IMG/VR virus record: IMGVR_UViG_3300047550_004474
Coordinates: 1-29,947 of that record
DNA: 29,947 nucleotides
Direction: 5' to 3' (one strand)
DNA from: a virus
The translations under genes and the position numbers were made by a program. Below are positions 1 through 29,947 of this stretch, in pieces (within the stretch, counting starts at the first letter, position 1; every line of letters starts with the position of its first letter). The notes under the pieces are model-generated. The model was not told the origin of the DNA, did no database searches, and worked only from the letters and a program-made list of their open reading frames with translations.

Positions 1-8
1 GTGATCTG

Positions 9-659
9 ATGACCACACGCAACACCGAACACCTTGCAGCCACCGTGGCTGAGCACATCGAAGCCGATGCTGTTATTCAAGGCGATTACTGGAGTGAGGA
101 TGAGCAGAAAGGCTGCTTCATCGGCTGCCTAGTTCATGGCAATAGGCCTGATCTCATTGAAGAGCGCTACGGCATCCCGGTGATGATCACCAAAATCGCC
201 GAGGCAATCTTCGAGAGGCTGCCTGCTGCTGAAGCTGCACAGTTCTTTGCTGATTTCCCGGCTGCAATCAACAACGACGGGAAGGATCTTAGCCGCGTTG
301 GCTGGAGGTTCCTTTCTCAGACCCTGCGCGATCTGCCGCCGACAACCGCTGAGGTGCAGGCTGTTGTTGATCCAGTCATCGCTGGTCTTGATCGACTGGC
401 GAAAGGTGAGGAATGGCCGATGGCCGCTGCCGCTGCCGCTGCCAGGGCCAGTGCCGTTACCTGGGCTGCTGACTGGGCTGCTGCCGCTACCGCTGCCGCT
501 GCCAGTGCCGTTACCTGGGCTGCTGACTGGGCTGCTGCCGCTACCGCTACCGCTGCCGCTGCCAGTGCCGGTGCCTGGACTGATGCCTGGACTGATGCCT
601 GGGACGCGGCCATTCGCCAGCAGCGCGACCTTCTGCTGCGTCTTATCCGCGAGGCTTGA
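9..659 (+). CDS. Phage/cyanobacterial hypothetical protein with Ala-rich repeat C-terminus
   Basis: Predicted 216 residues; function unknown. The N-terminal ~140 residues look like a globular domain with a GCFIGCLVH segment (about residues 35-43) and GKDLSRVGW (about 91-99). I recall this layout from hypothetical proteins of phages and cyanobacteria but cannot name a family. Residues ~140-200 are an imperfect Ala/Trp-rich repeat (AAAATAAAASAVTWAADWA type) that probably forms amphipathic helix, ending in two TDAWTDAW units and a basic tail. The start ATG overlaps a TGA (TGATG at 7-11), so a preceding gene probably ends at base 9. The repeats are perfect enough at DNA level to be slippage-prone, so length may vary between relatives. 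Confidence 0.75.
   Translation: MTTRNTEHLAATVAEHIEADAVIQGDYWSEDEQKGCFIGCLVHGNRPDLIEERYGIPVMITKIAEAIFERLPAAEAAQFFADFPAAINNDGKDLSRVGWRFLSQTLRDLPPTTAEVQAVVDPVIAGLDRLAKGEEWPMAAAAAAARASAVTWAADWAAAATAAAASAVTWAADWAAAATATAAAASAGAWTDAWTDAWDAAIRQQRDLLLRLIREA
420..604 (+). repeat. In-frame tandem repeats inside the first gene
   Basis: The segment beginning GCCAGTGCCG occurs at 447, 501 and 561, giving a 54-nt and then a 60-nt period; the longer unit carries one extra CTACCG hexamer. A 12-nt unit GCCTGGACTGAT then repeats twice near 572-595. All periods are multiples of three, so the reading frame is kept. The pattern is typical of replication slippage in a coding region. Confidence 0.85.
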
Positions 660-680
660 CTCACCTACTGGAGCAATTTT

Positions 681-1043
681 GTGACTAATTCAATGAACAC
701 CAACCAAGAGATCACCGAACTCCGCGCCAGGGTCAAGACGCTGGAGGCCCGCGCCACCTGCCCGCATATCGTCAGCAGCGACGAAGGCACCAGCTACTGC
801 GGCCTGGCGGAGCAGACTGCAACCTCTCAGCCTGCCTCGGCTGCTGCGCTCGCGCCTGCCGGGGGGCTGGTGGAGCTGGTGGCCGGCGCCATCACCGCCG
901 ACCGGTACGCAGACCCATATCTGTACCTGCACGAAGCCCGTGCCGCGATCCGCGAGGTGGCTGCGTGGCTCGAGCAACGCACCTGCACCATTGCCAACGG
1001 CAGCCAGTGGGCCGACATGCTGCGTCAGGAGGCCGAGCAATGA
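681..1043 (+). CDS. Small hypothetical protein, coiled-coil N-terminus
   Basis: Predicted 120 residues, function unknown. GTG at 681 is preferred because GGAG at 670-673 sits seven bases upstream; an in-frame ATG at 693 is the alternative. Residues ~8-25 (ITELRARVKTLEAR) look like a short coiled coil. The C-terminal half contains RYADPYLYLHEARAAIREVAAWLEQ-like helical sequence of a kind I have seen in cyanobacterial and cyanophage hypothetical proteins. Its TGA overlaps the ATG of the next ORF (ATGA), indicating translational coupling. Confidence 0.7.
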   Translation: MTNSMNTNQEITELRARVKTLEARATCPHIVSSDEGTSYCGLAEQTATSQPASAAALAPAGGLVELVAGAITADRYADPYLYLHEARAAIREVAAWLEQRTCTIANGSQWADMLRQEAEQ

Positions 1044-1348
1044 GCCCATCCGTTGAACTCACCTTGCCCGCGTTACGCGCCACAATCGGCAACCCCAGCT
1101 GGATGGCAATCCACCAGACCGAGCTGCTTCAGGCTGTTCCTGCGCAGTGGACTAGCTGCACCGATCTGATTCTGCCCTTTGGCTTTAGGCTCAAATGCCT
1201 TGGTTGCGACTGGCGTCAGCCCGCTGATGTGGTGATGGCCCTCTACTGGTTGACCCACCTGCAGCTGATCGAGGCCCGCAAGGATCCCCATGGAGCTGGC
1301 TCAACGCGGGACCTGCTCGTGCGCCGTAGGCAGGAGGCCGACCGATGA
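1040..1348 (+). CDS. Small hypothetical protein
   Basis: Predicted 102 residues, unrecognised. The start is set by the ATGA overlap with the previous gene; the open frame extends further upstream, but only inside that gene. The middle has a CLGCDW pair of cysteines followed by PADVVMALYWLTHLQLIEARKD, which could be a helix-turn or winged-helix-like fold. That is a guess from the amphipathic pattern. The stop overlaps the ATG of a 16-codon ORF. Confidence 0.6.
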   Translation: MSPSVELTLPALRATIGNPSWMAIHQTELLQAVPAQWTSCTDLILPFGFRLKCLGCDWRQPADVVMALYWLTHLQLIEARKDPHGAGSTRDLLVRRRQEADR

Positions 1349-1395
1349 CCGAGCACCCCATCACCCCTCGCGCACTGGAGGCGCTTCCCGAATGA
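1345..1395 (+). CDS. 16-residue ORF in a chain of overlapping ORFs
   Basis: This tiny ORF starts in an ATGA overlap with the preceding gene and ends in an ATGA overlap with the next. That position is the only argument that it is translated. It may serve to pass ribosomes along the mRNA rather than make a useful peptide. No similarity is recognised. Confidence 0.3.
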   Translation: MTEHPITPRALEALPE

Positions 1396-1469
1396 CGATT
1401 GAGCTTTTTGCGCTGATTTGCGCTTGTATCTCACTTCTTGTTTCCCTTTATGCCTATTTCAATGACTGA
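1392..1469 (+). CDS. 25-residue single-span membrane peptide
   Basis: The ORF encodes 25 residues: a short MTIE start, an uninterrupted hydrophobic stretch at about residues 4-22 containing two cysteines (CAC), and a polar YFND end. This is what a one-pass small membrane protein looks like. The start overlaps the stop of the 16-codon ORF and the stop overlaps the next gene's ATG by eight bases, so it lies in a translationally coupled chain. Its role is unknown. It is too short for a typical holin, and no lysis gene lies nearby. Confidence 0.5.
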   Translation: MTIELFALICACISLLVSLYAYFND

Positions 1470-1740
1470 CCAAGACTCAGTTGCACAAACCGCAGCCCAT
1501 TTCTTTGCGAGTTTTCTCGGAGATACCTCTCTCGAAGAAGCATTGACTGACGGCCGTGCGTTTGCCTATGCGCCGCGCAAAGACATCACGGCATACGAGC
1601 TGGCGCTTTGCCTGCACCTTGTCGGCACGAAGGTATCATCAAGCTGCGCTCTACGAGACGAGCAGAAAGTGTACGATCAGTTGCCGCCCAGTGTGCAGCG
1701 TCATTTTGCTGTCGTTCCACTGGAGTCCACTGATGCCTGA
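1462..1740 (+). CDS. Small hypothetical protein
   Basis: Predicted 92 residues from ATG 1462, chosen because ATGACTGA gives an eight-base overlap with the stop of the membrane peptide, the same arrangement as at 1733 and 2535. TTG 1438 and ATG 1450 are in-frame alternatives. No clear Shine-Dalgarno is visible. The sequence is acidic to neutral, with DITAYELALCLHLVG in the middle. No family is recognised. Confidence 0.6.
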   Translation: MTDQDSVAQTAAHFFASFLGDTSLEEALTDGRAFAYAPRKDITAYELALCLHLVGTKVSSSCALRDEQKVYDQLPPSVQRHFAVVPLESTDA

Positions 1741-2542
1741 CTTCCGAGCACTGTGCGCTGAGCTGGCGAAACAACTGGAGGGATGGCAGTGCTACGCAAG
1801 CCCGGATGGCCCCAACGCTGAGGTGCTGGCCCGCGCCCGCGCCGCCCTGGCCCAGCCGGAGCCAGACATATCGCAGACAAGCGACGGCTATCACACTTTT
1901 GCCGAGCTTTATGAACATCGCCATGCTCTATGTCTTGCCTTGATGCGTTCGATGCCTGGGCATTGGTGGTTCAGTCGTCGTCATGCAGACGGTGAACTCT
2001 GTTTTGGTGGCGATGAGTGGTTCATCATTGGCGCCGATCTACCTGGCCTGGACGACTCATCCGTCACCTACCACCTGCCCATGCGGTTGTGGGACGCAGC
2101 CCGAGCCACCGGCGTTCAGGAGCTGACCAAGGGCCGCCCATGGGACGGCCACAGCGCTCAGGACGTGGTTGATCGCTTCATGTTGTGGGCTTCGCTAGCC
2201 CAGCCGAAGCCGGTGGGCAATCGCGTCGCAGAGCTGGAAACAGAGCTGGAGCGCGAGCGTCTGCGACTGGTCGCTTGCGGCGTGGTGGCGATGGCGGACA
2301 CCCCCGAATCAGCGGCCAGGGCTCGCGACATGCACCCGGACTACCGCAGCGATTCGCTTGATGACGTGATCCGTCAGATTGATGCGCTGATGGAACTCCG
2401 CTCCAGGCTGGCCCAGCCCAAACCGCCGAGCTTGAAGGAGCAGGCGCTAACTGCGCTGACGCGGTACACGACCGGTGAAACAATCCTCACCAATGGCTCT
2501 GTTGACATCATCCGCCGCGCCCTGGAGCAACTCGATGACTGA
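1733..2542 (+). CDS. Phage hypothetical protein with YHLP...WDGH motif and LAQPxP linkers
   Basis: Predicted 269 residues. The start is set by the ATGCCTGA overlap with the preceding stop. Residues ~70-150 hold WWFSRRHADGELCF...YHLPMRLWDAA...WDGHSAQDVVDRF. This block recurs in uncharacterised phage proteins as I recall, but its function is unknown. Three linker-like LAQPEP/LAQPKP segments occur at 39-44, 155-160 and 226-231 and divide the protein into four parts. A coiled coil is likely at ~163-180 (RVAELETELERERLRL). The LAQPxP linker is familiar from cyanobacterial hypothetical proteins and is one reason for the host assignment. Confidence 0.7.
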   Translation: MPDFRALCAELAKQLEGWQCYASPDGPNAEVLARARAALAQPEPDISQTSDGYHTFAELYEHRHALCLALMRSMPGHWWFSRRHADGELCFGGDEWFIIGADLPGLDDSSVTYHLPMRLWDAARATGVQELTKGRPWDGHSAQDVVDRFMLWASLAQPKPVGNRVAELETELERERLRLVACGVVAMADTPESAARARDMHPDYRSDSLDDVIRQIDALMELRSRLAQPKPPSLKEQALTALTRYTTGETILTNGSVDIIRRALEQLDD

Positions 2543-3026
2543 CCTCTCCCCCGCCGCGCAGGCGGTGCTGGATGCGGCTGATTCCACATTCAACCAGGCC
2601 GGAACGACTCGCCAAGGCATCGCCGCCGCCCTGTGCGCCGCTGCGGATCAGCTTCCACTGCAGCCGCTGACGCGGGATCCCGCCGATCCGTTCGAGCAAG
2701 GGCTTCGCCAAGGCCAGGAACTGAGCCGCGCCGAACTCCTCGGCATCGCCGCCGAGCTGGAGTCAATTGCCCGCTGGGGCAACTCTGCTAAGCCCGAGCC
2801 GCAGGGGGCGCTTGAAGAGCATTACGAATGGGAGCTGGAAGACGCCAGTGGTGAATGGGTCGCCGGTGGATCAGCCAACGATCAGAAAGCGGTGCATCAG
2901 GAGGGAATGCGCTACCTGAGTGCATACTCGCAAGATGGACCGCATAAGCTGACTATCCGCAGGCACCAAGTTCATACTGTCCTGCAGGCGTCTGCCTCTG
3001 TGACAGATGAATTGCCCCTAGACTAA
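2535..3026 (+). CDS. Cyanobacterial/cyanophage-type hypothetical protein
   Basis: Predicted 163 residues, starting at the ATGACTGA overlap with the previous gene. The N-terminus (MTDLSPAAQAVLDAAD...TTRQGIAAALCAAADQ) matches a motif I associate with small proteins of Synechococcus-like cyanobacteria and their phages. The C-terminal part (EWELEDASGEWVAGG, then QDGPHKLTIRRHQV) looks like a second small domain. No enzymatic motif is visible. This is the last member of the overlapping chain. Confidence 0.7.
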   Translation: MTDLSPAAQAVLDAADSTFNQAGTTRQGIAAALCAAADQLPLQPLTRDPADPFEQGLRQGQELSRAELLGIAAELESIARWGNSAKPEPQGALEEHYEWELEDASGEWVAGGSANDQKAVHQEGMRYLSAYSQDGPHKLTIRRHQVHTVLQASASVTDELPLD

Positions 3027-3102
3027 AGAGTCGTGATGCTCGGCACGTGACCATCACGGGCCAGCGAAAAATCAGCGCAACAGGAATTTCGATCAACAAC
3101 TT

Positions 3103-3561
3103 ATGGGAACCAACTACTACCTGCGTTCACGGGCTGACTGCGAATGCTGTGGGCGATCGTTTGAGCCGTTGCACATCGGCAAGTCTAGTCAGGGCTGGTG
3201 CTTTGCGCTCCGCATTATCCCAGAAGAGGGAATTTTTAGCTTTGGTGACTGGCGCAAGCGGTGGAATCAGCCTGGCGCCGTCATCCGCGATGAATATGGT
3301 GCAACCATTGCTCCCGACGAAATGGAGTCAGTGATCGCTGGGCGAAGTTGCTCGATGCGGGGCGGCTCTTGGGATAGTTGCTGGTGGGAAGTACCGCGCT
3401 ATCGATGGGAAGTCTCGCGCTACCGAAGTGAGAAAGACTTTCACAGTAAAAACAGCAGCGAGCGTGGGCCTAACTTCCTACTACGCCACAAAGTCGATGG
3501 ACGGTACTGTGTCGCGCACGGCTCCGGCACCTACGACTACATAGCCGGCGAATTCTGCTAG
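3103..3561 (+). CDS. MGTNYYLR-type phage protein with CxxC zinc-ribbon-like N-terminus
   Basis: Predicted 152 residues. The start MGTNYYLRSRADCECCGR followed by LHIGKSSQGWCFAL is a signature I recognise from uncharacterised phage and bacterial proteins. The CECCG cysteines could bind a metal. The rest is rich in Trp, Tyr and Arg (SCWWEVPRYRWEVSRYRS contains a short internal repeat, VPRYRWE/VSRYRSE). The gene is separated from its upstream neighbour by 76 bases without overlap. It is the last accessory gene before the terminase region; its function is unknown. Confidence 0.75.
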   Translation: MGTNYYLRSRADCECCGRSFEPLHIGKSSQGWCFALRIIPEEGIFSFGDWRKRWNQPGAVIRDEYGATIAPDEMESVIAGRSCSMRGGSWDSCWWEVPRYRWEVSRYRSEKDFHSKNSSERGPNFLLRHKVDGRYCVAHGSGTYDYIAGEFC

Positions 3562-3660
3562 CATCATCATTGAATGGACACTTTTGCTAAGCAGCCTGCG
3601 CATCAGTCACGAAGACTTCCTGCCATGAGCCGCTGCCCCCTGTCCCCCGAGTGCGTCCCG

Positions 3661-3708
3661 GGTTACGATGTTCCGTAACCGGTAAAAACCCGGCGTAATC
3701 CGTTTTTA
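3661..3708 (+). other. Two hairpins just upstream of the small terminase gene
   Basis: A perfect 7-bp stem (GGTTACG/CGTAACC, 3661-3667 and 3674-3680, 6-nt loop) is followed by a second 7-bp stem (TAAAAAC/GTTTTTA, 3683-3689 and 3702-3708, 12-nt loop). The second ends two bases before a possible GTG start of terS. The first resembles a dyad operator or a terminase recognition site. The second is A/T-rich and could act as a weak terminator or mask the start. The surrounding 3562-3715 contains no convincing gene. Confidence 0.5.
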
Positions 3709-3715
3709 TGTGAGC

Positions 3716-4180
3716 ATGATCGCGCGCAATCCCAGCATGATCGATGGCCTCAGAGAGCGTGAGCGGATCGCAGCTGACCTGCTTGCTCAGGGGAAGACGT
3801 GCCGTGAGGTGGCCCAGACGCTCGGCATCGCAGAGAAGACCCTGTACAACTGGCGCAAGAAACCCCACGTGCAGCGGGCGATCTACACGCGCCAGCAGGA
3901 GTTGATTGACGGCTCTGAGGCGCGCGGATTGGCCGAGTTACCTGCAGCCATCGCAACGCTGACTAGCATTATGAAAGATCCCAATGCGCGAGCGTCTGAT
4001 CGTATCGCCGCCTCCCGTGCACTATTAAATGGAGCTACGGCCTACCAAGAACGGAAACTGCTGGAAAGAACAATTAGCGATTTGGAGGCCCAGCTCTACG
4101 GTGCGCGTACCGTTTCCGCAACTGCGGTCCCTGACGATTCAGAATTATTAATGTGCTCAGCTTCTACTGACGACATCTGA
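3716..4180 (+). CDS. terS: Terminase small subunit (HTH DNA-binding)
   Basis: Predicted 154 residues from ATG 3716; GTG 3710 adds two residues, and neither has a clear Shine-Dalgarno. Residues ~14-55 (LRERERIAADLLAQGKTCREVAQTLGIAEKTLYNWRKKP) are a classic helix-turn-helix of small terminases, recognising the packaging start on viral DNA. The following LTSIMKDPNARASDRIAASRALLNG is typical of the TerS middle domain, and an oligomerisation helix (YQERKLLERTISDLEAQL) follows. It stands 12 bases before terL, its expected partner. The motor it loads acts at the portal during head filling. Confidence 0.85.
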   Translation: MIARNPSMIDGLRERERIAADLLAQGKTCREVAQTLGIAEKTLYNWRKKPHVQRAIYTRQQELIDGSEARGLAELPAAIATLTSIMKDPNARASDRIAASRALLNGATAYQERKLLERTISDLEAQLYGARTVSATAVPDDSELLMCSASTDDI

Positions 4181-4192
4181 ACTCGCCTGCTG

Positions 4193-5674
4193 ATGACTGC
4201 AACTATCGCTCAGCTTCAGCGACGCGCAGACCGCATGCGTCTCGAGTTAGCACGCCGTACAGCGCGCACCGCCAATTACACCCCCACCAGTGCCCCATCC
4301 AAGCTCCCTGGGATCGATGACTGGCCGGCGTTCGCCCGCCACACCTGGATCCGCACAGCGGGCACGGTGGCGCGGTTCGATCCCTACCCGTATCAGTGTG
4401 AACTTGTGCGATCGATCAACGCACGCCCGAACACTATTATCAATAAGTCTAGACAAATGGGGGCGTCGGAAACTGTCTGCTCATACCTGCTCTGCAGAGC
4501 CTTAACGGAGCGTGGCTTTGCCGCTGTCGTATTTTCTAAGACACAGCAAGATGCGTCTGAGTTAGGGCGACGTGTTAGAGCGATGGCGAACTCCATTGAA
4601 GGTGAATCAATCAAGTATTTGACGGACAGTAATACACAAATTGCGATCGAAGGTCGTGGTACACTTTATTTTCTACCTGCGTCCCCTCGCGCAGCTCGGG
4701 GCATACCCAGCTGTTCCGTGCTGTTCATGGATGAAGGCGCTTTTCTCGACGGGGCGGCCGAGATCTACAGAGGTGCGATGCCTACACTCTCCTTGGTCGG
4801 GGAAGACGCCAAAGTCATTGTAACATCAACACCTGACACCGAGCTTGACTGGTTTGGACAGCTGTGGCACCAGGGTCTTCCTGCGGATTGGTACGACTAT
4901 GTTCGTAAGCACGACATAGAGGGGCTTAATTCCAGATTAAGCCGTATTGACGATGATTGGAACCGTGTAGCTATCCACTATAGCCAGCACCCTGTCTATG
5001 GGCGGGACCCTGAATGGGCGCGGCGTACCAGAGAGTCGCGGCGAATGACACAGGCCGCGTGGGCGTCCGAGTACGAACTCGCATTCGGAGTTACCGATAC
5101 TCAGGTCTACCCCACCGATCTTGTTACACGCGCTTCAGTAGGTAAGTGGTGCGAGTGCGGCTCAGTGGGGCGCACTTACGTTATCGGTGTAGACCCCAAT
5201 GCCGGCGGTAACGACTACTTTGTAGCTGTAGTACTTGACATAACTAAACCCCCTTACGAAGTCGTTAGTATGTATAGAGAAAACGGGCGCAGTACAGACT
5301 ATAGTCTACGCCATGTGAAAGCGCTGATAGAAGACTACCTACCCGAACGTATAGTCGTAGAAAAACAAGCTATGGGGTCAGTAATAGCTGAAGCACTACA
5401 GTACATAGTACCTAAGTACGCTGTGGAGCTGTTTAACACTACACACTCTAGTAAAAATGTAGCCACAGACCGCATACTATTTTTACTGGAACGCAACGAA
5501 CTCATTTTCCCCGAGGGCGTCATCGGCGCCGAACTCCGTGCCTTCCAACACAAACAAAACGGAGCGCGTGCAGCAGCCGCTGGAGCACACGATGACACAG
5601 TAATGGCTCTCAGTTTTGCCTGTAGTCTGATACCGGAGACACCCAACACATCGACTCTGTTCGCCCACATTTAG
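4193..5674 (+). CDS. terL: Terminase large subunit (packaging ATPase/nuclease)
   Basis: Predicted 493 residues, the normal size. It powers DNA translocation through the portal and cuts the concatemer. The ATPase domain shows a Walker A-like NKSRQMGAS (84-92), Walker B VLFMDE (176-181) and the coupling motif TSTPD (211-215). The RNase H-like nuclease domain shows VIGVD (D334), IVVE (E390) and AHDD (D467/D468), the expected metal-binding acids. From about base 5100 onward the codons become AT-ending (gta, ata, cta), unlike the first half, so the two domains may have different recent histories. The TAG stop shares its last two bases with the tRNA gene that follows. Confidence 0.96.
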   Translation: MTATIAQLQRRADRMRLELARRTARTANYTPTSAPSKLPGIDDWPAFARHTWIRTAGTVARFDPYPYQCELVRSINARPNTIINKSRQMGASETVCSYLLCRALTERGFAAVVFSKTQQDASELGRRVRAMANSIEGESIKYLTDSNTQIAIEGRGTLYFLPASPRAARGIPSCSVLFMDEGAFLDGAAEIYRGAMPTLSLVGEDAKVIVTSTPDTELDWFGQLWHQGLPADWYDYVRKHDIEGLNSRLSRIDDDWNRVAIHYSQHPVYGRDPEWARRTRESRRMTQAAWASEYELAFGVTDTQVYPTDLVTRASVGKWCECGSVGRTYVIGVDPNAGGNDYFVAVVLDITKPPYEVVSMYRENGRSTDYSLRHVKALIEDYLPERIVVEKQAMGSVIAEALQYIVPKYAVELFNTTHSSKNVATDRILFLLERNELIFPEGVIGAELRAFQHKQNGARAAAAGAHDDTVMALSFACSLIPETPNTSTLFAHI

Positions 5675-5745
5675 GGGCCTAGCAATCTGGTGAATGCAGC
5701 GGCCTCATAAGCCGCACGAGACGGGTTCGATTCCCGTGGCCCCTA
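5673..5745 (+). tRNA. tRNA with CAU anticodon (Met elongator or AUA-reading Ile)
   Basis: A complete 73-nt cloverleaf can be drawn: acceptor AGGGGCC/GGCCCCT (5673-5679, 5738-5744), D arm 5682-5697 with GG in the loop, anticodon stem GCGGC/GCCGC (5699-5703, 5711-5715), loop CTCATAA with anticodon CAT at 5706-5708, 5-nt variable region, T arm ACGGG-TTCGATT-CCCGT (5721-5737), and discriminator A. CCA is not encoded. The D stem is weak (three pairs). The anticodon stem lacks the GGG/CCC pairs of initiators, so it is an elongator Met or a tRNA-Ile2 needing lysidine. It begins inside the terL stop codon. Confidence 0.88.
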
Positions 5746-6106
5746 TGCATAGGTTCTCGGGTAGCACAGAAGCACCGTAGTCAATTGTATCTGTGAGCAC
5801 GCGCGTCCGTGTCCACCGCCAGATGCGGAGCTCGCGCGCGTGGTCCCAGAACGGTTGCTGGCGGAACCAAACTGCCCAGTAGAGCTCAGACCCTTTAGCG
5901 CGGTTGCAGGCGACGCAGGCTGCTACCAGATTCTGCGCGACAGTGCGGCCTCCTCCACACCGAGGGCGAACGTGGTCGAGAGTGTTAGCCAGCTGACCGC
6001 AGTAGGCGCAGGCCCCATTCCAGGCCGCGAGGATCCCGTAGCGAAAGCGAAGCTTGGCTGTGCGTTTTGAGCAGAGGTGGGACTCATCGATGTGATGGTC
6101 CAGCAT
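5705..6106 (-). CDS. HNH endonuclease
   Basis: Predicted 133 residues on the minus strand. The core has CAYCG (C33/C36), LDHVRPRCGGG (D44/H45), NLV (N59) and CVACNRAKGS (C64/C67/N68). This is the two-CxxC, zinc-bound His-Asn-His nuclease type. HNH genes beside terminases can assist end cleavage, as in HK97-like phages, or can be selfish homing genes. The opposite orientation to all neighbours favours a mobile or separately regulated gene. Its last ~41 bases run antisense through the tRNA, so the final ~13 residues (ATGIEPVSCGL) are simply the tRNA complement. The start at 6106 has only weak G-rich upstream sequence. Confidence 0.85.
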   Translation of the reverse strand: MLDHHIDESHLCSKRTAKLRFRYGILAAWNGACAYCGQLANTLDHVRPRCGGGRTVAQNLVAACVACNRAKGSELYWAVWFRQQPFWDHARELRIWRWTRTRVLTDTIDYGASVLPENLCIGATGIEPVSCGL

Positions 6107-6181
6107 GCGTGACCCAGCTGCTGCCCCAGGCTAGAGCACCCGGCCTTGCCACGCGGCCCCGCCACGCATTTTGCGGTCGAA

Positions 6182-6287
6182 CTGCGTCTTTTCGCTAAAC
6201 AAGCTGTCTTTGTGCGGGCTAAGTCTGTGTTTTCTCGGGCTTAAACTGTCTTTTTGTCCTGTAGAGCTGTCTTTTCGCATCTGACAA
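6182..6287 (+). repeat. Five imperfect 21-22 nt tandem repeats in the gap before the portal gene
   Basis: Units begin at 6182, 6204, 6225, 6246 and 6267. Each starts CTG(T/C)... and contains a T-tract (CTGTCTTTT-like), so the consensus is roughly CTGTCTTTTcgcgggctaa. The 21-nt spacing equals two helical turns, so the T-tracts are in phase and could bend the DNA or form a row of protein sites. The 6107-6338 gap holds no other convincing gene. A TATAAC at 6318-6323 could be a -10 element, but no matching -35 is seen. Confidence 0.7.
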
Positions 6288-6338
6288 AAGACGACCAAAG
6301 GGCGTAAGCTTTGCGCATATAACCGACATTCTCGCGCC

Positions 6339-8168
6339 GTGGAGGACCTAATTACCGATAACACCCGGAACGACGGGGCACTGGTGAATGTGCTCACGGG
6401 AATGGGGGTAGCAGGGAAAGATAAGACAGTCACTACGAGCGTTACCGCCAAGTATCTATTAAGTGAAGCTGAGCTAGAAATTTTGTATAACGCCGGGATA
6501 CCGCGGCGGTACGTAGATAGCATAGCCGATGAAATTTTAAGGCATCGAGTCACCGTGACTCTAGGTGCGGCAGCGGCTGCGGATGCTGATACTGTCCCTA
6601 AATTTGATAAGTACCTCAGAGACACACAGTTTCATCAGGCGCTAGCTGAAGTCGTGAAATTACAGCGGTTGTACGGCGGAGCCGGAATGGTCCTGCTGAT
6701 AGACGACGGGCAAGAAGCTAGTGACCCCGTAGATATAAATCGTATAAAAGCAGTACGTGGCTATATACCACTATCACGACACGAACTGATACCTGAAGAT
6801 TTCACAGTCACCGATTACTCAAAACCTACCTCTTACAGAATCACCACAAGTCAACGTATAGAAAACACACAGCGTTCAAGCTACGTCAACTTTCCTATAC
6901 ACGCTTCTCGCGTGGCCAGATTTGACGGATTGTATTTACCCTGGAATCAAAGAGTCCGTAACACAGGGTGGGGCATGAGTGTACTCCAACTCTTATGGGA
7001 CGCCTTTAAACGCTATGAGTCGGCGCTGGCCGGTTTAGAGGGTATGGTTCAAGACTCTGACGTATTCGTCCACAAAATCCCAGGCCTCTTTCAAAGGCTT
7101 GCTGCGGGTAACGAAGCTGATTTGCGCAAGCGCCTAGAAGCTAACAGTCTTAGTCGTAGTGTCTATGGCGGTATTGTCGTAGACACTGAAGAAGATGTTA
7201 ATTTCCTCAGTCGTGCGTTGTCTAATATCGCAACTGCCACAGACCCTTTTGTAAGAGATTTACAAGCGGCCACAGGATGGCCTAGCACGATCTTGATGGG
7301 AGAGTCTCCAGGCGGACTCGGAAAAGAAGGCCGCTACGAGGAGCGGGTGTGGGCGGCTCTTGTAGAGCAATGGCAAGACGTCTATTGTCGCACTCCCGTA
7401 ACAGAAATTTTTACCTACATATTGGCGTCAAGAGAAGGACCCACCCGAGGACGACCTCTAGAGTCCTGGTCCGTTCATTTCCCTAATATCTTTACTCAAA
7501 CCGATGCCGAAAAGGCCACGATCCGTGGTCAGATAGCACAAGTAGACTCGCAATACATAAATCTTGGAGTTTTGAACCCAGTAGAGGTGAGACAAGCGCG
7601 CTTTGGTAACACAGAGTACTCTATCGAGACTCCGCTAAACGAAGTCGTAACAGAGCAGCTTGCTGCGCAAGCCGACGCTCAGTTCCAAGCTCAGATGCAA
7701 GGGCTTAAGGCACAAGCTGAGGCTGCACAAAATCTCCCAGCGGAAGGCGCTGAGCCGGAGGAGGAAGAAGGTCCTGAGCCGGAGGAGGGAATTATCCCCG
7801 AGTCCGGTACGAAACGCGATAGCTTTGACTTTTACAGCGCGCACGGTCTTCGTATCCGAGTAACACACACCGAAGGCCAAATTAAAGCCGGATATCTTGT
7901 AGGACCGGACGGACAGCGCACAGACAGTAGCACGAACGCTCCGTTAATGGTGTTCGGACCTAATCGGACACGGGCTTACAAGCTCTACCGCGCGCAGTTC
8001 TATCGGGGAGATGAGCTCATTCCGGGCCCGTACGTCGCGGGCTTCGCTTCCATGCGCACCGCCCGCGCGGGGGTCGCCGCACTGTTTTCACGGCAGAATG
8101 TGGCAGGGCTTTCCCCTGTTCCTGCGGGTGAAATCGAGGCCCTTCGTGCCGGTTGGGAGACCTACTAA
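6339..8168 (+). CDS. Portal protein (DUF1073-like) with C-terminal extension
   Basis: Predicted 609 residues from a GTG start. The portal forms the dodecameric ring at the head vertex through which DNA passes. YGGAGMVLLIDDG (~112-124), WGMSVLQLLWDAFKRYESAL (~215-235) and GWPSTILMGESPGGLGKEG...ERVWAALVEQWQ are typical of DUF1073-type portals. After a Gln/Ala-rich helix and a Glu-Pro-rich linker (~475-490), an extra domain from about residue 490 to the end begins KRDSFDFYSAHG, and I do not recognise it. Codon use is AT-ending and ATA-rich (DINRIKAVRGYIP is read with ATA throughout). No Shine-Dalgarno precedes the start. The stop overlaps the next ATG (TAATG). Confidence 0.88.
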   Translation: MEDLITDNTRNDGALVNVLTGMGVAGKDKTVTTSVTAKYLLSEAELEILYNAGIPRRYVDSIADEILRHRVTVTLGAAAAADADTVPKFDKYLRDTQFHQALAEVVKLQRLYGGAGMVLLIDDGQEASDPVDINRIKAVRGYIPLSRHELIPEDFTVTDYSKPTSYRITTSQRIENTQRSSYVNFPIHASRVARFDGLYLPWNQRVRNTGWGMSVLQLLWDAFKRYESALAGLEGMVQDSDVFVHKIPGLFQRLAAGNEADLRKRLEANSLSRSVYGGIVVDTEEDVNFLSRALSNIATATDPFVRDLQAATGWPSTILMGESPGGLGKEGRYEERVWAALVEQWQDVYCRTPVTEIFTYILASREGPTRGRPLESWSVHFPNIFTQTDAEKATIRGQIAQVDSQYINLGVLNPVEVRQARFGNTEYSIETPLNEVVTEQLAAQADAQFQAQMQGLKAQAEAAQNLPAEGAEPEEEEGPEPEEGIIPESGTKRDSFDFYSAHGLRIRVTHTEGQIKAGYLVGPDGQRTDSSTNAPLMVFGPNRTRAYKLYRAQFYRGDELIPGPYVAGFASMRTARAGVAALFSRQNVAGLSPVPAGEIEALRAGWETY

Positions 8169-11100
8169 TGAACAACCTGACGCCCGAAGGGTCCCGTGCT
8201 GCGACCTACCTGGCCACCCGAGAGCGTATCGATGCGCGTAAAACCACGCGCAATATCCAGTGTACGCCTCCAAATGTGCGCTGTGGTAATCGGTGCATCC
8301 CCCCTACATGGGATTGCCGCCTTAAGGGGCAAGGTACTGACCCTCATCTCCGTGCAGTTAAAACTGACCCCTTAGGAGGCCTTGCTAACATCCAGCGAGG
8401 GTTCGGGCGTATCAGTAAAGGGATCATAAAGGGTAATTTTTCAGAGGTTGAAGGAGGTAAGCGAGCCATCATTAGAGGCTCAGTTAAGATCACCCCTGGG
8501 AACATTCAGCAGAAGAAAGACCTACAGAAAAAGCTTGAAAATAAGACCCGAGCTATAAGTATAGGTCTCGCCGTCGTTACCGGAGGGCTAGGCATTCACG
8601 CGTTGTTTATGAAGAGCAACACGTTTGGCTATCGTGATGGGGTGGGGGCGAACATCAATAACGCGGTGCGTCTAGGTGTTAATAAAGTTCTAGATTCTAT
8701 GCCAGTAATCGGTGCTAACCGAGAGCGAGTGCGCGCACGAGTGGTCGGGGGTGTACAAGCAGAACTTAATAGACAGCAAAATCCAGTTTCAGCACAACTA
8801 ACGAACCAATTATCACGAACTCGTCCGACAGCGGCGGATGAAGATAGCCGGTCTAATCTGGTAAAAAACCTCGCGGCCGTAAATCGCGAGTTTAGCGGGG
8901 CGACCTCCGACTTTTACGCTTGGGACCGCGCACACCAGCGCGCGTTTTGGTCTACATCCAAAGTTGAGGTAGGTGTAGGGCTCGAACGTGGACAGCGGAG
9001 TAGTATATTCGCCCGCCCCGCCACAGACGAATTTCTAGCGCGTCAATTCCAGCTCCAAGGCGATGATACGCTCACCCCCCAAGCGATTAAAGATGGTATT
9101 ACGCGGAAGCTAACCGAGTACAAAAGTGATTTACTCGATCTAGCTCAGCAGCAGGGGTTCAAAGTTGAGACGGTAAGCGGCGGAGGGCGCACTCTAGTCC
9201 AGCGAGATCGCCGGACGTTCATTCAAGGCGTAGTAAGCTCTACTCTCCCCAAAGGGCAAGCTAACAATCGTGTACGTGCGGCGTTAACCACACACTTAGA
9301 ACAAACGCTGAGCCAATCGCCAAGGACATTAACTAACACCATATACAGGGATACTTATACTGGGTTTAACAACTTTTACATGAGCAAAGCCTCTACGATC
9401 GAAAGTGCGACAGAAGAGGCGTTTTTAAGCCGCCAAATGCGAGAAACGGGTGCGGGGCAGACCTTGCTCGATGCTCGTCAGGCCCGGGCGGCGTTCGTAG
9501 CTGGGCGCGACGTCGCAGGCCCGGCGCACGCCGAACTCGTACTGCGCCAGTATCACGCCCAAACCGTGCGCGGAACCCCCCGCACCTTGTTCAGTGTCAC
9601 TGATCGCCTGGCTACAGCCGCCGCGGCCGAGATCGAGGGGCGCGCTGTGCGACCGAGCGAAGCATTCGGTGTGCTCGAGCGCGCCGGCATATCCGGTGCA
9701 ACACCGAGCCGCGCTCCCGCGCGTGCGCGTAGCCCGCGACGTTCCCCCGAGGGCGAGGCCGTCTACAACTTGATGCGTGAAAACCCAGGTATGACGTTGC
9801 AGGCTGCTCGGCGCGAGGTGAAGCGCCGCCGTGGAGACGAATCCGACGTACCCCTCGAAGTCACCCGCACTGCGACCTACCTCGCGGCTCGCAGAGACTT
9901 CAAGGAGGGTTCAGGCCGGGGAAAGCCTTGTGGCGCCTCGCACATCCCGCAGGCGCATGAATGTCGTAAGGGCGGGGGAGCATTTACTAGCGGGGCTGAT
10001 CAGAAACGTAAACTCGCGACCATCGCTGCAGTAGCGGGGGGTGCAGTCGCTCTTGCTGTCGCCGGTACGGTCGCTTACAACCTAAAGACGCTAAGTGACC
10101 CAACAAAGTCACCCCTATCTGCGAGCCCCAGCGTTAAAGATCTTGTCAAAACCATGAAACAAGAAGCTGGCACCAAAAGCGCCAGTGAAGCCATGGGGTA
10201 TTACTACACGAAGAAATCAGGATTGAAGCCAGGGGATGTTGTCTACTACCGTAATGAAAAAGACTCCGCCGCTCACTTTGGTATCTACCTGGGGGAAGGG
10301 AAAGACGGCAAGGTCCGCGCCGTTATCGCCAACACAAATAGTTCGCGCTTCAGCTGGGCCGATGTCGCCGAGATCGGAGCGACTAAGCCAGGTATCAAGA
10401 CCTCTCAAGCTTTGATGACTCCTCTGGTCAAGGCCCCTGATCCAAAGTTCAAAGCTAAGACAGGCACTCCCTTTACCAATGAAGAAGTCGTCAAGCGCGC
10501 CATTCGTATTGTCGGTACGGACTACAAGTTCTCTCTAACCCGCGACAACTGCGAAGCACTGGCCAATGGCATTGCGTATGGCGTGCCCGAATCCGAGCAA
10601 CTTCAACGATTCCGCCGTGCGACCCGCGCAGTCGTCGACGTCGGCGTGGGACGTAGACAGCGTCGCGAAGCCCGCGAAGCCATCTACACCGGTCGCACCC
10701 GAGGCCGTAGTTACACCGCATCCGAGTTCGTTACCTTCCTCGAAGGTCAACGTGAGTTCAGCTCGTCCGCTGGGAAAGAACTAGCCAAGCAGTACTCGCA
10801 GTATTTCGAGGGCGCTCGTCTCGACGCGCAGAACACCGGCGGGAGTTTGATCAGCCCCGACGAGCTTTGGTCGCGCATTAAGCCCTATGGCCCGGCGCTG
10901 CGCGCCCAGGCAATGGCGGACTATTTATTGATATTGGCTACCATCGGCGCAAAATCCAATCAACAAAAACTACGAAGCGACGCAAAAGGCAAAGCCTGTG
11001 GTGAGAGCTTTATACCTAAGACTCACGAGTGCAAGAAACAAGCTGCTAAGACTGTGGCAAAAGTTGCTCTTGCGGCTGGGGCTATCGCCGGTAGTGCCTA

Positions 11101-12007
11101 CGCTCTAAAGCGCGCCAAGATCGGGGAGTTCCATACCGGTGTTATGACCGGAAATGTGGGGGGCTTGCGAAAGCGGCGCATGAGCTACATGGAGAAGAAC
11201 CAGCTGGCGGTTAACAGCACCCAGCTCGCCGCAACCTTCAACGGTCTCAAAGGGCAAAAAGGCGTCACCCCGAAGAACGTCGATGCTCTACAGAGCTTCA
11301 TCAAAAAGAACAATATCGTCAACGACCCCTCTAAGTTCTACAAAGACCTCGAAGACAGCATGAATGACCAGGTTAAGGTTATGACCCCCACTCAAGTGAA
11401 GCAGCAGCTTACTCAAGTGAAGATGCTGAATAATCTCGGAGGATTTGACGGCCTAGCTTCGCAATACAGCAATAACATCTATGTGCGCAGCATACGCAAA
11501 AATAGCACCAAGCTTGATGCAGATCCCTCGCTAGTGACCGGCGCGGTGAAAGACTTTATGACCATGCGCTCTATCAATCAAGATATTAGTCCTGCAGATA
11601 AAGTCCGCTTCAAAAAACTATTTACCATATCGGGTGGTACCAAAGACGGAGATACCGCCGAATACATCAATACAATTCACGAGATCTCCCATTTGGTCCA
11701 CTTCAAAGCAAGCAAAAACAAAGGGTCTTCGGCCGACAGCATAGGCATGGGCAATGTTTACAATCCTAAGAATAGTCGAGAGTTTTTCATTAAAAACAAA
11801 CTTGACTACAAACAAGGCTTGGTCGAGCTGGATAAACAGCTAATGGCTGCGTCATCTGGCTACGGGCGGTCAGACATCAATGGGCGTCAGGCCGAAACCT
11901 TCGCCGAGCTTTCAGTCCTGTACGTTGCGCAAGGTGAAACATTTAAACGTCAGTACCCGCTTGCCTATGCTTGGGTGGATGACATCTGGAGGACAGCCAA
12001 TGGCTAA
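8168..12007 (+). CDS. Giant head-region multidomain protein: Cys boxes, LRAT/NlpC-like domain, HExxH peptidase-like domain
   Basis: Predicted 1279 residues between portal and MuF; no single family is recognised. It reads as three units, each opening with ATYLA- or ADYLL-like sequence and a Cys box. Unit 1: C32/C39/C43/C50, hydrophobic 130-148, then a helical region. Unit 2: C588/C599, membrane-like 615-636, then an LRAT/NlpC-P60-like domain with AHFGIYLGEG (H703) and DNCEALANGIAYG (C795), the His-Cys pair used by thiol acyltransferases and peptidases. Unit 3: C944/C955, hydrophobic 961-980, then a C-terminal domain with HEISH (1171-1175) and AETFAE (E1243/E1247), the layout of a gluzincin-type zinc peptidase. 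The location suggests a head-internal or ejected protein. Enzyme activities are inferred from motifs only. Confidence 0.8.
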   Translation: MNNLTPEGSRAATYLATRERIDARKTTRNIQCTPPNVRCGNRCIPPTWDCRLKGQGTDPHLRAVKTDPLGGLANIQRGFGRISKGIIKGNFSEVEGGKRAIIRGSVKITPGNIQQKKDLQKKLENKTRAISIGLAVVTGGLGIHALFMKSNTFGYRDGVGANINNAVRLGVNKVLDSMPVIGANRERVRARVVGGVQAELNRQQNPVSAQLTNQLSRTRPTAADEDSRSNLVKNLAAVNREFSGATSDFYAWDRAHQRAFWSTSKVEVGVGLERGQRSSIFARPATDEFLARQFQLQGDDTLTPQAIKDGITRKLTEYKSDLLDLAQQQGFKVETVSGGGRTLVQRDRRTFIQGVVSSTLPKGQANNRVRAALTTHLEQTLSQSPRTLTNTIYRDTYTGFNNFYMSKASTIESATEEAFLSRQMRETGAGQTLLDARQARAAFVAGRDVAGPAHAELVLRQYHAQTVRGTPRTLFSVTDRLATAAAAEIEGRAVRPSEAFGVLERAGISGATPSRAPARARSPRRSPEGEAVYNLMRENPGMTLQAARREVKRRRGDESDVPLEVTRTATYLAARRDFKEGSGRGKPCGASHIPQAHECRKGGGAFTSGADQKRKLATIAAVAGGAVALAVAGTVAYNLKTLSDPTKSPLSASPSVKDLVKTMKQEAGTKSASEAMGYYYTKKSGLKPGDVVYYRNEKDSAAHFGIYLGEGKDGKVRAVIANTNSSRFSWADVAEIGATKPGIKTSQALMTPLVKAPDPKFKAKTGTPFTNEEVVKRAIRIVGTDYKFSLTRDNCEALANGIAYGVPESEQLQRFRRATRAVVDVGVGRRQRREAREAIYTGRTRGRSYTASEFVTFLEGQREFSSSAGKELAKQYSQYFEGARLDAQNTGGSLISPDELWSRIKPYGPALRAQAMADYLLILATIGAKSNQQKLRSDAKGKACGESFIPKTHECKKQAAKTVAKVALAAGAIAGSAYALKRAKIGEFHTGVMTGNVGGLRKRRMSYMEKNQLAVNSTQLAATFNGLKGQKGVTPKNVDALQSFIKKNNIVNDPSKFYKDLEDSMNDQVKVMTPTQVKQQLTQVKMLNNLGGFDGLASQYSNNIYVRSIRKNSTKLDADPSLVTGAVKDFMTMRSINQDISPADKVRFKKLFTISGGTKDGDTAEYINTIHEISHLVHFKASKNKGSSADSIGMGNVYNPKNSREFFIKNKLDYKQGLVELDKQLMAASSGYGRSDINGRQAETFAELSVLYVAQGETFKRQYPLAYAWVDDIWRTANG

Positions 12008-12188
12008 GACTACCTTTGTTGAAGCTTATGAAAAAGCCCTCCGCTTGCAGGCAGCGGGGGACTTCAACGGCATCAGTGAGCTGATTCAGCAGGCGTATCG
12101 ATCTGGGCTCCCCCAGGACGAGCTTCAAATTCTGAGTGCTCTGGCCGAGGGGGCCTTCCAGTTCCAACAACCAAATGGAAGTCGTTGA
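12000..12188 (+). CDS. Small hypothetical protein before MuF
   Basis: Predicted 62 residues. The ATG lies eight bases inside the giant gene, and the 3' end overlaps the MuF start by 14 bases, so it sits in a tightly packed translation unit. The sequence (FVEAYEKALRLQAAGDFNGISELIQQAYRSGLPQDELQILSALAEG, here in shortened form) is helical and resembles one or two TPR-like hairpins. No function is known. Confidence 0.6.
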   Translation: MAKTTFVEAYEKALRLQAAGDFNGISELIQQAYRSGLPQDELQILSALAEGAFQFQQPNGSR

Positions 12189-13050
12189 GCGCTACAACCA
12201 GATCCTCCGCACCACCGAGGACGACACACTCCGCCTCCTCGACCGCATCCTCGACCAGAGCTTCAACCGCCTGGTACGCCGGGCCCGAGTCCACATGCGG
12301 ATCGGGCGCGTTGACCCTGTGCAGCGCAACCTCGCTCTGCTTCAGGAGTTCCGGCAACTCATACCTGCTTTTCGCCCGGATCGGGTTGACGCCTACGACA
12401 GACTGTTTCAAGGCCTGGTGGGCCAAGCGAGCAAGCGAGGTATCGAGGTTGCCAACAAGCTCACCCAACACATAGCACCGGGTCGACCGCGGGTAGACGT
12501 GGCACTTCCCCTCGAGGCAACAATTTCCGCCGCCGCGCAGGCCAAGGGCTACCTACGTAAACACGGTGACGACTTCGCCCAAAAATCAGCCGAGGTTGTT
12601 GCCCAAGGTATCGTTGAAGGTCGTCCCACCGACGCAGTGGTACGCGATATGCGCCTGCGACTCGGTGTAGTGAAATCGCGTGCTGAGACTATTGTCCGAA
12701 CTGAAACGCTGCGCGCCTACAATGACGCCTCGAATACCTACTACTCAGCGCAAGGTATCAATCTTTGTATGTGGTACGCTACTGCGGACGACCGCAGCTG
12801 CGCTATTTGCGCCCCGAGAGCGGGCAAGATATTCAAACGTGCAGAAGTCAAAGCTCCCTGCCACCCGCGTTGTCGCTGTTACTTAGCTCCGTGGGACAAT
12901 GACTTAGCCTCCATTGACGCGGACTACGCAGCCCAGCGTGAGCGCCACGCCCGGGAGGTGGCCAAAGCGTTCTCCCGCCTCTCCCCCGAGCCCGCGGCCC
13001 TAAACCGTGCTGCTGTGTTTGAGCAGATCGCCCCGATACCTGTTGACTGA
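12175..13050 (+). CDS. MuF-type minor head protein (SPP1 gp7 / Mu F family)
   Basis: Predicted 291 residues. The C-terminal half carries the family signature: VVRDMRLRLG, RAETIVRTETLRAYNDASN (~169-187), WYATADDRSCAICAPRAGK (~200-218) and PCHPRCRCYLAPW (228-240). Cysteines at 198, 209, 212, 229, 233 and 235 probably include metal ligands. MuF proteins bind the portal and viral DNA, and a few copies enter the head, where they influence DNA ejection. ATG 12175 is preferred; it overlaps the preceding ORF by 14 bases. In many phages MuF carries effector domains at its C-terminus; here such domains are in the separate gene upstream. Confidence 0.92.
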   Translation: MEVVERYNQILRTTEDDTLRLLDRILDQSFNRLVRRARVHMRIGRVDPVQRNLALLQEFRQLIPAFRPDRVDAYDRLFQGLVGQASKRGIEVANKLTQHIAPGRPRVDVALPLEATISAAAQAKGYLRKHGDDFAQKSAEVVAQGIVEGRPTDAVVRDMRLRLGVVKSRAETIVRTETLRAYNDASNTYYSAQGINLCMWYATADDRSCAICAPRAGKIFKRAEVKAPCHPRCRCYLAPWDNDLASIDADYAAQRERHAREVAKAFSRLSPEPAALNRAAVFEQIAPIPVD

Positions 13051-13100
13051 ACCTTCGTAAACTGAGACATCCCGACCCGGGCGGACGCGCCCTGCTCGTC

Positions 13101-14039
13101 ATGCCTCGTTCAACCAAGTCACGCCTACCTCTGGAGATGGAGCCCGGCGAAGGTCGATCCCACGAGATGGGAGAAACTCCTGAGGAAGAGATCCGCGAAG
13201 GCGCCGAGCCTGACGATGCTCCGAGGGTCAGTAAGAGCCGCAGGCGCAGCGCCCGGGGAGCCTCCCGTACCAAAGCTCCCATGGACGGCGAAAGTTGCTC
13301 CTGCGGCGGGTGCAAAGGAAAAGGCACCTACGATGGGTGCAGTGGAAACTACGCCAAAAAGATGGACGCCCTAACCCCTCAGGAGTACCTCGGCGCTTGC
13401 GACCTCGGTGTCCAAGGCCGCAGCCGCTCCTACATCCGAGCTCGACTCGATGCCGCGGAGCGCCTCGACCTCAAGTGCGGCAACGGCTCCATCTCCCCCG
13501 GAGAAAAGTGCACCAAAGGTGAGGCAACAAAGGCAGAGCCGACCCTTCGCGATCTTCGGAATGACCCTTATGGCGAAGGTAGGAAGTTTTGGCAAACCCC
13601 AGGTTCTACCAAGGGAGCCGGTAACAAGATCAAACGCGCTGGTGAGTTCGCGGCCAATCTTGGCGCCGGTGTCGCCGTAGGCGTAGGGAGCATGCAACTA
13701 GTAGAAGGTATAATGACTGGGAATATCGGCAAGGCATCACGCGGTCTTAGAAATTACAACTTGGGCCTTGCTGCGGGAAGTCTTGCGGGTGCTTCGCGGG
13801 CGGCCCGTCAAGGCAACAAAAAGCTTTCCAAGGAATACGCGGCTCAAGCGGGCAAGCTCGCTGCGTTCGGCGTCGGGCAAGAGGCCGCCCTTGGTGCAGT
13901 GGCCGGCTTCAAGCGCGCCGGCGGCGCTGCAGGTGTCGGCCGCAGCGCTCGCCGCGCCTACCAGGAAGCTCGGATGCGCACTGCCGGTATGCGAACCATG
14001 AAGCGCGACTCCGTCTGGGCCGAGGGCTTCGCACTGTGA
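13101..14039 (+). CDS. Cys-box head-region protein with RDSVWAEGF tail
   Basis: Predicted 312 residues. It has an acidic, disordered start (EPGEGRSHEMGETPEEE), then a Cys cluster (C66, C68, C71, C80), the Cys box CGNGSISPGEKC (C126-C137), a long Ala/Gly-rich region from ~180 containing GVGSMQLVEGIMTGNIGK, and the tail KRDSVWAEGFAL. A similar GVMTGNVGG segment follows the third Cys box of the giant protein, so the two share ancestry in this part. The stop overlaps the GTG of the next gene. Function is unknown; position suggests a head-associated protein. Codon use is strongly GC-rich. Confidence 0.75.
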   Translation: MPRSTKSRLPLEMEPGEGRSHEMGETPEEEIREGAEPDDAPRVSKSRRRSARGASRTKAPMDGESCSCGGCKGKGTYDGCSGNYAKKMDALTPQEYLGACDLGVQGRSRSYIRARLDAAERLDLKCGNGSISPGEKCTKGEATKAEPTLRDLRNDPYGEGRKFWQTPGSTKGAGNKIKRAGEFAANLGAGVAVGVGSMQLVEGIMTGNIGKASRGLRNYNLGLAAGSLAGASRAARQGNKKLSKEYAAQAGKLAAFGVGQEAALGAVAGFKRAGGAAGVGRSARRAYQEARMRTAGMRTMKRDSVWAEGFAL

Positions 14040-14068
14040 TCCTCACCCCCGCCACTGTCCGCATCGAC
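14004..14068 (+). repeat. Copy 1 of a 65-nt junction repeat
   Basis: These bases encode the tail of one gene and the first eleven codons of the next. They match 15046-15110 at 62 of 65 positions by my alignment. The three differences are Val/Ile, Leu/Pro and GTG/ATG start. The register is the same in both copies. Confidence 0.92.
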
Positions 14069-14557
14069 CTCAAATGCGGCAAAGGCGCTATCTCCCAAGG
14101 TGAGAAGTGCCATGTAGGTCAAGCGCAGCAGGTTAAACCCATCTCAAAAGAGAGTATTCTGCGCTCCGGGTTCAATCTTCACAACGGTAAGCGTCTCAGC
14201 AATGCGATGATCCGTAAACTCGAAAGAGAGGCGGTTAAATACGAAAGGGCAACAGGGAAAGCCGTAAGTTTTACGCCTGAGCAGCGAGCGGGGCTAATGC
14301 TGACCAGAGGCACTGCGACACGCAAACTGGTGTCCTCACAATTTATCCCCGCGCGCTCTAGGGATCTTAATAACGCGATCAAAGCTTCTAAAGGTACACA
14401 GGATCCCGAACGCTATGCTCTACGTGAATTGGCGAAACGGGAGCGGTTTAACCGCCGTGTGAATGCGGCAGTGCTGGCAGCCTCTATCGCGGCCCCCCTT
14501 GGCTACATTGCTGCTACTCGTCCGGATTCCGTCTGGGCCCGCGGTTTCGCACCATGA
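14036..14557 (+). CDS. Cys-box head-region protein with RPDSVWARGF tail
   Basis: Predicted 173 residues from a GTG overlapping the previous TGA. The first eleven residues (MILTPATVRID) are identical to those of the gene at 15078. The Cys box CGKGAISQGEKC spans C14-C25. The middle is a basic helical region (AMIRKLEREAVKYERATGKAV is shortened here), followed by a hydrophobic segment at ~142-160 (NAAVLAASIAAPLGYIAA) and the tail RPDSVWARGFAP. Here the hydrophobic segment sits beside the tail rather than beside the Cys box. Function is unknown; the gene looks like one cassette of the array. Confidence 0.72.
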   Translation: MILTPATVRIDLKCGKGAISQGEKCHVGQAQQVKPISKESILRSGFNLHNGKRLSNAMIRKLEREAVKYERATGKAVSFTPEQRAGLMLTRGTATRKLVSSQFIPARSRDLNNAIKASKGTQDPERYALRELAKRERFNRRVNAAVLAASIAAPLGYIAATRPDSVWARGFAP

Positions 14558-15081
14558 GCGTGACTCCGACCACTATCCGTGTTGCAGCGAGCGCTCAGCC
14601 AAGTTGCGTGCGTAGCGATGTCTTCATCGGTAACAAAAAGCTGAACTGCGGTCCTGGCTCCAAGCCCTGCGGCAACGCCTGTATCCCCAAAGACCACGAG
14701 TGCAGGGCTTCGTGGAACAAGCCGGTCAAGCTGGCTGCCGGCGCAGCGGCTCTTACCGGGGCCGCAATCGTCGGCACTGCGTTTCTCCACCCGAGAGCGA
14801 ACATGCGCAGCGCCGCTCGTTCTGTGATCGACCCGGCCCTGCAGACCGGCTTCGGCATAGGCAATGTGGCCCGCGGCAACTGGGCCGGTGCTGCGAAGAA
14901 TGCCGCCAACGTGGCAGCTACAGGCCAGGATCTCGGTAAGAACCTCAGCACCCTCGCTAAGGGCTACGGCACCGACATCAAAGGAGCAGTCAACCGAGTG
15001 CGTAATGCTGCGTTCAAGTGGCGCAATCACCGCCCCGCAAAGCGTCGCGACTCCATCTGGGCCGAGGGCTTCGCACCATGA
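14554..15081 (+). CDS. Four-Cys-box head-region protein with RRDSIWAEGF tail
   Basis: Predicted 175 residues. The start overlaps the preceding stop (ATGA). The N-terminus MSVTPTTIRV is a diverged version of MILTPATVRI. The box is the four-cysteine form, with C32, C39, C43 and C50 (CGPGSKPCGNACIPKDHEC). These are the same four residue numbers as in the first box of the giant protein. A hydrophobic Ala/Gly-rich segment follows at ~57-77, then Gly/Ala/Asn-rich sequence and the tail RRDSIWAEGFAP. The stop overlaps the next ATG. Function is unknown. Confidence 0.75.
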   Translation: MSVTPTTIRVAASAQPSCVRSDVFIGNKKLNCGPGSKPCGNACIPKDHECRASWNKPVKLAAGAAALTGAAIVGTAFLHPRANMRSAARSVIDPALQTGFGIGNVARGNWAGAAKNAANVAATGQDLGKNLSTLAKGYGTDIKGAVNRVRNAAFKWRNHRPAKRRDSIWAEGFAP

Positions 15082-15110
15082 TCCTCACCCCCGCCACTGT
15101 CCGCATCGAC
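15046..15110 (+). repeat. Copy 2 of the 65-nt junction repeat
   Basis: This is the partner of 14004-14068, offset by 1042 bases. It again spans gene tail, stop/start overlap and the first eleven codons of the next gene. Recombination between the copies would remove the two genes between them and leave an intact gene pair. Confidence 0.92.
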
Positions 15111-16196
15111 ACCCCCGGTCGCGCCTGCGGCCAAGGCTTCATCTCTGCCAGCAAGACTTGCCGTCAGCGCGGAGCCTTCCCCAAAGGCAAGGCAATCGCT
15201 GCGGGTTTAGGTGTGGCTGCCCTCGGGGTGGGGGCCTTTGCGCTGTCCCGACGCAGGGGGAGCGCTACCCCCGGGGGTGAGGCATCGCCCGCAGGCTCCC
15301 CTCGTCCACCCGGGGGTGGGGCGGCGCCCTCAGGTCCACCGCGTCTGCCTGGCATCACTCCCAAAGCTCTCCTCTCTCCCGCACCTCCGCGCCAGTCCAA
15401 GACCCAGCGGATGCGCGCGAACACTGCCACCGCGGTGCGCAACGCCGAGGGCGCCATCGCCCGAACAGCCCGTGAAGAAGTCCGCCGCATCGGCCAGATC
15501 GGCAACACCATGGCCGCCGCCGGTGAGGCTGCAGGCATGGCCACCAAGACCACCTTGCGCGAGCTCCGCCTCCGCGCCGAGGCGGCCCGCCGCCGCTACG
15601 AACCCGGCTATCGCGCCCCCGATCAACGTCGCCTACCCGGCGGGATCCAGGCCCCGTTCTCCCCTCGCGAGCGCACCTCCGAAGCCGTGCCTATCGATCC
15701 CCGCACTGGCCAACCGCGTCGGCGCAAAGCGCGCGGCTTCGGGCGCGCCGACAACTACATCCAGACTTACGCCCCGGTACGAATCCAACCACCGACCCGT
15801 CGTGATGCCTGCTGGGAGGGTTACGTCCAGGCCGGTATGAAGCGCAAGGGCAAGCGCGAAGTGCCCAATTGTGTCCCCGCCTCCTCCGGGCTCAGCAAGC
15901 CCCGAGCTCAGAAGGACACCGAGGATGACAAGAAGTACACCAAAACCGTCACCAATCCCGAAACCGGTCGCAAAAACAAGGTCCGCTACGGCGCCAAGGG
16001 CTACCGCATTGCCCCTGGCACCGATAAAGGCGACCGTTACTGCGCCCGTTCTTTCGGCGACATGAAGTCCGAGGGCTACGACTGCTCCGGCGCCGAGCGC
16101 AACACACCCTTGTGCCTCTCGCGGGCGAAGTGGAAGTGCTCCGGTAAGTCCAGTCGCCGCGATGGAGCCCCCACGCCGGGAAAGTCCTCGGCCTAG
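15078..16196 (+). CDS. Cys-box protein fused to cyanophage-type CWxGY / KYGAKGYRIAPGT (DUF6321-like) regions
   Basis: Predicted 372 residues. MILTPATVRID opens the protein, followed by the Cys box CGQGFISASKTC (C17-C28), a hydrophobic segment at 39-57, a Pro/Gly-rich linker (60-105), a basic helical region (108-175), then DACWEGYVQAGMKRKG...VPNCVP (243-267). The last part is KTVTNPETGRKNKVRYG...YRIAPGTDKGDRYCARS (~289-325), ending in SRAKWKCSG. I associate the last two blocks with structural-region proteins of marine phages (DUF6321-like, from memory). RRDACWEGY resembles the RDSxWAEGF tail of the neighbours. Start ATG 15078 is set by the ATGA overlap and the repeat. Confidence 0.78.
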   Translation: MILTPATVRIDTPGRACGQGFISASKTCRQRGAFPKGKAIAAGLGVAALGVGAFALSRRRGSATPGGEASPAGSPRPPGGGAAPSGPPRLPGITPKALLSPAPPRQSKTQRMRANTATAVRNAEGAIARTAREEVRRIGQIGNTMAAAGEAAGMATKTTLRELRLRAEAARRRYEPGYRAPDQRRLPGGIQAPFSPRERTSEAVPIDPRTGQPRRRKARGFGRADNYIQTYAPVRIQPPTRRDACWEGYVQAGMKRKGKREVPNCVPASSGLSKPRAQKDTEDDKKYTKTVTNPETGRKNKVRYGAKGYRIAPGTDKGDRYCARSFGDMKSEGYDCSGAERNTPLCLSRAKWKCSGKSSRRDGAPTPGKSSA

Positions 16197-16501
16197 TGCG
16201 CAACGACGCCCCCGAGGGCCGCTCCACCGAGTACTACCGCACGCACCCCGAGGCCGCCGCCAAGAAGGTGCGCCACCAGGCCGAAATCAACCGTCGCCCC
16301 TCTGAACGCAAACGCCGCGCCGAACTCAACCAGGAGCGCCGCCGCCGTGGCATCGCCGGCAAAGGTGGCCCAGACATCTCCCACACCGAGGACGGAAAAA
16401 CCGTCCTCGAGGAGCCCTCTATCAATCGTGCCCGCAACGGTCACGGCACCAACCCCCGCCTAAAGCGCGACGCAATCTGGGCCGAAGGATTCAGCCCTTA
16501 G
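16196..16501 (+). CDS. STEYYR-type phage protein with RDAIWAEGF tail
   Basis: Predicted 101 residues from a GTG overlapping the preceding TAG (TAGTG). The sequence (STEYYRTHPEAAAKK..., RPSERKRRAELNQERRRRG, DISHTEDG) is highly basic. It matches a small protein type I have seen beside the KYGAKGYRIAPGT-type protein in marine phages; its role there is unknown. The extra C-terminal KRDAIWAEGFSP is the array tail. There is no Cys box. The stop TAG shares bases with the stop of the minus-strand XRE gene (TTAG serves both strands). The charge suggests DNA or RNA binding, possibly inside the head. Confidence 0.78.
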   Translation: MRNDAPEGRSTEYYRTHPEAAAKKVRHQAEINRRPSERKRRAELNQERRRRGIAGKGGPDISHTEDGKTVLEEPSINRARNGHGTNPRLKRDAIWAEGFSP

Positions 16502-16749
16502 AGGCCACGCAGCAGGTCTTGCAACGAAAGCCCATAGATTTCGCTTAGTGTAAACAGCTTAGATAAAGAAAGCTCAACTTCTCCTTGTTCGAGTCGACTA
16601 TAAGCAGCTTGGCTTATAGAAAGAATTTCTGCGATCTGTGCTTGTGTGAGACCGGCATGTTCCCTGAGCCCTCGGATACGTCGGCACACCGCCAACTGTC
16701 TGTGGATTGCCACTGCCGCCGTATGCGCTAGCCGTTTAAGCTTACTCAT
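16498..16749 (-). CDS. XRE-family transcriptional regulator
   Basis: Predicted 83 residues from ATG 16749, preceded on its strand by GGGGGT. The frame stays open further upstream to 16914, but that would run into the protease gene. Residues 34-57 (LTQAQIAEILSISQAAYSRLEQGE) are a textbook XRE helix-turn-helix, and SLSKLFTLSEIYGLSLQDLL is the usual supporting helix pair. It is the only minus-strand gene in the head-tail operon. Its start lies 27 bases from the protease start, so it could bind the shared gap and control itself and the downstream late genes. A lone antitoxin relic is an alternative; no toxin is adjacent. Confidence 0.85.
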   Translation of the reverse strand: MSKLKRLAHTAAVAIHRQLAVCRRIRGLREHAGLTQAQIAEILSISQAAYSRLEQGEVELSLSKLFTLSEIYGLSLQDLLRGL

Positions 16750-16776
16750 ACCCCCAAAAACACGTAATCTGGTGGG
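16750..16776. promoter_or_regulatory. 27-bp divergent gap between XRE regulator and protease gene
   Basis: The whole space between the two divergent start codons is 27 bp. It contains a 5-bp inverted repeat (ACCCC at 16750, GGGGT at 16774) whose arms act as the Shine-Dalgarno-like G-runs of each gene. No clear -10/-35 pair is seen. An operator here is plausible but unproven. Confidence 0.35.
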
Positions 16777-18057
16777 GTGGAAACACCTTCTGCCTACCGC
16801 TACGACTTCGCACCCATCACGGGAAGCGAGCCCACCGAGGAGGGCTACCTCCGTGTCTGGTGTCGTGCGGCGCGCACGGGGACCCAGGTCTACCGGCGTG
16901 CTAATGGCATTCAAGTCCGTGAGTACAGACCTCCCGAGGAGGTCAGTTCACCGGACTCTCTTTCCACGTTCGGGATGAAACCCGCTACGTGGGGGCACCC
17001 TCCTGTCCTTCTCGACTCAGCAAACACGAAACAGTACCAAATTGGTTACTCCGGTAGCCAAGTGCGGTACACCGATGGTTTTGTTGAGGTTGCATTGGTC
17101 ATCACTGATCAAGATGCAATCACGAAGATAAAGCGCAAAGATGCCACTGAGGTGTCCGCCGGTTACAAGGTCGACTTCGACCCGACCCCCGGGATAACCC
17201 CCGAGGGTGAGGAGTACGCCGGTGTCCAGCGCAACATCAGGGTCAACCACATCGCCATCGTCCCCCGTGGCCGCGCCGGCCCGGAGGTACGACTTCTCCT
17301 CGATCGTATGGACGCTGCCGATGGCATCGCTGTTGATCAGGAGCTCACCCGCACTCGCGGATCGGCGCCCCAGTCCAGTTCACCTGCATCTCCCGTTATG
17401 GCCACCGTCAAACTCGACGGCCTGGAGATCGATCTGCCCGCAGAAGCAGCTACCGCGGTCCAGTCCTTCGCACGGGACATGGAGCGTCAGCTGCAAACTG
17501 CAATTAGTGAGCGCAACGAGCTTAGCGATAAGCTCGATGCTGCGCAGGCAGAGATCGATAGCCTCGCCATTGAAAAAGAAACCGCCGAAGGGCGCGCCGA
17601 CGCTCTCGAGGAGCGGATCGTGGAACTTCAGTCGGACGACGCGCGGATTGATACCGCCGAACTCGACACCCTCGTTGCCCGTCGTTTGGCAACACTTCAG
17701 AAACTAGCACCTGCGTTCCCTGAAGACTTCAAGTTCGACGGCATCGACGATGACGAGCTTTACGCTCAAGCCTTCGAGAGCCTGACCGGCTCTGCTCCCC
17801 CCGAGGACGCCCCCTCCTCTTACATCTACGGTGTGGTGGATGGTGTTCTGGCTGTCCATGCTGACGCCTCCGACGACCCCTCCGATGGAGCGGACGAGGG
17901 TGAAGACCCTGACGAAGATGAATCAGCTGCTCGGGGAGACAGTAGCGAGACTCTGCGCAGCGCTCTGCGTGGTGTCGGACGCCCAGCTTCTCCTGTAACA
18001 GCTTACCGTTCTCGGCAAGCTGAAGCCTGGAAGCGCCCCCTCACCGCCACTAAGTAA
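16777..18057 (+). CDS. Prohead protease (DUF2213-like) fused to scaffold domain
   Basis: Predicted 426 residues from GTG 16777. The N-terminal ~180 residues match DUF2213-type proteases: YLRVWCRAARTG, GHPPVLLD (H74), EVSAGYKVDF (S127) and NHIAIVPRGRAG (H158). The candidate His/Ser catalytic residues are H74 and S127. It would cleave scaffold and capsid during head maturation. Residues ~208-300 (starting MATVKLDGLEIDLP) form a long coiled coil typical of scaffolds, and the C-terminus is acidic and low-complexity (DDPSDGADEGEDPDEDE). An internal ATG at 17398 could give a separate scaffold product, although no good ribosome site precedes it. Confidence 0.88.
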   Translation: METPSAYRYDFAPITGSEPTEEGYLRVWCRAARTGTQVYRRANGIQVREYRPPEEVSSPDSLSTFGMKPATWGHPPVLLDSANTKQYQIGYSGSQVRYTDGFVEVALVITDQDAITKIKRKDATEVSAGYKVDFDPTPGITPEGEEYAGVQRNIRVNHIAIVPRGRAGPEVRLLLDRMDAADGIAVDQELTRTRGSAPQSSSPASPVMATVKLDGLEIDLPAEAATAVQSFARDMERQLQTAISERNELSDKLDAAQAEIDSLAIEKETAEGRADALEERIVELQSDDARIDTAELDTLVARRLATLQKLAPAFPEDFKFDGIDDDELYAQAFESLTGSAPPEDAPSSYIYGVVDGVLAVHADASDDPSDGADEGEDPDEDESAARGDSSETLRSALRGVGRPASPVTAYRSRQAEAWKRPLTATK

Positions 18058-18069
18058 GGAGATCCTTCC

Positions 18070-18681
18070 ATGGCTGTCACTTTCACCGCTACCACCGTGT
18101 CCAACCCCAGCGGTGTGCAGGGCTCTTACCCCCTGACTCAAGTTGCTGGGCACGAGGGCATGATCGCGGATCTGCAGGCCTACACGGCGCGCAGTTACCA
18201 CAATCAGTCCGGCGCTGCTATTCCTTTCGGGGTTCTGGTCGCCACTGATAATACCCCCACGAGCAACGACGTATTCGCCGTTGAGATCGCTACAGGTACG
18301 ACCTTGATCCAAGGTATTGCTGTCAGCTCGCTCACTAACGAAGGCGTCAGCCTCGGTGCAACGTACACCCCGATCCCCACGCCGGTGTACTCCGATGGCC
18401 GAGTCGGCTACGCCGATAAAACGACCATCAACGTAGTCTCTAAAGGTGTGATCTGGGTTTACACCACAGCGGCGATTGCCCTTGGTGACGCCGTGCGCTT
18501 CTTCAAATCCGATCATTCAGGCACCGTTACAGGTGCTTACCTTGGTCGATTCACAAAAACCGCTGTCACGAATAAGACTGTGCAGCTCACCGCCGGTGCT
18601 CGGTGGCTGTCTGAGACCTCAGGTGCCGGCCTCGCGTTGCTGGAGATCGACATCCCAGCGTGCACCTACACCGCCGACTGA
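18070..18681 (+). CDS. Capsid cement/decoration protein (DUF2190-like)
   Basis: Predicted 203 residues. AAGGAG at 18056-18061 with an 8-base spacer is a strong ribosome site, fitting a high-copy virion protein. YPLTQVAGHEGMIADLQAYTARSYHNQSGAAIPFGVLVA, shown by its key parts, is the usual start of the gp24-type cement family. The C-terminal part is beta-rich (KGVIWVYTTAAIALGDAV). It would stabilise the capsid shell. It is directly followed by the major capsid gene, as is usual. Confidence 0.82.
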   Translation: MAVTFTATTVSNPSGVQGSYPLTQVAGHEGMIADLQAYTARSYHNQSGAAIPFGVLVATDNTPTSNDVFAVEIATGTTLIQGIAVSSLTNEGVSLGATYTPIPTPVYSDGRVGYADKTTINVVSKGVIWVYTTAAIALGDAVRFFKSDHSGTVTGAYLGRFTKTAVTNKTVQLTAGARWLSETSGAGLALLEIDIPACTYTAD

Positions 18682-18695
18682 CAGGAGCCCCTCCC

Positions 18696-19613
18696 ATGAC
18701 CACTGAAATCCGCAACGACGAGGTCGGCGTTTTTCTCGCTCGCGAGCTGGAAACTATTCTGGCGCGCACTTTTGAGGTCGAGTACGCTGATATCAAGTAC
18801 AGCTCTCTCATTCCGATCTCCACCGAGGTCGGACCGGGCGCTGATTCTTACACCTATCGAGTCTTCGACAAGCAAGGCTCGATGAAGGTGATTGGCGACA
18901 AGGCGCAGGATCTGCCCCGTGCAGACGTGCTGCGCAAAGAGGTCACGCACCCCGTGCGTAGCCTCGGGGCCTCCTTCGCGTACACCATCCAGGAGACTCG
19001 TGCAGCCTCCATGGTGCCGGGTATGAACCTGGAGCAGCGCCGCGCCAATGCTGTGCGCCGGGCGTACGAAGAGAAAGTGCAGGAGATCGCCTACTTCGGC
19101 GACGTCGGCTCCGGCATGAAAGGCTTCTTCAACAACGACCAGATTGATAAGCTCGTCCCCGACAAGTGGTTCGATACCGCTGGTATCACCACCGATGAGC
19201 AACTGGCGCTGTTGAACGAGGTGCCTACTCGTCTGGTGGCTAACTCAAATATGAAAGAGATGCCTCAGACAATGCTGGTTCCCTACAGCGTGTACCGTCT
19301 GATCTCCACGACTCCTCGTTCTACGACATCGGACACCACAGTGATGGAGTTCTTTCTCCGCACTAATCCGATGATTACGGCTATCGAGCCGATCAACGAG
19401 CTCGAGGCCAGCAAGTCTAACGGAGCCCTGTCCAAGGACCGTATCGTGGTTTACGATCGCAATCCTGACAAGCTGCAGCTGCACATTCCCCAGCCTCTGG
19501 AGTTTCTGCCGCCCCTGCGTCATTCTCTGGAGTTCAGCGTAGCTGCGCACGCCCGCATCGGCGGATTGGCGCTGTACTACCCCAAGTCGGCGATGGTTCT
19601 CGAGAAGGCGTGA
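18696..19613 (+). CDS. Major capsid protein (DUF2184-like)
   Basis: Predicted 305 residues. ATG 18696 follows an AGGAG-type site eight bases upstream. The sequence YSSLIPISTEVGPGADSYTYRVFD, GDKAQDLPRAD and TMLVPYSVYRLISTTP is typical of DUF2184 capsid proteins, which take the HK97 fold. EFLPPLRHSLEFSVAAHARIGGLALYYPKSAM is the common C-terminal P-domain strand pattern. It assembles the icosahedral shell around the scaffold. Codons are GC-ending with no obvious ATA. No delta domain is seen upstream, in keeping with the separate scaffold in the protease gene. Confidence 0.93.
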   Translation: MTTEIRNDEVGVFLARELETILARTFEVEYADIKYSSLIPISTEVGPGADSYTYRVFDKQGSMKVIGDKAQDLPRADVLRKEVTHPVRSLGASFAYTIQETRAASMVPGMNLEQRRANAVRRAYEEKVQEIAYFGDVGSGMKGFFNNDQIDKLVPDKWFDTAGITTDEQLALLNEVPTRLVANSNMKEMPQTMLVPYSVYRLISTTPRSTTSDTTVMEFFLRTNPMITAIEPINELEASKSNGALSKDRIVVYDRNPDKLQLHIPQPLEFLPPLRHSLEFSVAAHARIGGLALYYPKSAMVLEKA

Positions 19614-19626
19614 GCCTCTCCTTCCT

Positions 19627-19645
19627 AACCCAGTAAGAATGGGTT
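19627..19645 (+). terminator. Hairpin after the major capsid gene
   Basis: A 6-bp stem (AACCCA/TGGGTT) with a 7-nt loop starts 13 bases after the capsid stop. No U-run follows, so it is more likely a weak attenuator or an mRNA 3'-end protector than a strong terminator. It could help keep capsid mRNA more abundant than that of downstream genes. Confidence 0.4.
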
Positions 19646-19667
19646 GTCACACTTGCTTCCCCCGAAC

Positions 19668-20075
19668 ATGATCATCGTTTACCGCCCTGAACTCGAGAAT
19701 CCACCGATGGCACCCGAGTGCACGATCGGCTTCTCGTTCGTCAGTGGTGGCGGCCTCCCTGACCACATCCAACTGCAATCCGGGGTAACCCGCGATTTCC
19801 CCGAGGATGCCTGGGAACGGATCAAAGATTACGACGTAGTCAAAACTCTCCTCAAATGCGGTGCGCTCCGTATCATGACAGAGGAAGAGTCCCCCGAGGT
19901 TCCAGTTATTCGTGCAGACTCTGTTGCGGATCTGCCCTTGACCGAGGCTCTGAGCTTGATCGAGGCTAGTTTCGATGTGGAGCAGCTGCGTCGCTGGGAC
20001 GCTAAAGACTCGCGTATTCGGGTGAAGAACACCATCGCCAAGCGCATCTCCTCCATAACGGAGGGCAACGGCTAA
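19668..20075 (+). CDS. Hypothetical head-region protein
   Basis: Predicted 135 residues from ATG 19668; TTG 19644 is an alternative, and no ribosome site is clear. The sequence begins MIIVYRPELENPP and has FPEDAWERIKDYDVVKTLLKCGALRIM. The second half is acidic, then helical and basic at the end. It lies between the capsid and the DUF4054 connector, a place often occupied by small unnamed proteins. No family is recognised. The stop overlaps the next ATG (TAATG). Confidence 0.72.
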   Translation: MIIVYRPELENPPMAPECTIGFSFVSGGGLPDHIQLQSGVTRDFPEDAWERIKDYDVVKTLLKCGALRIMTEEESPEVPVIRADSVADLPLTEALSLIEASFDVEQLRRWDAKDSRIRVKNTIAKRISSITEGNG

Positions 20076-20383
20076 TGAGCACCCCCACGACCGGCGAATT
20101 TCTCCTTCGTTTCCCCGAGTTCGGCGAGCAATCGCTCTCGGTGGTCGAAGGAGCGCTGGCCGAGGCTTCGCGTTCTGTAACGCCTGCTGTTTGGGGATAC
20201 GCTCACACCGATGCTGTCAGCTACCTCGCGGCCCACTTATTGGCGACGCGCACAATGCAGATCGGCGCGCAAGTTGGGGCAACTTCAGGTACACCTACCG
20301 GAACCCAACTAGAGTCGACTCTGTACGGCCAGGAGCACAAGAGACTGCGCGAGCAGCTACCTCTCAGTGGATTCGTGTTCTAG
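20075..20383 (+). CDS. Head-tail connector (DUF4054-like)
   Basis: Predicted 102 residues. FLLRFPEFGEQSLSVVEGALAEASRSV...WGYAHTDAVSYLAAHLLA is the classical DUF4054 / gp6-like adaptor pattern. Such adaptors form a ring under the portal that joins head to tail. The C-terminal LESTLYGQEHKRLREQLPLSG fits the family. The start overlaps the preceding stop; the stop is three bases before the next gene. Confidence 0.85.
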   Translation: MSTPTTGEFLLRFPEFGEQSLSVVEGALAEASRSVTPAVWGYAHTDAVSYLAAHLLATRTMQIGAQVGATSGTPTGTQLESTLYGQEHKRLREQLPLSGFVF

Positions 20384-20386
20384 CTC

Positions 20387-20785
20387 ATGACCATCGCAGC
20401 TGCCACAGTCGCCGCTTACGCCCCCTGGGGTAACGCCCAGCTAGCGTTCGAGGTAGGTACAGGGCTAACCATCACCGAGGCCGCGACCGGTAACACGGTT
20501 CAGTCCACAGAGGTGATCGAGTACCTCGCCGCACTCACACTTCAGGCCCCATCCTGGAAGCCTGAGGCCGGCGTGGACGCCACGACCTACTCGTGCCGAG
20601 GGCGGCTGCTGAGTCCCGCAATTCTCGATCCGCGCATCACCAATGGAGCGCAGGCCACGGCCGTCATCAATGGCTACCGCGGCCGATTCGAGCTGGTCTT
20701 TGATCTGGCTATGGATGCGGGACATCGCCGTGACCTACGGCAAGCCATTGAGGGCACGTTCCGTGTTGTTGGAGGGCCTTCCTGA
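20387..20785 (+). CDS. Probable head-closure (stopper) protein
   Basis: Predicted 132 residues. Position after the DUF4054 adaptor suggests the stopper or head-closure role. The text supports a small beta protein: NAQLAFEVGTGLTITEAATGNTV, then VEYLAALTLQ-like strands, DATTYSCRGRLLSPAILDPRI and YRGRFELVFDLAMD. I have seen this general layout at this place in cyanophage genomes but assign the role mainly by gene order. The stop overlaps the next ATG (TGATG). Confidence 0.65.
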   Translation: MTIAAATVAAYAPWGNAQLAFEVGTGLTITEAATGNTVQSTEVIEYLAALTLQAPSWKPEAGVDATTYSCRGRLLSPAILDPRITNGAQATAVINGYRGRFELVFDLAMDAGHRRDLRQAIEGTFRVVGGPS

Positions 20786-21159
20786 TGTCCCGTCCTAACA
20801 GAGCCCTCACTCGTCGATTGCGCACCGCCACAGCCCGAGCTGTGGGGCAACTCAGTACTTGGTTAGACGCGCGCTTCACCGAGGAGATCTCGGCGGTGAA
20901 GTGGGAGTTTCCAACACCACCTCAAGTGCGCGACATCGTAGATACTGGACGGCTGCGCGCCAGTCAAACACGCACGTTCGACAAAGCGGGCAACGTGACC
21001 TTCACCTGGCCGTTGGAGTATGCAGGACAGGTCCACGAGGGCGGAGTTTCAGTCACTGGACTCCGCTTTCCTGGCCGTCCCTGGACTAAAGCGCCTCTCG
21101 CGGAAGCTCCGGGAAAGTTCAGTCAGTTCCTACGTGCAGCGCTGGAGGCGCAGAAATGA
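20785..21159 (+). CDS. Neck/tail-completion protein (HK97 gp10-like)
   Basis: Predicted 124 residues. A basic helical start (RALTRRLRTATARAVGQL) is followed by strand-rich sequence with DTGRLRASQT, TFTWPLEYAGQVHEGG and PGRPWTKAPLAEAPGKF. The tyrosine-alanine-x-x-VHEGG core and the RPW motif are typical of gp10-like neck proteins. It probably sits at the head-tail joint. The start and stop both overlap neighbours. Confidence 0.75.
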   Translation: MSRPNRALTRRLRTATARAVGQLSTWLDARFTEEISAVKWEFPTPPQVRDIVDTGRLRASQTRTFDKAGNVTFTWPLEYAGQVHEGGVSVTGLRFPGRPWTKAPLAEAPGKFSQFLRAALEAQK

Positions 21160-21626
21160 CAAATTCTGTGGCTTATCCTCCAATTACTGCAGTGCGCTCC
21201 ACCATCGAGCGTCACATCCTCGATCTTTATGAGATCGACGGTACGCTTAAGGGCTACAGCGCGTGGCCTGGGTACTACACGCTGCCCAACAATAAGCGTA
21301 TTCCCGCTGTGTATGTTGTGGGTGAAGATATGGTCCCCTCCAATTGGACCATAAATGGCATCGAATGCACGATCGATGACGTCCCCGAAATTGAAAATCC
21401 AGGTTCCGTCGGTGCCGTTGTTTCATACGAGCGCTGGAAAGTTCGATTCACGAATTACGGAACAAACAAGGGTACGCGCATGGCCACCTCCATGCTCGAC
21501 ATTCGTCGACGCCTCGCGCGTGCCTTCCCCCGGGACCGTACCACTTACTTGCCCCGGACTGAGGCCACTTTTGAGGCCTTGACGGTGTCAGTGCTCGGTC
21601 CCGTCCTGAACCCCCCGATCCCCTAA
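21156..21626 (+). CDS. Probable tail terminator
   Basis: Predicted 156 residues. It lies between the neck protein and the tail tube, where tail-terminator genes normally are. The start overlaps the previous stop (ATGA). The sequence (IPAVYVVGEDMVPSNWTINGIECTID, shortened; VVSYERWKVRFTNYGTNKGT; ATSMLDIRRRLARAFPR) fits an alpha/beta gpU-like protein that caps the tube and stops its growth. Assignment rests mostly on order. Confidence 0.65.
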   Translation: MTNSVAYPPITAVRSTIERHILDLYEIDGTLKGYSAWPGYYTLPNNKRIPAVYVVGEDMVPSNWTINGIECTIDDVPEIENPGSVGAVVSYERWKVRFTNYGTNKGTRMATSMLDIRRRLARAFPRDRTTYLPRTEATFEALTVSVLGPVLNPPIP

Positions 21627-21638
21627 GGAGTCACCACC

Positions 21639-22628
21639 ATGGCCGACTACGCTATTGGTCTTGCTTTTCACAAGGCCCACAGGACCCTTATTCGTGCTGT
21701 GCCGCTAACTGCCCCCAATCGTTACTTCGCGACGCGGGACACGTCCGGTAACATCACACTCCCTACTCTGGCTTCCGGCGATAGCTACACCGAGCTGCAG
21801 GGTGCCTCGCAAAGCAGCTTTCAGGTCAACGACAACAACACAGAGTTTCGCCTGCTCGGCGACGATGGGTGGTCTGACAGCGTCATCACAGGTAGCTCTG
21901 TGCAGGCGTCCATGACTGCTTATTTTATGAAAAATACTGATATTCCTGCCGGTTCTACAACCCCGCAATTTTACGGTGGTTATGACGAAGGCTTTGAGCT
22001 GATCCAACGAGCTCGCTATGACAAAAACTTTGAGATTTACTTCGAGTTCCTCAAGGAGCTGGGTCAAGCGACCGGTTCTTCTGGGAACTACATCTACGAT
22101 TTCACGGGATTTAATGCGGTTCTTCAGAATTATCAAGAACAGGTTAACGCCGAAGGCCTTACCGAAGTAAGTTTCGACCTAATGAGCCGCGGACGCCCAA
22201 TTTTTGGTAAGTACGACGCAGGCTCTACAGCTCTCAGCTTTGGCGGCGTTCAGTCCAGTCTGCTGGTGCTTGTCAACGGTACACGTCAAGCAGCTGTAGT
22301 GCCTGCGGACAATGCATCGGCAGTCTCGACTAGCAGCACCGTTACGGTTACATACACTTCCAACGGTTCGGCGGCGCTCTCCAACCTCGCCCTGGGGCAA
22401 ACCGATGGTTCCGGCTTCCGTCTCGAGGTGGCCTCAACAGGGGTGAGGGTGCCTGCCAGCGTCGCTCTCGGGGGTGCCGGTACCAACGTGGTCACGCTGA
22501 CTCCGGCCGGCGCGCTGACGGCGGGAACCATCTACAGGCTGAAGGTCGCGGACGGGGCTATCACTCAAGTGGTGGCCGGCGTCAAACGCCCGCTACAGGG
22601 ACTGACCACTGAGTTCCGCACCGCCTGA
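21639..22628 (+). CDS. Major tail tube protein with Ig-like C-terminal domain
   Basis: Predicted 329 residues. AAGGAG with an 8-base spacer precedes the ATG, fitting a high-copy protein. Residues ~1-205 look like a tube-forming beta protein (SYTELQGASQSSFQVNDNN, GDDGWSDSVITGSSVQASMTAYF, SFDLMSRGRPIFGKYDAGS). Residues ~215-329 read as a bacterial Ig-like (SbsA/Big_5-type) domain: STSSTVTVTYTSNGSAAL, VVTLTPAGALTAGTIYRLKV. Such add-on domains project from the tube and may bind host surface sugars. A strong terminator follows. Confidence 0.87.
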   Translation: MADYAIGLAFHKAHRTLIRAVPLTAPNRYFATRDTSGNITLPTLASGDSYTELQGASQSSFQVNDNNTEFRLLGDDGWSDSVITGSSVQASMTAYFMKNTDIPAGSTTPQFYGGYDEGFELIQRARYDKNFEIYFEFLKELGQATGSSGNYIYDFTGFNAVLQNYQEQVNAEGLTEVSFDLMSRGRPIFGKYDAGSTALSFGGVQSSLLVLVNGTRQAAVVPADNASAVSTSSTVTVTYTSNGSAALSNLALGQTDGSGFRLEVASTGVRVPASVALGGAGTNVVTLTPAGALTAGTIYRLKVADGAITQVVAGVKRPLQGLTTEFRTA

Positions 22629-22636
22629 TCCAACCC

Positions 22637-22672
22637 CCTGAGGAGCTTCACCGGCTCCTCAGGTTTTTTTTT
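22637..22672 (+). terminator. Rho-independent terminator after the tail tube gene
   Basis: A perfect 10-bp stem (CCTGAGGAGC/GCTCCTCAGG) with a 7-nt loop is followed by nine T residues. This is the clearest terminator in the window. It would lower transcription of the chaperone and tape-measure genes relative to the tube. Confidence 0.95.
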
Positions 22673-22930
22673 GTGCCTGTGAGCCACCACGACATCTTGA
22701 TCGATGAGGATTGCCTGGTCTACGCGGTCAACTGCCAGGAGGAAGGCTCCACCCTCCAGTGCGGAGCCCTCTACCTCGAACCCTTGATCCCCACCCAGTT
22801 TATACGCCTAGCGTATGGTGGCGTTAGGATCCAAGTAGAGATCCCCCCGGAGCTCGTCAACGTCCCCACACCTCACCGAGCGTGGGATGTCGCGCTTCCG
22901 ATCTGCCCCCAGTCGCCTTCTCATGACTAA
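22673..22930 (+). CDS. Hypothetical protein between tail tube and chaperones
   Basis: Predicted 85 residues. The only starts are GTG 22673, directly after the terminator T-run, and GTG 22679; no ATG is present. No ribosome site is free of the hairpin, so translation would depend on read-through RNA. The sequence has three cysteines (DCLVYAVNC, LQCGALY) and an acidic N-terminus, and no family is recognised. It overlaps the next start by eight bases (ATGACTAA), an argument for a real gene. Confidence 0.55.
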   Translation: MPVSHHDILIDEDCLVYAVNCQEEGSTLQCGALYLEPLIPTQFIRLAYGGVRIQVEIPPELVNVPTPHRAWDVALPICPQSPSHD

Positions 22931-23468
22931 ATACGCAAGTCTTCTTTTTGCACCTGAGAAATTCCATGAAATTGGACCATTTAGGTTCCCTGTTTACGAA
23001 GACTTAGTTCCTGGAGAGGCTAAGGGCATTGAAGAGTACGGGCGTAGGCAATCTAGGTCTACTTTCTTCTCTATCAAGCTCGCCCAGCGGATCGCTAAAG
23101 ATAGGGGCATCACAACTGCAGAAGCAGTAGAAATGCTGAGTAACACCGCTGAGTCGAATCAAGAAGTCTTGTTCGACTATGTTACAGAGCTAGAAGAGCT
23201 GCAAAACAATGCGCTGAGCGCAGTAGAGCAGCAAGTAGCTTATGTGACATTGTTTATTAAGTACCGAGGCGAAATCAAACTACCTAACTCTTCCGAGTGG
23301 CAACGTGTAGCTGACTGGACAGAAGCTGATACAGAGGCAGTTCCTACTAAAATTGTTGACGAAGTATTTCGTTTTATTATGTGGGAGCGTGACGGCTGGC
23401 CAACAACTGAGGGAAAGTCGGAGGCGGAGGACACTCCAAAACGCAGTTCTCCCCAGAAGAGCTCCTAA
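22923..23468 (+). CDS. Tail assembly chaperone (lambda gpG-like)
   Basis: Predicted 181 residues. It lies directly before the tape measure, where G and GT chaperones are found. The protein is helical and acidic (ITTAEAVEMLSN, YVTELEELQNNALSAVEQQV), ending in a low-complexity EGKSEAEDTPKRSSPQKSS stretch. It contains the heptamer GGGAAAG at 23411-23417 in the phase G GGA AAG, shortly before its own stop, which lets part of the ribosomes shift into the -1 frame. It would coat the tape measure during tail assembly and is not expected in the virion. Confidence 0.88.
   Translation: MTKYASLLFAPEKFHEIGPFRFPVYEDLVPGEAKGIEEYGRRQSRSTFFSIKLAQRIAKDRGITTAEAVEMLSNTAESNQEVLFDYVTELEELQNNALSAVEQQVAYVTLFIKYRGEIKLPNSSEWQRVADWTEADTEAVPTKIVDEVFRFIMWERDGWPTTEGKSEAEDTPKRSSPQKSS
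23411..23417 (+). promoter_or_regulatory. -1 ribosomal frameshift site GGGAAAG
   Basis: The heptamer is in phase X XXY YYZ with the upstream frame (GGA AAG). It is the same sequence used by lambda G/GT. The -1 frame has a stop at 23408-23410, immediately before the heptamer, and is then open to 23899. This is the exact design expected for programmed shifting. Confidence 0.92.
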
Positions 23469-23899
23469 CGCAGGCAGAAGCGCACCTACGTACTACTCCA
23501 ACTAACTGGGATGAAGTCTATGTACAGGTGCGCTGCTCTCCACTAGGCCCAGATTTCCCCCGAGAGCGTTTCTTACGCACACCGATTGGCACGATAAGGT
23601 GGGTGTTAAGGCAACTCAGTGACAAAGAGCAAGCAGATGCAAATCTACAAGCGTTACCTACAGCTAGACTAACACAAATTGTGCTGCACGTCGCTCACGC
23701 TCTATCGGGGGCTAAGAATGCTCCTCCTACGATCAATGTTAAAGACTACTTACCATATCCTAATTGGCGACCCGCAGGCAGCGAGGCCGCTGGCCCGAGT
23801 AGTCCGACCCGTTTCATCCTCACCGAGCTCGTCAAGCGCCGGAGCTTGCCGCTCCACGTGTTCACGGCGTTGGTGAAGCCTGCCGGATCCCCGCCTTAA
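23417..23899 (+). CDS. T part of the G-T tail assembly chaperone fusion (frameshift product)
   Basis: This frame is read after the -1 shift, giving a fusion of 165 gpG-like residues plus 160 more (325 in total). The extension starts VGGGGHSKTQFSPEELLTQAEAHL and includes TTPTNWDEVYVQVRCSPLGPDF, TPIGTIRWVLRQLSDKEQADA and NWRPAGSE. No good independent start exists near its beginning; the GTG at 23528 lies far inside the conserved-looking part. GT proteins recruit tail-tube subunits to the tape measure. Confidence 0.87.
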   Translation, partial: VGGGGHSKTQFSPEELLTQAEAHLRTTPTNWDEVYVQVRCSPLGPDFPRERFLRTPIGTIRWVLRQLSDKEQADANLQALPTARLTQIVLHVAHALSGAKNAPPTINVKDYLPYPNWRPAGSEAAGPSSPTRFILTELVKRRSLPLHVFTALVKPAGSPP

Positions 23900-23926
23900 C
23901 ATACGATTGACGCATAGGGGCGGGTT

Positions 23927-26900
23927 GTGGAAAATTTTCAGGTCACGGTCAAGGCCGACACGCAGCGCGCTGAGCAGGATCTGCAGCGGCTCGACAAAAC
24001 AGCAGATAAGGCGACTAAAGATAGAAAACTCAAAATCGAGTTACCCTCTCTAGGGGACGTTACCCGCTCGTTTACGCACCTCGATAGAGATATAAGAGCT
24101 GCAGCTAATAATATCCAATCTTTCTACAAGGTAGCTAAACAGCTACCTGGCGTTGGGGACGAGATAAAACGGTACGAATCCGCGGTTGTTGGTACAGCAA
24201 AAACAAGTAATACATTGTTGCGCAATAATGAAGTAGGGGAAATACTAACTAATAGTTTTAAAAATGCATCTACGATGGTCGGTGGTTTAGTTAATAATTT
24301 AGCTAAATTAGGTTTTGCACTATTCGGAATAAAAGAGATAGTCGGTGTACTACAAGCGGCTTTTGGCGGACTCTTCGAGCAGACCATAGGTAGAGAAATT
24401 AAGCTGCGCCAGACTATATTAAAAACGCAGACAACACTAGCCTCAACCAGTAAAGTATTTAAAAATGGCAGAGAGATTACAGATCCATTTGAAAAAATTG
24501 TAAGTTTAACTGGTGCAGTTCGTAAAAACATTGATTCTATCCGCGAACGCTCCATCGCACTTGCTGGTGTAACATCCAATGATGTGATAGAAGTTTTTGG
24601 TATTGTAGCCGCGCAGATTAGCCAAGTAGGCGGTGGGCTAAAAGAGGCAGAAGACTTAGCTATAAATTTTGCCGCTGCGCTAGGCACATTCGGTATCCCT
24701 CTGTACCAGGCGCGACAAGAAATAGGTTCTATTCTGCGTGGCGATATTACAATGGATTCTTATTTGGCTAAATCATTAGGTATCACAAATCAAGACATAG
24801 CTAAAGCTAAAAGTAAAGCAGGAGGAGTTGTTAAATTCCTAGAAGATCGGTTAGCAGCGTCGGTCGCAGGACAAAAAATAGCAGCTCAAGGGTTTTCCGG
24901 TGTCGTATCAAACATACAAGATTTAGGTGAGCTCATCGGACAGCGGTTCGGTGCGCAACTGCTGGATCCTCTGCTGCACGGACTAGCTAATGTATTCGAG
25001 ACTTTGTTCAAAATACGAGAACAGCTTTTTTCTATTGCAGATATAGCTGGAGGAGCTATAGCTCGTTCTACGGCTATATTCACTGAAATAGGTGTACGTT
25101 CAGGAGTAAGCGGAGGTGCGGCGGGCGGAGGAACTAAAGCACTCAATGACGTTAAAGACGCGGTACAAGATGTTGTTGTTTTGGCCGAGAGCGCCGCTCA
25201 GCGGGCTATTGGTGCTATTGCACAAGCTATTACTGTGCTTAAACCCTCTGTCTTAACTATAGCCGATGCTTTTATTCGGTTAGGCAGAGTATTTGTAGAG
25301 ATAAAAATAGATACTTTCGAGGCATTAGCACGCGCGCTAGCTAATGTGATATGGGCAGCGCAACCTGTACTAGCTGTATTTACTACACTATTTAATCTCT
25401 ACAGCAGATTCCTTGATTTGCCAATACTTAAAGAATTTGCAAAACTAGCGGCTACGATGACGCTGCTCAAACGCACTGGTTTAGATTTTGTAACTAACTT
25501 AGTCATAATCTCTAATACTATATTTCGTGTGGTCATACCCGCTTTAGGGTCGGTGGGCTCAGTAATTGGAGTTCTGCTCACGGGTGTAGCCGCACTCGCT
25601 TTAGCCATAGGTAGATTGACAATGGCTATAGGGGGCTTAACAGCCGCGCTTGCGGGGCTTCCTACAATAGGAGCTAGCGTAGCTAAAGCCCTATTAGACG
25701 TATCTAAAAATTTAAACAATTCAGGTCAGCAGAGTGTTCAAGCAAGTAATAACATAAACACAGTAGCCGGGGGCTTCAAGAATTTAGGTGAGACCGCGCG
25801 GATGGCAGGCCTAAACTTGGTCAAATCCGTAGGCTGGATGCTCCTTATACAGCTTACTGTAACTGCATTAGTCAATGCGTTTGGAGAGTTCCAGAAAGCT
25901 AACGAAAATATAGCTAAACAAAATCGAGCCAATATCGCGCTAGATAGGCTAAGCTCAGTTTACAAAAATGTGGGAGAAGAAGCAGATTACGCCACTAAAG
26001 CCGCTCGAGACTTTGAGAAACAGCTAGCTACAGCAGAGTATGGTCGTGCGACAGAGCGCATAGAAGAAATAAGAAAAAAACTAAACGACCTTCAATACGA
26101 AGCTAAAGACGGTATACAAACTTGGGATGAGTTTTTACGCATGCTCGACACTGAGTCAGTGTGGGGGGACGCACAGAGGCGAGAGGCAGGAAAACTTTTA
26201 GAAGAGCAGTTCCGCTTGCGCCAGTACCAAATCAAATACGAAGCATCACAGAAGAAAGAAAATGCGGAAGAGCAACTGCGTATCGAATCAGACAAACGGA
26301 TCAATTTAGAAAAGGAAATTAAAGATATCAAACTGCAGCAGGAAAATGACTTATTCGCTAAACGCCAAGAGATCGCGCAAAAAGAAGTTGATATATTCCG
26401 TACAGCCGGAGAGCTGCGCATTTTCCAATTAGAGCAAGCTAATAAAAAACTGATTGAAGGAGAGCAAGGGGCATCTCGCATCGCGCTCGAAGCCTTAAAC
26501 GATTATTTAGCCACCCGAGAGCGAGGGGAATTAGACATAGAAGTTGGCAAAAAAGAATTAGCCATTAGTGTCGCAAATATGGAGAAAGAAATCGAAAACT
26601 ACAAACTCGAAAACGCTAAAACTATCGCTAAAATCAGGAAAGAGGCGGCTCAATATGAAGAAAATGTTGCCAAAAACATTGAAACTATAAAGCGCAATGG
26701 CGCTGAAGCACAAGTAGCCGGTGGTACAGAAATAAAAGAAGGTTTCCGCGTGGGATCTACAGGGCGCTCTACAGGCCCGCATTTGCACATCAGTAGCCCT
26801 ACTGGTGATGCGAGAGCAGTGCTCAACGAAGCTTATACCATAATTGAGGCATGGCAGAAACTAGGAGTGCAGACAATTGAGCTGAGCAACATAAACATGA

Positions 26901-28822
26901 ATGTTACGAGATTAGCGGGAGCACAGCTTAGAGATGCCCTTCGTCGAGAGCAACAAGCGCACGGTACTCGGTCAAGAGGAGGTGCTATCGATATCGCTGT
27001 ACCGTCTGGGACACTTGTACCTCGTCGTACGGGTACACCTTATTGGGGCGGAGGGGCGGCTGAAGGTGGAGGAGGGTGGACGGCTGTTTCGCTAGAGACA
27101 GGTAATGTGTTTATGCACGGCCTCGATAAATCTACGGCGAGCCGAGGAGCCACACCCGCCCCAATAGCAACAAAAGCGCCTAATTTCGATGAAATCGGTA
27201 CGCCTGCTGTAGAACGTTACGCCGCGGCTATTCGCGGATTAACTGGAGCGATGGAGCGCTTACGTGCACTTCAACAGGCCCTGACAGAAGCTAAAACTGC
27301 AGCAGCGTTTGACGCTATAACAACAGCCGCGTTTAAACCGATAGAATTGGAGCAGTACACGGATCAAATGTATGAGCTGATAGCGACTCAAAACTTACTA
27401 ACTAAGGGGCTGTACAACGCTGCCGATCCCGAACGCTCAGCTATAGCCGCTCAATACGTAGCAAAAGAGTTGACAGCACAGCGTGAGTTGAGCGAGATTA
27501 TTGAAGGTATAAATAAGCAAGACAAGCTCTCTAAAGAGGAAAAAACTAAAGCAATAGAAAAAGCTCGAGTAGATCAAGCAAAATATGTAAGAAGTTTACA
27601 GGATGAAGCACGCGTACGTGTGACTTTAAATGGGTTGACTAGATCGACAGAACTGCTAAAACAGCTAGAAAACGACACACTAGCGATGGAAAAACAGAGT
27701 GCTCAAATAAAGTTGCGTAATAGGCTGTTGTTGGAAGGTGTAGATGCGAGCATTGTAGACCGCGAAGTTAAAAAGCTAGAATTGCAACAGCAACTAGACG
27801 AAGTTAGTAAAACACTAAACGACTCATTAGCTAATGAAATAAGTCTACGCGATAAAATAGCGCAACAGGTCAAAATCGCTACCCCAGCAGAAATAAAAAC
27901 ATTATATAAACAGCTGGAAGAACGTGATGCTGTAATAGCTCAGTTAAAGGAACAACTAAAAGCAGTAGCTGACAAAACAACGCGCGCTCAAAAAGCTATA
28001 GACACCCAGCCCCAAGAAGAAAGCGCAGATCAGAGTGTAAAAGGTCTGTTTAATAGGTGGGAAAAAGAATTTAAATCGTTACGTGAAGAAACCGCCAGTC
28101 TTGTAGAAGGAGCCCAATCTACACTGGCTGATAACATATACAGAGAGTTAAGTGGAGAAGGTGTGCAGGTGCGTAGAGATGCTATTCAGAGCCAGCTTAG
28201 CCAGCTGCAGCAATTACAACAGCAGACTGTACGCGGTAGTCAAGCTTGGCAAGAATATGGTGCGCAGATAGATAAACTAGGCGACGCGCTTAATCGAGTA
28301 GGTTCTATAGGTGAACGAGTTAAAGGTATACTTACAACGCTTTTTCAGTCGGTCGCTCAATCTTTTATGAAGATGGCCGCCGATATGATCGCTAAATGGT
28401 TGCTGATGAAAGCTATAGGGCTTATTACAGGTTTCTTAGGTCCTATTTTTGGAGGAAGCAAGAGCTCCGCATCTATAGTGAAAGGCATTGATATTCCAAT
28501 CGATCAAATGCCTGCAGGTATGAAATTCGCTAAAGGTGGAGTATTTACGAACTCAATTGTAACCTCTCCTACACTTTTTAATCAGATGGGAGAAGCTGGT
28601 CCAGAAGCTATTATGCCCTTAACCAAGGGTCCTGGCGGGCGCTTGGGTGTCTCTGCTCACGGACTCGGAGGCGGTATCACCGTCAACGTCTCCGTCGACG
28701 CCACCGGATCTAGAGTGCAGGGTGACGACGCGCAGAGCGCCGAGCTCGGTAGGCTCATCGGAGCTGCCGTACATCAAGAAATGCTGAAACAGAAACGACC
28801 CGGAGGACTCTTTGCTTCCTGA
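23927..28822 (+). CDS. Tape measure protein with embedded permuted M23-like domain
   Basis: Predicted 1631 residues from GTG 23927; its length sets tail length. The start NFQVTVKADTQRAEQDLQRLDK is typical of tape measures. Hydrophobic membrane-like segments lie near 540-585 (VGSVIGVLLTGVAALALAIG) and near 1490-1515 (IAKWLLMKAIGLITGFLGPIFGG). Long coiled coils occupy 650-930 and 1150-1420. Residues ~936-1085 have GSTGRSTGPHLHI (H952, H954) and then GGAIDIAVPSGTLV (D1022). These are M23 peptidase signatures in reversed order, with the first zinc-binding His not evident. The end has the usual NQMGEAGPEAIMPL. Codons are AT-ending and ATA-rich. Confidence 0.93.
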   Translation: MENFQVTVKADTQRAEQDLQRLDKTADKATKDRKLKIELPSLGDVTRSFTHLDRDIRAAANNIQSFYKVAKQLPGVGDEIKRYESAVVGTAKTSNTLLRNNEVGEILTNSFKNASTMVGGLVNNLAKLGFALFGIKEIVGVLQAAFGGLFEQTIGREIKLRQTILKTQTTLASTSKVFKNGREITDPFEKIVSLTGAVRKNIDSIRERSIALAGVTSNDVIEVFGIVAAQISQVGGGLKEAEDLAINFAAALGTFGIPLYQARQEIGSILRGDITMDSYLAKSLGITNQDIAKAKSKAGGVVKFLEDRLAASVAGQKIAAQGFSGVVSNIQDLGELIGQRFGAQLLDPLLHGLANVFETLFKIREQLFSIADIAGGAIARSTAIFTEIGVRSGVSGGAAGGGTKALNDVKDAVQDVVVLAESAAQRAIGAIAQAITVLKPSVLTIADAFIRLGRVFVEIKIDTFEALARALANVIWAAQPVLAVFTTLFNLYSRFLDLPILKEFAKLAATMTLLKRTGLDFVTNLVIISNTIFRVVIPALGSVGSVIGVLLTGVAALALAIGRLTMAIGGLTAALAGLPTIGASVAKALLDVSKNLNNSGQQSVQASNNINTVAGGFKNLGETARMAGLNLVKSVGWMLLIQLTVTALVNAFGEFQKANENIAKQNRANIALDRLSSVYKNVGEEADYATKAARDFEKQLATAEYGRATERIEEIRKKLNDLQYEAKDGIQTWDEFLRMLDTESVWGDAQRREAGKLLEEQFRLRQYQIKYEASQKKENAEEQLRIESDKRINLEKEIKDIKLQQENDLFAKRQEIAQKEVDIFRTAGELRIFQLEQANKKLIEGEQGASRIALEALNDYLATRERGELDIEVGKKELAISVANMEKEIENYKLENAKTIAKIRKEAAQYEENVAKNIETIKRNGAEAQVAGGTEIKEGFRVGSTGRSTGPHLHISSPTGDARAVLNEAYTIIEAWQKLGVQTIELSNINMNVTRLAGAQLRDALRREQQAHGTRSRGGAIDIAVPSGTLVPRRTGTPYWGGGAAEGGGGWTAVSLETGNVFMHGLDKSTASRGATPAPIATKAPNFDEIGTPAVERYAAAIRGLTGAMERLRALQQALTEAKTAAAFDAITTAAFKPIELEQYTDQMYELIATQNLLTKGLYNAADPERSAIAAQYVAKELTAQRELSEIIEGINKQDKLSKEEKTKAIEKARVDQAKYVRSLQDEARVRVTLNGLTRSTELLKQLENDTLAMEKQSAQIKLRNRLLLEGVDASIVDREVKKLELQQQLDEVSKTLNDSLANEISLRDKIAQQVKIATPAEIKTLYKQLEERDAVIAQLKEQLKAVADKTTRAQKAIDTQPQEESADQSVKGLFNRWEKEFKSLREETASLVEGAQSTLADNIYRELSGEGVQVRRDAIQSQLSQLQQLQQQTVRGSQAWQEYGAQIDKLGDALNRVGSIGERVKGILTTLFQSVAQSFMKMAADMIAKWLLMKAIGLITGFLGPIFGGSKSSASIVKGIDIPIDQMPAGMKFAKGGVFTNSIVTSPTLFNQMGEAGPEAIMPLTKGPGGRLGVSAHGLGGGITVNVSVDATGSRVQGDDAQSAELGRLIGAAVHQEMLKQKRPGGLFAS

Positions 28823-29166
28823 TGGCCACTTTCCCTAACTACGAACCTACATATCCTCTCACCAAAAAGTGTGAGCCTAAACTGCGCGTAGTTAAATTCG
28901 GGGACGGTTATGAACAGCGAATTAAGCTAGGCTTAAATCAAAATCCCGCCGAGTGGCCGCTAACTTTTATACTTAGTAACACCGATACTAAAGTCATCGA
29001 AGATTTTCTCATAGCGCGCGCCGATGACGCTGCTTCATTTGACTGGGTTCCGCCTGACGACACAATTGCGTACAAATGGAAATGCCCATCAGGGTGGTCT
29101 AAAGAAATAATAAGCCCTGGTTTTAGTAGGTTAAGCTTTACGCTCGTTCAGGTATTTGAGCCATAA
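28822..29166 (+). CDS. Minor tail protein gpM-like
   Basis: Predicted 114 residues. FPNYEPTYPLTKKCEPKLRVVKFGDGYEQR followed by GLNQNPAEWPLTF matches the lambda gpM-type minor tail protein (key signature FGDGYEQR). The end, FSRLSFTLVQVFEP, is also typical. It joins the tail tip complex below the tape measure. ATG overlaps the preceding TGA and the stop overlaps the next ATG. Confidence 0.9.
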   Translation: MATFPNYEPTYPLTKKCEPKLRVVKFGDGYEQRIKLGLNQNPAEWPLTFILSNTDTKVIEDFLIARADDAASFDWVPPDDTIAYKWKCPSGWSKEIISPGFSRLSFTLVQVFEP

Positions 29167-29947
29167 TGACAGTACCTATTTCCGACCTCCAGGCGGTAGC
29201 TCCCGGAGCAATTATTGAGCTTTTCGAGCTAACGCTGAGCCTTGAGCAGCACGGTGTCGCAGAGACCTACCGCTTCCACGCCGGCACAAGCTTAAACGCC
29301 AACGGCGAGCTCGTATGGAATGGCAATAGCTACATGCGGTTGCCGATTGAAATGGAAGGATTCGAGTATAGCGGGAGTGGCCAGCTACCTCGTCCGACGC
29401 TGCGCGTTAGCAATATCATGGGCGTAATAACTGGGCTTCTTATTACGCTCAAGTCTTCTCCGGCAGGTGGGCTTGAAGGCGCGCAGGTCACTCGTATTAG
29501 AACACTCGCACGCTACATAGACGCCGTAAACTTCCCCGGAGGCATCAACTTATACGGCACGCCAGACCCTACTGCGGAGTTCCCTAGAGAAATTTTTTTC
29601 ATAGATAGAAAAGCCTCGGAGAATCGCGATATTATCGAGTTCGAGATGGCTGCCGTCTTCGACCTCATGGGTGTCCGTGCGCCAAAGCGCCAATGCCTGG
29701 CGGACGTATGTTCTTGGGAGTATCGCTCCGCTGAATGCGGTTATACGGGTGCCGACTATTATGACAAGAACGATCAGCCAGTGCCAAACCTGGCCCAGGA
29801 TGTTTGCGGCAAGCGGCTGATCAGTTGCGAAACACGATTCAACCCCTTCACTCGCATCGGATCTGTCACGAGTGGCAGCACAACGCTAACAGTGCAGGAG
29901 CCGGTAAGTGCAGCAGCCGGAACGCCGATATTCGGTCACGGCATTGC
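29166..29947 (+). CDS. Minor tail protein gpL-like (partial at window end)
   Basis: About 260 residues are present, and the gene runs off the window. The start MTVPISDLQAVAPGAIIELFEL and the segment LPIEMEGFEYSGSGQLPRPTL are typical of lambda gpL. In RAPKRQCLADVCSWEYRSAECGYTG and QDVCGKRLISC, cysteines at 177, 182, 191, 214 and 221 are present. Lambda gpL is known to bind an iron-sulphur cluster through conserved cysteines, and these are the likely counterparts. The start ATG overlaps the gpM stop (TAATG). Confidence 0.92.
   Translation, partial: MTVPISDLQAVAPGAIIELFELTLSLEQHGVAETYRFHAGTSLNANGELVWNGNSYMRLPIEMEGFEYSGSGQLPRPTLRVSNIMGVITGLLITLKSSPAGGLEGAQVTRIRTLARYIDAVNFPGGINLYGTPDPTAEFPREIFFIDRKASENRDIIEFEMAAVFDLMGVRAPKRQCLADVCSWEYRSAECGYTGADYYDKNDQPVPNLAQDVCGKRLISCETRFNPFTRIGSVTSGSTTLTVQEPVSAAAGTPIFGHGI

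Follow-up and report, generated by a model that had tools for sequence, protein, structure and literature searches.

In the 29,947-nt window (the whole stretch analysed, positions 1 to 29,947 of virus record IMGVR_UViG_3300047550_004474; all coordinates given below are those of plus-strand features), four genes located between those for the MuF protein and the DUF2213 protease-scaffold share a C-terminal tail with the consensus [RK]xD[SA][VI]WAxGF followed by two residues. The reading that we are rather more inclined to accept than to doubt is that of a C-terminal head-loading propeptide placed behind a prohead-protease site RxD↓[SA] (the arrow marks the predicted cut), with the cargo being trimmed in the head. 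Tail-bearing late proteins whose genes lie between MuF and the protease-scaffold would be taken into the prohead, probably through attachment of the tail to the core of the scaffold or to the inner shell; the DUF2213 prohead protease would then cut R-x-D↓[S/A], immediately on the N-terminal side of S[VI]WAxGF, and free the tail, much as T4 gp21, on which this step is modelled, cuts off capsid-targeting sequences (CTS); the cargo would thus reside in the virion and, once mature, be ejected into the host. Support at the level of sequence comes from several traits: the tail has a fixed terminal position, is restricted to the cassette, is selected as protein, has passed from one unrelated body to another and is usually lost where genes fuse and RxD persists, and the scaffold has conserved RxD[AST] sites.

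The cassette is accompanied by genes for terminase, portal, MuF (304 aa, no second annotated domain), DUF2213 protease-scaffold, cement and major capsid protein (MCP) of a tailed phage. Its first gene (13101–14039) encodes an acidic N-terminus, a KMD/ALTPQEYL.ACDLG region, an N-terminal "CG module" (see below), a Gly/Ala-rich basic middle and the tail KRDSVWAEGFAL (KRDSVWAEGF-AL, 14001–14039); searches of Pfam and PHROG with this protein returned no match. The second (14036–14557) combines a MILTPATVRID prefix, the CG module and the tail RPDSVWARGFAP (RPDSVWARGF-AP, 14519–14557), while the third (14554–15081) has the CG module, a hydrophobic Ala/Gly helix, a basic region and the tail RRDSIWAEGFAP (RRDSIWAEGF-AP, 15043–15081); the structure model of its product (pLDDT 44) is of too low quality to allow docking or the assignment of a fold. 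The fourth tailed gene (16196–16501) belongs to the phrog_6437 family of small basic proteins, and its tail KRDAIWAEGFSP (KRDAIWAEGF-SP, 16463–16501) is added past the domain of the family. Between them lies the tail-less gene 15078–16196, with the MILTPATVRID prefix, the CG module, an RRDACWEGY domain and the C-terminal sequence KWKCSGKSSRRD-GAPTPGKSSA. The initial annotation had described a common C-terminal motif on these four genes and a related internal RRDACWEGY in the 15078 protein; both are borne out, the core standing exactly two residues before the stop codon in each of the four and the internal motif occupying 15798–15824.

Chance origin of the tail is rejected, as composition predicts about 7e-7 C-termini with the core in the window versus 4 observed. 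Searching C-termini in phage head regions, as had been suggested, located the tail at the ends of 13 of 40 cassette genes and of 0 of 831 other genes in 11 long records, and all of its occurrences there fall at the ends of genes in the MuF-protease interval. Among relatives drawn from about 140 related contig clusters, which contributed 162 distinct ORFs with the core, the distance from core to stop is exactly two residues in 51 and exactly nine in 84 (together 135/162), and this position was not selected for, because the patterns used to fetch the relatives held no stop codon. Besides the ten-residue form there is a second one of 17 residues, and relatives of the 14554–15081 protein demonstrate that one body family may bear either. 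One tail is attached to about 25 groups of dissimilar middle regions. In approximately 85,000 bacterial species genomes only 14 matches were encountered, and no credible ORF had one at its C-terminus; being at the level of chance, these matches led us to reject the tail as a widespread bacterial motif.

Homologues of the phrog_6437 protein in P60, S-CRES1 and S-CBS2 have no tail, and their genes adjoin lysozyme, structural or other late genes outside such cassettes. Together with confinement to the MuF-protease interval, this lends partial support to the earlier proposal of a targeting or docking signal tied to the prohead or to the DUF2213 protease, which is the best available idea. The tailed viruses are uncultured and cyanophage-like. 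Their closest isolate, S-CBS4 (MCP 54%, protease 38%), possesses RxD sites in its scaffold, though no tails were found in it, and tblastn with the 13101 protein and with the long ORF at 8153–12007 gave no match in 50,697 phage records.

The compact arrangement of the cassette raises the question of whether the tail is a by-product of DNA-level constraints. Genes overlap as ATGA or GTGA, and a 65-nt repeat comprising the tail, the overlapping start and LTPATVRID spans the junction at 14004–14068, with a 95% identical copy at 15046–15110 and a weaker one at 14522–14586, as if GAG-GGC in the tail served as the ribosome-binding site of the next gene or the repeat as a recombination sequence. Such an artefact is hardly credible and is largely refuted by codon variation and by gene 16196, which is tailed although the next gene is convergent, so that no overlapping start codon explains its tail; moreover, the nine-residue form shifts the core away from the next start. 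Residues D, S, W, A and F are conserved as protein with free codon choice, codons differing by 49% between families, and selection on the tail is at the protein level.

The 95% identity that the repeat copies at 14004 and 15046 show across 65 nt might be read as a trace of descent only, cassette genes being old duplicates of a single tailed gene with the CG module and the tail a jobless relic. The module, RxD...CGxxxIxxxxxC, is indeed present in 125 of 144 tailed proteins, and in the cassette it is represented by CGNGSISPGEKC (13476–13511, RLD upstream), CGKGAISQGEKC (14075–14110, RID upstream), CGNACIPKDHEC (14668–14703, RSD upstream) and, in the tail-less 15078 protein, CGQGFISASKTC (15126–15161, RID upstream). 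Thus, the description of the tailed proteins as otherwise different holds for their middles but not for the N-termini of the 13101, 14036 and 14554 products, which have this module in common. Nevertheless, mere descent is very improbable, since the middles have diverged past detection while the core is nearly fixed despite the 49% codon differences, and the phrog_6437 protein, which is devoid of the module, has yet acquired the tail. In 284 of 329 cases (86%) the 20 residues upstream of the module contain RxD, as against 12% of random windows. As a general trait of tailed proteins, N-terminal RxD occurs in only 45% and was not relied on.

The long form, found in 84 of 144 tails, mostly ends in LAI, IAL or LAV, loosely resembling a protease-adaptor degron. 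The bodies are rich in Ala/Gly and basic, and 30–48% of them have hydrophobic stretches. Both traits would suit a tail working in the host after ejection, where it might signal degradation, membrane association or the binding of a partner. We hold this to be improbable: the short form ends in xP, the best-conserved part of the tail is internal, and a host signal leaves its limitation to one interval beside the protease unexplained.

More weight, albeit still that of an unlikely alternative, may be given to a permanent docking motif, uncleaved and bound to portal, MuF, shell interior or scaffold, with RxD as part of it. The pattern W/Y-A-x-G-F/W does recall aromatic docking motifs. Within a single phage, the tails of unrelated bodies resemble each other a little more than permutation would predict (as high a value arose in 7 of 300 permutations), a weak co-variation that, given the coarse clustering of records, is no more than suggestive. 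What separates docking from the cleavable propeptide is the behaviour of the two halves of the tail. In fusions of tailed genes involving at least three unrelated bodies, [RK]xD is retained at the junction and the tail is usually gone, as in KAKRTD/AEGIPCG (L069), KTKRTD/ADGRPCG (L062), RLRQD/SPEAAKGKPCG (L106/L224), LRAD/KKGKKCG (L109, L110) and ARARRD/AFIGNKKL (L179); the halves are therefore separable. Scaffold RxD[AST] likewise recurs without the aromatic part. Retention of RxD in fusions, the 17-residue form and the N-terminal module had all escaped the initial annotation.

The protein predicted to cut these sites is encoded at 16777–18057 (PF09979, 6e-41; phrog_530, 1e-80). It conforms to the class of DUF2213 prohead protease-scaffolds, its DUF2213 domain preceding a helical scaffold (helix 222–286 in the model), and its presumed catalytic serine, S127, is invariant. 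The model (pLDDT 55) supports neither docking nor the assignment of a fold, and a fold search with its protease domain gave nothing significant, T4 gp21 appearing at E about 0.9. RxD[AST] occupies six conserved columns of the scaffold, R.D being the commonest conserved X.Y pair in the scaffold half; predicted sites are RMDA at the protease/scaffold boundary (17305–17316; RxD in 77 of 77 relatives), RADA (17593–17604), RIDT (17644–17655) and RGDS in the acidic variable linker (17932–17943). RTDS is also found in the C-terminal region of the portal (7917–7928; RxD conserved in 53/53), and since conserved RxD occurs in structured parts of portal and MCP, not every RxD is a site.

Prohead proteases of T4 and giant phages cut after P3-x-Glu, and that of SPN3US prefers Ser at P1' (PMC5694885, PMC10052503); by analogy, P3-x-Glu↓Ser has the same layout as R-x-D↓S. 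With gp245 of phiKZ/SPN3US (A-X-E↓S) the similarity extends to an acidic P1, one free residue, a fixed P3, Ser at P1' and several sites per substrate (PMC7411985, PMC10052503). At its own C-terminus the SPN3US-type protease has a propeptide that is believed to direct it into the core (PMC7411985, PMC10052503). Propeptides of the cargo stand at the N-terminus and are for the most part long, reaching 254 residues, unlike the tail. Several observations count against the propeptide reading, namely that SPN3US cleavages described are of N-terminal propeptides, except for the protease's own (PMC10052503), that RxD[AST] is absent from the portal, minor capsid, scaffold and MCP proteins of the distant DUF2213 phage Pam3, that S-CBS4 has sites without tails, and that a few fusions (L126, L092, L106, L031) keep the core internally.

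The T4 CTS (IPI-III, Alt; removed by gp21) is a peptide of 10–20 residues on differing head cargo, beside a P3-x-P1(acidic) protease motif, in a phage with prohead protease and core (PMC7411985, PMC9026906). The comparison made at the outset is apt, with a short peptide common to proteins of some 25 body groups in the MuF-protease interval and preceded by RxD↓[SA], a candidate cleavage motif that recurs in the scaffold. It differs in that the CTS is N-terminal while the core here lies 2 or 9 residues from the C-terminus, its site is L/I-x-E rather than R-x-D, the sequences are unrelated, and packaging and cleavage are predictions in the present system. The signal of P1 DarB is also a short terminal peptide, which brings a large cargo protein into the head and does the same for a reporter, but it resides within the N-terminal 30 residues and Dar proteins lack a consensus (PMC9024508).

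Not all parallels are phage signals. Encapsulin cargo-loading peptides are short conserved C-terminal peptides that follow a flexible linker on varied cargo, are housed by an HK97-fold shell and are not cleaved; the tail is similarly C-terminal, short, conserved and borne by varied proteins, but its sequence is other and its neighbours are those of a phage capsid, pointing to a virus prohead and not to an encapsulin shell. Polyvalent proteins and MuF polymorphic toxins carry exchangeable effector domains (kinase, zincin, hydrolase) beside portal/MuF and are thought to be packaged and injected (PMC5512222). The long ORF, which is tail-less and contains three CG modules together with an LRAT/NlpC-like domain and an HEISH zincin-like motif, corresponds to the polyvalent type, as does L101 among the related cassettes with kinase domains, joining two of them to a C-terminal tail; the MuF protein itself has no effector domain at its C-terminus, and, unlike in those systems, RxD sites separate the modules, many of which form genes of their own that end in a common tail.

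The best reading by analogy is a function like that of the T4 CTS at the opposite protein end, with packaging predicted. As a tentative extension, which we find conceivable rather than probable, the interval may be an open "cargo bay", in which the product of any late gene gaining a C-terminal RxD-S[VI][WY]AxGF tail would enter the prohead, be trimmed by the maturation protease and reach the host. Unrelated effectors, such as kinases, hydrolases and membrane-active proteins, would be exchanged via conserved gene-junction sequences as single genes or RxD-separated polyproteins. A literature search for DUF2213 with protease and scaffold retrieved no paper and no cleavage specificity for such a protease, for which R-x-D↓S/A is proposed here. 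To our knowledge, very few phages, chiefly T4 and P1, have yielded head-packaging tags, and these are N-terminal. A C-terminal, sequence-definable and apparently transferable tag would let head cargo be predicted in uncultured phages, would provide a peptide with which to load proteins into virus heads and would single out effectors, kinases among them, that may be injected during infection of cyanobacteria.

Head genes in this IMG/VR virus record are arranged as terminase (4193), portal (Phage_portal_3, 6339), a long ORF (8153-12007), MuF (12136), a gene cassette (13101-16501) and a DUF2213 protease-scaffold (16777); a cement protein (Pam3 gp6/E217 gp24 family) and the major capsid protein (MCP) follow. 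A small convergent helix-turn-helix regulator (16498-16914, minus strand) separates cassette and protease; many relatives have a gene of about 71 residues at its position, S-CBS4 likewise with a regulator there. An HNH-endonuclease-like ORF may be read on the opposite strand of the terminase/portal gap (5705-6106, minus strand). Genes 13101, 14036, 14554 and 16196 do end in the common motif noticed in the initial annotation (KRDSVWAEGFAL, RPDSVWARGFAP, RRDSIWAEGFAP, KRDAIWAEGFSP), each conserved core lying exactly two residues before the stop, while chance expectation for such C-termini in the window is ~7e-7 based on amino-acid composition.

Scans using the protease, the portal and the 16196 protein gave ~110 related loci, and two DNA-pattern scans for the core, with patterns containing no stop codon, extended the set to 296 loci (~140 clusters of near-identical contigs). 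They contain 162 distinct ORFs with the core, which is located exactly 2 residues before the stop in 51 of them and exactly 9 in 84, and the tail has a short form with W, DS[VI]WAxGFxP, and a long one mostly with Y, DS[VI]YAxGFxxxxxxLA[IL]. The tandem tail of L146 and L148 (DSVWADGFTIDWDSIWAQGFQP) suggests that the DWDSIAL end of the long form may come from a second core copy. Most matches of the W-pattern scan (71 of 97) fell no more than 5 residues from a stop; a slightly longer pattern, searched in bacteria and archaea (one genome for each of ~85,000 species), gave 14 matches, none ending a credible ORF. The initial annotation proposed searching C-termini across head regions, and all strong tails of 11 long records (50-72 kb) were confined between MuF and protease, where 13 of the 40 genes end in one, vs 0 of 831 outside (ORF count, Fisher p ~5e-19); of the two records scored zero, one has the core internal to a fused ORF, and in the other (L093) a variant, DGIWAKGF, lies close to a C-terminus.

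For identical core residues in unrelated families, codons differ in 49% of comparisons, and constraint therefore acts on the protein. A ribosome-binding role does not explain the tail sequence, since gene 16196 is tailed, yet has no overlapping downstream gene. One and the same body can bear the short or the long form, and homologues of the 16196 protein (phrog_6437 family) in P60, S-CRES1 and S-CBS2, encoded in the neighborhood of genes for lysozyme, structural or other late proteins, end without the tail. Gene junctions in the window are formed by a 65-nt repeat that covers tail, overlapping start and LTPATVRID (copies at 14004 and 15046 being 95% identical), which could favor module exchange.

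The tailed proteins, initially described as otherwise different, indeed fall into ~25 groups by their module-to-tail regions, with mutual similarity undetectable by blastp, but 125 of 144 share a Cys (CG) module, C-G-x-x-x-I-x5-C, preceded by R-x-D (LTPATVRxD.KCGKG in many). A strongly basic character (+13 per 100 residues) marks the module-to-tail regions, which are also often rich in Ala/Gly and hydrophobic: a 19-residue hydrophobic stretch occurs in 30-48% of them, compared with 0-11% of terminase, portal, MuF, protease and MCP proteins. The domains recognized in related cassettes and long ORFs are RIO/APH/Kdo-like kinases, LRAT/NlpC-P60, HExxH motifs and a DnaJ domain. The 1105-residue protein of L101 (6980-10294), which joins two RIO/APH-like kinase domains to three CG modules and ends in the tail, is a candidate packaged kinase; kinase-domain proteins of the same interval in L155 (2108-3616), L206 (15854-17353), L220 (12629-14095, fused behind a phrog_6437 domain) and L308 (2489-4105) have no tail. 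The polyprotein-like long ORF of the window (8153-12007) has, besides three CG modules, both an LRAT/NlpC-P60-like domain and an HEISH motif; its last module varies or is absent among relatives, being a kinase in L117 and L287. The 15078-16196 product has a domain, KxYxKxVxNPxTGRxNxVRYGAKGYxIAPGT...KWKCSGK (DUF5872 in relatives), which together with RRDACWEGY is common to several PHROGs of unknown function.

Natural fusions are the most telling evidence for a boundary at R-x-D. The body ending as a separate gene in ...KMKRSD-SIWAAGFEP* runs on as ...KAKRTD-AEGIPCGASYIP in L069, ...KTKRTD-ADGRPCGASYIP in L062 and ...KAKRTD-AARSKPCGESHIP in L158; the 16196-type body reads on as RLRQD-SPEAAKGKPCG in L106/L224 and as LRAD-KKGKKCG in L109 and L110, and a third one as ARARRD-AFIGNKKLNCG in L179, in which a single RxD is both the upstream motif and that of the next module's N-terminus. 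The tail is lost exactly after D, with exceptions retaining the core internally (L126, L092, L106, L031). Of the 329 CG modules, 284 have an RxD in the 20 residues preceding them, vs 12% of random windows, at a varying distance, as would be expected for a linker motif.

Alignment of 79 protease orthologues, including S-CBS4, revealed R.D as the most frequently conserved X.Y pair of the scaffold half, at six columns where the next residue is A, S or T (RMDA, RADA, RIDT, REDA, RAD[AS], R.DS), two of which (342, 361) lack R in the window's own protein; most of the six are predicted at helix ends or linkers by a low-confidence model. Invariant H74, S127 and H158 would be compatible with a Ser-His-His arrangement as in assemblin-type proteases. 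Portal RxD-S is conserved in 53 of 53, and RND near the N-terminus of portal (residue 10, 54 of 54) and MCP (18696; residue 6, 66 of 67) possibly represents further protease sites, though P1' varies; reading such motifs as sites is tempered by RxD being conserved in folded parts of portal and MCP as well. No well-conserved RxD site was found among relatives in cement and tail-tube proteins, and RxD[AST] is absent from portal, minor capsid, scaffold and MCP of Pam3.

T4 gp21 and its giant-phage relatives cleave after P3-x-Glu, SPN3US gp245 favoring Ser at P1' (PMC5694885, PMC10052503), and R-x-D|[SA] has the same layout. Internal proteins of T4 possess an N-terminal core-binding sequence of 10-20 residues, later removed (PMC7411985), and the signal of P1 DarB, also N-terminal, has <30 residues, Dar proteins having no consensus (PMC9024508). 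The tail would act like the T4 capsid-targeting sequence, but the latter is N-terminal and the tail is not a member of this kind. A search of open-licence papers found no earlier description of the tail or of RxD specificity. The host is probably picocyanobacterial, judging from the nearest isolate S-CBS4 and cyanophage homologues. Considering the known cleavage layout together with the T4 and P1 signals, we propose that the tail, through a binding partner, would load late cargo into the prohead and then be removed by cleavage at RxD, the packaged proteins presumably being ejected.

Follow-up and report, generated by a model that had tools for sequence, protein, structure and literature searches.

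A putative circularly permuted, M23-like peptidase domain in a tape measure protein and in virion proteins of Synechococcus phages

The tape measure protein encoded in the viral DNA analysed here (the window, a stretch of 29,947 bases) contains, at about residues 930-1075, a domain in which the motifs of M23 (LytM/lysostaphin-type) peptidases stand in circularly permuted order. The same order recurs in relatives from other viruses, and the region is modelled with confidence as a single domain. Based on sequence comparison and structure models, we consider it fairly probable that this domain is an M23-derived zinc peptidoglycan peptidase that underwent circular permutation and would be delivered with the virion.

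The window is a linear fragment and also carries genes for a terminase, a portal protein, a head protease, a major head protein and a minor tail protein. Residues 111-370 of the tape measure protein share 39-48% identity with tape measure proteins from phages of Planktothrix, Aphanizomenon and Nodularia, suggesting that the host of this virus is likely to be a cyanobacterium. The features of the protein are listed in Table 1.

Table 1. Positions in the window of the tape measure gene and of the parts of its permuted domain.
Feature	Position	Strand	Evidence
Tape measure protein ORF, 1631 aa, carrier of the domain	23927..28822	+	phrog_1716 (4.5e-26), phrog_24 (4.1e-25)
Permuted M23-like domain, approximately residues 930-1075	26714..27151	+	alignment A2; AlphaFold2 mean pLDDT 84.2, pTM 0.80
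M23 motif III, now first: GSTGRSTGPHLHIS, residues 943-956, His952 and His954	26753..26794	+	PF01551 positions 53-86 of 96; hhalign
Linker without M23 counterpart, residues 962-1013: helix, short strand, helix	26810..26965	+	AlphaFold2 secondary structure
His1012, candidate displaced first zinc ligand	26960..26962	+	A2, 31/31 rows
M23 motif I, now second: GAIDIAVPSGTLV, residues 1019-1031	26981..27019	+	hhalign; phmmer to LytM
Asp1022 in motif I (residues 1019-1031), candidate zinc ligand	within 26981..27019	+	
Beta hairpin and FMHGLD, residues 1048-1067, putative equivalent of the YxHL-type strand, His1064	27068..27127	+	AlphaFold2 strands; A2
C-terminal tape measure region downstream of the permuted domain, residues 1105-1630	27239..28816	+	phrog_1716 match 1105-1630

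The domain shares with canonical M23 peptidases (LytM, lysostaphin; PF01551) the motifs GxTGxSTGPHxH and GxD..xPxGTxV and a hairpin ending in His. In canonical rows HxGxD comes first, followed by the YxHL-type strand and then GxTGxSTGPHxH (order I-II-III), whereas in the window the last of these has become the first (III-I-II). GPHLH occupies residues 950-954 (26774-26788), with its histidines at 952 and 954, and GAIDIAVPSGT residues 1019-1029 (from 26981); the placement of these motifs in the preliminary description was thus accurate apart from small shifts. A third M23-like motif, FMHGLD, is found at residues 1062-1067 (27110-27127). The swapped order that had been proposed was borne out, since both halves align to M23 in permuted fashion and the order is kept in 52 loci. 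Rather than lying N-terminal to the HxH part, the part corresponding to HxxxD follows it in the window and in these loci. The domain further differs from canonical M23 in its added helix-strand-helix linker, of which residues 963-1007 align to canonical M23 with a probability of only 0.09 in profile-profile comparison. A second M23 copy was also sought, and the sole PF01551 match in the record, itself a linear fragment, was the GPHLH half of this domain.

The first zinc-binding His had been thought to be absent. The HxxxD spacing is indeed lacking, the position four residues ahead of the Asp (D-4) being Gly1018, but a His is conserved at D-10 instead (His1012, in 31/31 aligned rows). Judging from this conservation, the "missing" His is probably His1012, displaced upstream, and "absent" was probably the wrong word.

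A scan of IMG/VR yielded 52 loci with the same permuted order, including the seeds L026 (the contig of L003) and L034 (the ACG-2014i genome). After dereplication, in which 22 of the 52 were left out as near-identical, 30 loci remained, and these together with the window form alignment A2. The loci comprise window-like tape measures (L005-L029), L049 and L056, which are tape measures that bear a TMP_3 domain, L030, a protein of 2077 aa that matched no tape measure family, and a group of sequences around Synechococcus phage ACG-2014i. Loci were recruited by the patterns DI[AF]VP[SAK]GT or TGN..[HG][GH], and the conservation of Asp1022 and of the last motif is therefore partly built in by construction; His952, residue 954 and His1012 lie outside both patterns. 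The window domain alone and the whole tape measure alone, when used as scan queries, retrieved 0 loci and 1 locus, respectively. No cellular copy was found in a scan of genome contigs with one pattern, where 189 pattern matches led to 2 confirmed cases, both canonical M23. Between the window domain and three relatives pN was 0.21-0.31 and pS 0.74-0.86, with silent sites near saturation. Among five other codon pairs pN was lower than pS in four, and in the fifth (L022/L023) it was higher, with very few changes. Weak Pfam matches other than M23 among the A2 rows were set aside.

The piece from the window scores 16.1 bits against PF01551 (15.9 in other scans), below the curated cut-off of 28.7, and the match covers only the GPHLH half of the domain; at E<=10, 4 of the 31 A2 rows match. 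Using phmmer, residues 5-35 of the window domain aligned to LytM 83-116 and residues 81-136 to LytM 12-71, a crossed order that is the signature of permutation. A profile of alignment A1 aligned both halves in permuted order to 5kqb, and the A2 profile did so to 5kqb, 3slu and 6muk, each half being weak alone in both cases. In the A1 alignment to 5kqb the second half extends through the hairpin to LHLDK of 5kqb, with an offset of roughly one residue at the His. A canonical M23 alignment was then compared with A2 by hhalign; it consists of 37 rows, 35 of them distinct (39 had matched, and 2 were dropped as short). Motif III aligned with a score of 49.1 and a probability of 94.4 (query 16-35 to template 91-110), and motif I with a score of 28.7 and a probability of 35.2 (query 97-120 to template 27-51). 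In two sets of 100 column-shuffled M23 controls the highest scores were 20.1 and 25.0, both below the score of motif I.

When the clades were taken separately, the 15 L005-type tape measure rows that include the window scored 56.6 and 26.4 against M23, and 54.5 and 26.2 after removal of the window. The 15 cyanomyovirus-type rows (including L049 and L056) aligned on their own through motif I only, at 23.3, with no alignment of motif III. Likeness of both halves to M23 is hence seen in the whole family and in the tape measure rows, and not in the cyanomyovirus rows alone. Because of its motif order, its lack of HxxxD and its score below the Pfam cut-off, the permuted domain is not called a member of M23 here, though it probably works like one.

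A second set of proteins with the permuted order carries it at the C-terminal end of virion proteins of about 1000 aa, from phages such as P60. The end of P60 gp33 reads GSTGPHLDV ... AHRNRGSFGVDFATPDG ... RTVIELPDGRRYAFVHG, and proteins of S-CBP1 and DSL-LC07 match gp33. From 164 confirmed IMG/VR relatives 80 were kept, and the 24 remaining after dereplication, with 3 isolates, make 27 distinct rows, some of them close. Five key positions are constant in all 27 rows, which have HLD, although one of the two search patterns demands HLDV and its D is thus partly built in; a His at D-9 is likewise found in 27/27. Compared with canonical M23, this podovirus set aligned in permuted order with scores of 26.5 and 24.1 (probabilities 23.8 and 12.5), against a maximum of 18.1 in 100 shuffles. 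Between the podovirus set and the family of the window no alignment rose above noise (hhalign 18.1 and 17.1). The shared break point, the displaced His and the HxD motif point towards a possible single permutation for both sets. In the protein of phage S-T4, HFH is followed by a His at D-9 and then by GGYGREAMIL...VSHG; a podovirus alignment to which this protein had been added was misaligned and was not used. The phmmer matches of the DSL-LC07 domain to polyubiquitin were also set aside, as they are sums over repeats.

The preliminary description had called for structure prediction of the region, and AlphaFold2 run on A2 returned a single compact alpha/beta domain (model 1; pLDDT 84.2, pTM 0.80). 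The model begins with a strand at 952-956, followed by helices at 962-979 and 998-1013, the latter ending with His1012. A strand at 1021-1024 then holds Asp1022, and two further strands lie at 1051-1055 and 1061-1065, with His1064 in the second of these. The four main strands may be set beside the four-stranded antiparallel core expected of LAS enzymes, and the candidate ligand residues are conserved in A2; LAS core strands have been described in the context of the M23-type enzyme EnpA (PMC8269130). Most core blocks have a pLDDT above 90, the loop after His1012 has 75, and one block has 69. Model 2, of the HxH-bearing member L044, has a similar topology (pLDDT 84.6, pTM 0.80).

A Foldseek search of the PDB with model 1 gave no match at E<=0.001. 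Neither an M23 nor an M15 chain appears among the listed Foldseek and VIA-align matches. This absence says little, as both methods are sequential and may miss a permutation, but the fold searches lend no support to M23 either. The best VIA-align Z-scores, 4.1 for model 1 and 6.3 for model 2 (ribosomal S10/NusE), were read as reflecting a common two-layer arrangement. Searching BFVD with model 1 brought up a protein called "putative muramidase" from Synechococcus phage S-T4 (E 5.5e-7; TM-score, normalised by query length, 0.71), as well as a weak match to an internal virion protein of P60 (E 0.011, probability 0.82); model 2 retrieved proteins from S-CAM1, S-T4 and S-WAM2 (E between 4.5e-6 and 1.7e-4). 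As a side observation, residues 868-894 of PDB 9m7n_A (Gp16, 915 aa), near its C-terminus, matched the GPHLH half at E 0.14.

By analogy, a mechanism can be proposed for the tape measure protein of the window. The last strand of M23 (GSTGxSTGPHxH) would have become the first strand of the domain, the helix-strand-helix linker would connect the former C-terminus with the former N-terminus, and the new termini would lie after the YxHL-type strand. Zinc might be bound by His1012, Asp1022 and residue 954, the last being His in the window and Asp in the other L005-type tape measures. His952 could take the role of the M23 HxH histidine and His1064 that of the YxHL histidine, both as catalytic helpers. 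This assignment follows the zinc site of EnpA, formed by His29, Asp33 and His111 (PMC8269130). The domain would then cut peptidoglycan peptides as the tape measure leaves the tail and enters the periplasm, thereby easing DNA entry.

Alternatively, the permuted M23-derived fold might have lost catalysis and now bind peptidoglycan or serve a structural role, like degenerate LytM-domain proteins. Such a loss would be in keeping with the broken HxxxD spacing and with the state of position 954, which is His in 16 of the 31 A2 rows (HxH, as in GPHLH) and Asp in 15 (HxD), the latter being 14 of the 15 L005-type rows plus L030. We regard it as unlikely, because His952, His1012 and Asp1022 each occur in 31/31 rows, as does the His of the last motif (in register in 16 rows, shifted by about one residue in 15), and because position 954 is occupied only by His or Asp, both capable of binding zinc. 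Together with the D-9 His in 27/27 podovirus rows, the constancy of His1012 and the restriction of position 954 speak for a peptidase over an inactive binder. The preliminary description had left these two options side by side; the permutation it assumed is supported, and the inactive binder is disfavoured by these conserved residues. Mean identity to the window among 8 full-length tape measures likewise argues against a loss of function, at 82% and 74% in the motif stretches versus 46% in the linker, but conservation is just as high (78-84%) over tape measure residues 151-375. The window alone among L005-type rows has His954; its HLH (26774-26788), compared with HLD in the 14 others, may be ancestral or a change back.

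Descent from M15 or another LAS family was weighed using an M15 alignment of 18 ORFs with the M15 motif, taken from 29 loci. M15 peptidases belong to the LAS group. On such a descent the domain would have the ordinary order (His1012, Asp1022, His1064) with an extra N-terminal strand, or it would be a permuted M15 with the HxD strand first. The whole family aligned to M15 in ordinary order over 59 columns with a score of 25.8 (probability 16.6), while the best of 100 M15 shuffles reached 14.2. Taken by themselves, the cyanomyovirus rows scored 24.8 with M15 and 23.3 with M23. The helix-strand-helix ahead of the His...Asp pair, and the HxD motif in its HLD form, also resemble M15 (PF08291 and relatives). 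We nevertheless hold M15 or other LAS descent to be improbable, because the whole family matches M23 at motif III with 49.1, against 17.8 for M15, and matches M23 at motif I as well. Moreover, the M15 pattern SxHxxGxAxD is absent from the window domain, where His and Asp lie 10 residues apart, and by eye S-T4 and P60 keep an M23-like GGYG or LPDGR hairpin ending in His. Taken as a whole, the family thus resembles M23 more than M15, which does not hold for the cyanomyovirus rows alone. The case for an M23 origin therefore depends on the tape measure rows together with the podovirus set, and the cyanomyovirus rows by themselves do not tell M23 and M15 apart.

That short M23-like motifs arose by chance in a long tail protein, as the weak single-sequence E-values (0.012-0.015) might suggest, is very improbable given that 20,000 shuffles of the tape measure protein yielded GPH[LIVM]H not once, the motif I pattern a single time and both together never, that the order is shared by 52 loci and the podovirus set, and that two models confidently show a single domain.

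The permuted domain follows a glycan-cutting domain in several proteins of cyanomyoviruses and cyanopodoviruses, and the two together would cleave glycan as well as peptide. Among 15 scanned proteins, which were hand-picked and are partly related (7 of the 15 were also scanned against PHROGs), 8 have a glycan-cutting or endolysin-type domain upstream. Scores above the curated cut-off were obtained for the Glucosaminidase of DSL-LC07 and of S-CBP1 and for the Phage_lysozyme of L045, while Phage_lysozyme2 in P60 and Hydrolase_2 in ACG-2014i, L048 and L041 are all below it; phrog_90 (endolysin), upstream in S-T4, came from the PHROG scan. No glycan-cutting or endolysin-type partner was detected in the window, L013, L030, L049, L056, L052 or S-CAM1 by Pfam (or by PHROGs, where the protein was among those also scanned with it).

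All isolates matched by domain queries are Synechococcus phages, namely ACG-2014i, S-CAM1, S-T4, P60, S-CBP1 and DSL-LC07; two of the isolate domain queries gave no match. Tentatively, an M23-type (LAS) zinc peptidase might have been permuted once, long ago, and have founded a superfamily, seen so far among isolates in cyanophages, that spread over tape measures, myovirus baseplate-region proteins and podovirus internal virion proteins and became fused to several glycan-cutting domains. It would be marked by a displaced first zinc His and by His or Asp as third ligand. A hypothetical protein of S-CAM1 (L236:849-3959) adjoins the baseplate gene gp26 and contains the permuted domain with HAH, RHNHSGPKPYAVD and IFHL; Pfam detected no glycan-cutting domain in it.

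A close known parallel is EnpA, a tape measure of an Enterococcus faecalis prophage with a lytic transglycosylase and an M23 domain, described as an active peptidoglycan hydrolase (PMC8269130). As in the window, an M23-type domain is borne on a tape measure, and for EnpA cleavage has been demonstrated. However, EnpA has HXXXD and HXH in ordinary order in a domain towards the C-terminus, after the transglycosylase (PMC8269130), whereas the window domain is located mid-protein and no glycan-cutting domain was detected in the same protein. In mycobacteriophage TM4, motif 3 of the tape measure hydrolyses peptidoglycan and eases the infection of stationary cells (PMC1796659), a further parallel to the activity proposed for the window domain.

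Among protein families, phrog_34252 ("endolysin") matches 14/31 A2 rows, phrog_11440 (unknown) matches 15/31, and phrog_24152 (unknown) matches the DSL-LC07 protein along its whole length; the descriptions of all three are silent on a permuted peptidase. Because the permuted form lies below the Pfam cut-off in the scanned proteins, the domain goes unnamed. No description of a permuted M23 was found in the open-access literature among the matches listed (titles, abstracts and passages), nor among those listed for cyanophage M23 tape measures. Much is known about M23 peptidases as cell-wall enzymes, and a permuted form with a displaced zinc ligand, if true, would test how far an M23/LAS active site can be rebuilt. 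The domain is also a candidate for the enzyme with which Synechococcus phages of various tail types enter through the cell wall, and in the virion proteins of these viruses it may help to breach the wall of the host as infection begins.

Permutation is known from another family of peptidoglycan peptidases. LRAT-type enzymes are permuted relatives of NlpC/P60, and passages of a review mention permutation only for two NlpC/P60 groups (PMC6403190); they are, however, cysteine enzymes, and no relation to M23 is implied. Directly after the portal gene, the window encodes a 1284-aa protein (8153-12007, + strand) with an LRAT domain at residues 691-811 that scores 37.3 bits, above the Pfam cut-off, and a weak NlpC/P60 match is also present. 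Given the permuted relationship noted in that review, the virus may carry two permuted peptidase-type domains, one in its tape measure and one in the LRAT protein.
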